DNA from: a virus
DNA length: 48,779 nt
Strand: one strand, 5' to 3'
IMG/VR virus record: IMGVR_UViG_3300027973_000006
Location: 1 to 48,779 of that record
This document shows, in pieces, positions 1 to 48,779 of the stretch (position 1 is its first letter; each line of letters opens with the position of its first letter). Made by a program: the position numbers and the translations under genes. Under the pieces are notes generated by a model. It was not told the DNA's origin and searched no databases. It saw nothing but the letters and a program-made list of their open reading frames with translations.

Positions 1-127
1 CTGGAGCGGACTGGATGGTGGAAGCTATAGCTGCTTATGAAAAAGGGAAGCCTTCTCAATCAATAGCAGCAAGTTTGATCTACATCTCTGAGACACTTGA
101 ACTTATGAGAATGTTGATCGACCCAGA
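1..127. repeat. Terminal direct repeat, left copy
   Basis: These 127 bases are identical to 48653-48779 at the other end. The repeat lies inside one reading frame that continues across the joined ends, so the molecule is circular or circularly permuted. A length of exactly 127 matches the largest k-mer used by common de Bruijn assemblers, so I read it as an assembly overlap rather than a biological T7-type terminal repeat. Confidence 0.95.
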
Positions 128-179
128 AACACCAGAAAATGTTGAATTTCCAGGGGGCAAGGAGTTTCCAAAGTCATGA
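1..179 (+). CDS. Small protein of unknown function, 3-prime part of a junction-spanning gene
   Basis: This is the downstream part of a 63-residue gene whose ATG lies at 48640, so the frame enters mid-codon and the first full codon starts at base 3. The full product begins MLNKTGADWMVEAIAAYEKG and ends in a glycine/lysine-rich tail. The stop TGA overlaps the ATG of the terminase small subunit (ATGA, 176-179), which implies translational coupling. Its position directly ahead of terS suggests a packaging-related or regulatory role, but no family is recognised. The helical, mixed-charge composition gives no further clue. Confidence 0.7.
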   Translation, partial: GADWMVEAIAAYEKGKPSQSIAASLIYISETLELMRMLIDPETPENVEFPGGKEFPKS

Positions 180-634
180 TAGATTCAGACAGTTTTTACG
201 AAATGCTGGAGAATATCCAGCGTGGAATTGACTTCAAATTAGCAATGAAGGCCTTTGGGATTTCTAAAAGGGATCTTGAACCTTGGCATAAAAAAGAAAT
301 GGTTAAGGCTAAAGCACAGGCCACTATAGCAATGCAACAGGTTATCCATGAACATGGTTCTGAGGATTGGCGAGCAATGCAATGGATAATTGAACGAAAT
401 AATAAGGAACGAGATGATGAACAAGAACTCCAAAAACTCCTCAACAAACAACTTGCAAAAGAGATGGCAAAAGGCCTTATCGAGTCCAGCGTTGCAGGGG
501 AAACTCTTGGAAATCCAAGAAGTGAAGAGAGTGAATCGGGAGAAGCAGAAGACTATAGTGATTCCGAAAAACCCAGGGGAGTATTGCGAATACCTAGGGA
601 TAAGCTTGACCCCCCAGCAGATGGAAATATTTGA
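176..634 (+). CDS. terS: Terminase small subunit (probable)
   Basis: This 152-residue protein sits directly before the large terminase, the usual place for the DNA-recognition subunit that selects genome ends for packaging. The N-terminal third (about residues 8-40, with LAMKAFGISKRDLEPW) resembles the helix-turn-helix of small terminases. A charged helical stretch at residues 75-100 fits the oligomerisation region, and the tail is rich in Glu and Ser. The start overlaps the upstream stop by four bases. The last 70 or so codons are also read in another frame as the start of terL. The assignment rests on context and the HTH-like pattern. Confidence 0.7.
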   Translation: MIDSDSFYEMLENIQRGIDFKLAMKAFGISKRDLEPWHKKEMVKAKAQATIAMQQVIHEHGSEDWRAMQWIIERNNKERDDEQELQKLLNKQLAKEMAKGLIESSVAGETLGNPRSEESESGEAEDYSDSEKPRGVLRIPRDKLDPPADGNI

Positions 635-1970
635 TTCGGTTGCCAATGGTGCAAGAAAAGTTTTGGTTCGATCCGCACACAATCAAGGCAAAACTTTTTT
701 GTGTGCTGTTATTGCAAGTTGGTTTCACGACCACTTTACCCCATCAGAAGTTTTGATTTCAGCACCTGTTGCCCAGCAGATAAAAGATGGTGTGTTCAAA
801 GAACTAAGGCGAGTCAGGCCAAGAGATCCAAACTGGATGCCCAAGGCTAATCGTCTTGAAAAGAACCCCTCGCATTACATCCAAGGTTTAACCGCTCAGA
901 AGGCCGATGCTTTTCAAGGTAGACATTCCGCTGGTGGTTTATGCATTCTCTTTGATGAGGCATCAGGTATTGAACCAACCTTCTGGGAACGAGCAGAATC
1001 AATGCTTTCAGCCAGCAAAGAGAATTGTTTATGGTTCTGCATTTTCAATCCATATGATGCATCATCACCCGCCTATTTTGCTGAGAACTCTCCTGATTGG
1101 AAAGTGTTTCACCTCTCCGCTCTTGACCATCCTAATGTTGCTTTTAAGGCCGATCTGGTTCCAGGTGCAATTAACTATGAGTATGTAGAGAACCGCATCA
1201 AAAACGAATGTAGAACCGCTAGAGAAGGTGAGGAATCTGAGCCAGGGTTCTTTACCTTCAATGACCGAAACTACATGGTTGAAGACCCGCTGTTTGATAT
1301 CCAAGTTCTTGGAAGATACCCAAGTAAGGCGATCAACTCGGTATGGGGTGCTTTGGCACTTAAACAAATCCTTGATCCAATACCGCTCAATAAAGATTGG
1401 GTTGTTCAGATTGGTGCTGACCCTGCAAGGTTCGGTGACGATAGATCATGCTTGGTTGTCAGACATGGATGCTGCATCATAGATGCAAAGGAGTATCGTG
1501 GTTTGTCTACGAAAGAATTCTCGGAAAAGATTAAAGAGTATTGCCAAAAGTATGAAACACCAAGGCAATCGCAATTTAAAATTCCTGTGCTTATCGATGA
1601 GGGTGGTGTAGGTGGTGGTGTAGTCGATAACAAGGGTGACTATATGTTTTACGGTATTAATTCATCTGGTGAAGCACCTAGGTGGAGAGAGTTCCCAAAC
1701 ATGAGATCCGCACTTTGGTTTGAAGCAGCAGAATTAGCTATTGAGGGTAAAGTGTCTATCGGACATCTTCCGCTGCATATGCGTGAAAGGATGATGGAAG
1801 AGTTACGCACACCAGTATACATTGTGGATACGAATGGCAGAAGAGTGGTCGAGTCTAAGGACATGATGAAGCGTAGACTCAAGCACTCTCCTGACCTTGC
1901 AGATGCTTTTAACTTAGCTCTGATGTCGATCCCTCGGATTGGGATTGAGAAGGTGATTGGTCATTTATAA
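414..1970 (+). CDS. terL: Terminase large subunit
   Basis: This is the ATP-driven packaging motor and headful or site-specific nuclease, about 518 residues. The ATPase domain has a Walker A-type loop RSAHNQGKT near residue 88, a Walker B LCILFDE near 175 and the coupling segment WFCIFNP. The C-terminal RNase H-like nuclease shows the acidic motifs GADPARFGDD, VLIDEGG and SPDLADAFNLAL. I chose ATG 414 because AAGGA lies 5 bases upstream; a TTG at 390 is also open. The gene overlaps terS out of frame by 221 bases, and conserved terminase sequence (NPGEYCEYLG onward) starts near base 570, so at least 65 bases of overlap are certain. The 3-prime end overlaps the convergent primase gene by 62 bases. 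Confidence 0.95.
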   Translation: MMNKNSKNSSTNNLQKRWQKALSSPALQGKLLEIQEVKRVNREKQKTIVIPKNPGEYCEYLGISLTPQQMEIFDSVANGARKVLVRSAHNQGKTFLCAVIASWFHDHFTPSEVLISAPVAQQIKDGVFKELRRVRPRDPNWMPKANRLEKNPSHYIQGLTAQKADAFQGRHSAGGLCILFDEASGIEPTFWERAESMLSASKENCLWFCIFNPYDASSPAYFAENSPDWKVFHLSALDHPNVAFKADLVPGAINYEYVENRIKNECRTAREGEESEPGFFTFNDRNYMVEDPLFDIQVLGRYPSKAINSVWGALALKQILDPIPLNKDWVVQIGADPARFGDDRSCLVVRHGCCIIDAKEYRGLSTKEFSEKIKEYCQKYETPRQSQFKIPVLIDEGGVGGGVVDNKGDYMFYGINSSGEAPRWREFPNMRSALWFEAAELAIEGKVSIGHLPLHMRERMMEELRTPVYIVDTNGRRVVESKDMMKRRLKHSPDLADAFNLALMSIPRIGIEKVIGHL

Positions 1971-4386
1971 CGATGTACATTGATCCAGCACCATTCGCAT
2001 CTCTGCTTTTCCTGATTGAAATTTCACCGCAATCTTGAAGGTATCGGATTGCATCATCAACGCTCTGCCCGCTGTGTACGATCTTCCTGAGATGCCTTTT
2101 CGCATCAATCATCTTTACACCATACACATCTGGTTCGATTTCATTCAATGAATCCTTAATCATGTTTAATAGTTTGTCTGTAATTTCACCGAACTTGGTA
2201 TCGCTTACCATGACTGTATTAGCGGTTTGCCTCTTATTCACTTCACGCACAAATTTAAATCCAGAGGTAACTCCAGCTAGCGAAATTGTATCAGCGTTTA
2301 TGTCTTGGCTTAACTCCCACAGGCAAGCTATTTTTAAGGCTAACTCAGGAAGTCTAGCACATGAAGAAGCCTTTTCTTCTTCGCTGTTCTTCTGGTACTT
2401 GGAATACAGATCATCATTTTCCCACACTTGAGTTTGAAAAAATTCTAACGCATCTTCATCAAGAAGAAGTATTTTTGAATCTTTTTCAATCTGATTAAGC
2501 GGAGCATTGCCAAGTGCATCGAGTTTAGTGTCTGCCATGAATTCCTTGATCACTCCAGGCACAAGGTTTTCATTCATGGCAATCAGTCTTGCAGCAACCT
2601 CAACCAAATATTCTGGAATGGGTTCCGATACTGACATACCCCGAAGATTCATTCTGCCTCGAATTGCAGATTGTAGAATCAGCAAACGATTGTAAAAACC
2701 TGACCGAAGCATCTTAGGTGATAGTGCCTTAAAATATTCTTCTGGGGTTGATGAAGTCATAATGGAAAGGAATGGGTAGCGAATAAAGTTTTCTGAGTCC
2801 GCATCACCCGCTTTAGCTCGCCTCTTAATATAGTTTGATGTGAACAGTTCTAGCATTGTTCCCATTACATCGTTGAACCTTGTGTCACCTGACTTTGCTT
2901 TCTCAAGATCAAATGCACCTTCATCTGCCATGAGAAATTTTGGGCCTTGAATTACCTTCTCTTCAAGACCTTCTCTTGAACCCACCTTCGTCATCAAGAG
3001 GCTAGCGTTATCAATTTCCATACAGATTCTAGCGTTCAATTTTCTTGGAAAATCTTTGCCCGAAGCTGTCAGCCCAAGCACAACAATATATAGGTTAAGC
3101 TTTAGTTCATTCGGCCCCATGATGCATCTTCCCACCAAAGCAGAGAACATACCTAATGCAGATGCAGCAGCGATTCTCTTCTCTGGGTATAGTGCGTTCC
3201 TCATGCAGTAGTCAATGTAAGTGTCGATCCAACCTGGAAAAGAAATGGCATCATCAGGCACAATGTCTACGGTTCTAATTTGTTTAACTTTACCTGATTT
3301 CGTTGTTTCAAGAAAATCCCACCTAGATTCATTCACAGGTTCATCTTCAATTTTGTCTATTGAATATTTCGCAAATACCTGTGCGTAAAATGTTTTCCAC
3401 TCCCTGCTCCCTGGTTGCCACCCTCGGCTCATACAATAAACATAATCTTTAGTTAGTGGAATGTTTGGACTCAATCTCCAATCCAATGGGCTAAAATTCC
3501 AATAGCGATCCATCCCGCCATTCTTGCACCCTGCAATAGCGTTAGGTTCTCGCCCTGACGAATCAGGATGCCACACCATGAAGTAGTCATGCCTGACCTC
3601 AACTACTCGGTAAGAATCTGGAAGGATTTCGGGCCATGAAGTTTCTGCTCGCCATTGATCAAGAGCAGTTTTTTTACCTATCTCTTTGTACTGGTAAGGT
3701 TCCTTGTTGAGTTCAATGAATCTCTTTGCTGCTTTTTGGTCATATGATTGAGCAAATGACATCAGGAATTCATGTTCATCCGCAGTAAGCATTGGTATAG
3801 TTGCAACATCTCCATGAATCATTTTATATGGCTTAACTAATCCATCAATTTTTGAGACTGCCTGAGAATAGAATCCAACTACATATCCACCCGCCCCCCT
3901 AGTTTCAATTAGTGGTGGAGCAATCTTTTTAGTCGATCCTTTAGCTTTAGCTTCGGAAAGCCATCTCTTGCCATTATCAGTAGACATTACCGCTAATTCA
4001 CGGCACTTTGATTTACCTAATGGCAAGTAGTAGAAAATGTGTAAACCTTCAGATGGTGTTGTTTCTACGCATCCGCAAAGTTTATCGTGTAGTTCTTTGC
4101 TAGTTGCTTCCAAGTCAGGGAGGAAGTCAATTGCTACCTTTGGGCAATCAATATCAAGGCACTCAAGATCCTTGTTTTTGCCAACAACTGGGCCACAGTT
4201 GATTGCAATCCCTGCTACATTTGCATGGCTAAAATCTATCTCAATTTCGAGGTCTGATAGCGGGTTAGCTCTTAGCTCAACTATTCGGTTAGTTCGCTTA
4301 ATTACTGGGGTTTTATCGACCTTAGTCGAGAAGACTGATAACCCCTGTTTACGAACTCGCAACGCCTGTTTTTTTATTTCTTCCAA
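1909..4386 (-). CDS. Prim-pol / DUF3987-type ATPase fusion (replicative primase-helicase)
   Basis: This 825-residue protein joins an archaeo-eukaryotic-type primase-polymerase domain to a P-loop ATPase domain. The N-terminal part has the catalytic acidic motif LDID (residues 77-80), the nucleotide-binding TTPSEGLH (109-116) and ETRGAGGYVVGF (161-172). The C-terminal half has Walker A GLTASGKD (438-445) and Walker B FLMADEG (484-490) and resembles DUF3987. It probably primes and unwinds phage DNA. The start is a TTG at 4386, because no ATG lies nearby and AGGTG is 5 bases upstream. It is the last gene of the leftward replication operon. The stop lies inside the end of terL. Confidence 0.85.
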   Translation of the reverse strand: MEEIKKQALRVRKQGLSVFSTKVDKTPVIKRTNRIVELRANPLSDLEIEIDFSHANVAGIAINCGPVVGKNKDLECLDIDCPKVAIDFLPDLEATSKELHDKLCGCVETTPSEGLHIFYYLPLGKSKCRELAVMSTDNGKRWLSEAKAKGSTKKIAPPLIETRGAGGYVVGFYSQAVSKIDGLVKPYKMIHGDVATIPMLTADEHEFLMSFAQSYDQKAAKRFIELNKEPYQYKEIGKKTALDQWRAETSWPEILPDSYRVVEVRHDYFMVWHPDSSGREPNAIAGCKNGGMDRYWNFSPLDWRLSPNIPLTKDYVYCMSRGWQPGSREWKTFYAQVFAKYSIDKIEDEPVNESRWDFLETTKSGKVKQIRTVDIVPDDAISFPGWIDTYIDYCMRNALYPEKRIAAASALGMFSALVGRCIMGPNELKLNLYIVVLGLTASGKDFPRKLNARICMEIDNASLLMTKVGSREGLEEKVIQGPKFLMADEGAFDLEKAKSGDTRFNDVMGTMLELFTSNYIKRRAKAGDADSENFIRYPFLSIMTSSTPEEYFKALSPKMLRSGFYNRLLILQSAIRGRMNLRGMSVSEPIPEYLVEVAARLIAMNENLVPGVIKEFMADTKLDALGNAPLNQIEKDSKILLLDEDALEFFQTQVWENDDLYSKYQKNSEEEKASSCARLPELALKIACLWELSQDINADTISLAGVTSGFKFVREVNKRQTANTVMVSDTKFGEITDKLLNMIKDSLNEIEPDVYGVKMIDAKRHLRKIVHSGQSVDDAIRYLQDCGEISIRKSRDANGAGSMYIVINDQSPSQSQSEGSTSELS

Positions 4387-4434
4387 GGCACACCTATTCC
4401 TTTGATTTTGTTGTTAAATTAGTTAAGATAATGT

Positions 4435-4457
4435 TGCTGGGCTGCTTCCTCCCAGCA
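4435..4457. other. Intergenic hairpin between helicase and primase genes
   Basis: A perfect 7-bp stem (TGCTGGG with CCCAGCA) closes a 9-base loop in the 85-base gap between the helicase stop and the primase start. No T-run follows on either strand, so it is not a normal intrinsic terminator. It could protect or process the polycistronic message. Confidence 0.5.
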
Positions 4458-4471
4458 CAGGGGGAGTGGTT

Positions 4472-6124
4472 TCACCCTTTCGCCACTCCTCCGCTTATTA
4501 CTCTGCTACTTTGAAAGGTGTAACTATCGATGTGATAGTACCCCTTTTCATTTATATGTGTCCTGATAGCAATTGGTTTCGGAATGGTATCTAACCACTC
4601 TTGAATTTGCAAGCTTTCTTTATTCATGTTCCAATGCTTGTCTGGTAAACCTTTTGCACCAATGGATTTAAGCCATTTCCAAACTATAAATTCTAATCCA
4701 TGCTTAAGAGAGTGATAGCATCGAATTAATTTACCTTCAAGCGTTTCGTGTGTTTCGAGTATACAAGGATCTGATGCAGGTGTTTTGCGATAAATTGTAT
4801 ATCCAGTAGCAACGATTTCATATTGCTTTGGTTGTCTTCCAGCAAGTATTTCGCCATTGGTTTGACTAGCAGAAAGTTTCTCAGGAAATAAAGATTCTTC
4901 CTCTTTAGGTTTGAAGTATCCGCAAGAAGGGCAAATTACATTGCCAATTCTGTGTATAAGATTACATGAAGGGCAGCGTTTCACTTTAGCTGCTGGAAGT
5001 TCAATGCCTTGAGCATCAACTACAATCTGATCGATGCAACCATGCCTCAGAGCATTATCACCGAAATCAAGTATCAGGCAATTCTCTTTATCTGGAGCAA
5101 GTCTGAAACCCCTGCCCACCATCTGATACCACAACCCCTTCGACATGGTTGGCCTCATCACCACAACGCAATCAATCATTGGGGCATCAAAACCTGTGGT
5201 AAGAACAGCTACATTTACTAACCATTTAAAACTGTTAACACGAAAACCATTGATCAAAAAATCTCTAATCGTTGAATGGGTTTCGCCTGTTATCATATTT
5301 GCTGATTGGCCCTGCTTCTTTAATTCATTAAGAATCATTTCAGCGTGTTTAATTGATGAGGCAAACACTAACACAGATTTTCTTGAAGATGCTTTTACGA
5401 TTGCTTCTTTAACGCTGGATTGAACAAGATCAGCATTCTCAAGAATTGAATCTAAATCCTTAGAAAAGTATTCACCCGCTCTGATGCGTACATTCTTTAG
5501 ATCAGGCGAATCACTTGTACCCATCGTAACTAATGGTGAAAGAAATCCTTCATCAATCAAATCCCTGACCCCGATTGCGTAGCAGCAATTGTCAAAGGTC
5601 TTTTCTTTATGCCCAAAAATGATTCCGCTCTGGAGTCGATATGGTGTAGCGGTTAAGCCAACAACTTTTACCCTGGAGTTAGAAATCTTTGCCTGAGACA
5701 AAAACTTTCGGTACATCGTTTCTTTGTTCTGGCTTATCAGATGACATTCATCAATCATAATGAAATCCAGATAACCAAAGTCAGCACCCTTTCTGTACAC
5801 ACTTTGTATCCCTGCAATCGTCAAAGGCTTTACTTCTCTGCGTTTTAATGCAGCGGAGTAAACTCCGATTGACTCAACAGGAAGACCTGTGGTTGTCGCA
5901 TAATGTGTACAAGTCTTGTTGGATTGCTCTAGCAGTTCTTTTACATGAGACAGAATCATTCCCCTGCAATTCGGATTGGCCTCAAATGATCTTCTGATTA
6001 TTTCAGCCATGACTCTAGTTTTCCCGCCACCAGTTGGAATTACTATCACGGATGATTGCCCAGGGCGATCATGCTGAAATTCAAATAGTGAATTCACAGC
6101 ATCTTGTTGATACTTGCGTAGCAT
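4472..6124 (-). CDS. DEAD/DEAH-type superfamily 2 helicase with zinc finger
   Basis: This 550-residue ATP-dependent helicase has motif I IPTGGGKT (29-36), motif II DECH (125-128), motif III TAT (158-160), and motif VI QMVGRGFR (334-341). The order and spacing match the SSL2/UvsW-like branch of SF2. A four-cysteine zinc finger (C384, C387, C398, C401) follows the second RecA domain, and the last 140 residues are of unknown fold. It probably remodels forks or recombination intermediates during phage replication. Its ATG overlaps the upstream stop by one base (TAATG), showing tight coupling within the operon. Confidence 0.9.
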   Translation of the reverse strand: MLRKYQQDAVNSLFEFQHDRPGQSSVIVIPTGGGKTRVMAEIIRRSFEANPNCRGMILSHVKELLEQSNKTCTHYATTTGLPVESIGVYSAALKRREVKPLTIAGIQSVYRKGADFGYLDFIMIDECHLISQNKETMYRKFLSQAKISNSRVKVVGLTATPYRLQSGIIFGHKEKTFDNCCYAIGVRDLIDEGFLSPLVTMGTSDSPDLKNVRIRAGEYFSKDLDSILENADLVQSSVKEAIVKASSRKSVLVFASSIKHAEMILNELKKQGQSANMITGETHSTIRDFLINGFRVNSFKWLVNVAVLTTGFDAPMIDCVVVMRPTMSKGLWYQMVGRGFRLAPDKENCLILDFGDNALRHGCIDQIVVDAQGIELPAAKVKRCPSCNLIHRIGNVICPSCGYFKPKEEESLFPEKLSASQTNGEILAGRQPKQYEIVATGYTIYRKTPASDPCILETHETLEGKLIRCYHSLKHGLEFIVWKWLKSIGAKGLPDKHWNMNKESLQIQEWLDTIPKPIAIRTHINEKGYYHIDSYTFQSSRVISGGVAKG

Positions 6125-6501
6125 TATGACCTCCCTAACTTTGAGTACCCAAGAATCAAATTCGTTGCACCATAGTTATCGGTGGTTTCACCTATTTCGA
6201 CTAAGAAAGGTTTATCCACAAGTTCTTCTGGTTTCATTACGGTAGTTATACCGCATGAAGAAGCCAGTCGAGCCAGCTTTCTTCTTGAATCCGCTCTAAA
6301 CTTCGTGTCAGTCGAAAAGATGTGAAAGTTTGCATCTAATGCTCTGCCCTGCTGTGCCCCTTGAAGTATCTGCATATCGCAAGCAAGGTATTTGTTTCCC
6401 GCCCTAGATGTCTTAATCTCCGCTCGCATAATACGAGCGGAGTAAGTTCCAGCGGGAATTGGTTTTGTTTCTTCTGGATCGAATAAAGGTTCATCACTCA
6501 T
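6124..6501 (-). CDS. DUF669-type ssDNA-binding-like protein
   Basis: This 125-residue protein has the DUF669 layout: an N-terminal PAGTYSARIMRAEIKTSRAGNK segment (shown here in part by PAGTYSARI), a Gly-rich turn (QQGRALDANF), and a hydrophobic LARLASSCG helix. DUF669 proteins lie in phage replication operons next to AAA ATPases and helicases and are thought to bind single-stranded DNA. I chose ATG 6501 over the longer frame because GGAG lies 7 bases before it and the longer frame would run back through the neighbour. It overlaps the helicase start by one base. Confidence 0.75.
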   Translation of the reverse strand: MSDEPLFDPEETKPIPAGTYSARIMRAEIKTSRAGNKYLACDMQILQGAQQGRALDANFHIFSTDTKFRADSRRKLARLASSCGITTVMKPEELVDKPFLVEIGETTDNYGATNLILGYSKLGRS

Positions 6502-6502
6502 G

Positions 6503-6979
6503 TTAAGCTCCAAATAAGGTAGGTTGATTGTTAACAGACTTCTTCCTTTTAATCGGAAAGCTAACAGGTTTAATTCTTTTTTCTTCGACCCTTTGAACCG
6601 GATCTGTCTCAATCGATTTCAAAACCCGAATACCGTTATCGTCTTCAATAATCAGCCTAGATGGTGTTCTTGGAGTCCATAATGCAATATCTAATGCATC
6701 TTCTAAGCAATCTGGATAATCAGACTCAAAGGTGTTCTTCCAAGATTCCTTGTTTGACCAAGTGGGTGGAAAATTAAATTTTTCGACAATTGGTTCTGGA
6801 TCGACTGTCCAATGATGTGCTATTAGTTGACCATCTTCAGTAGACCAATCCGTGTCTACAACGCTTGCAATTCGTGAGCGATACATTCCCCTTCGCTCTA
6901 GTGTTTCAATAAAACTTTTTTCACCAAAGGCATTTGCAACCGCTGCCCTTAACTCAAAAATATTCGCAATAACTTCCAT
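6503..6979 (-). CDS. Replication-operon protein of unknown function
   Basis: A 158-residue acidic protein starting MEVIANIFELRAAVANAFGE. It has a tryptophan-rich middle (FPPTWSNKESWKN) and a basic tail ending NNQPTLFGA. That QPTLFG tail looks like a beta-clamp-binding type peptide (Q-x-x-L-F pattern), which would recruit the protein to the host sliding clamp; this is inference from a short motif. It starts 1 base after the lipoprotein stop with AAGGAG upstream, and its stop abuts the next start, so it is clearly an operon member. Confidence 0.65.
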   Translation of the reverse strand: MEVIANIFELRAAVANAFGEKSFIETLERRGMYRSRIASVVDTDWSTEDGQLIAHHWTVDPEPIVEKFNFPPTWSNKESWKNTFESDYPDCLEDALDIALWTPRTPSRLIIEDDNGIRVLKSIETDPVQRVEEKRIKPVSFPIKRKKSVNNQPTLFGA

Positions 6980-6980
6980 G

Positions 6981-7133
6981 TCACCACTCCTTTTTAAACT
7001 TAAGATTTACATCCATCTTTTCGATCACAGGACTGTCAGACATCAACTGTGTTGACAATCCTGTTTCTATCGAATTCCTAGTTCCTTGGCATCCAACCAA
7101 GAAACACAAACTAACCAATAAAAGTTTACTCAT
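6981..7133 (-). CDS. Small lipoprotein
   Basis: A 50-residue protein with a textbook lipoprotein signal: MSKLLLVSLC start, hydrophobic core and the lipobox LVGC (Cys15), followed by a 35-residue polar, partly acidic mature part. A strong AAGGAGG site precedes the ATG at 7133, and the TGA is separated by one base from the next ATG. After signal peptidase II cleavage it would be anchored to a membrane. Small phage lipoproteins made early often block superinfection (Cor and Llp are known cases); that role here is inference from size, signal and early expression. The mature sequence itself is not recognised. Confidence 0.75.
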   Translation of the reverse strand: MSKLLLVSLCFLVGCQGTRNSIETGLSTQLMSDSPVIEKMDVNLKFKKEW

Positions 7134-7188
7134 GCTGCACCTCCTTACCTTTCTTATCGGTTGCTTCCAAGCACAGCATGAGCAAAGA

Positions 7189-7584
7189 TTAAACAGCTTT
7201 CAAAAACTTTTCTACATTTTCGTAAGTAGAACCGTTCTTCTCGCTGTTTTTGATTTTAACCACACAGGCTTGACCAATGATGTTAGTCAAGGTCATACGG
7301 TCAAGGCCCAAAGCAGCATCAAGACTCTGCCTTAACTTAGCATGAATGCTACATACCTGTGGATTAGGATGACCGTCTTTAATATACAAGGTAAAGGTCT
7401 TATATCGACCCTGCATATCATGTGGAGCATCGATCTGGCAACCAAGAGACAACCATTTCTTGTCATCTTTGGTGCGAACTTCCGCTTTGGTAATGATTAC
7501 TGGATATTCCCCTGGCGAGAGGATATCTGCCTTAAGAAGCTCTTTAGCTTCATCTTGGCCAAAGATTTCAAATTCATCAGACAT
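7189..7584 (-). CDS. Second DUF669-like ssDNA-binding-like protein
   Basis: A 131-residue protein built like the gene at 6124-6501: an N-terminal acidic lead, a strand pair (SPGEYPVIITKAEVRTKDDK), a GRYKTFTLYI strand, a helix SLDAALG and a C-terminal strand region (ACVVKIKNSEKNGSTY). The pattern fits DUF669 and an OB-like ssDNA-binding role, but the two copies are strongly diverged. It lies 2 bases downstream of the Sak4-like ATPase, a pairing common in phage recombination modules, where an SSB-like protein loads the annealing ATPase. Confidence 0.65.
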   Translation of the reverse strand: MSDEFEIFGQDEAKELLKADILSPGEYPVIITKAEVRTKDDKKWLSLGCQIDAPHDMQGRYKTFTLYIKDGHPNPQVCSIHAKLRQSLDAALGLDRMTLTNIIGQACVVKIKNSEKNGSTYENVEKFLKAV

Positions 7585-7586
7585 AA

Positions 7587-8327
7587 CTATTTACCTTTCT
7601 TAGAAAAAATTTCATTAACCTTAGACACAAAATTGTCAACCGTCATGGTTCCAGTCACACCTGGAATCCGTGATTTCGCAGTCAAACCGCCCCTGGGAGT
7701 AACGGTAATGGTTCTGCGAACCTCATTACCATCCTTTTTAATAATTGGCTTGCCATCGTCACCAACCATCAGGTCGATTTCAACGAAGCCAATTAGATCA
7801 GCCCAAGAGGTAACCCATTCAGACATGGCCTTATCAGCCCTTACACCAAAGCTTGCGTATTCACCTCTTGTTGGATCATTAACCGATTTAACAGTACTAT
7901 GACACAAAAAGTAAACACCAAGATCCTTCTTTGCATTAAGGCTATTTATCAGCAAAGACATCTGAGTAACAGACTCAACAAGGCCTTTACCATACCCACC
8001 ACACGCTAGCACGATTGATGATGCTCCACTCGTTTGGCAGATGTGCTGGTGAAGCAATCGCTCCAAAGCAGTAAGAGAATCGATGACAATATTTTCATAA
8101 ACAAACTCTGTAGATGTTACGATTTCTTTAATCGTAGCCACAAATTCTGCCCATGTTTTTATTGCCACACAATCGATATCTATGCCAGAAATACCGCCCT
8201 CGACATCAATGAACAAAGCTTTAGAAAGCTTACTGCCCATCGTGGATTTACCCGAACCCTCCGCACCAAAGACAACTGCCTTTGGCTTATTAGTCAAACC
8301 AAAACCAACAGGCTTCCCAATTTTCAT
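7587..8327 (-). CDS. Sak4-like RecA-fold recombination ATPase (AAA_24 family)
   Basis: A 246-residue P-loop ATPase with Walker A GAEGSGKST (21-29) and a Walker B-type strand NIVIDS followed by LTALERLL. Later the FLCHSTVKS strand matches motif 3 of RecA-like folds. Length and layout match Sak4-type single-domain RecA homologues (Pfam AAA_24), which promote single-strand annealing together with a phage SSB. The flanking DUF669-like gene and the RecE-like nuclease in the opposite operon support this. It has an unusually regular RecA core with no extra domains. Confidence 0.85.
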   Translation of the reverse strand: MKIGKPVGFGLTNKPKAVVFGAEGSGKSTMGSKLSKALFIDVEGGISGIDIDCVAIKTWAEFVATIKEIVTSTEFVYENIVIDSLTALERLLHQHICQTSGASSIVLACGGYGKGLVESVTQMSLLINSLNAKKDLGVYFLCHSTVKSVNDPTRGEYASFGVRADKAMSEWVTSWADLIGFVEIDLMVGDDGKPIIKKDGNEVRRTITVTPRGGLTAKSRIPGVTGTMTVDNFVSKVNEIFSKKGK

Positions 8328-8328
8328 G

Positions 8329-8790
8329 TTAACCCCTCCCCTTAAAAGTTACTTCCAACTCGTACTTCTTTAATCCGTGGTACAAAGTTACCACTTTGAC
8401 TGCTTCTACATTTGGCCCAAACTGAGTGCGAAGACCAATTTTAATTATTTCTTCGAGCTGCTCGTTAGATAGCTCGATAGAAACTACTGTTTTTAGATCG
8501 CCCATTTGCATTTTCACCTTTAGAATAGTGTCATAATATGACCCTCTTCCTGATGTAATGTCATCTATACTGGTTATGCTCATCATTTTGTTTTGGCCAA
8601 TAGCATGACTCATAATTCCGTTAAACAAAAGCCACTTCATCAACTCTTCGTCAGCGTTGACAAGTCCTGTTATCATCAATGGCTTTGCAGCTTCCAAATC
8701 ACCAGATGACATCAAACTTACTGGGGGCATAAACCCAGGTACAAAAATACGAGCCAAGTCTTTTTCAACAATGTCAATTTCATCATCCAT
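8329..8790 (-). CDS. Protein of unknown function
   Basis: A 153-residue acidic protein with a Pro-rich early segment (FVPGFMPPVSLMSS), a helical middle and a C-terminal beta-rich part ending VTFKGRG. It follows a putative structured RNA/terminator on the leftward strand and is separated from the Sak4-like gene by one base, so it is probably co-transcribed with the replication genes. AAGGGG precedes the ATG. No motif or family is recognised. Confidence 0.65.
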   Translation of the reverse strand: MDDEIDIVEKDLARIFVPGFMPPVSLMSSGDLEAAKPLMITGLVNADEELMKWLLFNGIMSHAIGQNKMMSITSIDDITSGRGSYYDTILKVKMQMGDLKTVVSIELSNEQLEEIIKIGLRTQFGPNVEAVKVVTLYHGLKKYELEVTFKGRG

Positions 8791-8813
8791 AACAATCCCC
8801 TTTTTAAAAAAGT

Positions 8814-8909
8814 AAAAAAAACTAGCGGTGTGTGTTACTAAATAGCCTCGGTAAAAGCTAATGTCTTTTTAGGGTTCGCAACGAGCTTACCCATATGACC
8901 ACCGCTAGT
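8814..8909 (-). ncRNA. Candidate structured RNA with terminator-like 3-prime end
   Basis: On the leftward strand a perfect 10-bp stem (ACTAGCGGTG at 8909-8900 with CACCGCTAGT at 8830-8821) encloses 69 bases and is followed at once by T7 (8820-8814). Inside are two further helices: 8889-8892/8872-8875 extended by 8882-8884/8876-8878, and 8857-8860/8843-8846. The result is a three-way junction. The 5-prime arm contains the stop codon of the upstream gene. It could be an unusually large terminator/attenuator or a ligand- or protein-binding RNA placed before the replication genes. Seen by eye only; no folding energy was computed. Confidence 0.5.
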
Positions 8910-9147
8910 CATCATCATCATCCAGATGTATCTCCGCATCTGGACAAGATTCGGTTTCTGCCTTAGAAGCGTTTTTCTTATCTTTAGAAATTATTGGTAT
9001 CGAATTATCACCAGAGTGATACAAATTAATTCCGTAAAATAATCTTGCTTCCAAAACAATTATTTTTTCTGTGCTTCCAGGGGGATATGGACAAAAGCTT
9101 GACGCTTCGTCAAATGAAAGAAGATTATGTTTTTTCTTCCTAGGCAT
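8905..9147 (-). CDS. First leftward early protein, unknown function
   Basis: An 80-residue protein with a basic N-terminus (MPRKKKHN), a hydrophobic middle and a very acidic tail ending in five Asp codons. It is the promoter-proximal gene of the leftward replication operon, about 45 bases from a good promoter, with GGAG 8 bases before the ATG. The opposite charges at the ends suggest a DNA-mimic-like or nucleic-acid-interacting factor, but this is only composition. Its stop codon is part of the 10-bp stem of the downstream RNA candidate. Confidence 0.6.
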   Translation of the reverse strand: MPRKKKHNLLSFDEASSFCPYPPGSTEKIIVLEARLFYGINLYHSGDNSIPIISKDKKNASKAETESCPDAEIHLDDDDD

Positions 9148-9189
9148 CTTGCCAACTCCAAACTCAGTTCCACTCCCACCACATCGTCT

Positions 9190-9218
9190 ATCCTACGATT
9201 GAATAATTTAAAAGTCAA
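9190..9218 (-). promoter_or_regulatory. Leftward early promoter
   Basis: On the leftward strand TTGACT (9218-9213) and TAGGAT (9195-9190) are separated by 17 bases, a good sigma-70-type match. It points at the 9147-1909 replication operon and is the only strong promoter seen ahead of it. Confidence 0.7.
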
Positions 9219-9238
9219 ACCCAAAACAGAAAAAAACA

Positions 9239-9258
9239 GAAAATAAAAGAAAATAAAA
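9239..9258. repeat. Phased A-tract tandem repeat between divergent promoters
   Basis: GAAAATAAAA is repeated twice in tandem with a 10-base period, inside a longer purine tract (about 9223-9260). A-tracts in phase with the helix are expected to bend DNA and could act as an UP-like element or protein-binding site for the flanking promoters. Confidence 0.5.
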
Positions 9259-9284
9259 GATTCTATGGTAATAATAAATATTTA

Positions 9285-9293
9285 TGATATACT
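9285..9293 (+). promoter_or_regulatory. Rightward early promoter, extended minus 10
   Basis: TATACT at 9288-9293 is preceded by TG plus one base (TGA), forming an extended minus 10 element. No good minus 35 is present, as is common for extended minus 10 promoters. It lies 40 bases ahead of the first rightward gene at 9333. Confidence 0.55.
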
Positions 9294-9332
9294 TATTATG
9301 TTGTCAGTTTTACTTTTTGAAAGGGGTGCGTT

Positions 9333-9527
9333 ATGTGGTATTTCGATAGAGATAATATTCTTGGTTTGGCCAGATGGCTAAAACAAGAAGGTCAATGGGA
9401 TGGTGCTGGTGGTGTTGGCAATTTGATTTATTTTTTTGAGAAGCCTTGGAAGTACGATAGTGAATGGGATGCTTACCAGGCATCATTATTGAAGGAGAAG
9501 GAAAATGCCAAAAAGACACGGGTCTAA
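9333..9527 (+). CDS. Small rightward early protein, unknown function
   Basis: A 64-residue protein rich in Trp and aromatic residues (start MWYFDRDN, later YFFEKPWKY). An AAAGGGG site precedes the ATG by 7 bases. It opens the rightward early operon and overlaps the ribbon-helix-helix gene by 23 bases. No family is recognised; size and place fit an early host-interaction protein. Confidence 0.6.
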   Translation: MWYFDRDNILGLARWLKQEGQWDGAGGVGNLIYFFEKPWKYDSEWDAYQASLLKEKENAKKTRV

Positions 9528-9675
9528 GAAAGATAGGCAGAAACTCACGGTAGTTTTTCGACCTAATTCGGATTTAAAAGAGCAGTTGAATTTTCTGGCA
9601 CTTAGCCAAAACAGAACTATGAATGGTCAGGTTCTGGATATCCTAGAAAAGTTTTTTAAAGAAAGAGTAATCTAA
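9505..9675 (+). CDS. Arc-like ribbon-helix-helix DNA-binding protein
   Basis: A 56-residue protein with a basic N-terminal arm (MPKRHGSKKDRQK), a beta strand LTVVFRP, then helix SDLKEQLNFLALSQ, a turn NRTMN and a second helix GQVLDILEKFFKERV. This is the standard ribbon-helix-helix layout of Arc/MetJ-type repressors, which bind operators as dimers through the strand. It is encoded in the first operon next to a divergent promoter pair, the classic place for an autoregulator. GGAGAAGG precedes the ATG, and its stop overlaps the exonuclease start (TAATG). Confidence 0.75.
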   Translation: MPKRHGSKKDRQKLTVVFRPNSDLKEQLNFLALSQNRTMNGQVLDILEKFFKERVI

Positions 9676-10460
9676 TGTTTCCAATTGAATATGTGTCTCA
9701 CTCCCGCCTAGAATTGTTTAGAAAATCACCTGTTCTGTATAAGAAAACATACATAGACAAGGTTGTTCAGCGTGATCCATCTCCAGCAATGATCCTTGGT
9801 TCCTTAGTTCATGCTATGTTGCTTGAACCAGCTACAGTTAGTGCCCGCTTTGCGGTTGCTCCTGTCTGCGATAAGCGAACTAAGGTTGGTAAAGAAACAT
9901 GGGATAATTTTAAATCATCTTTAACAGATGGTATTGAAATCATTACTCATGATGATGTTGAACAGGCTAATAAAATGATTGCTGCGATTTCAGAAAATTC
10001 TGCTTCAGAATATTTTAATTGCCCTGGTGTTGTTCGTGAACAAGAAATTTTAACCACTATTGAATTTGATGGGCAACCATTGCAGATCAAATTCATTCCT
10101 GATATGTATTGCGTTGAGAAGGGTTTCTTAGTCGATCTAAAAACCGTTGGTTCTTACGATCCTATGGATTGGGCCAAGGAATGTGTATTCAATGGATATC
10201 TTCGACAGATGGCTCTATATCGATTCTGTTTGCGGTCTATGCAGATTCCAATCAATGATGTTTTTCACATCATTGTTGATAAAAACGAGTACCCTTCATG
10301 CATGGTTTGCCAGTTTGATTCGAGTGATCTTGATCGTGCGGAGAACCAAGTGTTTGAAGCGATTAGGAAGTACCTTGCTGCTCATCAGACTGGTGTTTTT
10401 GTGCCTGAGTATTATGGAATTGTTCCTAAGATCGTAGCACCAGCATGGTCATGGAGATAG
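9675..10460 (+). CDS. RecE/Exo VIII-like PD-(D/E)XK exonuclease
   Basis: This 261-residue protein has the marks of the RecE/DUF3799 nuclease family: GSLVHAMLLEP with the conserved His46, an acidic residue in REQEI, D143 in IPDMYC and the D154-L-K156 catalytic pair in VDLKT. It would resect double-stranded ends 5-prime to 3-prime to make single strands for the Sak4-like annealing system. The gene overlaps the regulator stop by one base and is followed after three bases by the RusA gene, forming a recombination cassette. Confidence 0.85.
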   Translation: MFPIEYVSHSRLELFRKSPVLYKKTYIDKVVQRDPSPAMILGSLVHAMLLEPATVSARFAVAPVCDKRTKVGKETWDNFKSSLTDGIEIITHDDVEQANKMIAAISENSASEYFNCPGVVREQEILTTIEFDGQPLQIKFIPDMYCVEKGFLVDLKTVGSYDPMDWAKECVFNGYLRQMALYRFCLRSMQIPINDVFHIIVDKNEYPSCMVCQFDSSDLDRAENQVFEAIRKYLAAHQTGVFVPEYYGIVPKIVAPAWSWR

Positions 10461-10463
10461 TCA

Positions 10464-10835
10464 ATGCCAGTCGATCCAATACTCTTTACCCTTCCTCCAT
10501 CAGCAAATAACTGCTGGAGGAATTTTAAAGGCAGAATTATCCTTAGTGAAAAATATCGCCAATGGCGGGAGGAAAACCTTCACCATACGGATGATCGGAA
10601 TAGGATTGATGCCTGTTTGTTTCCTGTGGATGTACTGATTATGGTTTACCCAGGGAGAAACTGGAGAAAATCCGATTTGGATAATCGAATCAAGCCGATA
10701 CTCGATCAACTTCAGCATTGCGGTTATCTTCTAGGAGATGATACAGATTGTGTTAAATCCATCACTATTAAGTTAGGTAAAAAGCTTACAAATGGTGACG
10801 ATTCTTATGTAGCAATTGAACTTACCAAAAACTGA
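10464..10835 (+). CDS. rusA: RusA-like Holliday junction resolvase
   Basis: A 123-residue protein, close to the usual RusA length. It has the catalytic acidic signature SDLDNRIKPILDQL (D71, D73, D81) followed by GDD (92-93), and a basic lysine-bearing segment (GRNWRKS) before it. RusA dimers cut four-way junctions, here probably to resolve replication and packaging intermediates. GGAG lies 7 bases before the ATG. It sits next to the RecE-like nuclease. Confidence 0.9.
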   Translation: MPVDPILFTLPPSANNCWRNFKGRIILSEKYRQWREENLHHTDDRNRIDACLFPVDVLIMVYPGRNWRKSDLDNRIKPILDQLQHCGYLLGDDTDCVKSITIKLGKKLTNGDDSYVAIELTKN

Positions 10836-10849
10836 AAGAAGGGGTTATA

Positions 10850-11443
10850 ATGTTTAAGAATAAAGATTCGGGGAACGGAAGCCCAGAGGATAAAAAAATG
10901 GCAAAAATTTCTAAAGTTGCAGCAGTTCAAACCTGTGCTAGAAGGGCATCCTTTATTTCAAGGGAACTCACAGGTCTTGAAATCATGCCTGACGAGATGT
11001 TTGCTGCTGCCTCCGAAGCTTTGGCCAATTTGTCTGTGCTTTGGGATGATTCTGAAATAGCTAAACGCAAGCCCGATAGCTACATCAATTTTGCTGCTTG
11101 CATGGCTTGTTGCGAATGGGCTAAAGCTGTTAAAAAAACTGACAGCAATGAGCCTTACGAGCTTAATAAAAAGAAAATTTCTGATCTTCTTCAAGATGTT
11201 GCAGAAACAATAGATGGTTTGTTCCCAGGGTTAATTGAGTCTAGAGGATGTCAACAGGCTATTTATGATGGTGTAAGCGTAACTGTCAATGGAATAGAAG
11301 CTAGTGGTTGGAGATGGACTCAAAAGTTAAATGAAAGAATCGTCATACTTATGAGTTTGTATCCTATACTGAAATTCCAATCCGCAAATAGTTCTAAACT
11401 TTTGGAAATTGCAGAAGAGTTAGTTAGAAAGGAAGGTAAATAA
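10850..11443 (+). CDS. Early protein of unknown function
   Basis: A 197-residue, mostly helical protein. A polar N-terminal 16 residues precede an internal MAKISKV that is a possible alternative start, but AAGGGG is correctly spaced for the ATG at 10850. Several cysteines occur in the middle (CMACCEWAK), and the C-terminal part has a tryptophan-rich segment (ASGWRWTQK). It lies between the resolvase and another unknown gene with gaps of 14 and 1 bases, so it is an operon member. No family recognised. Confidence 0.65.
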   Translation: MFKNKDSGNGSPEDKKMAKISKVAAVQTCARRASFISRELTGLEIMPDEMFAAASEALANLSVLWDDSEIAKRKPDSYINFAACMACCEWAKAVKKTDSNEPYELNKKKISDLLQDVAETIDGLFPGLIESRGCQQAIYDGVSVTVNGIEASGWRWTQKLNERIVILMSLYPILKFQSANSSKLLEIAEELVRKEGK

Positions 11444-11444
11444 T

Positions 11445-11882
11445 ATGCCAGTATACATTAACGATGAGTTGTATTTGACTAGCCCTGAGGCCCAGTTGGT
11501 TATGGGGGTAAAGGCAGGGCTAATCGCTCATTATTTTTACCGAAACGAATTTCGTGGGGTAATAGATATGAGTGATCAGAAGCCTTTGATGGATGCGATC
11601 AGGTTAGTTGGGATTGAAATCGACCCAGTCGAACTAGAGAAGTTTAACAAGAAAAGTAAGTCTCATTTTTTGGTTCCAATGTCATCTGTATTAGCTAAGA
11701 TGATGAGGCGGGAAACAAGAAAGATTACTGCTAAAGAAAAGAAAATTGCTTTAGCTTTAAAGAGAGAAGAGAAAGCTAAAGAAAGACAGTTGATTGATGA
11801 AAAGGTTAAAGAAGCTGTCTTAGAGCAGATTAACATGAGAAGAGAAATGGAAGGTGTTTCCAATGCAGAGTCAAATGGATAA
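11445..11882 (+). CDS. Early protein with C-terminal coiled coil, unknown function
   Basis: A 145-residue protein. Residues 1-85 look globular (start MPVYINDELYLTSPEAQL); residues 90-135 are a long Lys/Glu-rich helix likely to form a coiled coil (KEKKIALALKREEKAKERQ). It starts one base after the previous stop with AGGAAGG upstream, and its 3-prime end overlaps the next gene by about 20 bases. No family recognised. Confidence 0.65.
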   Translation: MPVYINDELYLTSPEAQLVMGVKAGLIAHYFYRNEFRGVIDMSDQKPLMDAIRLVGIEIDPVELEKFNKKSKSHFLVPMSSVLAKMMRRETRKITAKEKKIALALKREEKAKERQLIDEKVKEAVLEQINMRREMEGVSNAESNG

Positions 11883-12711
11883 CAAATACTTCTTGAAAGA
11901 TCCATCTGTTATTTCTTTTAGCGGTGGTAGAACATCTGGGTTTATGTTGGCTAAAGTTCTGGAGGCACATGAAAATGTTCTTCCAGAACATATTAAAGTT
12001 GTTTTTTGCAACACAGGTTTGGAGCATCCAAAGACTTTGGATTTTGTTCAGAAGTGTTCTGAAGAATGGAAGATAGATATAGTTTGGCTGGAATATGTTG
12101 GCAAGAAGATTAAGCCAAGGTTCAAAATAACTAATCATAAAGATGCATCAAGAAATGGAGAACCCTTTAGTATTTTGATCGATGAAAGACAATACCTTCC
12201 TAATCCAGTTGCTAGATTCTGTACTGTAGAATTAAAAATAAAACTGCTGGATCGATACATGAAAGATGTTTACGGATCTTTATTCAAAAGGCATAATCAG
12301 CTTATAGGTTTGCGACACGATGAACCAAGAAGAGTAGCTAACATTAGAAAGAATTTCAGCAGAAAAAATCCAGCGTTAACTCCAATGAATGATGCTAAAC
12401 ATACTCTTCAAGATGTAATGAACTTCTGGAGCAAACAGTCTTTTGATTTGCAAATAGCACAGCATCATGGGAATTGCCAAGGTTGTTTTCTTAAGAGTAG
12501 ATACAGACTTGATCTTGTAGCAAAAGAAGATCCAGATGCTTTAAACTGGTGGATAGAGCAAGAGAAAAAGATGCTGGGTGTTGCAGAATCAAAGCAGCAT
12601 ACTTTCAGAAAAGATCGACCAAGCTATGAAAATGTAATAAAACAATCTAGAATGCAGCTTCCAATGTTTCCAGATTTTGATGACACGATTAGTTGTCATT
12701 GTACTGATTGA
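11863..12711 (+). CDS. PAPS-reductase-like PP-loop protein (phage type)
   Basis: A 282-residue member of the adenine nucleotide alpha hydrolase superfamily. The PP-loop SGGRTSG (20-26) follows a strand VISF, then VVFCNTG and later RFCTVELK, GLRHDEPRR and CQGCFLKS. Phage proteins of this type are annotated as phosphoadenosine phosphosulfate reductase-like, but the missing sulfate-assimilation partners make true PAPS reduction doubtful; ATP-dependent thiolation or nucleotide modification is possible. I chose ATG 11863, which has GGAAGG 8 bases upstream, over the GTG at 11854. The Cys pairs could bind metal or sulfur. Confidence 0.8.
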   Translation: MQSQMDNKYFLKDPSVISFSGGRTSGFMLAKVLEAHENVLPEHIKVVFCNTGLEHPKTLDFVQKCSEEWKIDIVWLEYVGKKIKPRFKITNHKDASRNGEPFSILIDERQYLPNPVARFCTVELKIKLLDRYMKDVYGSLFKRHNQLIGLRHDEPRRVANIRKNFSRKNPALTPMNDAKHTLQDVMNFWSKQSFDLQIAQHHGNCQGCFLKSRYRLDLVAKEDPDALNWWIEQEKKMLGVAESKQHTFRKDRPSYENVIKQSRMQLPMFPDFDDTISCHCTD

Positions 12712-12722
12712 AAGGTTTATAA

Positions 12723-13019
12723 ATGGATAGATATTTGCTGTCTGAATTCTTTTCCCGCTGTACTGAACACATTGTTGAAAGGGCTAATCAATACGATGCT
12801 CCAGAGCTTAATCTAAAGCGTATTGCATCAATGTGGACTAACTTCTTAAAGCGTGAAATAACCGCTTATGAAGTAGCAGTAATGATGGCAATGTTAAAGC
12901 TTGCTCGTCTTTCTCAAGGGTATCATCAAGATACCCTTGAAGATGCTGCTGCTTATATTGCCCTGGCTGAACTTCTTAAAGGTACTGAGGAAGATGATAA
13001 GAAAAGCGACAAAGAATGA
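12723..13019 (+). CDS. DUF6378-like phage protein
   Basis: A 98-residue helical protein. It matches my recollection of the DUF6378 pattern: RANQYDAPELNLKRIASMW, then an ITAYEVAVMMAMLKLARL helix, then an acidic DTLEDAAAYIALAE helix. Such proteins are frequent in phage nucleotide-metabolism and accessory regions; the acidic/His pattern resembles all-alpha NTP pyrophosphohydrolase-type folds, so a nucleotide-house-cleaning role is a guess. It overlaps the acetyltransferase gene by 26 bases. Confidence 0.65.
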   Translation: MDRYLLSEFFSRCTEHIVERANQYDAPELNLKRIASMWTNFLKREITAYEVAVMMAMLKLARLSQGYHQDTLEDAAAYIALAELLKGTEEDDKKSDKE

Positions 13020-13455
13020 TTTTGATTCTATCGATATAATTGGAACTAATAGTTATCCAGACAATTATTATGAAGGTGTTGAATCGTTTCGGTCTAAGAT
13101 GATTGCTTATCCTGACGGATGCTTTGTATGTCAGCAAGGGGATGATGTGATAGGATATATCATTTCATTTCCCTACATTTTGTTTAAGCCTTATCCAATC
13201 AATTTCTACTACAAAAAAATAGAACATCCAACCTGTTATTACATTCACGATCTTTGCATATTAAAAGAACATCGTGGAAATCAATATGCTTCTGCATTGG
13301 TTAATGAAGTTCTTAAAATAAAATCATATCCTAAAGCATTGATGTCTGTGCTTGATTCAAATAAGTTCTGGGAAAGATTTGGATTTAAGCCACACAAAAC
13401 CGAAATGTATTATGGAATGAATGCAACCTATATGATTCGACTTAGCAACCGTTAG
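12994..13455 (+). CDS. GNAT-family N-acetyltransferase
   Basis: A 153-residue protein with the GNAT fold order: N-terminal MIRKATKNDFDSI strand-helix, VIGYIISFP beta strands, then IHDLCILKEHRGNQYASAL, which holds the acetyl-CoA-binding R-G-N-Q-Y-A motif, and a C-terminal FWERFGFKPHKTEMYY segment typical of single-domain GNATs. The substrate is unknown; phage GNATs can modify host proteins, amino groups of antibiotics or modified DNA bases. The start at 12994 overlaps the previous gene and has GAGGA just upstream. It closes the rightward early operon. Confidence 0.85.
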   Translation: MIRKATKNDFDSIDIIGTNSYPDNYYEGVESFRSKMIAYPDGCFVCQQGDDVIGYIISFPYILFKPYPINFYYKKIEHPTCYYIHDLCILKEHRGNQYASALVNEVLKIKSYPKALMSVLDSNKFWERFGFKPHKTEMYYGMNATYMIRLSNR

Positions 13456-13478
13456 TTCACGCAAATGCGTTTCCCTTA

Positions 13479-13520
13479 ACTAAGGCGGTTCCTTAGTCCA
13501 CGATGCTGGACTTATTTTTC
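13479..13520 (+). terminator. Terminator region between convergent operons
   Basis: ACTAAGG (13479-13485) pairs with CCTTAGT (13491-13497) around a 5-base loop. It partly overlaps a second stem, GTCCA (13496-13500) with TGGAC (13507-13511), which is followed by TTATTTTT. The latter is a plausible rightward intrinsic terminator after the acetyltransferase gene. Confidence 0.65.
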
Positions 13521-13525
13521 GTGAT

Positions 13526-14065
13526 TCATTTTCGTTGCTCAACTTGGGAAAAGAGGGTCTTAAGGTTTTTGATTAAAACCTTTGTATCAGGAACATCAAA
13601 TACTTCTGATCTAATCCTTTTACCATGACTGTGTACATAAGCTAACAGGAATGTTTCCCACGCTCGTTGACATGGAGTTGAGTAGATTAGCTTTGCAGTT
13701 GGTGCTGACATCAAATGTTCAGAAAATCTTGAATCTAACCTAGATGTAAATCCAGCTTTAATCCTACCGTCTGAAAACTCTGGAACTAATAAGATTAGGT
13801 AGAAGAACCCATCGTCAGACATCTTGTCATTAACTGTTTCATCATCCTTGTTTACCGCAGTTCTTCCACGCATTAGCTCACGAAACAGACTGTACTGGGT
13901 GCTATCCATGACAGAACAAAAGTGTCCTTTGTCCGCTTTCATTCTAGTAAGCGGTTTCATTTTCTTTTGCTTGATGAATGTTTCTATGTTTCTACGGATG
14001 GTTGTATATGCTAAGTCAAGGTCAGCAGCGATGTCCGTGAACGACCAAAAGTTTTTGTCATCCAT
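13526..14065 (-). CDS. HTH / GIY-YIG-like (T5orf172/MUG113 type) protein
   Basis: A 179-residue two-part protein. Residues 7-35 look like a winged or simple helix-turn-helix (FTDIAADLDLAYTTIRRNIE). Residues 86-145 match the GIY-YIG-like domain of the T5orf172/MUG113 group: FYLI for GIY, IKAGF for YIG (102-106), the Arg in RLDSRFSEH (R113, H117) and Glu137 in WETF. Such proteins combine DNA binding with a nuclease-like fold and may act as homing-type or regulatory nucleases. It is the last gene of the leftward accessory block and lies just beyond a terminator. Confidence 0.7.
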   Translation of the reverse strand: MDDKNFWSFTDIAADLDLAYTTIRRNIETFIKQKKMKPLTRMKADKGHFCSVMDSTQYSLFRELMRGRTAVNKDDETVNDKMSDDGFFYLILLVPEFSDGRIKAGFTSRLDSRFSEHLMSAPTAKLIYSTPCQRAWETFLLAYVHSHGKRIRSEVFDVPDTKVLIKNLKTLFSQVEQRK

Positions 14066-14079
14066 TATATATACCTTGA

Positions 14080-14113
14080 GCCAAAAAGAAAGAGGGTCTT
14101 AACAAACCCTCTT
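14080..14113 (-). terminator. Leftward intrinsic terminator
   Basis: On the leftward strand an 8-bp stem (AAGAGGGT at 14113-14106 with ACCCTCTT at 14097-14090) and an 8-base loop are followed by TCTTTTT. It would stop transcription coming from the methyltransferase before the HTH/GIY-YIG gene. Confidence 0.75.
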
Positions 14114-14157
14114 AGGCTAACAGTATACATGATTACATGGTGTTTTTGCTAGTGGAA

Positions 14158-14736
14158 TCACCCCCATTGTGCTGCCATTGCATCTGCAATACCTTGATAG
14201 GTGGTTGACCTGATCTTCCAGCGATCCTTGGATGGGCCAAGGTTGTTCTGTCCTGATGGCGTTTGGTTTGCGTACCTGTCCTTCTTTATGATGTCAGTTG
14301 CTTCAAGCTTGGGTACACCTTTAAGCCATAAACAAGTGGACTTTGATGCATCCTCTCCGAACATCCAAGGCTGAATTATTTGGTCAGGTTTCCTGATTGC
14401 TGTATTGATTCGCCCAATAGGATTCTCCAGTACGATTTTGGGTATAGGTGCATTGAATAAGAGGGTCACGAACTCTAATGATTCCAAGGTGAGTTGGTCA
14501 CGACCTGGAATGCGTTTGTTCCAATGAAGTCCTGATGATGCAAGATAGGTGCAGGGCGGGTGAGCAATCATAAGATCCCAACCTGGATTGTTCTTAATGA
14601 ATTCGATTACATCGCCTTGGTAGTGTTGCCCTGGTTTGTCTGTAGGAAGTAAATCGCATGACCAAGCATCATGGCCCTTGGCCTTAAATGCATCCCTGAC
14701 AGTTCCGCTGTACTCGCAAGCTACTAATACTTTCAT
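14158..14736 (-). CDS. Phage-type DNA cytosine methyltransferase-like protein
   Basis: A 192-residue protein starting MKVLVACEYSGTVRDAF (SAM-binding motif I-like), with HPPC (59-62) for motif IV, in which Cys62 would be the nucleophile, and ENP (104-106) for motif VI. It lacks the long target-recognition domain of typical C5 methyltransferases, as do the short phage proteins of this type I know. It may modify phage DNA to evade restriction, or act on nucleotides. It overlaps the upstream zinc-finger gene by four bases (ATGA), implying coupling. Confidence 0.75.
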   Translation of the reverse strand: MKVLVACEYSGTVRDAFKAKGHDAWSCDLLPTDKPGQHYQGDVIEFIKNNPGWDLMIAHPPCTYLASSGLHWNKRIPGRDQLTLESLEFVTLLFNAPIPKIVLENPIGRINTAIRKPDQIIQPWMFGEDASKSTCLWLKGVPKLEATDIIKKDRYANQTPSGQNNLGPSKDRWKIRSTTYQGIADAMAAQWG

Positions 14737-15044
14737 GATTTTTCCTTGTTATATTGCTTGATTCTTTCACGATCCCACTCGAAATCAGAACGATGATCAG
14801 CCTTAAGCCTTTCATTAACCCTTGCAGCAGTCTTCAACGATAGTTTAGTATTAGCTAAAGTTGTTCGCAAGGATCTTAGCTTTGCCTTAACTTCCTTTAG
14901 TTCATCCCTTAGCTTTTTAAGCTCCGCAGTACCTCTTGCTGATAGGTTTAAGCTTTTTGTATGGCATAAATTGCATAGGTCTTTATAGCCATACATTTTG
15001 ATGATATGCTTACCGCACTTGGAGCATTCAATAGGTCTTTTCAT
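14733..15044 (-). CDS. Zinc-ribbon / coiled-coil small protein
   Basis: A 103-residue protein with a four-cysteine ribbon at the N-terminus (CSKC near 8-11 and CNLC near 27-30), then a long heptad-like Lys/Leu helix over residues 38-90. The layout suggests a dimeric nucleic-acid or protein adaptor. Its stop overlaps the methyltransferase start by four bases, so the two are coupled and it may assist that enzyme; no family recognised. Confidence 0.65.
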   Translation of the reverse strand: MKRPIECSKCGKHIIKMYGYKDLCNLCHTKSLNLSARGTAELKKLRDELKEVKAKLRSLRTTLANTKLSLKTAARVNERLKADHRSDFEWDRERIKQYNKEKS

Positions 15045-15064
15045 ATTGCTTCCTTGATAAGATT

Positions 15065-15095
15065 TTCACCCTACAGATTTAGCCTATAGGGTGAA
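15065..15095. repeat. Intergenic hairpin (member of the AC-CCTA repeat group)
   Basis: A perfect 9-bp stem (TTCACCCTA with TAGGGTGAA) encloses 13 bases in the 64-base gap between genes 15044 and 15109. No T-run follows in either direction, so simple termination is unlikely. Related CCCCTA/TAGGGG stems occur at four or more other junctions up to 17.3 kb. Confidence 0.6.
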
Positions 15096-15108
15096 GAAAA
15101 AAGGGGGT

Positions 15109-15378
15109 CTACTTATCTAGATCGTAATGCCTCCAGCCCATTTCATCAGAATATATTTTGTGATGAATTTTCATCATGTCTTTGGGGGTAGCATTGCACC
15201 CTTCAATGATTGATGTTCTTCCTTCATCCCTGCATCGTTCATCAGCTAGAATAGCTGCAATGTACCTGACGATATAGGCTTCAGAAGCCTTCAAGGTAAT
15301 AGTAACAATACGGTTAGGATCGTAATCAGGATGGCCCTTTTCAACAATTTTAGAAACTGGAACGGATTCTGTAGACAT
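15109..15378 (-). CDS. Accessory protein of unknown function
   Basis: An 89-residue protein, acidic to neutral, starting MSTESVPVSKIVEKGHPDYD. A hydrophobic stretch (AYIVRYIAAILADE) occupies the middle. It has GAAAGGG upstream and hairpins on both sides of the gene. No family is recognised. It is one of a row of single small genes each with its own ribosome site in the leftward accessory block. Confidence 0.6.
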   Translation of the reverse strand: MSTESVPVSKIVEKGHPDYDPNRIVTITLKASEAYIVRYIAAILADERCRDEGRTSIIEGCNATPKDMMKIHHKIYSDEMGWRHYDLDK

Positions 15379-15474
15379 GATGTATCCCTTTCAAGGATAG
15401 AACTTTTTGGACTCCCCCAAAATGAGGGTGCATCCATTCAAAAACAGGGTAGAAGGTGATTTGGTTTAATTTGT

Positions 15475-15717
15475 TTAAAGCATCCCATTCATAACACGAA
15501 TATACAAATCTTGGTTAGCTAAATGCCTTTCAAGTACACACTTGATATAACCTCTCCTTAATGCTTTGGGAGCATATTTCAACCGCTTATTCCAAAGTTT
15601 CCTCATTACAGATAGATTAGATGTCATGCAATGCAATATATTAACTCTAATCTCAATTGAATATCTGTTGTTGCATGACATTGGTTCGATAAGCTTATCT
15701 TTATTTATTCGTAGCAT
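15475..15717 (-). CDS. Accessory basic small protein, unknown function
   Basis: An 80-residue, strongly basic protein (many Arg/Lys, pattern RKLWNKRLKYAPKALRRGY). I chose ATG 15717 because AAAGGA lies 8 bases before it; the track allows six more residues upstream but without a good ribosome site. The charge would fit nucleic-acid or ribosome binding, but no motif is seen. It is separated from the next gene upstream by a 9-bp hairpin. Confidence 0.55.
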   Translation of the reverse strand: MLRINKDKLIEPMSCNNRYSIEIRVNILHCMTSNLSVMRKLWNKRLKYAPKALRRGYIKCVLERHLANQDLYIRVMNGML

Positions 15718-15752
15718 GATACAAATCCTTTCCAAAAATAAAAAAATTTTTT

Positions 15753-15792
15753 GACCTAGGGATTTCGCCCCCTAGGTCATTGAAAATAGGGG
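15753..15792. repeat. Intergenic hairpin with two alternative folds
   Basis: GACCTAGGG (15753-15761) pairs perfectly with CCCTAGGTC (15770-15778) around 8 bases. Alternatively CCCCTA (15769-15774) pairs with TAGGGG (15787-15792), the arm that abuts the stop codon of the next leftward gene. The two folds exclude each other. An A6T7 tract follows on the leftward strand. Confidence 0.6.
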
Positions 15793-16095
15793 TTAAGCCT
15801 TTTTGTTGGTGATGTTATCCTTAACCCATTGCCTTACCTCTTCTTCGCTATCGGTCATAAGCTTTGCCCCTTCATAACTGTTGTCTTGCTGATGCAATAT
15901 GAAAAATCGGGTTGATTCTTTCTCTTCTCTTAACTTTGGGTCAAGGTAATCACAAAATATTTGGCAATACCATTCATTGCCTAAATCCATTGTGATAGAT
16001 GGGCAGATATCATTGCCCCATGAAGAGTCATAAAAGCCATCTATCTTTAATAGTTCTGCATCATATCTTGGAAACTGATTCTTGTAAGTACGCAT
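15793..16095 (-). CDS. Accessory acidic protein, unknown function
   Basis: A 100-residue protein with a Trp/Tyr-rich, beta-looking middle (LGNEWYCQIFCDYLD) and an acidic helical tail (TDSEEEVRQWVKDN). GAAAGGG precedes the ATG. The stop TAA is followed at once by the CCCCTA hairpin arm. No family recognised; part of the leftward accessory block. Confidence 0.6.
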   Translation of the reverse strand: MRTYKNQFPRYDAELLKIDGFYDSSWGNDICPSITMDLGNEWYCQIFCDYLDPKLREEKESTRFFILHQQDNSYEGAKLMTDSEEEVRQWVKDNITNKKA

Positions 16096-16158
16096 AGCTA
16101 AACCCTTTCAAAAAAAATGATAAAATTCCGTTGCACAATTTTTTGCCCAGTTGATTTC

Positions 16159-16185
16159 ACCCCTATGCCCATTGCAAATAGGGGT
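16159..16185. repeat. Intergenic hairpin, CCCCTAT repeat
   Basis: ACCCCTAT (16159-16166) pairs perfectly with ATAGGGGT (16178-16185) around 11 bases. The shared words around it (GATTTC before, CATTG in the loop, AAATAGGGGTT after) match the element at 15762-15794. Confidence 0.65.
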
Positions 16186-16189
16186 TGCC

Positions 16190-16423
16190 CTATTTGATCT
16201 GTTTTCTTCCGCAATAGTGGTCTAAATTTTCTTCTAGTTCATCTTCTTTATTATCTACCTCAAACTTAATGTAACTGCTAAACAGGCATTCAAAATGGGC
16301 TTTGTTTTCGCCTTCAAAAAATGATTCAGCATAACCCCCATCGTCAATACCGTAAGCATCTTGAATAACTCTGCAAGCAGCATTTAAAGCATCATTCAAA
16401 ATAGCAAGCTTCTTATCATCCAT
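16190..16423 (-). CDS. Accessory acidic small protein, unknown function
   Basis: A 77-residue acidic protein starting MDDKKLAILNDALNAACRV, with an aromatic middle (YAESFFEGENKAHFECLFSS) and an acidic end. GAAAGGGTTTTGCA precedes the ATG, the same ribosome-site style as its neighbours. Repeat hairpins flank it on both sides. No family recognised. Confidence 0.6.
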   Translation of the reverse strand: MDDKKLAILNDALNAACRVIQDAYGIDDGGYAESFFEGENKAHFECLFSSYIKFEVDNKEDELEENLDHYCGRKQIK

Positions 16424-16471
16424 TGCAAAACCCTTTCAAAAATAGTGAAAATCTTTAGGGGTAAAACATTT

Positions 16472-16498
16472 ACCCCCATACCCATCAAAAATAGGGGT
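16472..16498. repeat. Intergenic hairpin, CCCC repeat at the ASCH gene 3-prime end
   Basis: ACCCC (16472-16476) pairs with GGGGT (16494-16498). The flanking words (ACATTTACCCCCATACCCAT) align with the two upstream copies, but the stem is shorter. The right arm reaches the stop codon of the ASCH-like gene. Confidence 0.55.
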
Positions 16499-16860
16499 TA
16501 GCCTATTTGTCTTGCAATTATACCCCTACTTGAAACAAGTTGTGGTTCTATTGCTATTACATCTCCAAGGATGTAACCAACCTTAATTGATAGTTCTTTT
16601 ATGTAATATGGTGAATTACAATCAACTAAATGAAGGTTAAAATGAGAATCAAACGATAGTTTATTGTAGTATACAATTTTACCTGTTATTGTTGCGTACC
16701 CTTCAAGAGTAGCTTTACCTTGACCAGTTCTAATCAGGCCTATTCTTTGCCCTATGTAAGGGTTTAAACTAGGTGTGTTTCTCGTTTCGATAACCTTATT
16801 GCCGTTTAGAATTTGGCCAATAAAGTCTTGGTGCTTACAATTAATGTTAATGCCCATCAT
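16498..16860 (-). CDS. ASCH/PUA-like domain protein
   Basis: A 120-residue protein. Its N-terminus (KHQDFIGQILNGNKVIETRNT) matches the ASCH signature of a strand, a helix ending in G-x-K and then E-x-R, followed by YIGQRIGLIRTGQGK and a beta-rich rest. ASCH domains are PUA-like and bind RNA or modified bases, and some are deaminase- or hydrolase-like. I chose ATG 16860, because GGGAG lies 8 bases before it, over the ORF start five codons upstream. In a block with a cytosine methyltransferase a modified-base link is conceivable but unproven. Confidence 0.65.
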   Translation of the reverse strand: MMGININCKHQDFIGQILNGNKVIETRNTPSLNPYIGQRIGLIRTGQGKATLEGYATITGKIVYYNKLSFDSHFNLHLVDCNSPYYIKELSIKVGYILGDVIAIEPQLVSSRGIIARQIG

Positions 16861-16893
16861 CGTATAAACTCCCAAAAAAATAGGTAATGAAAC

Positions 16894-16907
16894 GAACTGG
16901 AAACAAT
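16894..16907. repeat. GAACTGGAAACAAT intergenic repeat, copy 1
   Basis: This 14-base word abuts the stop codon (16908-16910) of the following leftward gene and is found again, identical, at 17845-17858, also next to a stop. Looser copies (TTGTAAACAATA) lie at 18688-18699 and about 18945-18957. Confidence 0.6.
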
Positions 16908-17168
16908 TTAATCTCGATTAAATAGCTTTTTAAATACTGCTTTTTTGTTGTTGTGCTTATTTGTTGCCGATTCTAATAATTGATAGAATAATAAAGCTTT
17001 AATTAGAATCTCGTTTGACTCATCGTCATAAGCTATTATCGTTACCATGTTATTAGTTACCTTGATCGTAAGGTTATTTAAGCCATCAATATCTTCATTG
17101 TAATACTCCAGTTCTGTAATATGATCCGGTTTAATGGCAATGGTTGTAATCGTCTTGCTAGTATCCAT
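16908..17168 (-). CDS. Accessory protein of unknown function
   Basis: An 86-residue protein starting MDTSKTITTIAIKPDHI; the first half is beta-strand-like (LTIKVTNNMVTIIAYDD) and the end is basic (NNKKAVFKKLFNRD). ATG 17168 is preferred over the longer frame because GGAG lies 9 bases before it. It is preceded by a 150-base structured leader with palindromes, unusual among these tightly packed genes, so its expression may be specially controlled. No family recognised. Confidence 0.6.
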   Translation of the reverse strand: MDTSKTITTIAIKPDHITELEYYNEDIDGLNNLTIKVTNNMVTIIAYDDESNEILIKALLFYQLLESATNKHNNKKAVFKKLFNRD

Positions 17169-17186
17169 GCTCGAGGCTCCAAATAA

Positions 17187-17302
17187 GGTATACCGATAAT
17201 GACAAGGCAAAATACCTTGTCTATTGCCTTAAGCCACACTATCTAAATAGATAGCATGGCAATAAGGTAAACTTTTTAAGCTTTAAAATTTAGGGTATAC
17301 CC
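17187..17302. promoter_or_regulatory. Structured leader with competing hairpins and GGTATACC palindromes
   Basis: The 158-base gap between two small leftward genes holds several pairings: GACAAGG/CCTTGTC (17201-17207/17215-17221); AAGGCAA/TTGCCTT (17204-17210/17224-17230), which excludes the first; TATTGCC/GGCAATA (17222-17228/17258-17264); and CTATCTA/TAGATAG (17239-17254). GGTATACC at 17187-17194 recurs inside the 10-base palindrome GGGTATACCC at 17293-17302. Such mutually exclusive stems are typical of attenuators or riboregulators. Confidence 0.5.
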
Positions 17303-17326
17303 TATTGAAAATAAGGGTAAGGGTAT

Positions 17327-17527
17327 CTAATCAATGTAAACAAGTCTAACTAGTGGATTATCTTCTATCACTTTTTGAGTATATGTAAGGTAAAATTGGG
17401 GTAATGATTCTACCCTTATTTCCTTATCTATTAAGGGTAGATAGTGGCTTACCATGTGCCTAGGTATTTCTAGTATTCCAATTTTAAAGCCATTCAAACA
17501 AATAGTGAACTTGATAGTCGATAGCAT
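17327..17527 (-). CDS. Accessory small protein, unknown function
   Basis: A 66-residue, mildly hydrophobic protein starting MLSTIKFTICLNGFKIG and ending in YTQKVIEDNPLVRLVYID. GGAG lies 9 bases before the ATG. A G-tract repeat lies immediately upstream. No family recognised; part of the row of single small genes with similar ribosome sites. Confidence 0.55.
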   Translation of the reverse strand: MLSTIKFTICLNGFKIGILEIPRHMVSHYLPLIDKEIRVESLPQFYLTYTQKVIEDNPLVRLVYID

Positions 17528-17543
17528 GAAATAAACTCCAATA

Positions 17544-17567
17544 GGGTTAAGGGTTAAGGGTCAAGGG
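17544..17567 (+). repeat. Telomere-like G-quadruplex motif
   Basis: Four GGG tracts (17544, 17551, 17558, 17565) are spaced by exactly four bases (TTAA, TTAA, TCAA), a 7-base period matching the canonical G-quadruplex pattern. It lies in the short gap upstream of the 17527 gene. The G-rich strand is the template for the leftward genes. Confidence 0.7.
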
Positions 17568-17576
17568 TTACTAGGT

Positions 17577-17804
17577 TTAATAGCTAGTATTTTTGTAATC
17601 TGCAAACAATGATTCTAGATATTTTTGGGCTTGAAGTAGTGTTTTAAACTTCTTCAATTCATCAATAACTTTATATGATGCAATACCATTAAAAAACTTA
17701 AATTGTTTTTTAGAATCGTCATTATCCATTGGAAGCTTGACAAGGATAATACCAATATCATTAATTTGAAATCGGTACAAAAATTCATTATTTAAAATAT
17801 TCAT
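17577..17804 (-). CDS. Accessory small protein, unknown function
   Basis: A 75-residue protein starting MNILNNEFLYRFQINDIGI, with beta-like first half and a helical Lys-rich second half (IDELKKFKTLLQAQKYLESL). TTGGAGTTATTACG precedes the ATG, closely similar to ribosome sites of neighbours at 17527 and 16860. No family recognised. Confidence 0.6.
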   Translation of the reverse strand: MNILNNEFLYRFQINDIGIILVKLPMDNDDSKKQFKFFNGIASYKVIDELKKFKTLLQAQKYLESLFADYKNTSY

Positions 17805-17844
17805 CGTAATAACTCCAATAGTGTTAAAAAACAGGGAAAAGAAT

Positions 17845-17858
17845 GAACTGGAAACAAT
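17845..17858. repeat. GAACTGGAAACAAT intergenic repeat, copy 2
   Basis: Identical 14-base copy of the word at 16894-16907, one base away from the stop codon (17860-17862) of the cysteine-rich gene. On the leftward transcripts it reads ATTGTTTCCAGTTC directly after the gene. Confidence 0.6.
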
Positions 17859-17859
17859 T

Positions 17860-18648
17860 TTAAACTAGTGACAAAACAAAACGCTTACTCGCACCATGTG
17901 CGTTAATGTAAACATTTTTGCCTTTATTTTTTTCATTGCCATTGCATAGCCCACAGTCTTCGCATTTTCGGCCGATAGAATCACTTAAGCAGTTAATAGC
18001 ATTCATATCATTTATTTTGGCTATTTTTTCATCATGTGGAACAACTATAAAGGATCGGTAACCAATGGCATTAGAGTCTAATACATTGGTTTTGCTATCA
18101 CATGATGCCATAACAATATTTTTAAAGTTTGGATTAATCCAAGGTTTATCCCATTGGTGTGTATATCCTGTTTTGCCATCGAATTTAGGCAAAAAATATT
18201 CCCACACACGCAATGGAACGAATGCGGGATCTCCATATGTTCCAAGTCTAATCATTCTTTTATTACCATTCTTATCTAACAACCTAACATCATGTTTATG
18301 TGGATTGTATTTGGGATAATTGCCTTTAATGTAACTTTTATACACTTGCAAAACCCCTTGACCAACATTCACATAACAGGTACGCTTCCATTCAATTTTA
18401 CCTGTTTTTTCATTCTTAATAAATCTACCCCTATGAATGCAATCTCCACAAATAGCACTATCCTTACCATTCTTTAATGCTTCCAATGGGTTGACATCCT
18501 TACGAATAATGTAAGTTTGCACCATGTTGCCGGTCTTTTTATTGCTTGATCTAATGATCATTATTACCACTATCACTTTATTTTGGTAAATAATGTATCC
18601 ACTAGGTTTATTAGACTTTTTAACTGTTTTCTTAGAATTAATAACCAT
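17860..18648 (-). CDS. Cysteine-rich phage protein (DUF7227-like)
   Basis: A 262-residue protein with spaced cysteine motifs: CGDCIHRG in the first third, CYVNVGQG, then CEDCGLCNG near the C-terminus, plus the conserved-looking RLGTYGDPAFVP and TGYTHQW. I recall this set from phage proteins listed as DUF7227; the cysteines could hold zinc or an iron-sulfur cluster. Function is unknown. I chose ATG 18648 because AAGGAG lies 7 bases before it; the open frame extends 12 residues more. It is the largest gene of the leftward accessory block. Confidence 0.7.
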   Translation of the reverse strand: MVINSKKTVKKSNKPSGYIIYQNKVIVVIMIIRSSNKKTGNMVQTYIIRKDVNPLEALKNGKDSAICGDCIHRGRFIKNEKTGKIEWKRTCYVNVGQGVLQVYKSYIKGNYPKYNPHKHDVRLLDKNGNKRMIRLGTYGDPAFVPLRVWEYFLPKFDGKTGYTHQWDKPWINPNFKNIVMASCDSKTNVLDSNAIGYRSFIVVPHDEKIAKINDMNAINCLSDSIGRKCEDCGLCNGNEKNKGKNVYINAHGASKRFVLSLV

Positions 18649-18682
18649 TGCAAAACTCCTTGTAAAAATAGTGTGAAAAAAC

Positions 18683-18699
18683 ATAACTTGTAAACAATA
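18683..18699. repeat. TTGTAAACAATA intergenic repeat, diverged copy
   Basis: ATAACTTGTAAACAATA abuts the stop codon (18700-18702) of the next leftward gene and matches the GAACTGGAAACAAT elements at 10 or more of 14 positions. Confidence 0.45.
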
Positions 18700-18891
18700 C
18701 TAGTTAATTGTTATTGCGTTATCCTTGATTAGCTTTATGCATTTATTTTTGCAAGCTAACCAATGATTTTTAGCTTCCATTGCGTCAATTCCAAAAATCA
18801 TTTTATCGGTATTCATATCAAATACATCGGTATGATATCCGCATCCAATTACCATGTAATGCCCAAAACATTGCGATTTAGTGATATACAT
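18700..18891 (-). CDS. Accessory small protein, unknown function
   Basis: A 63-residue protein starting MYITKSQCFGHYMVIGCGYH, with four cysteines and a basic C-terminal half. GGAG lies 8 bases before the ATG. The pattern of a short strand-rich N-terminus and a KNHWLACKNKCIKLIK helix resembles small host-takeover proteins, but no family is recognised. Confidence 0.55.
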   Translation of the reverse strand: MYITKSQCFGHYMVIGCGYHTDVFDMNTDKMIFGIDAMEAKNHWLACKNKCIKLIKDNAITIN

Positions 18892-18909
18892 TTTAAGTCT
18901 CCAGTTCGA

Positions 18910-18975
18910 TTAATTGCCTATGATGGATAGTAAAAAAACAACAATTGTAAACAATATGATTGAATAGTTTATCAT
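18910..18975 (-). CDS. Possible 21-residue membrane microprotein
   Basis: An ATG frame of 22 codons encodes MINYSIILFTIVVFLLSIIG plus Asn, almost entirely a single transmembrane helix. The start lies 8 bases after the stop of the two-helix membrane protein gene, with AGG but no full Shine-Dalgarno. A diverged copy of the intergenic repeat lies inside it, which argues against coding. I list it only as a candidate. Confidence 0.25.
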   Translation of the reverse strand: MINYSIILFTIVVFLLSIIGN

Positions 18976-18982
18976 TGGTTTA

Positions 18983-19162
18983 TTACCTATTTAGTTCGAT
19001 ATCTACTTTAGCTACTAATGCAAAAAATGCAGTAATTTCAATTCCAACTACAAGTAATGTAAGTGGTAGATTATTAGTAGAAAACGCAAGCAATACAGAA
19101 GAAACGATGATCACACCTAATGCAGAACCGAACATAGTTAATAATGCTAATGCCTTAATCAT
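18983..19162 (-). CDS. Two-helix small membrane protein
   Basis: A 59-residue protein read leftward from the ATG at 19162, with two predicted transmembrane stretches (about residues 3-26 and 30-52) joined by a short polar turn (STNNLPL) and a charged end VDIELNR. It is the first gene after the leftward promoter at 19231-19259. GAAAAGGG precedes the ATG. It could be an early membrane-acting protein or a holin-like pore former, but the distance from the lysis-like genes favours an early function. Confidence 0.6.
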   Translation of the reverse strand: MIKALALLTMFGSALGVIIVSSVLLAFSTNNLPLTLLVVGIEITAFFALVAKVDIELNR

Positions 19163-19199
19163 GATAAACCCTTTTCTTTTCTTTTCGTTACACTTGTTT

Positions 19200-19220
19200 G
19201 GTTAACCACATTGGTTAACC
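19200..19220. promoter_or_regulatory. Operator-like double palindrome
   Basis: GGTTAACC occurs at 19200-19207 and 19213-19220, separated by ACATT. Each copy is a perfect palindrome and the pair is also a perfect inverted repeat. It lies just downstream of the leftward minus 10 box, where a bound repressor would block initiation or early elongation. Confidence 0.65.
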
Positions 19221-19230
19221 TTACACTATT

Positions 19231-19259
19231 TTTATATCGGCAATTAATATAAATGGCAA
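19231..19259 (-). promoter_or_regulatory. Leftward promoter of the accessory block
   Basis: On the leftward strand TTGCCA (19259-19254) and TATAAA (19236-19231) have a 17-base spacer. The expected start falls next to the double GGTTAACC palindrome, upstream of the 19162 gene. Confidence 0.65.
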
Positions 19260-19320
19260 TAGCAATATTATAAAATGACAATTATTTTAGCTTGATACAT
19301 TTTTGTAAACCATTGCAATA

Positions 19321-19854
19321 TATAGACTTATGACGATAAAATTCTTTTTAAAATAATTATTATTTTAGTCTATTTTAGCTATTGGTATTTATTAATTACT
19401 TACATTCTATGGTATCTCACACCGTGTTATTAGTATTTTGTACTATTCCAGGTGTGATGATCAGAATGGTAGATAGTGGGGGTGATGTATGCTTGAAGAT
19501 AGATATATGTTAATATATCAATATATATATATATATTTATATATATATTATTATATAATAATATATTTATATCCAATTTAGTACATTCTCTACTACTTCT
19601 ATAATAGAATCAGGATTCTAATTTTATTATTGTATTCAATAATCTTAATGTATACTAATGTGATAGAATGATAATAATATATTGATATCCTAAACTTGTT
19701 TATCCTATTAATATTTCAACCTGGTTCCAGGCCCCCCCACCCCACCCTAAACTCAGAGACTTTTTTTTAGAACCGTCAAGTTTCATTTTGTAAAATTCAA
19801 AAGTGCATCCAAAAAATTTTTCTATTTTTCCCAAATCGTCAAAATGATTTTCTC
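19321..19854. other. AT-rich gene-free region, candidate replication origin
   Basis: No convincing gene is present. The stretch contains a 7-bp inverted repeat TCACACC/GGTGTGA (19417-19423/19451-19457), an AT-only tract with (AT)n runs at about 19505-19570, a small hairpin TAGAAT-CAGG-ATTCTA near 19604-19619, and a C-rich tract at 19732-19747. It separates divergent early and late transcription units. Easily melted AT-rich DNA at such a switch point is a common origin setting, but no iterons or initiator gene are evident. Confidence 0.45.
19720..19747 (-). repeat. G-quadruplex tract next to a hairpin
   Basis: On the leftward strand the 16 bases of 19747-19732 read GGGTGGGGTGGGGGGG, with four possible GGG tracts and one- to two-base loops, a very stable quadruplex pattern. 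It adjoins a CCTGG-TT-CCAGG hairpin (19720-19731). The surroundings are strongly AT-rich, so this block is not explained by base composition. Confidence 0.65.
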
Positions 19855-19882
19855 TTGCAATTCATATAAAACCCAATACAAT
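19855..19882 (+). promoter_or_regulatory. Late rightward promoter
   Basis: TTGCAA (19855-19860) and TACAAT (19877-19882) are separated by 16 bases, 25 bases before the first late gene at 19907. No strong terminator is seen until 25251, so it probably drives the head genes. Confidence 0.6.
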
Positions 19883-19906
19883 GTGTACATCTTAACCGGA
19901 GGTTAT

Positions 19907-20203
19907 ATGCCAGATAGTTCGATGCCGATTTCGCAAACCATTCCAGGCACAACAACGATCATTGCTAGTGGTTCGGGTCACATTCACGGATTTATGTTGC
20001 AACCGGATTGTGATTGTACTATTCAGTTTTTTAAAGCTGATGGAACAACTGAAATGACAGGAAAAATTCACATTCCGATGTATGAGCAACTTTATTGTGC
20101 TGTACAAGGGAATGGTATGTTGATAACTAATGCTGGGATAAAACTGACAGTAAATGGAAATACATCTGGAAGATTAAGTGGTTTTGTAACTTTATACAGT
20201 TAG
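19907..20203 (+). CDS. Small late protein, paralogue 1 (LQPDCDC motif)
   Basis: A 98-residue beta-rich protein (start MPDSSMPISQTIPG) with the core LQPDCDCTIQF, then GKIHIPMYEQ and a GNTSGRLSGF end. It shares this plan with the next gene, so the pair is a tandem duplication. GGAGG lies five bases before the ATG. I chose ATG 19907 over the longer frame, which would place the start upstream of the ribosome site. It is the first gene of the late operon; a small jelly-roll-like decoration or appendage protein is plausible but unproven. Confidence 0.7.
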   Translation: MPDSSMPISQTIPGTTTIIASGSGHIHGFMLQPDCDCTIQFFKADGTTEMTGKIHIPMYEQLYCAVQGNGMLITNAGIKLTVNGNTSGRLSGFVTLYS

Positions 20204-20213
20204 GTATTAAAAT

Positions 20214-20504
20214 ATGACAATTACAACAGTAGCGTATAGTGCAACAATACCATCAACTACAGCAATATTTGCTGGTGCTGGTGATTCTCATGTTTTCACA
20301 TTGCAACCAGATTGCGATTGTTACATTCAGTTTGTTCAAACTGATTTAACGCCTTTATCTGGAAAAATTCATGTAAAACAGTACGAAATATATACTGTTA
20401 GTGGTCAGGGTGACGGAATCCTTGTTTCTACTGGTGGTTTGAAAATTATCACCAGCGGAAACACCTCTGGAAGTGTAAATGGGTTCTTTACAATCAATAA
20501 TTAG
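20214..20504 (+). CDS. Small late protein, paralogue 2 (LQPDCDC motif)
   Basis: A 96-residue protein aligned end to end with the gene at 19907: LQPDCDCYIQF, SGKIHVKQYE, GQGDGILVSTGGLKI and GNTSGSVNGF match in order. The two diverge mostly in the N-terminal strand. It lies ten bases after the first copy and just ahead of the portal gene. The pair could form a hetero-oligomeric surface or neck component; no known family recognised. Confidence 0.7.
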   Translation: MTITTVAYSATIPSTTAIFAGAGDSHVFTLQPDCDCYIQFVQTDLTPLSGKIHVKQYEIYTVSGQGDGILVSTGGLKIITSGNTSGSVNGFFTINN

Positions 20505-20512
20505 AGAATCCA

Positions 20513-22378
20513 ATGGCAAAACGAAAACCATCACAGAAAACAAGCCAAAAACCGATTACGGAATCAATTTCGTATGACACAGGCAGTTATCAAACTGGAT
20601 GGGGGCCATTTTGGAACGATCCGTCTGAATATGGTGCTTTTCAGTTCCCTAATGCGGGGATGGGTGGTTGGGTCAATCCCGCTCAATTAGCGGTTAGAGA
20701 CAATTATCTATCAGGTGAGCAACTTCCGATCTATCTGTCTTGGTGGCAGCTTAAAAGCATCAGGGATAGAGCTAGATTCGTGTTTGCTACCAACGAATTT
20801 GCTCATGGGTTAGTTCAATGCTTTCAATCATTTGTTGTGGGGTCTGCGGGATTTAAATGGCGGGTAGCTTCAATCGATCTAAAGAACCCAGTTCCAGAAG
20901 AATTACTGAAGAGATGTCAAGCCTCTTTAGACATTTTTCGTGAATACAACAGCATGGTGGATGTCGAGAATGAAATTGTGTACAGACTCCATGTTGATGG
21001 AGAGGTATTCATTAGAAAGTTCCCACAAGCCAATGGAATGCTAGTAATTCGCTTTATTGAGCCAGAATTGGTCAGAGGGTATGCTACGGATATCGGATCA
21101 CCAAAAGATTCGTTTGGGATTGTGTGTGACGAAGACGATATTAACACCGTTTTAGGTTATAATGTCATTTTGAAGCCTAGGGTATCTAGAGAACCCGATT
21201 TTATCCCTGCTGAAGAAATCATACACATCAAAATTGGCACAAATGCGAATGCAAAGCGTGGGTTGACTACATTCTACCCTGTGTTCCAGAATTTGACCAA
21301 TTGCGAGGATATTTTAGCTTCTACGGTCACGATGGCGAAAGCTAGAGCAAAGATTGCGATGATCAGGAAGGTAAACAATGTTGCCCCTGACTCAATGGCA
21401 TCACTTGTTGACTCACAAATCGATGCTACGCTTGGTGGCAGTAATAATATGGGTGCAACAGAGAATATTGGATTGGAGAGATTTGGCTATGGATCGATCA
21501 TCACAGCACCCGCAAACATCGACTACGAATTTCCAGGGGCAAATGTCGATGCAGCAGGGCTTATCCAAGTTTTGCAGGCTAACCTACGATCCCTTGCAAC
21601 ACGCTTTGGAATCAGCGAAACACTCATGTCCGGTGACGCATCAAATAATAACTACTCTTCAGCACTCATTGCGGAAGCTCCAGCAAGGCGAACCTTTGAG
21701 CGATGGCAAGGGATTGTTGGAAGATCCTTGGCCGAATGTCGATTCGAGCCAAACAAATCTTTAGCTTGGTCGCAGATTCACCTCGCATCCGAACACGGTA
21801 TCATTCCAAAAGAGATTCTTAAGAACATCAAGATCACTTCTGAAGCATATTCTCTTCAATCAAGAGAGCATCAGAAGGAAGCTGAGATGAACAATGTGTA
21901 CCATTCGATGGGCGTGAAGTCGATTCAAACGATTCGGGCCGAATTAGGCCTTGATAACGATACCGAAGCATCAAACTTCATCAAGCCAATTGTTGACGAG
22001 AAGAAGGGTGCAACGGAAATTGATCCAATGAATCCTTCATCAAGGATTGAGTCTGGAAGTGCTACGCAAGGGATCGGTGGTGGAGATCAAGTTCAAGATT
22101 CCGCTCTCAATGGGGCACAGATCGCAAACCTTGTCGATATTATTCATCGATGCACTATTGGTGAAATTCCAATGGAAAGTGGCAAGGCGATTGCGAGAGC
22201 ATCATTCCCTGCGATCACTCCTGAGATCATTGATCTTATGTTCCGTGATGTAGTGGTAAAGATCCCCGAACCCGTTCAACCTGTGTCAAGTTCTTCACCA
22301 GAAAAACTTGGTGGAAATGAACCACCACCAAATCTACCAGCAGCAAAATCACCAAAAACATCGACTGTAACAGGATAA
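20513..22378 (+). CDS. Portal protein (lambda-type)
   Basis: This 621-residue protein forms the dodecameric DNA-entry ring of the head. The central region NLRSLATRFGISETLMSGD followed by NNYSSALIAEAPARRTFERWQ is the typical portal signature of the lambda family, and the early segment AFVFATNEFAHGLVQCFQSFV-like helices fit the clip/stem regions. The N-terminal 30 residues are basic and the C-terminus is Pro/Ser-rich. It lies directly before the protease gene, the usual order. Confidence 0.92.
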   Translation: MAKRKPSQKTSQKPITESISYDTGSYQTGWGPFWNDPSEYGAFQFPNAGMGGWVNPAQLAVRDNYLSGEQLPIYLSWWQLKSIRDRARFVFATNEFAHGLVQCFQSFVVGSAGFKWRVASIDLKNPVPEELLKRCQASLDIFREYNSMVDVENEIVYRLHVDGEVFIRKFPQANGMLVIRFIEPELVRGYATDIGSPKDSFGIVCDEDDINTVLGYNVILKPRVSREPDFIPAEEIIHIKIGTNANAKRGLTTFYPVFQNLTNCEDILASTVTMAKARAKIAMIRKVNNVAPDSMASLVDSQIDATLGGSNNMGATENIGLERFGYGSIITAPANIDYEFPGANVDAAGLIQVLQANLRSLATRFGISETLMSGDASNNNYSSALIAEAPARRTFERWQGIVGRSLAECRFEPNKSLAWSQIHLASEHGIIPKEILKNIKITSEAYSLQSREHQKEAEMNNVYHSMGVKSIQTIRAELGLDNDTEASNFIKPIVDEKKGATEIDPMNPSSRIESGSATQGIGGGDQVQDSALNGAQIANLVDIIHRCTIGEIPMESGKAIARASFPAITPEIIDLMFRDVVVKIPEPVQPVSSSSPEKLGGNEPPPNLPAAKSPKTSTVTG

Positions 22379-22381
22379 TTG

Positions 22382-22411
22382 TTGACAACACTAGACGATT
22401 GGATGTAATAT
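22382..22411 (+). promoter_or_regulatory. Strong internal promoter for the protease gene
   Basis: A consensus TTGACA (22382-22387) and TAATAT (22406-22411) with an 18-base spacer lie in the 39-base gap after the portal. The expected start point is at or next to the ATG at 22418, which has no Shine-Dalgarno sequence. This would give a leaderless mRNA. Confidence 0.7.
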
Positions 22412-22417
22412 CATACT

Positions 22418-23497
22418 ATGAATGCCGTCATTGAAAATAAACCAGGTGTAGTTGACCGAAACAAGTCCATTGTTTACGGTGTAAAAGTGCTTGGATTTAG
22501 CTCAATGAATGGCAGAATCTACGATCCAAAAGCGATTCGTGATGCAGTTCCGCTTTACGAAAACGCTCCAGTAAATAAAGACCACAAAACCGAAGCACCT
22601 TTGTTTTCTGACAGGCTAGGATGGCTTCAAAATGTCCGTTTTACCTCAGAAGGTTTATATGCGGACTTCAGATATAACCCCCATGCTGATGGGATTGATT
22701 CGTTTTTGTGGTTCGCAGAAAATAATGGCCTCGGTGATGTAGGCTTTAGCCATCTTGTTAGTGGCAAATCAATTCCAGATCAAGATGGTACAGAAAGAGT
22801 TGTCAGAATTGACAGAGTTAGATCGGTGGATCTAGTTGCAAACCCTGCAACTACCACCACCATTTTTGAATCCAAGGAGACTGCAATGAAAAATGACAAA
22901 ATGATGACTGAAGAAAATCCTGTAAAGGAAATGTATAAGGAAGAGGTTCCAGATGCTGCACCCGCACAAGAGCCAACTGCTGCACCGGCTTCGGAAGAAC
23001 CGTCTTCTGATATGCTCAAGAAAATTATGGAAATTTGCGTTGGCCCAGGTGAAGGTTCGGCAAAAGGTCAGATGATTCTTGACCTTATTGCCAATGCAAC
23101 TGGCCTCGGTGGCGTGACTGCTGAAACCTCAGATGTAACAGGAAATCCTACTTCTGGAACACCAGCACAAGCTTCTAATAGTGACGATGATTCTGGCGAA
23201 GAAGAAATGGATGACGAAAAAAAGGAATCCATTAACGAGCTTCTAGAGCTTCGCAAATGGAAGGCCGAAAAACTCAATGAAGAAAAAATATTCTCCCTGC
23301 TTAAGGAGAATAAACTAGAAGCAACCCCTGTGTTTGTAAAGCAACTTTCCGCTATCGGTGAAACGATGTGGGCAGAAGCGATTGAAGACAGAAAAAAGGT
23401 TGCTCTTGTCAGAGCTAGTGTTAAGCCAGTTAGTTCGACTGCAATCCAAGGCGAGTCGAATTATCAACAGTTCCGTGAAAATGTCCTTGGCAAATAG
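22418..23497 (+). CDS. Prohead maturation protease fused to scaffold region
   Basis: Residues 15-150 match the HK97/S78-type prohead protease: a conserved His56 (NKDHK), the nucleophile region VGFSHLV with Ser111, and the end SVDLVANPATTTTIF. Residues 150-280 are acidic, Pro/Ala-rich and disordered, and the rest is helical, as in scaffold domains. It would self-assemble inside the prohead, cleave the capsid proteins and itself, and leave room for DNA. No ribosome site precedes the ATG; the upstream promoter may give a leaderless transcript. Upstream in-frame codons hit a stop, so the start cannot move upstream. Confidence 0.88.
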   Translation: MNAVIENKPGVVDRNKSIVYGVKVLGFSSMNGRIYDPKAIRDAVPLYENAPVNKDHKTEAPLFSDRLGWLQNVRFTSEGLYADFRYNPHADGIDSFLWFAENNGLGDVGFSHLVSGKSIPDQDGTERVVRIDRVRSVDLVANPATTTTIFESKETAMKNDKMMTEENPVKEMYKEEVPDAAPAQEPTAAPASEEPSSDMLKKIMEICVGPGEGSAKGQMILDLIANATGLGGVTAETSDVTGNPTSGTPAQASNSDDDSGEEEMDDEKKESINELLELRKWKAEKLNEEKIFSLLKENKLEATPVFVKQLSAIGETMWAEAIEDRKKVALVRASVKPVSSTAIQGESNYQQFRENVLGK

Positions 23498-23519
23498 CCA
23501 TCATTAAGGAGTCTATGAC

Positions 23520-23990
23520 ATGGCGATTACTTACAGTTTCAATGCGACTAATCCTGTGGTGGCTCCTGTTGCCACCAATAAGGCGATTCAAGTTGGCGAT
23601 CTTGTAGCTCTATCTTCCGGTAGTGCGATCTCTGCTCTTGATTTTCCTTGGGATACCAACTTGGCAACCACTCAAACTGCGTTTGCAAGTGCTTTCCTAG
23701 GTGTATCTGGTCAATTAAAGAGAGCAGACATCCCACTTGTGTATGGTAACTCGGTAGCCAACCAGATTCGGGTTGATTGCTCTGGTATCTACGCTGGTGA
23801 TTATACTGGTTCCGCTCTTCTCGTTGGGGATTTTGTTGGCCCCACCGCAGTATCTAGCGTTCTTCAGCCACAATCTTTGGTTAAAGTTGCATCCGCTGCT
23901 TTGGCTATTGGTCGAGTTGTTGAAGCCCTTGCGGGTACTGGTACTGTAAAATTCCAATTGTTGTCTAGTCAAAACCCTGTGGCCCGATAA
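23520..23990 (+). CDS. Probable head decoration protein
   Basis: A 156-residue beta-rich protein (start MAITYSFNATNPVVAPV, then IQVGDLVALSSG). Its place between the protease and the major capsid protein is where lambda-like phages keep decoration or stabilising proteins, and the VGDLV/VGDFV repeated strand pattern resembles that type. AAGGAG lies before the ATG. Function is inferred from position and composition only. Confidence 0.7.
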   Translation: MAITYSFNATNPVVAPVATNKAIQVGDLVALSSGSAISALDFPWDTNLATTQTAFASAFLGVSGQLKRADIPLVYGNSVANQIRVDCSGIYAGDYTGSALLVGDFVGPTAVSSVLQPQSLVKVASAALAIGRVVEALAGTGTVKFQLLSSQNPVAR

Positions 23991-24015
23991 TCCACAACTT
24001 TTTAAGGAGATTGTT

Positions 24016-25233
24016 ATGAAGAGTCTAGGTAAAAAGCTGAAGGAATTCGGCCAACAAAATGGTTTGGCTAAAACCAAGGCATTCTTTTCGGAATCTATTT
24101 CTAAAGGTGATGTTGCGGTAAATCGCATATCCCTTAGAGGTCTTGCAGAAGGCATCATGGGTGATGATTGGGCCGAACAGCTTAATCGTTTCAATGGGCC
24201 AGAGCGAACCTTTATGGAAGCAACTGAAGCAGTTGATGCTTCTAACTTTGCTGCCATCACAGGCCAGATCCTTATCACTACGGTTCAAGAAAAGTATAAG
24301 TTGGCATCATTTATTGGTGATCAACTTGTATCGACCATCCCTGCTGGTCAGAACCTTGCTAGTGAGTTGATTCCTTGGCTATCGGACATCAGTCCTTCGC
24401 CAGAAGTGGTTCAACCTGGTATGCCTTATCCACACACCATGTTCTCTGGTAACTATGTACGACTTCCAGCCATCGAAAAGGTGGGGCGAATTTGTGCTAT
24501 TACCGCAGAAATGATTTATTCGGATAAGACCTCCCAAGCTTTAGCATCTGCTGAATCCGTAGGTACTTATTGCGGTCTAGTTCGTGAAGAGAGAATTCTT
24601 AACACGGTACTCGGCCTCACAGGTAGCTATGTATACGGTACTGCTAATGGTGTAGAGTCAACTCTAAACACCTATTCAGCCACCGCTCAAGCGGGTATGA
24701 CCTTTGGCTTCATCAATAAGGTGACTTCTTATGCGTTGAGCAATTTTGCTAGCATTAATACGCTAGAACAATTGTTCTACCAAATGAAAGATCCTAATAC
24801 TGGCAAGCCAATCGATATCTTTGGCCCTGGTATGCAAATGCTCGTTATGCCTTTCCAAAAATATACTGCTTCTAGGATTCTTAATCCTCAGACAGTTACC
24901 AAAAATGGGCCTTTTGCCACTTCTGGTGATGTTGAACAGTTGGAAAGTCCTAATCCGCTTGACAACAACTATGGTCTTCTCACATCCGCTCATGCGAGAA
25001 ACCTGTTGGTAACCAGCGGTATTTCTGCTTCTACCGCAGACAAATATGTTTACTTGGGTAACTTCAAGAAAGCGTTTGTTTGGAGAGAGGCCAAGCCTAT
25101 GGAAGTTGTTCAAGCTCCAGCGAATAATTGGGCCGAGTTTAATCAGGACATTGCGGTTGCCATCAAGGCTTCTTGGTGGGGTTCTGCTGGTGTTACTGAT
25201 CCTCGTTATGTTGTTCAAGGACTTCCAGCCTAG
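24016..25233 (+). CDS. Major capsid protein (HK97 fold)
   Basis: A 405-residue protein with a helical N-terminal delta-like region (residues 1-60), then a core whose segments LASELIPWLSD, AITAEMIYSDKT, GMQMLVMPF and AFVWREAKPMEV fit the P- and A-domain strands of HK97-type capsids. It follows the protease/scaffold and decoration-like genes, and is followed by a strong terminator, as expected for the most abundant protein. The ribosome site AAGGAG is well spaced. Confidence 0.9.
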   Translation: MKSLGKKLKEFGQQNGLAKTKAFFSESISKGDVAVNRISLRGLAEGIMGDDWAEQLNRFNGPERTFMEATEAVDASNFAAITGQILITTVQEKYKLASFIGDQLVSTIPAGQNLASELIPWLSDISPSPEVVQPGMPYPHTMFSGNYVRLPAIEKVGRICAITAEMIYSDKTSQALASAESVGTYCGLVREERILNTVLGLTGSYVYGTANGVESTLNTYSATAQAGMTFGFINKVTSYALSNFASINTLEQLFYQMKDPNTGKPIDIFGPGMQMLVMPFQKYTASRILNPQTVTKNGPFATSGDVEQLESPNPLDNNYGLLTSAHARNLLVTSGISASTADKYVYLGNFKKAFVWREAKPMEVVQAPANNWAEFNQDIAVAIKASWWGSAGVTDPRYVVQGLPA

Positions 25234-25250
25234 TCCTACCTACCCTAGAG

Positions 25251-25285
25251 CTAGGGGTCAGTTCTTGGCCCCTAGTTTTCTTTTT
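25251..25285 (+). terminator. Intrinsic terminator after the capsid gene
   Basis: CTAGGGGTC (25251-25259) pairs with GGCCCCTAG (25267-25275), nine pairs with one wobble, around seven bases, followed by TTTTCTTTTT. It probably reduces transcription of the tail genes relative to the capsid gene. Confidence 0.85.
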
Positions 25286-25296
25286 AAGAGGTTATT

Positions 25297-25509
25297 ATGC
25301 CAACTCCAGCCGAAAACCTCCTGACTATAAGAGACAACTATATAAACGCATTGGTGGCTGATTCTGCAAGCCCTCAACCTTCTTATTCATGGGAAGGTGT
25401 TGCTGTTTCTAGGACAGAGTGGAGACAGCAGACTTTGCAGCATATTACCCAAGTAAATAAGCTTTTGACTTATGTGAATCCGCAAACATACAAGACACAA
25501 TTCATGTAA
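25297..25509 (+). CDS. Small head-tail region protein
   Basis: A 70-residue helical protein starting MPTPAENLLTIRDNYI with a SYSWEGVAVSRTEW middle. Short proteins of this kind lie right after the capsid gene in many siphoviruses and often serve as head completion or neck parts. It starts 12 bases after the terminator T-run. No family recognised with confidence. Confidence 0.65.
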   Translation: MPTPAENLLTIRDNYINALVADSASPQPSYSWEGVAVSRTEWRQQTLQHITQVNKLLTYVNPQTYKTQFM

Positions 25510-25518
25510 GGGGTGTGT

Positions 25519-25839
25519 ATGCCTACGCTAAATTTGTCTCAGGAATATCATGTTTTTGATAATCCAGAAGTATTGGTTTTAAAAAATGTAGACAATGTTA
25601 CTGCTACAACAAATTATGGTTTTAGAAGAGCAATGACTTTGGCTTACACCGATCAAAGTGGTGTAGCAAAGATTGAAAGTATCACAAGATTTTTGGTGTG
25701 GAAAGCTAATCTTGGTGGGTTTAAGCCAATGATTGATTGCGAAATAACGGATGTTAATTCAGTTAAGTATTATGTCAACCACATTGATAACTCTGGAAAC
25801 AGGGAATATTACGGATTAGATTGCACTCAACAGAGTTAA
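25519..25839 (+). CDS. Head-tail region protein, unknown function
   Basis: A 106-residue beta-rich protein starting MPTLNLSQEYHVFDNPEV. I chose ATG 25519 because AAGGGG lies six bases before it; a GTG six bases earlier is less likely. Size and place fit a head-tail connector (stopper-like) protein. It ends three bases before the next start. No recognised motif. Confidence 0.65.
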   Translation: MPTLNLSQEYHVFDNPEVLVLKNVDNVTATTNYGFRRAMTLAYTDQSGVAKIESITRFLVWKANLGGFKPMIDCEITDVNSVKYYVNHIDNSGNREYYGLDCTQQS

Positions 25840-25841
25840 AC

Positions 25842-26321
25842 ATGAATAACAGAATATATCGCAAGCCAAGACCAATGATGGCAGCTAATGCAGCGGATCG
25901 TTATACTACGATCATAGATACTGTTGCAGAAAACCTAGTGGCTTTGACCTATACGGTTTACAAGCGTAAAGGTGCGGTAATAAGAGAATCTGATGCATTC
26001 CCATGCGTAGTGATAGCACCGTCAGAAGAAGGCGAAGAATTAGGAATAGAAGCCCTTGGCGGGATATCTGAATACATATATTCAATCAGGGTTTATTACA
26101 TTCAAGAGTACGCTAGGGATCTTGTGTATACGGATCTTGATGACAGATACAAAATAAGAAAAGAAGTTTTTCAGATAGGTCAATTCCCAGGGTCTATTAG
26201 CCCTTCAAGAGTTATGGTAAAGGGAATTCAGCCGTTTTCCGTCAACAGTAACCCGAATACAGTTTACAATGTTACTGGTTTTCGTGTATCATATGGGTTC
26301 ATGGAACAGGGTTTAGTTTAA
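25842..26321 (+). CDS. Probable tail-completion / neck protein
   Basis: A 159-residue protein with a basic start (MNNRIYRKPRPMM) and an alternating beta/helical body; the segment FPCVVIAPSEEGEE followed by YSIRVYYI fits minor tail-terminator-like proteins that prepare the tail end for the head. The start is ATG 25842; the TTG at 25821 lies in the preceding gene. The ribosome site is weak. Assigned by position. Confidence 0.6.
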   Translation: MNNRIYRKPRPMMAANAADRYTTIIDTVAENLVALTYTVYKRKGAVIRESDAFPCVVIAPSEEGEELGIEALGGISEYIYSIRVYYIQEYARDLVYTDLDDRYKIRKEVFQIGQFPGSISPSRVMVKGIQPFSVNSNPNTVYNVTGFRVSYGFMEQGLV

Positions 26322-26336
26322 CTTAAGGAGTTAAAT

Positions 26337-26840
26337 ATGGCAGCAGTCACAAATTATTTTTTAACAGGCAAAATAGCCTTGTTTAATATGCTTAGAACTG
26401 ATGGAACCGTAGGTACTGGAACCCTTCCAGTTACAACCGCAAGCATAGCTACAAAAATAGATACACCTGATGCATCTAGTTTTGCAACTAGTGGTTTCAC
26501 AGGATTAGTTCCAGGCATCAAAAGTGCAGAAATAACTGTTGAAATTCTTTACGATAAAGTTGCATTGCCACCCATTTTTGCGGGCATGAAGGCTGATGTA
26601 GAGCTTTCACCTACTGGTGGAAGAGCAGCGTTTTTAGCTTTATCACCAACATCAACTGAGGCTACATTAGGAACAAATGAATATGGGCCTTATGGTGGCG
26701 ATCCACTAACATTTATTTTTGAAAACTGTACGGTTACTGCGGTCACTTATGATGTGCCTGTTAAAGATGTTCAGAAGGTTAAATTGACTTTGGTTCCTTC
26801 GGCATCTGCTACCGTTAATTTTGGATTGGTAACATTCTAA
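26337..26840 (+). CDS. Major tail tube-like protein 1
   Basis: A 167-residue beta-rich protein. Its C-terminal part NCTVTAVTYDVPVKDVQKVKLTL matches the end of the next gene (NCVLTAINYDAAVKDIQKMSLTF), so the pair are paralogues. The position before the tail chaperones is that of the tube protein. AAGGAG lies six bases before the ATG. One copy may form the tube and the other a variant or decoration ring. Confidence 0.7.
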   Translation: MAAVTNYFLTGKIALFNMLRTDGTVGTGTLPVTTASIATKIDTPDASSFATSGFTGLVPGIKSAEITVEILYDKVALPPIFAGMKADVELSPTGGRAAFLALSPTSTEATLGTNEYGPYGGDPLTFIFENCTVTAVTYDVPVKDVQKVKLTLVPSASATVNFGLVTF

Positions 26841-26856
26841 TCAAGGAGATTTGATA

Positions 26857-27246
26857 ATGGCTATTCTCTCTGGAAGATATGGTAAGGTTTCGATTGGTGA
26901 TTTAGAAGGTGTTCCAGCTACAAATATATCTGTTAATAGCAAAGCAGAAACTGTTGATTCCACTAATTTTAACAACATGGGTTTTGATTCTCATGTTATT
27001 GGTTTGTATTCTGCTGAAATAACTTGTGATTTACTTGAAGTTATTTCTGGATACGGATTAAAAGTTGGATCGACTGGATCGATTGTTATTATTGATGACA
27101 ATAGTGATGATGCGGTAAATCCTGTTACATACACAATAACCAATTGTGTATTGACTGCTATCAATTATGATGCAGCGGTAAAAGACATTCAAAAAATGAG
27201 CCTTACCTTTGCAACTTATGGACAGTTTAGTTTTATTGTTGGTTAA
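26857..27246 (+). CDS. Major tail tube-like protein 2
   Basis: A 129-residue protein starting MAILSGRYGKVSIGDLEGV, with a SAEITCDLLEV strand and the shared C-terminal signature. I chose ATG 26857 because AAGGAG lies 8 bases before it. It is shorter than the first paralogue because that copy has an insertion in the middle. Directly followed by the tail chaperone gene. Confidence 0.7.
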   Translation: MAILSGRYGKVSIGDLEGVPATNISVNSKAETVDSTNFNNMGFDSHVIGLYSAEITCDLLEVISGYGLKVGSTGSIVIIDDNSDDAVNPVTYTITNCVLTAINYDAAVKDIQKMSLTFATYGQFSFIVG

Positions 27247-27264
27247 AATTTTGAAAGGAAGCAT

Positions 27265-27687
27265 ATGTCAGATACAGTAAACAGTCTTCTCAATTCCGAA
27301 GGCGAAGGGTCTTTAACTATTGAATTTAACGGTAAGAAATATACCGCTGGACTCATTACACAAAAAGTTAAAGCTGACTTTGAAAAGAGGATGGAAAAGA
27401 AAGCGTTAGATGCTGTATTTTCTCTCAAGAATAATCTTGAGCCAGTTGAGTTCCGTGAAGCGATATCTTCTGTAACAAGGGATATTGCTTCTGGAGCATA
27501 TTCTTTTGGAAGCGAACTATCTATAGCAGCAATGTCTACTCCTTCTGGTGCAATTGCATTAGCAGCATCATTGTTCTCTGCTCCAGAGAATGAAGTGCAA
27601 TCTCTGATGATGTCAGAGAAGGAAAGATTTGAAGCTGTGATGGAAATAGTTCGGGAGAAGAGTTTCCCAAACGCAAGGAGGGGGTAA
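27265..27687 (+). CDS. Tail assembly chaperone, gpG-like
   Basis: A 140-residue acidic to neutral helical protein. An N-terminal strand region (GSLTIEFNGKKYTAGLI) precedes helices typical of gpG-type chaperones that coat the tape measure. AAAGGAAG precedes the ATG. Near its end two overlapping slippery heptamers lie at 27663-27672 and the minus-one frame is open into the next gene, so this is the shorter product of a programmed frameshift pair. Confidence 0.8.
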   Translation: MSDTVNSLLNSEGEGSLTIEFNGKKYTAGLITQKVKADFEKRMEKKALDAVFSLKNNLEPVEFREAISSVTRDIASGAYSFGSELSIAAMSTPSGAIALAASLFSAPENEVQSLMMSEKERFEAVMEIVREKSFPNARRG

Positions 27688-28028
27688 ATGGTCAGGCAAC
27701 AAATGAACCAATACCTCCACCTAATTTAAAAAACTATTTTGTCAACTTAATGGACAAGCCTTATCTTCTTCGCCCTTGGGAAATAGAGCGTTTGACGGAT
27801 AGGCAGATCATTGAACTGTATTATAGAGCTAGGAATGATAAAGGTGTTCCTGTGACTATACCTGATGAACAACACGAATGGACTCAAAGAAGAAAACAGA
27901 TAAGTACACAAGATTTGTTGTTGAATAAATTTGATAATTTTATGAAAATGGGTGCTATGATCGGGGCCAGTAGAAATCAGATGATTGAGTCTTGGAAGCA
28001 GAAATATGGCGAAGTTCCAAGGAAATAA
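27265..28028 (+). CDS. Tail assembly chaperone fusion, gpGT-like (minus-one frameshift)
   Basis: Shifting back one base near 27672 joins the gpG frame to an open frame that continues as RKEGVNGQATNEPIPPPN and then the 92-residue MDKPYLLRPWEIERLTDR part, giving about 254 residues. No independent ribosome site of quality precedes the ATG at 27750, and the frame is open well upstream of it. The T part has the long helical, basic pattern expected to bridge the tape measure and the tube. This gpG/gpGT arrangement is conserved in siphoviruses. Confidence 0.75.
27663..27672 (+). promoter_or_regulatory. Programmed frameshift slippery site
   Basis: In the gpG frame the codons TTC CCA AAC, preceded by T, make two overlapping X-XXY-YYZ heptamers, TTTCCCA (27663-27669) and CCCAAAC (27666-27672). 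The gpG stop follows 15 bases later (27685). A GGAGG (27677-27681) could pair with CCTCC (27714-27718) downstream as a stimulatory stem. Confidence 0.7.
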
Positions 28029-28030
28029 AA

Positions 28031-31000
28031 ATGGCAACCGATATCCCATTGCAGTCTGAATCAGAATTCACTTCCGATATGGTTAAAGCGGTTGAAACAA
28101 TCGCTGTAAATGTCAAGTTGGGATCGGCAGAATTTTCATCAAGTATAGATTCACTTTCAAAAGCCATTGATGGCTTAAAATCTTCTTTAATAGACTCAAT
28201 CAATTCACTTAAGGCTTCTGCTAGCAATGTTGCTCCAAGTAGCTCTAATGCAGCACCTAGAGCATCTCAGGGCAGATCACCTTCGTCACAAGATCCAGCA
28301 GTTGCAAGACAAAAAGAAGAAGATAAAAGAATAAAAGCAGAGGTTAAAGCCCTCAACCTTAAGACTGCACAAGAAAGAGCAATCTTTAATGCAAAAAAAC
28401 TTCAATTGCAAATTGAAAGCGTAAATGAAGGAAAAACCACTAGAAGAAAGAAAACTGATGCTGATACTCAACAGCAATCTATAGAAGAAGTTTTTGAAAA
28501 TGTAGGAAAGGGTTTTGGTGAAGTATTTGCTGTTACTAAAGAGCAAATGGCTGGAATGCGTACTAGCGGAAAAAAGGGGAAAAAAGAAAAGCCATTTGAA
28601 ATGGACATGGGTTCTTTAGCAACCGCTAGTAAACCAGCAGGGCCAGGGGTTGATCTTCCAAAATCTTTTATCATTGGTGCTTCTGATGCTTCTAGTGCTT
28701 GGAAAAATGTATTTAGTGAAATAACAGTTCAAACCGAAAAGTATCGTGCTAGTCAAGAAGACATTTCTTCTTTAATGGATGATATAAGATCAATGCTTGG
28801 CGATGCTACAGATCAGGCACAAGTGTTTAGTTCTGAAATCGAAGCTGCATTAGATTCAAGAACTTACCTTGAACAGGCACAAGATGCACTTGATAGTTTG
28901 ATTCCCCCAGATGTTAATGAGTTTGAACAACTGTTTAACGACCTTGGTGCAATGTTTGAAGGAGTTATACCTGACCTAGGAATGAATGAAGGAATAATTC
29001 CAGATAACCCTTCTATTGCAGAACCAGTAGAACCTTATTACAGTCCATTTATCGGGATGCCAGAAGAGGAACCTCCACTTGTAGGCCCAACTCAAGATAA
29101 CGAGGCAAGATACAATCGAATTCAAGAAGAAGACAAGATAATAAGAGATGGTGTTAATAGTTTTAATGCTGTATTTGATTCTATGTTTGGAAAAATGGGA
29201 AAGTCAGTACAAAATGTACTTGCTACAACCATGTCTGGAATAAATCGATCTTTTTCAGACAATAGTCCTATTTTTGATTCAATCAAATCGCTTGTTGGAA
29301 ATATTGCGAGTATAACTCCAAGGCAAGCTGCATCTGGAGTTGCTGGTGGTGCAAGGTCTGCTATGGGCATGGTTGGTTCTGCTTTTAGAGGTATACGATC
29401 TGCTTTTAGTGGTAGTGGTACTCAAGAAAATAGTCCTGTCGAAACCGATCAAGGATTTCCAGGCGGGATAAATGGAGATGATTTTGAAGCCCCAAGACCA
29501 CAAACATTGTCTTCTGGTGGAACAGTTGGGTACTTTGCTAAAGGAACTAAGCCAAAGAGTGGTATGGGTGGAATATTTGAAGGCATAGGAAGTGTATTTG
29601 GCAATATGTTTGGTGGAAAGAAAAAGAAAAAGAAGAAGAAATCTCTTCTTAATAATGACGAAAACAATTGGGATACAGATACAAACTACGAAAACAAATA
29701 CAAAAATTATCGTGCGGATGGTGGGGAAATAGATGATGAAGACACTCCTTTTAAACCCAAAGGAACTGATACTGTTCCAGCTATGCTTACTCCAGGGGAA
29801 GAAGTAGTAAAGAAATCTGCTGCTGAAAAACCTGAGAACAAAGCAGCAATTGATGCCATGAACAAGTCTTCTGGAGGCAAGGTTGGATATTTTGCTGGTG
29901 GAACTCCAGGGGGTAAAGGGATTGTTGGCGGTTTGGCTTCGTTAGCTCTTGGGCCTGTTGGTGCTGCGTTTTCTGTGCTTACTGGAAGCGTTAAGGCAGC
30001 ATCTGATGCAATAGGTATGTTTGGGAGTTTTGTCGCAAAAAACAATCCAGCAATTATGGAACAAGTAAACCTTGCAATGAATGACTTGCAGGGGGTTATA
30101 GGAAGAGCTTTAGTTCCAGTAGTTCAAAGGCTTATTCCAGTTCTTCGATTCTTGGGCGATGGCGTTGATTTTGTAATGAAAATGCTGATGCCAGCAATAA
30201 CTCCGATAGCTAATGCTTTTGCAACATTGGCTATGCCATTGATCCAGTTGGAAGCGGTAGTTGCACAGTTTCTTGCTCCAGCATTTGAGATAGTTGGTGT
30301 TGCAGTTGAAGGTTTTGCAATTATGCTTGACCCTGTGATTCAACTCCTTGCGGAAATTGTGGAATCATTTACTGCACTAATACAAAGTTTTTTAGATGGC
30401 ATACCAATAACAAAAGTTATGAAAGATGGATTTGAGATTTTAGGCCAAGTTGTAAAAATGCTTGTTGGTGTTATTGTTTCTGTATTAGGTTTGTTTATGT
30501 CTGGTATGGGTGTTATTTTGCAATTGTCAAGCTATCTTGTTAAAGGTTTTGGAGCATTGATAAAAGGTATAGGTGATCTTATTTCATATATACCTATGAC
30601 TGGGGATCTTGGTGCTATTTTATCCCAAGCTGGAACTGCTGTTTCTTCTACTGGTGATACCCTTGAAACAAGTGGTGCTGATCTTCAAAAAAAGGGTGAA
30701 GAACAAAGAGATAGGGGTCTTGCAAAAATGGGTGAAGGTTTTGAAAACATAGCTGGTAAATTTGGTGACTCTAATTACAAAATGAAGGATAACACTAGGT
30801 ACAAATCTGGTGATGTAACAGGAGTTGGAATTAAAAAGGGTTCTTCAGTTGGTGCTGCTGTAAGAGAAACCCAATCAACTTCTATATCTGGTGTTGGTGA
30901 TGAAGTTAGAAAGCAAGCATTGATGGCAGCAACTGGTGCTAAAACCCAAGAAGAATCGTTGAAAGACATCTCTGACAAGTTAAGCAAGGACAACTTAAGA

Positions 31001-31120
31001 GATGCGTTTAAAGATGGAATGATAGCAGCAAATGGTGCTGGAAAAGGTAATGTTGGAATTCAAGGTAAAGATCCATTTTCTAAAGCAGGGCATAGTAAAC
31101 CAACTTCAGCACCAGTATAA
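28031..31120 (+). CDS. Tape measure protein
   Basis: A 1,029-residue protein that sets tail length, predicting roughly 150 nm at 1.5 angstrom per residue. The N-terminal third is helical and charged. Two copies of SSGG[TK]VGYFA occur near residues 493 and 612, an eight-Lys run near 530 and GTDTVPAMLTPGEEVV near 578, a motif common in tape measures. Residues about 690-860 are hydrophobic with several membrane-helix-like segments, fitting DNA passage through the host membrane. ATG 28031 has AAGGA seven bases before it; the open frame runs 13 residues further back into the chaperone gene. Confidence 0.9.
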   Translation: MATDIPLQSESEFTSDMVKAVETIAVNVKLGSAEFSSSIDSLSKAIDGLKSSLIDSINSLKASASNVAPSSSNAAPRASQGRSPSSQDPAVARQKEEDKRIKAEVKALNLKTAQERAIFNAKKLQLQIESVNEGKTTRRKKTDADTQQQSIEEVFENVGKGFGEVFAVTKEQMAGMRTSGKKGKKEKPFEMDMGSLATASKPAGPGVDLPKSFIIGASDASSAWKNVFSEITVQTEKYRASQEDISSLMDDIRSMLGDATDQAQVFSSEIEAALDSRTYLEQAQDALDSLIPPDVNEFEQLFNDLGAMFEGVIPDLGMNEGIIPDNPSIAEPVEPYYSPFIGMPEEEPPLVGPTQDNEARYNRIQEEDKIIRDGVNSFNAVFDSMFGKMGKSVQNVLATTMSGINRSFSDNSPIFDSIKSLVGNIASITPRQAASGVAGGARSAMGMVGSAFRGIRSAFSGSGTQENSPVETDQGFPGGINGDDFEAPRPQTLSSGGTVGYFAKGTKPKSGMGGIFEGIGSVFGNMFGGKKKKKKKKSLLNNDENNWDTDTNYENKYKNYRADGGEIDDEDTPFKPKGTDTVPAMLTPGEEVVKKSAAEKPENKAAIDAMNKSSGGKVGYFAGGTPGGKGIVGGLASLALGPVGAAFSVLTGSVKAASDAIGMFGSFVAKNNPAIMEQVNLAMNDLQGVIGRALVPVVQRLIPVLRFLGDGVDFVMKMLMPAITPIANAFATLAMPLIQLEAVVAQFLAPAFEIVGVAVEGFAIMLDPVIQLLAEIVESFTALIQSFLDGIPITKVMKDGFEILGQVVKMLVGVIVSVLGLFMSGMGVILQLSSYLVKGFGALIKGIGDLISYIPMTGDLGAILSQAGTAVSSTGDTLETSGADLQKKGEEQRDRGLAKMGEGFENIAGKFGDSNYKMKDNTRYKSGDVTGVGIKKGSSVGAAVRETQSTSISGVGDEVRKQALMAATGAKTQEESLKDISDKLSKDNLRDAFKDGMIAANGAGKGNVGIQGKDPFSKAGHSKPTSAPV

Positions 31121-31134
31121 TATTAAGGAAAATC

Positions 31135-32409
31135 ATGCCAATTATACCAGTAGGAAATGAAACTCTTTGGGATCAGGGAAAATTAGCAGAAAGAATTCAA
31201 GGTTCTGCCCCTGGGTCTACATCTATATCCTTAGAAGGTGATTCTAGGGCAACAATGGTTTATATTGTTGAGGGGCCAAAAGATGGAAAAGATCAAAGGA
31301 ATCCAATGGTTCTTTTTTGCCAAGATGTGTTGGGCAATGTGAGCGTTAACGCTACAAATGGTGCGTTAAAAAGAAAATCTCCAATGGTGCATCCTCAGTT
31401 TAGATGGATGTATGCCGAAAGAATAACTAGCATAAAGGGTTTAGGTTTTGCAAGAGAATCTAGTGACGATCCATCATCACCACTTTTAAGATGGAATACT
31501 GCTGGTGGAACTTCATGGCAAACAATTCAGCCATATTATTTGATATACGACAAATATGAAGTTACAGTTGAGTTTTCATCAAGACCTTATCTTACTACTG
31601 ATGATGCAACAATGGACAGGCTCAACGCTGCTTATGCAAATGCTTATACAATATCTGGTGCATATGCAATATATTACAACGACAAAGGGGAACAAAAAAC
31701 TGTTTCTGGAGATCCTTATCGTGAATATGCAAGGTATATCACATACACAACAGAAACTTCCGCTGAATTTTTAACCATGAAGGGTGGTTCATTCAAATTT
31801 GTATCTGATGTTGATCAGATTGATTCCCAGTCTATTGCTGGATTTTATGGAAAAACACTTATTCCAAAAGTTGTTTTAAAGATGACTTGGAATATAGTTC
31901 CATATTCTTTTATTGATCCGAGTGAAGATGCATCTACAAACATATTTCAAGCACTTGGAAGAGTTAACCAGAATTGGTTTTTTGGTTATGGGCCTGGCGA
32001 GCTTCTTTTTACTGGCTTCACAAACACCCAAAAAATGAAGAATCAGTTTGATGTCTTTGCCTACAGCTTAGACCAAGTTGCTGATCTTCCTAGAATCAAC
32101 GATATCTTGTACACAGATATTACTTTTAGTTTTCTTTACATTCCGATCTATTCTTATTCAAAAACAGGAACTATTTACCCATCAAGCCCCAAGGGTATAA
32201 TTAATCCAGACAATTTGAGTTATGTCAATGCTGGCCACAATTTAGCCCAAACTCAAGTTAACAAGCAATATTATCCTGTTGTTTCACAAGATGTAGAAAG
32301 TCCTGCCCCTTCACCAGCTAGAAAGAAAAGGCCAATATACGGAAGTTATCCTTTTGAATTGATGTTTAATGCAAAACCGTATAGAATGGCACTTGAATCG
32401 CAAGAATAA
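31135..32409 (+). CDS. Tail protein, distal-tail region
   Basis: A 424-residue aromatic, beta-rich protein with no transmembrane part (start MPIIPVGNETLWDQGK). It follows the tape measure by 14 bases, the usual place for distal tail or baseplate-hub proteins, and has a Pro-rich linker (SPAPSPARKKRP) near its end. I do not recognise a fold with certainty. AAGGA precedes the ATG. Confidence 0.65.
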   Translation: MPIIPVGNETLWDQGKLAERIQGSAPGSTSISLEGDSRATMVYIVEGPKDGKDQRNPMVLFCQDVLGNVSVNATNGALKRKSPMVHPQFRWMYAERITSIKGLGFARESSDDPSSPLLRWNTAGGTSWQTIQPYYLIYDKYEVTVEFSSRPYLTTDDATMDRLNAAYANAYTISGAYAIYYNDKGEQKTVSGDPYREYARYITYTTETSAEFLTMKGGSFKFVSDVDQIDSQSIAGFYGKTLIPKVVLKMTWNIVPYSFIDPSEDASTNIFQALGRVNQNWFFGYGPGELLFTGFTNTQKMKNQFDVFAYSLDQVADLPRINDILYTDITFSFLYIPIYSYSKTGTIYPSSPKGIINPDNLSYVNAGHNLAQTQVNKQYYPVVSQDVESPAPSPARKKRPIYGSYPFELMFNAKPYRMALESQE

Positions 32410-32418
32410 GGAGTATTC

Positions 32419-32769
32419 ATGTTAGCGGGAACATATAACATAATCTGCGAACAAGGTGCAACTTTTCAGCGGAATATATCCGTTGTAAACGCTGATAATA
32501 CCGAACCCGATTACAACTCATCAACTGCAAGAATGCAAGTTCGCCCAACCGTTGTTTCTGAGACAATTATTATTGAATTAACCACAGAAAACAGCAGAAT
32601 AACTCTTTTAGATAATACCATTACGCTTGATATTACAGCAGATGATACAGAAGCATTGCCAACTGGTGCTTATAAATATGACCTTGAAATCCAGACTGGT
32701 GCTGAAGTTATCAGGCTTGTTCAAGGCAGCTTTACGGTTTCTCCCGAAGTCACTAGACCAGTACCGTAA
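32419..32769 (+). CDS. Minor tail protein, unknown function
   Basis: A 116-residue beta-sandwich-like protein. The start MLAGTYNIICEQGATFQRNI and the DLEIQTGAEVIRLVQGSF end look like small phage tail proteins that describe a Q-G-A-T-F opening and an R-L-x-x-G-x-F close, often near baseplate genes. AAGGAG precedes the ATG. Role assigned by position. Confidence 0.65.
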   Translation: MLAGTYNIICEQGATFQRNISVVNADNTEPDYNSSTARMQVRPTVVSETIIIELTTENSRITLLDNTITLDITADDTEALPTGAYKYDLEIQTGAEVIRLVQGSFTVSPEVTRPVP

Positions 32770-32777
32770 GGAGCATC

Positions 32778-33938
32778 ATGGCAACAGATATTTTTGCAAG
32801 AGTGACTGTATTGGAAGATCCTGTTGGGGTAACCATTGCTTCTCCACAGGTGACTTCAACTATATCTGATCCAGTATCTACTGTTACGGTTTTAGATGAT
32901 AGCAACATTGCGGTTCTCAGGTATGTTAGTTTTACTCCATCATCTTTATCAATAAGCATGACCGCACAGTCCAATGTGTTTACAGTTACTGGTAGTCCGA
33001 TTACTACCAATGGAACATTTGATTTAAATTTTATAACTACTGGTGCTAATACATTTCTTGCTGGGCCATTGACTGGGTCAGCATTGCCATCCTTTAGAGT
33101 TATTAACGCAGCAGATATACCAGACATCTCTTCAAAATATTTAACTGCTGTATCGCATAACAATACGCTTACTGGAAATGGAACTTCTGCTTCACCGCTT
33201 GTGGTGGTCACAGGTGGAACAGTTGGTTCTGTAAATTCAGTTGAAATCACCTCAACTGATTTTGTCATTTCCGGTTCTCCTATAACCTCATCAGGAACTA
33301 TTGTTGCCAATCTTGCAACTACTGGTGTTTCTTCTGGAACATATGGTTCTGGAACACAGATTCCTGTTATTACAGTAAATTCAAAAGGACAGTTAACTAA
33401 TGCTACAAACGCATCTATTTCGCTTCCAACACAAGGCTTGACTTCTATTGGTATTCTTTCATCAAGTTTAACCGTGACAAATTCGCCAAGGGTGACAGAT
33501 GGAAATATTACTTTAGAAACATCTCCAACTGGAGTTGTGACTGGTGTATATGGAAGCAACTCTTCTATCCCCCAGATAACTGTTGGACTTGACGGTAGAA
33601 TAACTTCGGCAACAAGTTTGCCAGTTGGAGAACCAGGAAGTGGCATTGGTACAGTAACTTCTGTTGGATTAACATCTTCTACATTATCTGTTACATCAAC
33701 TCCAATTACATCAAACGGGTTTTTAGCAGTAAATTTGAATTTAAGCGGAGTAATATCTGGAACATATGGCAACTCTTTTAATATACCTGTTTTTTCAGTT
33801 AATTCATTTGGGCAGATAACAGATGTAACTACATCTGAAATAAGCCCTCTTCCAGCGGGTGGATTAACAAGTCAGTTGTTAACATACAATAATCAAAATG
33901 TACAAGCTTGGGTATATTCTGATGGAGGTACATGGTAA
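32778..33938 (+). CDS. Tail fibre-like repeat protein
   Basis: A 386-residue Ser/Thr/Gly-rich protein made of beta-strand repeats, for example the pairs TGVSSGTYGSGTQIPVITVNS and later TGVVTGVYGSNSSIPQITVGL (each quoted here in part). The repeat plan is like that of the following 1,722-residue fibre, so it may be its proximal partner or a shaft subunit. Its stop TAA overlaps the next ATG (33936-33940). No catalytic motif. Confidence 0.7.
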   Translation: MATDIFARVTVLEDPVGVTIASPQVTSTISDPVSTVTVLDDSNIAVLRYVSFTPSSLSISMTAQSNVFTVTGSPITTNGTFDLNFITTGANTFLAGPLTGSALPSFRVINAADIPDISSKYLTAVSHNNTLTGNGTSASPLVVVTGGTVGSVNSVEITSTDFVISGSPITSSGTIVANLATTGVSSGTYGSGTQIPVITVNSKGQLTNATNASISLPTQGLTSIGILSSSLTVTNSPRVTDGNITLETSPTGVVTGVYGSNSSIPQITVGLDGRITSATSLPVGEPGSGIGTVTSVGLTSSTLSVTSTPITSNGFLAVNLNLSGVISGTYGNSFNIPVFSVNSFGQITDVTTSEISPLPAGGLTSQLLTYNNQNVQAWVYSDGGTW

Positions 33939-36900
33939 TGGCTTTAAATGTTTTTGGCACTCCATTGAATATGACTTATTCTGGAACAGGAGAATCTGGT
34001 AATCCGTATGTTATAGAATCAACAAATCACTCCGTAAATACAACTGGCGAAATAATATTTCAAACGACTGAATCAGGAACTATTTTTCCTAATCTTACAG
34101 TTGATTCCGAAATTGCTTCTGATGTTGCTGGATTATTTAGAAATACAATCCCAATTTGGCAAGCATCTGGACAAGATAATTTTTCTACATCATTTAGAGT
34201 TTCAGCAAATGATCAAGTAAAAGTAAATTACATCAAAGACGGTTCTGGTGCATTTGGAGATGACAATGTAACAGGTACTGTTTATTTTGTACCAGATCCA
34301 CCGGAACCGCTTCCAGAAGTTGCCATCATAATGGTTACTCAGCCAGTAAGTAGTCTTTCTGGAAGCATTTTGGCAACTCAACCGTCTGTAAAAATAGTAG
34401 ATGTAAACGGTGATATAGTACCTGGAACATTGATTTCGGTTACAGTAGGAGCAGTAGCTGTTACTGGTACAGCGGTTGCATCAGGAACTTTAACTGTAGA
34501 ACCAGTATCTGGAAATGTTGTTTTCACGGATTTAATTATCACAGGTTATGGTTCTTATTATTTATCTTTTACTGCTGCTGGATTAACCCCTGCTTCATCA
34601 AATACAATTACATTTGTTCAAGACCCAGGCAATCCTAATCCCCCAATTCCAGTTAAGCCAAAACGGTCATATATCCCTGCATCAGTTCCAAATTCTGGTG
34701 ATATGGAAACTAATGAATTTGCAATAAATGTCACAGATAAGAAAGGTTATGTTAGAGACTCAAATGGAATTATTCATCAAGTTTTTGATGGAAATGCTAG
34801 TGGATCTGGATCAGTTACATCTGTTGGATTGTCTTCAACTAATTCAACATTAACAATTTCTGATTCTCCTGTTACGACTTCTGGAACAATCAAAATTGAT
34901 TTACCAGAAACTGGTGTTTCTGCAAAAGCTTATACTAATGCAGATATCACAATCGATGTCTACGGAAGAATTACTGCTGCTTCAGATGGTGCTGCTGGGG
35001 TAACATCAATCATTGCTGGAAATGGTGTATCAGTAGATACTGCAACAGGCGATGTTACTGTTACTAATTCTTTGCCAGATCAAACAGTTACATTGACAAA
35101 TGGTACAGCGATTTCTGTAACAGGAACTTACCCTGATTTTACTATTACTAATGATTCTCCAGATCAAACAGTTTCATTAACCAACGGAACGGCAATTTCT
35201 GTAACAGGTACATATCCAGACTTTACTATTACCAATAATGCTCCTGATCAAATTGTTTCGATCACCTCTGGAACTGGCATTAATGCTACTGGAACTTATC
35301 CTGACTTTACGATTGATTCAACAATAACTCAGTACACGGATTCAGATGCAAGATTAGCATTATCCGCTGGAACTGGCATAAGCTACGATAATACAACAGG
35401 AATTATTACAAATTCAGAACCAGATCAAATTGTTTCATTAACAGATGGAACTGGTGTTTCAGTAACTGGTACTTATCCTGATTTTACTATCGCAACGACT
35501 ATTACCCAATATACAGATTCTGATGCAAGGCTATCTTTGTCTGCTGGAACTGGAATTTCTTACGATAATACAACAGGGATAATTACTAATGATGCACCTG
35601 ATCAAACTGTTACCTTAACTGAAGGTACAGATATAACCATTACTGGAACATACCCTGATTTCACGATTGGTTTTAGCGGATCAATTCCTACCAATGCTGA
35701 TGCTGATACAGCAGGTATTGTCTATGGTCTTACCACAGATAATGTTTCTGGATACAATGTTTCTCTTGGTTTTGGTGCAAACGGAACTCTTACCACAGGA
35801 ATAGCCAATATCGCTATAGGTGGTGCTTCTGGTGATATGACATCTGGAAGTTATAATGTTGCCATAGGATTTGATTGCAATGTTGCCGATCCTACTGCGG
35901 ACAAACAGTTAGCCATAGGCCCAGATGCTTATGTTCGCTGGATTACTGGCGATTCTAGCATGAATATTAAACCTGGGGCAGGGATTAAAGATGCTTCAAA
36001 TTCTTTAGGTACTTCTGGTCAGCTTCTTTCTTCAACAGGAACTGCTATTCAATGGGTTGGTGCTGGCGTTACATCTATTATTGCTGGAACAGGTGTATCA
36101 GTAGATGTTGCAACAGGTGATGTAACTGTTACAAATTCTGAACCTGACCAAGTTGTTACATTGACAAATGGAACAGGAATTTCTGTAACTGGAACTTATC
36201 CTAGTTTTACTATCGCAACAACAATTACCCAATACACAGATACAGATGCAAGAAAGTCAATTTCATCAACTGCAACAGGATTGACTTATACGAATACAAC
36301 AGGAGTATTTAGTTTAACTAGTGGCTATTCAATCCCAACTACCACAAAACAAACTCAATGGGATACAGCTTACACTAGCAGAATTTCATCATTAACAGTT
36401 ACTGGTTCATCAGGTTCCGCAACTTTGGTTTCTAATGTTTTGAATATTCCAACTTATACACTTTCTGGATTAGGTGGCATAGGACTTACAAGTTTATCTT
36501 CAACTGCAACCGGATTAACATATACAAATACAACTGGAGTTTTCTCTGCAACATCTGGATATGCGATTCCAACAACAGCAAAACAAACTCAATGGGATAC
36601 TGCTTATACTCAAACGCAACAATGGAGCGGTGGTGCAACTAATTTAGTAGCTGCAACTGGTAGAACAAGTTTAGGTGCAACTACTGTTGGTAGTAATATG
36701 TTTACCCTAGTAAATCCATCAGCAATAACATTTCCACGGTTTAATTTAGACAATACGGTTTCAGCCTTGGATGCTGCAACTTTTAGAACTGCTATTGGTG
36801 CTGGTACATCATCAACAACAGGTACAGTTACTTCAGTAGCAATTACAGTACCAACAGGGTTATCTGTAACAGGAACGCCAATAACATCATCAGGAACTTT

Positions 36901-39106
36901 AGCAGTAACTTTGACTGCTGGTTATTCAATTCCAACAACATCTTCCCAAACAACATGGGATACAGCTTATACAAACAGAATTTCTTCATTAACCGTTACT
37001 GGTTCATCAGGTGCAGCAACATTAACAACTAATACTCTTAATATTCCAACCTACACTTTAAGCGGTTTAGGTGGGCAAGCTTCGTCTACAAATTTAACTT
37101 CTGTTGCTGGCCTTACATATGTTTCTTCTTCATTTGTAAAAATGACAGCAGCGGGAACATTCTCTCTGGATACAACTGCTTATGGAACAGGATCTGTAAC
37201 ATCTGTTGCTGCTTTAACTCTTGGAACGACTGGAACTGATTTAAGTAGTACAGTAGCTACTGGAACTACAACCCCTGTTATTACACTAAATGTTCCAACC
37301 GCTTCTGCATTAAACAGAGGTGCTTTAAGTTCATCTGATTGGAGTAACTTTAACACCGCATATACTAATAGGATTTTATCGTTAACTACCACAGGATCTT
37401 CTGGATCTGCAACATTAGCAACTAATACGCTCAATGTTCCTACTTATACTCTTGCTGGTTTAGGTGGTATTAAGCTTACGGATTTATCATCAAGTGCAAC
37501 AGGTTTGACATACACGAATACTACTGGTGCATTCTCTTTAACTTCTGGATACTCAATTCCTACAACTACGAAACAGGGAAATTGGGATACTGCTTATACT
37601 AGTTACCTTCAATGGGATGGTGGTGCTACTAGCCTTGTAGCTGCAACAGGAAGAACCTCTTTAGGTGCAACAACAGTTGGTTCAAACTTGTTTACCCTCA
37701 CAAATCCAACTGCGGTTACATTCCCGAGATTTAACTTAGATAATACTGTTTCTGCTTTAGATGCTGCAACTTTTAGAACGGCAATAGGTGCTGGAACTTC
37801 TTCTACAACTGGAACAGTTACATCTGTTGCAGCATTAACTTTAGGCACAACAGGAACAGATGTATCTAGTACAGTTGCAACAGGTACAACAACCCCTGTT
37901 ATAACCTTAAATATTCCTACAGCATCTGCATTAAATCGTGGTGCATTAAGTTCATCAGATTTCACAAACTTTAATACAGCATATACAAATCGAATAACAT
38001 CCTTAACAGTTACTGGTTCAAGTGGTGCTGCAACTTTAACAACCAATACGCTTAATATTCCTACTTACACTTTATCAGGATTGGGTGGTCAAGCTTCGTC
38101 AGCATCTTTGACTTCTTTAGCAGGGTTAACATATGTTTCTGCAAGTTTTGTAAAAATGACAGCAGCAAATACCTTTGCATTAGATACTTCAACTTATTTG
38201 ACTGCTAATCAAACCATAACATTAAGTGGAGATGTAACTGGAAGCGGTACAACTTCAATTACAACTACACTTGCTACTGTACCTATAACAAAAGGTGGTA
38301 CAGGACAAACTACAGCTAATGCAGCGGTAAATGCTTTGCTTCCTAGTCAAACAAGCAATAGCGGAAAATATTTAACTACTGATGGAAGTAATTCTTCATG
38401 GGGAACAGTATCTACTGGAACAACAATCCCATCCGCTTCAATGCAAATGTTTGCGGGTGCTATAACACAATCTGCATCAGCAGGGGTTGTTACAACTACA
38501 GCACCAACAGGTTGGTTATTATGTAATGGAGATGCGGTTTCAAGAACTACATATAGTTCGTTGTGGACAGCACTAGGAACTACTTCTAGCCCATATGGTC
38601 AAGGAGATGGTTCAACCACATTCAACTTGCCTGATATGCGTGGAAGGGTAGGTGCTGGTGTAGGAACTGGCACTTATTCTGGAGCAACGGCCAGGACTTT
38701 AGGAGGAACACTTGGTGAAGAAAACATAACGGTTGGGGCAACTAACCTTCCCTCGCACTCACATACTTTTTCCCCTGCTGGAACATTGAATACAGAAAGC
38801 AGTCACTATCACGCTAGTGCTAATGCTGGAAGTCATAATCATACTTCAAATAATTCATTGTTAATGTATGTTGGTTCGGGTGGTGGTGCAAATCTAAGTG
38901 CTGGAAGTAGTTATCAAATCTATAACTTGAATGCTACTATACAAAACAATGGTGATCATAATCACGGTAACACAAATGTTAATAGTGGTCACAGTCACAC
39001 TTTTACACCCACAGCGGGTCAAACAACTGGGAATGGCCCTGGAACTGGTGCAAGTTTAACTAATATGCAACCTACGATTGGATTGAATTACATCATTAAA
39101 ACTTAG
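33938..39106 (+). CDS. Long tail fibre with tail-collar domain
   Basis: A 1,722-residue fibre. Around residues 130-228 there is an immunoglobulin-like segment, near 611-655 a head-type repeat resembling trimeric adhesins (YNVAIGFD), then a long shaft with near-identical repeats at about 36631-37840. From about residue 1,496 a tail-collar domain (GWLLCNGD and NLPDMRGRVGAG) is followed by HSH, HYH, HNH, HNH and HSH motifs and the tip MQPTIGLNYIIKT. ATG 33938 is chosen because GGAGG lies nine bases before it; ATG 33932 is too close. It is the likely host-range determinant. Confidence 0.88.
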   Translation: MALNVFGTPLNMTYSGTGESGNPYVIESTNHSVNTTGEIIFQTTESGTIFPNLTVDSEIASDVAGLFRNTIPIWQASGQDNFSTSFRVSANDQVKVNYIKDGSGAFGDDNVTGTVYFVPDPPEPLPEVAIIMVTQPVSSLSGSILATQPSVKIVDVNGDIVPGTLISVTVGAVAVTGTAVASGTLTVEPVSGNVVFTDLIITGYGSYYLSFTAAGLTPASSNTITFVQDPGNPNPPIPVKPKRSYIPASVPNSGDMETNEFAINVTDKKGYVRDSNGIIHQVFDGNASGSGSVTSVGLSSTNSTLTISDSPVTTSGTIKIDLPETGVSAKAYTNADITIDVYGRITAASDGAAGVTSIIAGNGVSVDTATGDVTVTNSLPDQTVTLTNGTAISVTGTYPDFTITNDSPDQTVSLTNGTAISVTGTYPDFTITNNAPDQIVSITSGTGINATGTYPDFTIDSTITQYTDSDARLALSAGTGISYDNTTGIITNSEPDQIVSLTDGTGVSVTGTYPDFTIATTITQYTDSDARLSLSAGTGISYDNTTGIITNDAPDQTVTLTEGTDITITGTYPDFTIGFSGSIPTNADADTAGIVYGLTTDNVSGYNVSLGFGANGTLTTGIANIAIGGASGDMTSGSYNVAIGFDCNVADPTADKQLAIGPDAYVRWITGDSSMNIKPGAGIKDASNSLGTSGQLLSSTGTAIQWVGAGVTSIIAGTGVSVDVATGDVTVTNSEPDQVVTLTNGTGISVTGTYPSFTIATTITQYTDTDARKSISSTATGLTYTNTTGVFSLTSGYSIPTTTKQTQWDTAYTSRISSLTVTGSSGSATLVSNVLNIPTYTLSGLGGIGLTSLSSTATGLTYTNTTGVFSATSGYAIPTTAKQTQWDTAYTQTQQWSGGATNLVAATGRTSLGATTVGSNMFTLVNPSAITFPRFNLDNTVSALDAATFRTAIGAGTSSTTGTVTSVAITVPTGLSVTGTPITSSGTLAVTLTAGYSIPTTSSQTTWDTAYTNRISSLTVTGSSGAATLTTNTLNIPTYTLSGLGGQASSTNLTSVAGLTYVSSSFVKMTAAGTFSLDTTAYGTGSVTSVAALTLGTTGTDLSSTVATGTTTPVITLNVPTASALNRGALSSSDWSNFNTAYTNRILSLTTTGSSGSATLATNTLNVPTYTLAGLGGIKLTDLSSSATGLTYTNTTGAFSLTSGYSIPTTTKQGNWDTAYTSYLQWDGGATSLVAATGRTSLGATTVGSNLFTLTNPTAVTFPRFNLDNTVSALDAATFRTAIGAGTSSTTGTVTSVAALTLGTTGTDVSSTVATGTTTPVITLNIPTASALNRGALSSSDFTNFNTAYTNRITSLTVTGSSGAATLTTNTLNIPTYTLSGLGGQASSASLTSLAGLTYVSASFVKMTAANTFALDTSTYLTANQTITLSGDVTGSGTTSITTTLATVPITKGGTGQTTANAAVNALLPSQTSNSGKYLTTDGSNSSWGTVSTGTTIPSASMQMFAGAITQSASAGVVTTTAPTGWLLCNGDAVSRTTYSSLWTALGTTSSPYGQGDGSTTFNLPDMRGRVGAGVGTGTYSGATARTLGGTLGEENITVGATNLPSHSHTFSPAGTLNTESSHYHASANAGSHNHTSNNSLLMYVGSGGGANLSAGSSYQIYNLNATIQNNGDHNHGNTNVNSGHSHTFTPTAGQTTGNGPGTGASLTNMQPTIGLNYIIKT
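36631..37840 (+). repeat. Fibre shaft repeats, nearly identical in protein, diverged in codons
   Basis: The peptide stretches VAATGRTSLGATTVGSN and FPRFNLDNTVSALDAATF occur at about 36640-36800 and again at about 37630-37790. Many codons differ synonymously (for example AGA-ACA-AGT versus AGA-ACC-TCT for RTS). A second unit (GTVTSVAALTLGTTGTD, ALNRGALSSSD) repeats near 37190-37355 and 37815-37970. Confidence 0.8.
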
Positions 39107-39114
39107 GAGTTATC

Positions 39115-39312
39115 ATGGATATTATTATTCAAAAGTCTGAATCAACGCTCATTGATGGTTCTAAATCAAGCGGGTTAATGATTTCATTTACTAACAGGAC
39201 TAATAAAAGAAACACGCAAGATACTGATTTTTTCCCTGATGGAAGCGAGATTGAAATTAAAGTTCAGCAGTTAAAAAAGTTGTTAAAAGACTATTTTAAT
39301 TCTCAGGTATAA
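39115..39312 (+). CDS. Small late protein, unknown function
   Basis: A 65-residue protein starting MDIIIQKSESTLIDGSKSSG and ending in a Lys-rich helix (QQLKKLLKDYF). It follows the fibre by eight bases with GGAG before the ATG. It may be a fibre chaperone or a lysis accessory; no motif supports either. Confidence 0.6.
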   Translation: MDIIIQKSESTLIDGSKSSGLMISFTNRTNKRNTQDTDFFPDGSEIEIKVQQLKKLLKDYFNSQV

Positions 39313-39345
39313 ATGTTAAAATGTTTATTTATTGGAGATTAGAAA

Positions 39346-39618
39346 ATGATATTCGCAGACATCAATATCATAGACATTATCGAGCGATTCGGAGTGTCTT
39401 TAAGTTTTCTTGTTTTCCTTTTATGGGCAGTTTACAAGGGGTTTAGTTGGCTAGGTCAAAACATTCTACTTCCCCTGCACCAGAGACATATGGTATTTAT
39501 AGATAGGTTAGAAAGCTCGATTGGCGAAGTAGCCAGGGCTCAAGCGGAAAGCTTGAGGATTTTGACAGAGGTTTTAAATTACACTAGGACTTTAAAAAAG
39601 GAAGTGAAGCATGATTAG
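39346..39618 (+). CDS. Holin-like or membrane-anchored protein
   Basis: A 90-residue protein with one transmembrane helix (about residues 15-32, SLSFLVFLLWAVYKGF) and a C-terminal helical, charged part. This layout is that of small holins or spanin-like membrane proteins. GGAG precedes the ATG and the stop overlaps the next gene. It begins the lysis-like cluster (39346-42058); assignment is by topology and position. Confidence 0.55.
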   Translation: MIFADINIIDIIERFGVSLSFLVFLLWAVYKGFSWLGQNILLPLHQRHMVFIDRLESSIGEVARAQAESLRILTEVLNYTRTLKKEVKHD

Positions 39619-39928
39619 TTTTCCTCAGACGATGCCTACAGATGCCATGATGCTTGTTGTTGACAGGCTTCGTGGAAAGAAAGATGTAGGTAATAAAGAA
39701 TTTTGTAATGCACTTTGGAACATTGTTGGCTACGCTGCTGACCAAGTTGTTCCTGACGATAAGCTTATATTTCAGCAATCAGAAGTCTCTCTTGAAGACT
39801 TTGCTGCAATTCTTGAGCAAGCAATTCCCCAGGGTGATTTCCACGGAAATCCGATTACAATTGGAATCATCCCTTGGGCAATCGTTCTTAAGACCGCTCT
39901 AAAGTTATTGATCTCTGTTTTTTTATAA
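39611..39928 (+). CDS. Lysis-cluster protein, unknown function
   Basis: A 105-residue protein: a helical first half (LVVDRLRGKKDV) and a hydrophobic C-terminal stretch (IPWAIVLKTALKLLISVF) that could be a membrane segment. It overlaps the preceding gene by 8 bases with AAGGAAG upstream. The last codons lie on a T7 run (39918-39924), beyond which an HNH domain is open in another frame. Role unknown. Confidence 0.6.
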   Translation: MISFPQTMPTDAMMLVVDRLRGKKDVGNKEFCNALWNIVGYAADQVVPDDKLIFQQSEVSLEDFAAILEQAIPQGDFHGNPITIGIIPWAIVLKTALKLLISVFL

Positions 39929-40202
39929 TCGGGGGTCACAATGGGCCAAGGTAAGAGCAGCACATCTAGAACGGAATCCTAAGTGTGCTGCTTGCCTTGA
40001 GGATGATCCCAATTTGCTTCAAGTCCACCATCTGATACCATTTTGTAAAGATGCATCTTTAGAAATGGAGCCAAAAAATTTACTGTCGCTATGCAGACCT
40101 TGTCATTTTCTTTTTGGTCACGCAAAAAAATGGTCATCAGTAAATGTGTACTGTTTGATAGATTCTAAAAACATGGCAGAACGAATAAGGAGCAGACCGT
40201 GA
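39915..40202 (+). CDS. HNH endonuclease, uncertain start (possible frameshift)
   Basis: From W10 onward the open frame holds a clear HNH domain: RNPKCAAC (first zinc pair), VHHLIPF (catalytic HH), NLLSLCRPCH (second zinc pair and HNH His) and HAKKW. The frame has no ATG, GTG or TTG before the domain; only CTG 39915 is available. A good ATG with GGGG upstream (39941) is in the next frame and stops after 13 codons. Either an unusual start, a frameshift from the preceding gene at the T7 run, or a sequencing error explains this. HNH proteins next to terminases aid packaging; this one is far from terL. Confidence 0.65.
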   Translation: MFFYNRGSQWAKVRAAHLERNPKCAACLEDDPNLLQVHHLIPFCKDASLEMEPKNLLSLCRPCHFLFGHAKKWSSVNVYCLIDSKNMAERIRSRP

Positions 40203-40825
40203 TAAACTTTCTTTTTTTAGTGTTTCTTCAAATACCAACGATAGAGCTACCCGCAAAGGTTTCTGGTCAACCTGGAGCTTTTATAAGCGTTCCAGCCAAG
40301 ACTGAATCTAAAGCAGTCAAATGGGTTTCAATTGATAAAGGCCTAAACATTTTCCCTGTGGATTTGCTAAAGGACTCCAAAACCCTGGTAGTTACTTCTC
40401 AGATCCAAGGTGTGTACAGATTGTTTGCTTATGTGGGTGATGGGTTTGGGCCATCTGATCCAGCGTTTACATCTGTAGTAATTGGTGATGAACCCGCACC
40501 CGCTCCACCAGTAAATCCCGATAGCGATATTAAAGCAGCAGCAGCAAAAGAGGACAAAGAGCAAGTCAAGTGGTTGTCTATGTTCTACGATGAACTTGCA
40601 AAAGAATGTCAGAAAAACGACTACGAATTTCTTACAGATGTTTTCAAGGCAGCAAAGGCAACCATAAATAAACAATTTATGGAAAACGAACTTGCTAATC
40701 TCAGGGATGTAATTGGAAAGAGATTGAATCAAAGACTTCCAAAGGATGGAACGCTTAAACTTGACCAAAAACTAAGGGATCTTCTTACTAACGAATTTAC
40801 TCAGATAGCAAAGGAATTAAAATAA
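40199..40825 (+). CDS. Exported protein of the lysis-like cluster, unknown function
   Basis: A 208-residue protein. The GTG start is fixed by AAGGAG 7 bases upstream and by a four-base overlap with the HNH stop. The N-terminus MINFLFLVFLQIPTI looks like a signal peptide, residues 15-95 are a beta-rich domain (VSIDKGLNIFPVDLL), a Pro-rich linker (PAPAPPVNP) follows, and the C-terminal half is helical. It resembles small exported proteins I have seen in planctomycete genomes and phages, but the name and function are unknown. Confidence 0.7.
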   Translation: MINFLFLVFLQIPTIELPAKVSGQPGAFISVPAKTESKAVKWVSIDKGLNIFPVDLLKDSKTLVVTSQIQGVYRLFAYVGDGFGPSDPAFTSVVIGDEPAPAPPVNPDSDIKAAAAKEDKEQVKWLSMFYDELAKECQKNDYEFLTDVFKAAKATINKQFMENELANLRDVIGKRLNQRLPKDGTLKLDQKLRDLLTNEFTQIAKELK

Positions 40826-41805
40826 TGTCTATGGAAAACCAGCCAAAATTTGGCGAAAGAAATAAAGCAAAAGAACCACCAATTGAACCCAATAAATTTG
40901 GCTGGATTCCAATTGAATCGCAACCTCAAGAACTTCAAGATAAGTTTAACGCAAAGTTAATTCCTTTTCAAATCGCTGGCCCTCCATTGGATTTAAAAGA
41001 ATCACTTCTTTACAAGGTGGTTAACCAAGCTGCTGGTTACGAATTTTTTCCTTGGAATCAGAAAACTGGTTCATGCGTAGGTCACGGTGCTTTAGCGGTA
41101 ATGGCTACACTACAAGCGGTTGAAATAATATCTCAACGGCAAACATTTGAAGAATGGAGAATTCCATTCATTCTTTATAATTATGGTCAATCTCGTAAGC
41201 GTGGTGGATTGCATGGAACAGGAGATGGTTCTTTTGGTAGTTCAATGGCTGAATCTCTTCATGAAGACGGTTGCCCTCCGATTGATGAAAACTGCCCGCA
41301 ACCAATCAAAGAACAAGACGGATCATGGACTTTTGGTGCATCAGCAGAAACTGCTTGGTCGAATGGGGATAAGCCTCCTGTTGACCTTTCTAAATCGGCT
41401 AACAAATTTAAAGTTCAAAGCACTTCAAAATTAAAAAATAGTGATGAGGTTAAACAGGCTTTATCGCATGGATACCCTGTGACTATTGCTTCTGGTTGGT
41501 GGGGTTTTAGCGATATTAAAATAAAACCGTCTGGAACCCCTGCTGTCCAATTAGCTTCAAGAAATCAATCATGGGGGCATCAGCAATCGTGTTTAGGATT
41601 CACCACCCATCCAGATTTCGGTTTGATATTTTTAATTCAAAATTCATGGGGTAATGCTCATGGAACCCCGCTAGGCAATTTCGGTGAACCCAAAGGTTCC
41701 TACTGGATTAAAGCCAAAGATATGGATAGAATCTGTTTAGAGGAAGTCTTTTCTTTCTCTAATTTTGATGGATACCCTGCACGAACTATCGAGTGGTCGA
41801 TATAA
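40825..41805 (+). CDS. Papain-like (C1A-type) cysteine protease
   Basis: A 326-residue protein with the C1 peptidase catalytic set in order: NQKTGSCVGHG with Gln79 and Cys84, WGHQQSCLGF with His252, and IQNSWGN with Asn273, the usual N-S-W-G. No signal peptide is seen, so it may act after lysis opening or as a structural protein in the particle. In a region without a recognisable peptidoglycan hydrolase, it is the best enzymatic candidate for lysis or entry, perhaps attacking protein-rich host envelopes; this is inference. Start overlaps the previous stop (TAATG). Confidence 0.82.
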   Translation: MSMENQPKFGERNKAKEPPIEPNKFGWIPIESQPQELQDKFNAKLIPFQIAGPPLDLKESLLYKVVNQAAGYEFFPWNQKTGSCVGHGALAVMATLQAVEIISQRQTFEEWRIPFILYNYGQSRKRGGLHGTGDGSFGSSMAESLHEDGCPPIDENCPQPIKEQDGSWTFGASAETAWSNGDKPPVDLSKSANKFKVQSTSKLKNSDEVKQALSHGYPVTIASGWWGFSDIKIKPSGTPAVQLASRNQSWGHQQSCLGFTTHPDFGLIFLIQNSWGNAHGTPLGNFGEPKGSYWIKAKDMDRICLEEVFSFSNFDGYPARTIEWSI

Positions 41806-41842
41806 TGTGCTTGGGTACTTTTTTTCTTTAGGAGGAAGCAAT

Positions 41843-42058
41843 ATGTTTAGTTTAGTGTTGACGGTAGCTATGGTGATCGATTTACCAATCCGCAAGGGTT
41901 CTTCATGTTCTAATGGGCAATGCTCTGCTCCAGTAGTGCAAGTTGAAAAGAAGGTCGAAAAAACCATTAAGATTGAAACGGTTAAAGAAGACACGAAAGT
42001 TTTCCGTGGTGGAAAGCTTCGATTTAGCCTTCGTGGTTCTAGTTGCTGTGGCAGATAG
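41843..42058 (+). CDS. Small secreted cysteine-containing protein
   Basis: A 71-residue protein with a hydrophobic start (MFSLVLTVAMVID) that could be a signal peptide or anchor, two Cys-pairs (SCSNGQC and SCCG) and a Lys/Val-rich middle (VEKKVEKTIKIETV). ATG 41843 is chosen because AGGAGGAAG precedes it; the longer frame begins inside the protease gene. It may be a lysis accessory or a particle surface protein. No family recognised. Confidence 0.6.
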   Translation: MFSLVLTVAMVIDLPIRKGSSCSNGQCSAPVVQVEKKVEKTIKIETVKEDTKVFRGGKLRFSLRGSSCCGR

Positions 42059-42070
42059 AAAGGAAGTTTT

Positions 42071-42349
42071 ATGAATCCTCAAATGTCTATACCTCCAAAT
42101 ATGATTGGTGGTCAACCTGGAATGAATCCAGTTCATCCTTCACTCGATATCTTTTCAAGATTTATTAAAGGTGAAGTTACTAGAGATCAGGCAGTTGATG
42201 CTTTTTCAGACTATATTATGACTGGAATCAGAGGAATCCCTGTTCCAACACATGAACTTGCAAAATCAGTTTTATCGTCTGAATCCAGCAACTTTATGCA
42301 GTATCCACAAATTATTCAATGCATGGCTTTATTGATTAAAACACCTTGA
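42071..42349 (+). CDS. Small late protein, unknown function
   Basis: A 92-residue protein with a Met/Pro/Gly-rich N-terminal 25 residues (MNPQMSIPPNMIGGQPGMNP) and a helical rest (FSRFIKGEVTRDQAVDAF). GGAAG precedes the ATG. It is followed by a strong terminator, closing this transcription segment. No motif recognised. Confidence 0.6.
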   Translation: MNPQMSIPPNMIGGQPGMNPVHPSLDIFSRFIKGEVTRDQAVDAFSDYIMTGIRGIPVPTHELAKSVLSSESSNFMQYPQIIQCMALLIKTP

Positions 42350-42376
42350 TTAAAAAGCAAATGTGTATGATAATTG

Positions 42377-42410
42377 CAGGACACAATTAAAACTGTGTCC
42401 TGTTTTTTTT
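42377..42410 (+). terminator. Intrinsic terminator before the adhesin-like genes
   Basis: CAGGACACA (42377-42385) pairs perfectly with TGTGTCCTG (42394-42402) around eight bases, followed by T8. The stem is the most perfect in the window. Confidence 0.9.
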
Positions 42411-42421
42411 AAGGGGAAAAA

Positions 42422-43822
42422 ATGAGAATACAACCTGTTCAAGGTGGTGGGATGAATGCTGGATACGATGCATCCACCGATTCACTTACTATTTCAAATG
42501 AAGGCAATAGCCCATTTATTTATGTTAGAGTAAACAATAAAATACCTTATCGGGGATATGTAGTAACTAATGGTGGGTCAGGATACGATGTTGTTCCAAA
42601 TGTTTCTGTATCAGGAGGTAGTGGAACAGGGGCTACAGCTAGAGCTTTGCTCAACAATGGTGTTATCAGTTCTATAATTCCAATTGAATTTGGAACTGGT
42701 TATACAAACCCAATTGTTACAATTGGCCCTCCAACAGGAGAAGGTGGTGTTCAAGCTACTGCAATCGCAGTTTTTGACAGTACAAATATGTATCATCGTT
42801 TTTACGATTTCTATGAAGTTATTTGGGATGGAACAGGCTTTGTTGAAGACATTGGTGGTCTTAAAGCAGATTTTGCTACTAGAGATTCATGCCCAAAAAT
42901 GTACGCAATGCCGTATGATATTGATGAACCAAGCAATCAAGGGAATTTTACTGGAAATATTGGGGTATCTGGTCAAGGATTAGTTTATCTTGCTAGACTT
43001 CGAGGGGTTGACTCAAATGATGGCCGAGATGTTTATGAATTTATTAGAAGTATTGACCCTTCAAGCAAACTCGTTTTAGAAATAGTTCCAAGTGCAATAA
43101 ATCATGGGGCTTATTATTCTGCAAATTCAGTGGATTCATTGGATCAGTCTGGGGCACTTCAAGGGTCTTTCTGGGCAAGAGAATTAAATTTAAGCGTTTT
43201 GGCTGATGGCAGAAGGTATCTTGGGTTTTATTATGGTGCATCTTACGATCCATATCCAAATGATCCAGTAAGATCGGATTCAAGGCCAATTGCTATGGTG
43301 GTAAATACGGCAATTGCTGGGCCAACAGGATTAAATGTTGTAACAGATATTGTATGCATAGGTGGAAGTCAGTCTGTCACATATGCAACTCTTTATCCAT
43401 CAGAAAGTATTGCTATTATAGAGGATGCTAAAAAGTCGTTTATATCTCTTATAGACACACCAAATTCATATAGTGGTGCTGCAAATTACTTTCTAGCCGT
43501 TAATTCGCTTGGGAATGCAATAAATTTTGTTTCAAGTCCTCCTTCGTCATCTACAGTTTTAAAAACATCTTTTGTAAATCTTCTTGATGGGCCAAAAGCT
43601 TTGCCAACTGGAGATTCAATAAAACTGGTAAAAGCAACATCTGCTGGAGTTGGATATTTTGATTATTCATTTATTCAAGGTGGAGGTTCTATTGTTCCAA
43701 ATAATTCTCAATTGGTTTCAAACTTGAATTTTGTTTTGGTAAACGACACTTTGACCCCAGGGCCAAACAAATATTACGGAACGAATTCTGCTGGAGTTAA
43801 AGGGTGGCATAGCCTTCCATAG
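42422..43822 (+). CDS. Adhesin-like late protein with GGSGY repeat strands
   Basis: A 466-residue protein. Residues 40-105 have the repeat GYVVTNGGSGYDVVPNVSVS and GTGYTNPIVTIGPP, a Gly-Tyr-rich beta pattern seen in phage tail tip and adhesin-like proteins. The remaining part is beta-rich and has no enzyme motif. It lies just after a terminator, and its start has AAGGGG upstream. The same repeat type is found in the next gene, suggesting a shared role in receptor binding. Confidence 0.65.
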   Translation: MRIQPVQGGGMNAGYDASTDSLTISNEGNSPFIYVRVNNKIPYRGYVVTNGGSGYDVVPNVSVSGGSGTGATARALLNNGVISSIIPIEFGTGYTNPIVTIGPPTGEGGVQATAIAVFDSTNMYHRFYDFYEVIWDGTGFVEDIGGLKADFATRDSCPKMYAMPYDIDEPSNQGNFTGNIGVSGQGLVYLARLRGVDSNDGRDVYEFIRSIDPSSKLVLEIVPSAINHGAYYSANSVDSLDQSGALQGSFWARELNLSVLADGRRYLGFYYGASYDPYPNDPVRSDSRPIAMVVNTAIAGPTGLNVVTDIVCIGGSQSVTYATLYPSESIAIIEDAKKSFISLIDTPNSYSGAANYFLAVNSLGNAINFVSSPPSSSTVLKTSFVNLLDGPKALPTGDSIKLVKATSAGVGYFDYSFIQGGGSIVPNNSQLVSNLNFVLVNDTLTPGPNKYYGTNSAGVKGWHSLP

Positions 43823-43830
43823 GGGGAAAA

Positions 43831-46800
43831 ATGGCATATAAAGAAGGTCACGATGTAAAACAAGATATAGCAAGATTAAACCAAGAATATTTGAGTTTAG
43901 ATGGGGTATCCTGTTGCACTTGCTCGTATTGCATAAAAAAACAAGTTGAACCAACAGTTTCATTTTCTAATTTTAAAGAAGCTGGCTCAATAGGTTTTAC
44001 AGAATACAAGATGCCTCAAGGTGCTTTTCCAGAATTACAATACACTTTAGATTTTAATGCCGAATCATCTTTTGAGTTTTATACCAATAATTCTTGGCAA
44101 TATTACAATATAATATATGGGTATTGGAATTTTTCTGAACCTTGGGATTCACCTCAAGTTCAATCAAGACCATCTTTTGCTAAATCTTTAAAATATTACA
44201 ACTTTAGAAAATGTTCTGGAAGCCCATCTAGTTTTTTTGAAAATTACAATAGTAGCTTTACAAGTTATTACAGATTTATTATTGGATCTACATATACAAG
44301 TTGGATTCCAACTTCTGGTACTAGATTTCCAGCAACACCTTATTTAAATAATTCTTATCCTTATGGGGCTTCATTTGTAAACCCAATGGCTGGTTTTGAT
44401 AATTATTTCTCTCAAATTGGAGGCCTTGTTACTCAGTATTTCCTTCCGAGTTATTGGGGTTTTACTGGTTATCAATCAGCAGTATTTAAAGCACCTGTTG
44501 TTTCTAATGGTGGAATTGTTTCTATTGAAGTTGTCGATTCGGCAGAAATATTTGAATATCCTCCATCAATAGTTGTTGGAGATGCAAATCCTAATCCAGG
44601 GCCAGTTTTAGGAAATGGATTTGTTGGAGTAGGAGTTCTTAGTGGTAAAAAGCTTACATCTGTAAGTATAACAAACCCAGGGTCTGGATATGTTCAAGGA
44701 TATGTTACAGTTTATGTTGGATCTACTCTTAATAACCAAGATATAAGCGGGGATTATGCAGCGTATTTAGCATTATCAACTTGTCAATCAGGATTGAATT
44801 CTACTCAATTTGCTTCGTCAATACTTGATCAAACTAATTATGTTTGGTATACACCCGCTGCTCTTGGTGAACCATTTAATACCCCAGCTTGTAGTGTTGA
44901 AGATATAGAAAAAGAGTTTGGTGCTGGATCTTCAGTTCAACCAGAACCACCACCACCAATTGATGCTGGAAATTATCAAGCTCTTTTTGATTTCATGGCG
45001 GGAAACGATGTTAGTTTGTCTGTTAAAAAAAACAATTCTTGCAGCAATACTGTTGAAAAGGTCTTTGAACCTTTGCCAGCATTCAATGCTGTTAGTCATC
45101 AGTACATTGCTCCAGATGGATATTCAAGGTCACCAACTCACCCAGTTAGTGGAGGCCTTATTGGATACGAAGATGCTTTAAAAGAAATAATGATTTCGGG
45201 TGGATATGTATTAAACCGATTTGATTTTAATTTTTTAAACGGTTCTTTTTATATAGAGTTTTCTATTTTTTTTGAAAAAGACTTCATAGCAACAATGTAT
45301 ACTTGTTCTCCGTCTGATTATATTACTGGCCCAGCTTATTATGGATACATAAATAGAAGTGAAAATATTTATTTTACAGATTTTTGTGCATATGGGATAA
45401 ATAATATTTCTGTATGGGATTACCATCCAGAACTAAGTCAGTTCCCTTTTTGGTGGCAACAGTATAGGTCACCAGCCGTTATTAGAGGAACATATGACGA
45501 GATATTTAGGCAGACATTTTATCCAACCATAAACACTTACAATGTAGAATACACCGATGGGGTTAAAACAGGATATAGCGTTAATTCTTCTTTAAGGTCA
45601 ACAGCGTTTTTTAGACCAGACAATTTAGTTTTTTCTTCTCGTTATGATTCTTCTACTAGCATTAGTTCTTCAACAGATGAAAATGGTGAAACCACTATAT
45701 TAATAAAAAACATACTTATGTCTTCTCCAACTATTGGTTCTGCTGTTTTTAAGAACGATGAAGGAAACAACAGAGATGTTCTGGCAAATTGGAATAAAGT
45801 TCCTGAGTTTATAACTAGTTATGTTGCATATGGATTTTATTTTGATGCAGAAATAAAAGTTCAATCAGAACCGCTTTGTAAGTTGACTAGCATACCTGAC
45901 AGATTAAAAAGAATGGATAGGTTCAAAGTTAATTTTTCTGAATACAAAAAAATACCTCAAGAAAACAATTGCATATATGATGCTGCAAAAGAATTTAAAT
46001 TACAAAGTCCAAATGATATTGGTATTGGAGTTGCTGGATATGAATTTGATTTAGCAACTTGGAATGGGAATAACTTTTACTCCGAACCTATTGATTACGG
46101 TATTTTTTACAACAACACTATATTTATACCTCCTGATACAAATCAAGGTGCAACTTTTTATGTTAACAAATATAGTCAAAGAATAGATATTCAATACAAC
46201 CCATATGTTAACCGTAAAAACAACATTGTTGAGGATGTTGTGGATTATGAAGAAGGTGAATTTGAGTACAGATATAAGATCGTGTATTTTAATGGAAACA
46301 GCACATATAGGACTTTTTCAAGAGTTTATGATTCCACTCAGTACGAAGAAGATTTTGCTGGATGCATACTAATTGATGCACCACCAGAAGTTCTTCAGAC
46401 TGGTAATGAAATGAAGTTTTATAATGGGTATCTTCCAAAATTTCTTGCCCCATTGCCAACAAACAAATTGTATTATTGTATATTTGTTAGAGAAATAACA
46501 AGCAACAGTCAACCAGCGGGTAGATGCTTGATAAAAATGGCTAAAACATATCAAGATGCAATTGATGGAAAAAGCATTTTTATTACTGGCCCATATCAAA
46601 ATTATTACGCTTCTTTTCAAGTAAAATACAAGTACAGAAAAAAAGATATTTCTTTGGAAAATGCTCCAAGGTATTTAGATTTTAAAACCGATAATTACGA
46701 AGCAAACAACCCAGAACTAGATGCTCTTAATGTTGATTACATTACAAACGAAGTGGCATTTGATTTTGGAGAAATGAGACTTAACGCTGTTTTTTCAAGT

Positions 46801-47655
46801 GCAGAAAAAGCCCTTCCTATATCATTTGGGTTTGTCCAGAAAGATTCTCCTTTTTTAAATTATGTTATTTCAAACGATGCTGGTTTTCTTAATTACCAAA
46901 TTTATGGAGATCAATTAGGTAGTTATTATGGGTATGATTATGTTGAATACATTTCACTTTCACCTTTAAAAGTTAAATATAAAAATGTAAAGTTTTATTT
47001 AAGCACAATTAATTTTAAATACAATTATGCTTTTCCATTTGCATTTGAAAGGCAAGATGTATCTGGTGCTACAGCACAAGCAGTAGTTGGTAATGAAACT
47101 TCTAACAGAGGGGCAATAATTGGTTTTGCTTCTTTATTTGGAGGATCTGGATATACAAGCCCTCCACAAGTTCGTGTTTTAAATGGTGATCGTGGTGGAA
47201 TGGAAGGGTCTTTTACCGCAGTTCTTGGTACTGGAAGTAATAGTGATAAGGTTGTTTCTATAACTATAAATGATGGAGGTAGAAACTATTATAATCCATC
47301 AGTATACATTGTTGGGCCAGCACCACAAATCCCTTTAGTTCCAACAGAATCCACAGGTAGATATGGATTTATGTGCGATATAACAATAGAAGAAGATATT
47401 GACGAAGACCAACAGCACAGCTTGCCTCCAGACTACAACCAAATATTAGAATTTAAAAAAAGCATAATAACTGATTCTCCTTTTTTTAAAAAGCCAATGG
47501 AGATGATTAACCCAGAAAAGTGCGAACACATTGGGAAAGTAATCGACAGAAAAAATTGTAATTGCCCTAAGAAGTGGGTTCGCTTATGTGATATTCATGG
47601 CAAAACGGATTGGAAAAATTGTATGCAATGCAAAGATTTTAAAGTGTCCGAATGA
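43831..47655 (+). CDS. Large adhesin-like protein with cysteine-rich ends
   Basis: A 1,274-residue, Tyr/Asn-rich protein. The N-terminal 35 residues have a cysteine cluster (SCCTCSYC), GGSGY-type strands occur near residues 270-290 and 1,100-1,180, and the C-terminus has eight spaced cysteines and two histidines (CEHIG, NCNCPKKW, CDIHG, NCMQC) that look like a zinc-binding knuckle pair. It is probably a receptor-binding or tail-tip protein. The stop is inside a long inverted repeat. The family is not recognised; the C-terminal cysteine module is reminiscent of planctomycete phage proteins. Confidence 0.65.
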   Translation: MAYKEGHDVKQDIARLNQEYLSLDGVSCCTCSYCIKKQVEPTVSFSNFKEAGSIGFTEYKMPQGAFPELQYTLDFNAESSFEFYTNNSWQYYNIIYGYWNFSEPWDSPQVQSRPSFAKSLKYYNFRKCSGSPSSFFENYNSSFTSYYRFIIGSTYTSWIPTSGTRFPATPYLNNSYPYGASFVNPMAGFDNYFSQIGGLVTQYFLPSYWGFTGYQSAVFKAPVVSNGGIVSIEVVDSAEIFEYPPSIVVGDANPNPGPVLGNGFVGVGVLSGKKLTSVSITNPGSGYVQGYVTVYVGSTLNNQDISGDYAAYLALSTCQSGLNSTQFASSILDQTNYVWYTPAALGEPFNTPACSVEDIEKEFGAGSSVQPEPPPPIDAGNYQALFDFMAGNDVSLSVKKNNSCSNTVEKVFEPLPAFNAVSHQYIAPDGYSRSPTHPVSGGLIGYEDALKEIMISGGYVLNRFDFNFLNGSFYIEFSIFFEKDFIATMYTCSPSDYITGPAYYGYINRSENIYFTDFCAYGINNISVWDYHPELSQFPFWWQQYRSPAVIRGTYDEIFRQTFYPTINTYNVEYTDGVKTGYSVNSSLRSTAFFRPDNLVFSSRYDSSTSISSSTDENGETTILIKNILMSSPTIGSAVFKNDEGNNRDVLANWNKVPEFITSYVAYGFYFDAEIKVQSEPLCKLTSIPDRLKRMDRFKVNFSEYKKIPQENNCIYDAAKEFKLQSPNDIGIGVAGYEFDLATWNGNNFYSEPIDYGIFYNNTIFIPPDTNQGATFYVNKYSQRIDIQYNPYVNRKNNIVEDVVDYEEGEFEYRYKIVYFNGNSTYRTFSRVYDSTQYEEDFAGCILIDAPPEVLQTGNEMKFYNGYLPKFLAPLPTNKLYYCIFVREITSNSQPAGRCLIKMAKTYQDAIDGKSIFITGPYQNYYASFQVKYKYRKKDISLENAPRYLDFKTDNYEANNPELDALNVDYITNEVAFDFGEMRLNAVFSSAEKALPISFGFVQKDSPFLNYVISNDAGFLNYQIYGDQLGSYYGYDYVEYISLSPLKVKYKNVKFYLSTINFKYNYAFPFAFERQDVSGATAQAVVGNETSNRGAIIGFASLFGGSGYTSPPQVRVLNGDRGGMEGSFTAVLGTGSNSDKVVSITINDGGRNYYNPSVYIVGPAPQIPLVPTESTGRYGFMCDITIEEDIDEDQQHSLPPDYNQILEFKKSIITDSPFFKKPMEMINPEKCEHIGKVIDRKNCNCPKKWVRLCDIHGKTDWKNCMQCKDFKVSE

Positions 47656-47737
47656 AACTTCCCCCTCTGATGCAATTCTACTACGAGGGGAATTAGTCTC
47701 AGGAAATTGCGAAAACAAGCCCTAGAATCATTCGGAC
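47646..47737. other. Nested inverted repeats after the last late gene
   Basis: A perfect 10-bp inverted repeat GTCCGAATGA (47646-47655) and TCATTCGGAC (47728-47737) encloses 72 bases and contains the stop codon of the preceding gene. Inside, TTCCCCCTC (47659-47667) pairs with GAGGGGAA (47685-47692) with one bulge. There is no strong T-run on either strand. Architecture resembles 8814-8909. Confidence 0.65.
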
Positions 47738-47749
47738 TAAGTTAATATA

Positions 47750-48055
47750 TCAAGCCTGTTTCTTTTCTTCAAGCTGTCCGGTAGAAATATTCATCGACCC
47801 AGGGCGAAGCGATTTCATCAAACCATCCGTAGGTGAACCCATGATGGTTTGAAGTTCATGCCTAGCATCTGCTGCTGCATCTAATTCTTTTTGCCATTCG
47901 GTGAATCTCATAAACATTTCTACTGCTTTTGTGTTTCCTCCACGCATACTTCTGATCAAGCAGTTTTTTACGATAGCCATATCTTCCTTGGTAATAGATT
48001 CGACATAGAATCGTTTCATCTCTTGTATATGGCGATAGTATGGATTTAGGTACAT
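47750..48055 (-). CDS. Leftward protein near terminase, unknown function
   Basis: A 101-residue helical, charged protein starting MYLNPYYRHIQEMKRFYVES. I chose ATG 48055 because GGAG lies seven bases before it and the previous stop (48057-48059) abuts it; the ten extra residues in the open frame belong to that gene. It is the second of two leftward genes placed between late genes and the terminase. No family recognised. Confidence 0.65.
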   Translation of the reverse strand: MYLNPYYRHIQEMKRFYVESITKEDMAIVKNCLIRSMRGGNTKAVEMFMRFTEWQKELDAAADARHELQTIMGSPTDGLMKSLRPGSMNISTGQLEEKKQA

Positions 48056-48056
48056 A

Positions 48057-48572
48057 TTATAATCTCCATTTGTTTTTCTTGGCAATTCTTGCTGAAGCCC
48101 TGCCTCTGTCTCTTATGTTCTTAGGTATAGCCGTGTACATCGTTCCTCGAACCTTCCTGTTTCTTACCGCTACAATACCAAGTCTACCTGACCCGCCTCT
48201 TCTAAATGGTCGAGCTTTCCTAGCAATGATTGAATAGTCTTTTAATGATGGTGATGCATACCAGTATATAAACCCTCCACGGAAGTTATTTGCCACCCAT
48301 TTATTAAAAGTGGCCTTACCTACCCTTGGATATATATAACCTATATTTGGGCCTCTGGCCCTCATTACAACTGAACCTGATTGAGCCTTTGCCATAGGAA
48401 AGTATTCTAGTGATTTCATCCAAGCAGAAGGCGGGGTGTATATGACAGAGTTATTGGTTGTGGTAATGTCTGGGTTAGGTGCTGGATTAGTATTCGTAGC
48501 TCTCCCCACCCGCTTTGCTCGGTCTTCTAAAAGTTTCTTCAGTTTTTCTATAGCACCTACTAAATCTGCCAT
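48057..48572 (-). CDS. Leftward basic protein near terminase, unknown function
   Basis: A 171-residue protein with an N-terminal helix (MADLVGAIEKLKKLLEDRAKRV), a Pro/Asn linker, a middle GYIYPRVGKATFNKW segment reminiscent of the KTSC pattern but not certain, and a very basic C-terminus (RRGGSGRLGIVAVRNRKVRG) likely to bind nucleic acid. AAGGGG precedes the ATG, so it starts close to the divergent terminase promoter. It could be a packaging or DNA-condensing protein; inference only. Confidence 0.65.
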   Translation of the reverse strand: MADLVGAIEKLKKLLEDRAKRVGRATNTNPAPNPDITTTNNSVIYTPPSAWMKSLEYFPMAKAQSGSVVMRARGPNIGYIYPRVGKATFNKWVANNFRGGFIYWYASPSLKDYSIIARKARPFRRGGSGRLGIVAVRNRKVRGTMYTAIPKNIRDRGRASARIAKKNKWRL

Positions 48573-48594
48573 CGAAATTCCCCTTGATTTTCGC

Positions 48595-48600
48595 TATAAT
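48595..48600 (+). promoter_or_regulatory. Possible promoter of the terminase operon
   Basis: A consensus TATAAT lies 40 bases before the junction gene at 48640. No good minus 35 is present (the best spaced hexamer is TCGAAA at 48572-48577), so it is listed as weak. Confidence 0.4.
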
Positions 48601-48639
48601 ACTGTTACCTATTTTACCTTCTTTTTGAAAGGATGCAAT

Positions 48640-48779
48640 ATGTTAAATAAAACTGGAGCGGACTGGATGGTGGAAGCTATAGCTGCTTATGAAAAAGGGA
48701 AGCCTTCTCAATCAATAGCAGCAAGTTTGATCTACATCTCTGAGACACTTGAACTTATGAGAATGTTGATCGACCCAGA
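48640..48779 (+). CDS. Small protein of unknown function, 5-prime part of junction-spanning gene
   Basis: The ATG at 48640 with GAAAGGA upstream starts the 63-codon gene that runs off the window end and continues at bases 1-179. Frame and sequence match exactly across the overlap, so no gene boundary lies at the ends. Confidence 0.7.
   Translation, partial: MLNKTGADWMVEAIAAYEKGKPSQSIAASLIYISETLELMRMLIDP
48653..48779. repeat. Terminal direct repeat, right copy
   Basis: Identical to bases 1-127. See the left copy for the interpretation as an overlap of a circular assembly. Confidence 0.95.

Follow-up and report, generated by a model that had tools for sequence, protein, structure and literature searches.

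How a tailed phage breaches the envelope of its host when no endolysin can be recognized among its genes is the question raised by positions 39346 to 42058 of a 48,779-nucleotide stretch of DNA (here called the window). The window, a virus record of IMG/VR, carries genes for terminase, portal, capsid, tape measure, and tail collar, which mark it as a tailed phage; it belongs to a group of uncultured phages, apparently from fresh water. An earlier inspection of the letters by themselves (the sequence-only reading) had proposed a lysis-like cluster with a papain-like protease for this region. All the parts that it listed were present, together with a 105-aa gene, an HNH gene, and a terminator at 42376 to 42403 that it had not listed.

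Layout and conservation of the cassette

The cassette comes after a 1724-aa collar/fibre gene, at a place where phages commonly carry their host-lysis genes. Its genes overlap or almost abut, and most of them are preceded by Shine-Dalgarno boxes. The features are as follows.

39346..39618, plus strand: TM90, a 90-aa membrane protein with one helix and a charged tail that is probably coiled, resembling a holin in topology alone
39611..39928, plus strand: g105, 105 aa, with a hydrophobic C terminus and a T7 run (39918-39924) ahead of the stop
39912..40202, plus strand: HNH endonuclease domain (Pfam and PHROGs), about 93 to 95 aa past the T run and shifted +1/-2 against the g105 frame
40199..40825, plus strand: pro208, 208 aa, with a hydrophobic N terminus, an Ig-like domain, a Pro linker, and a helical C-terminal domain
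40825..41805, plus strand: predicted C1A (papain family, xylellain-type) cysteine peptidase, 326 aa, with C84, H252, and N273
41843..42058, plus strand: cys71, 71 aa, hydrophobic at its start and carrying Cys clusters
42071..42349, plus strand: g92, the last cassette gene, optional and missing from some relatives
42376..42403, plus strand: intrinsic terminator, a 10-bp stem followed by TTTTTTT, which closes the cassette

In TM90, a single hydrophobic helix (best 19-residue hydropathy, 1.92) precedes the charged tail. No match was obtained to the holin families of Pfam and PHROGs, so that the one-helix topology of the proposed holin-like protein stood and a family assignment did not. For its part, pro208 gave an AlphaFold2 model with a mean pLDDT of 79, whose beta part resembled Ig-like domains; its Foldseek matches were Ig-like and included lambda gpV and Hoc-like proteins, and searches for pro208 in phages and plasmids found nothing. 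The hydrophobic N terminus and the Pro linker agree with the exported protein that had been described, and we infer export from them. The small Cys protein described as secreted was also found, with its hydrophobic start and Cys clusters, but in a shorter form: the start at TTG 41765 (97 aa) was rejected because this TTG is not conserved, in favour of ATG 41843 (71 aa), which has an AGGAGG box upstream and a conserved M. In the window the terminator stands between the cassette and the fibre gene that follows; most relatives also have a terminator hairpin at this place, and its sequence occurs in several variants.

Scans of viral contigs yielded about 40 contigs with relatives of the cassette. 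TM90, g105, pro208, and the protease gene were all present in the same order in 33 further contigs, the remainder being cut by contig ends, so that the small membrane protein shares the cassette with the protease gene in each of these 33; TM90 was conserved in 37 other contigs. Among terminase-matched contigs, the cassette was present in every one that reaches its position (26/26), and the 11 that lack it begin under 5.4 kb upstream of the terminase gene and so do not extend to the place. Carriage of the cassette is obligate in this phage group, and no swap for an endolysin was observed in those 26 contigs. The fibre genes on either side vary between contigs while the cassette is constant. Compared with the window, TM90, g105, pro208, and the protease showed median pN/pS values of 0.10 to 0.20; the cassette is under purifying selection, and these values, together with the gene order kept in the 33 other contigs, argue against a chance arrangement.

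The protease was 69 to 95% identical to that of the window across the relatives, and two alignment scans for more divergent ones levelled off at about 69 to 72% identity. In five loci (L030, L031, L033, L035, and L038), pro208 was 92 to 94% identical to its window counterpart and the protease only about 69 to 72%, a gap that points to recombination inside the cassette, the protease allele having seemingly been swapped.

The HNH frame of the window opens inside the last g105 codons, at GTTTTTTTATAA, and shows no ATG, GTG, or TTG until codon 35, a TTG within the HNH core. Since it has no start of its own before its core and lies in another frame than g105, HNH is probably made as a frameshift fusion with g105; the simplest reading is that ribosomal frameshifting or transcriptional slippage produces this g105-HNH fusion. 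The run of six to seven T residues (T6-T7) at the junction had the same arrangement in all HNH-bearing relatives examined (loci L001 to L086), and the encoded junctions were alike despite the differing shift, with FFYNRGS or FFCNRGS for +1/-2 and FFIGRGW for -1. Read in the HNH frame, the stretch around the junction evolves like coding sequence, with a pN/pS of 0.35, compared with 0.83 and 2.49 in the other frames. In five contigs devoid of HNH the run was interrupted (TTTTCTT), which may represent a single event. Such T6 runs close to a gene end are otherwise rare, with 35 among 653 ORFs, most of these probably being g105 itself.

Assignment of the protease to family C1A

The protease matched no Pfam or PHROG family. 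It did not reach the gathering score of PF00112, against which its best relative scored 13.7 bits (cut-off, 20.7), and the motif call of a complete C1A triad therefore needed a separate test. A profile of 31 phage relatives was compared by hhalign with a profile of 17 bacterial proteins found with PF00112, which resulted in a probability of 97.1% and an E value of 7e-11. In the alignment, the catalytic Cys, His, and Asn of papain coincide with C84, H252, and N273 of the window protease; the latter lie in GSC, WGH, and NSWG, respectively, and were invariant across all aligned relatives, which upholds the triad as it had been called.

The bacterial-protein profile scored the window protease at 34.9 bits, compared with at most 4.4 bits for 1000 shuffled copies and at most 1.6 bits for every other window protein. 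The sole PDB match by profile was 3OIS (E value, 0.0018; His-Asn half), labelled 'Cysteine protease', which we take to be xylellain, and single-sequence searches in GenBank phages and the PDB gave no match. Membership in C1A, as predicted here, is founded on the profile-profile comparison and the PDB match and not on the Pfam cut-off, a score threshold being no biological trait. Q79, invariant in the aligned relatives, stands 5 residues ahead of C84, whereas the oxyanion-hole Gln of C1A enzymes is expected 6 ahead. An AlphaFold2 model of the protease, built from a shallow, low-diversity alignment, had a pLDDT of 31.

With xylellain (3OIS) and the short bacterial C1A peptidases, the window protease shares the C-H-N triad, the short form, and the lack of an evident propeptide. 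It differs from them in being too diverged for PF00112, in carrying extra residues between the Cys and His parts, and in its lysis-like phage setting. Its N terminus is a variable tether, Pro-rich in places, in which a signal peptide is not evident.

Search for lytic enzymes in the window and in cultured phages

Scans of the window proteins against Pfam and PHROGs revealed no lysozyme, amidase, transglycosylase, or peptidoglycan peptidase family, in agreement with the earlier statement that no endolysin is recognizable, and no wall-binding domain was found in the protease. The families that were seen belong to replication, recombination, packaging, tail, PAPS reductase, methyltransferase, and acetyltransferase. 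Since family searches can miss divergent enzymes, a hidden peptidoglycan hydrolase may exist: the genes common to the whole phage group include several of no assigned function, and a divergent enzyme of this kind may lie among them, for example at 10850-11443, 31135-32409, or 48057-48572.

When GenBank phages were searched with a bacterial xylellain-type query, C1A genes were recovered. In Alicyclobacillus phage MMB025, the C1A domain is part of an annotated endolysin of 753 aa (XXN61434.1), together with an Ig-like part, an Rv2525c-type glycoside hydrolase, and PG_binding_1, and upstream of the gene lie tail fibres, a coil-TM protein resembling XhlA, a TM-coil protein, and HNH. The window has the C1A and Ig-like parts in common with it, likewise downstream of genes for tail fibres, for small membrane proteins, and for HNH; in MMB025, however, these form one fusion with glycoside-hydrolase-like and peptidoglycan-binding domains, whereas in the window group they are separate genes devoid of such domains. 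In Thermoanaerobacterium phage THSA-485A (Tsac_2838 to 2842), tail genes are followed by one coil-TM and one TM protein, an HNH gene, the GH25 endolysin (Tsac_2839), and the C1A peptidase (Tsac_2838). Tail, membrane proteins, and HNH, with C1A last, thus occur in the same order as in the window, although the window group has the Ig-like pro208 at the place of the GH25 endolysin.

The window cassette follows the same plan as both cultured phages, with pro208 where those phages have a glycoside hydrolase, and by this comparison MMB025 and THSA-485A support a lysis role for the window C1A enzyme. Both hosts come from genera that bear S-layers, and a protease would fit such a surface. The presence of a glycoside-hydrolase lysin beside C1A in both phages nevertheless means that C1A may assist such a lysin rather than replace it.

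The link does not hold for C1A genes at large. Xylellain-type C1A genes are reported from Myoviridae and Siphoviridae, with no assigned function (PMC10380794). At least 497 viral stretches encode one; they were also observed in Prevotella Lak phages and Burkholderia phage FLC9. Among the best 80 of the at least 497 loci (L245 to L324), the neighbours were mixed, including terminase and RNA ligase, and small membrane proteins were not enriched beside the gene in 65 IMG/VR loci (10.5% versus 8.2%; p 0.32). No general linkage between C1A and lysis was found in these IMG/VR loci, and the link is therefore specific to certain phages, not a rule.

Proposed lysis role and competing explanations

The cassette is real, conserved, and unusual, and its enzyme is most likely a lysis-module protease. 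Stated in full, our main reading, to which we give a probability of about 0.5, is that a tailed phage uses 39346-42058 as its lysis module, to breach the envelope, and that the enzyme of this module is the xylellain-type C1A cysteine protease. The cassette genes would be read late in infection as one unit ending at 42376-42403. Holin-like TM90, perhaps with g105, would permeabilise the inner membrane at a set time, and the protease, which has no evident signal peptide and would therefore depend on a membrane lesion for its release from the cytoplasm, would leave through the lesion made by TM90 and cut protein or peptide components of the envelope. Pro208, with its Ig-like domain, and cys71, both having hydrophobic starts, would be exported independently and would anchor or target the attack. 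Holin action, release of the protease, its substrate, and lysis without a separate peptidoglycan hydrolase are all parts that we infer.

The proteolytic lysis or entry enzyme that the sequence-only reading had envisaged is favoured by the fixed cassette, obligate in the phage group, with its holin-like protein behind a tail-fibre gene, by the absence of any other recognizable lytic enzyme, and by the C1A domain found beside or fused to an endolysin in two cultured phages; the glycoside-hydrolase lysin that accompanies C1A in both of them and the lack of a general C1A-lysis link weigh against it. Perhaps the protease is the only lysin of the phage group, and lysis without any peptidoglycan hydrolase is possible. 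The stricter version, in which peptidoglycan-cutting endolysins have been abandoned and lysis or entry proceeds solely by holin-released C1A proteolysis of a protein-based envelope layer, is doubtful. If the protease were the only lysin, it would break the working rule that bacterial double-stranded DNA phages cannot lyse their hosts without a peptidoglycan hydrolase and would hint at hosts with an envelope held by protein. MMB025 provides a domain-fusion link between C1A and lysis, and THSA-485A provides a cultured, testable system. Even an accessory role would suggest why the C1A peptidases of tailed phages (PMC10380794) appear in lysis modules.

Two further roles for the protease are both unlikely. 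The flanking tail-fibre genes, the variable and partly Pro-rich tether, and the frequency on virions of Ig-like domains such as that of pro208 (lambda gpV and Hoc-like matches) would fit a virion part, located at the tail tip or injected, that serves entry, for instance by opening a protein surface layer or by cutting a host defence protein. A holin-like gene is, however, always alongside, a terminator lies between the cassette and the following fibre gene, and C1A is part of the MMB025 endolysin. Slightly less probable still is a conventional endolysin that cuts the peptide part of peptidoglycan instead of envelope proteins. Papain-fold enzymes are often peptidoglycan hydrolases, and CHAP and NlpC/P60 cut just this part; the protease holds the place of an endolysin, with no other lytic enzyme recognizable. 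Moreover, papain-like folds are common among phage lysins (PMC10318531), and the pseudomurein endoisopeptidases PeiW and PeiP (family C71) are viral endolysins of the cysteine-protease type (PMC2989375), a precedent that differs in peptidase family, in its C-H-D triad, in its archaeal pseudomurein substrate, and in its wall-binding repeats. The GSC...GH...NSWG signature and the single PDB relative, 3OIS, indicate instead the protein-cutting C1A family, and the missing wall-binding domain also speaks against this role.

An intracellular job, be it in host takeover, in maturing virion proteins such as tail fibres, or in disposing of a host factor, is quite improbable. It would accord with the lack of an evident signal peptide and with the mixed neighbours of C1A genes in other viral contigs, but a likely prohead protease is encoded separately at 22418-23497 (weak phrog_976 match; E value, 0.0013), so that prohead maturation by the C1A enzyme is unlikely; furthermore, the protease keeps 69 to 95% identity across contigs whose flanking fibre genes differ, and hence it is not bound to a single type of fibre. 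We regard as very improbable that the region is not a lysis module at all but an accessory cassette near the tail fibres, with the holin likeness of TM90 due to chance and the true lysis genes among the function-unassigned core genes. The lack of a holin family match and the number of core genes with no assigned function would allow this, whereas no hydrolase family was seen in those core genes and the cassette has parallels in two cultured phages.

A host with a protein-rich envelope is a guess. The only genome match was an 8.5-kb phage contig (CAMDNC010000148.1, locus L023) binned in a Flavipsychrobacter MAG. Shine-Dalgarno sites preceded 24 of 40 window genes (background, 7.8%) and 57 of 103 genes in the relatives, but only 2 of 39 in the MAG; this contrast argues against a Flavipsychrobacter host and makes a Bacteroidota host doubtful. 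Pro208, HNH, and cys71 may resemble planctomycete proteins. Elsewhere in the window, the PAPS reductase gene (11854-12711) had a counterpart in a single relative among the six that were compared across 42 to 52 kb, and the genes at 19844-20203 and 20214-20504 are adjacent small paralogues, for which several relatives have one gene that best matches both.
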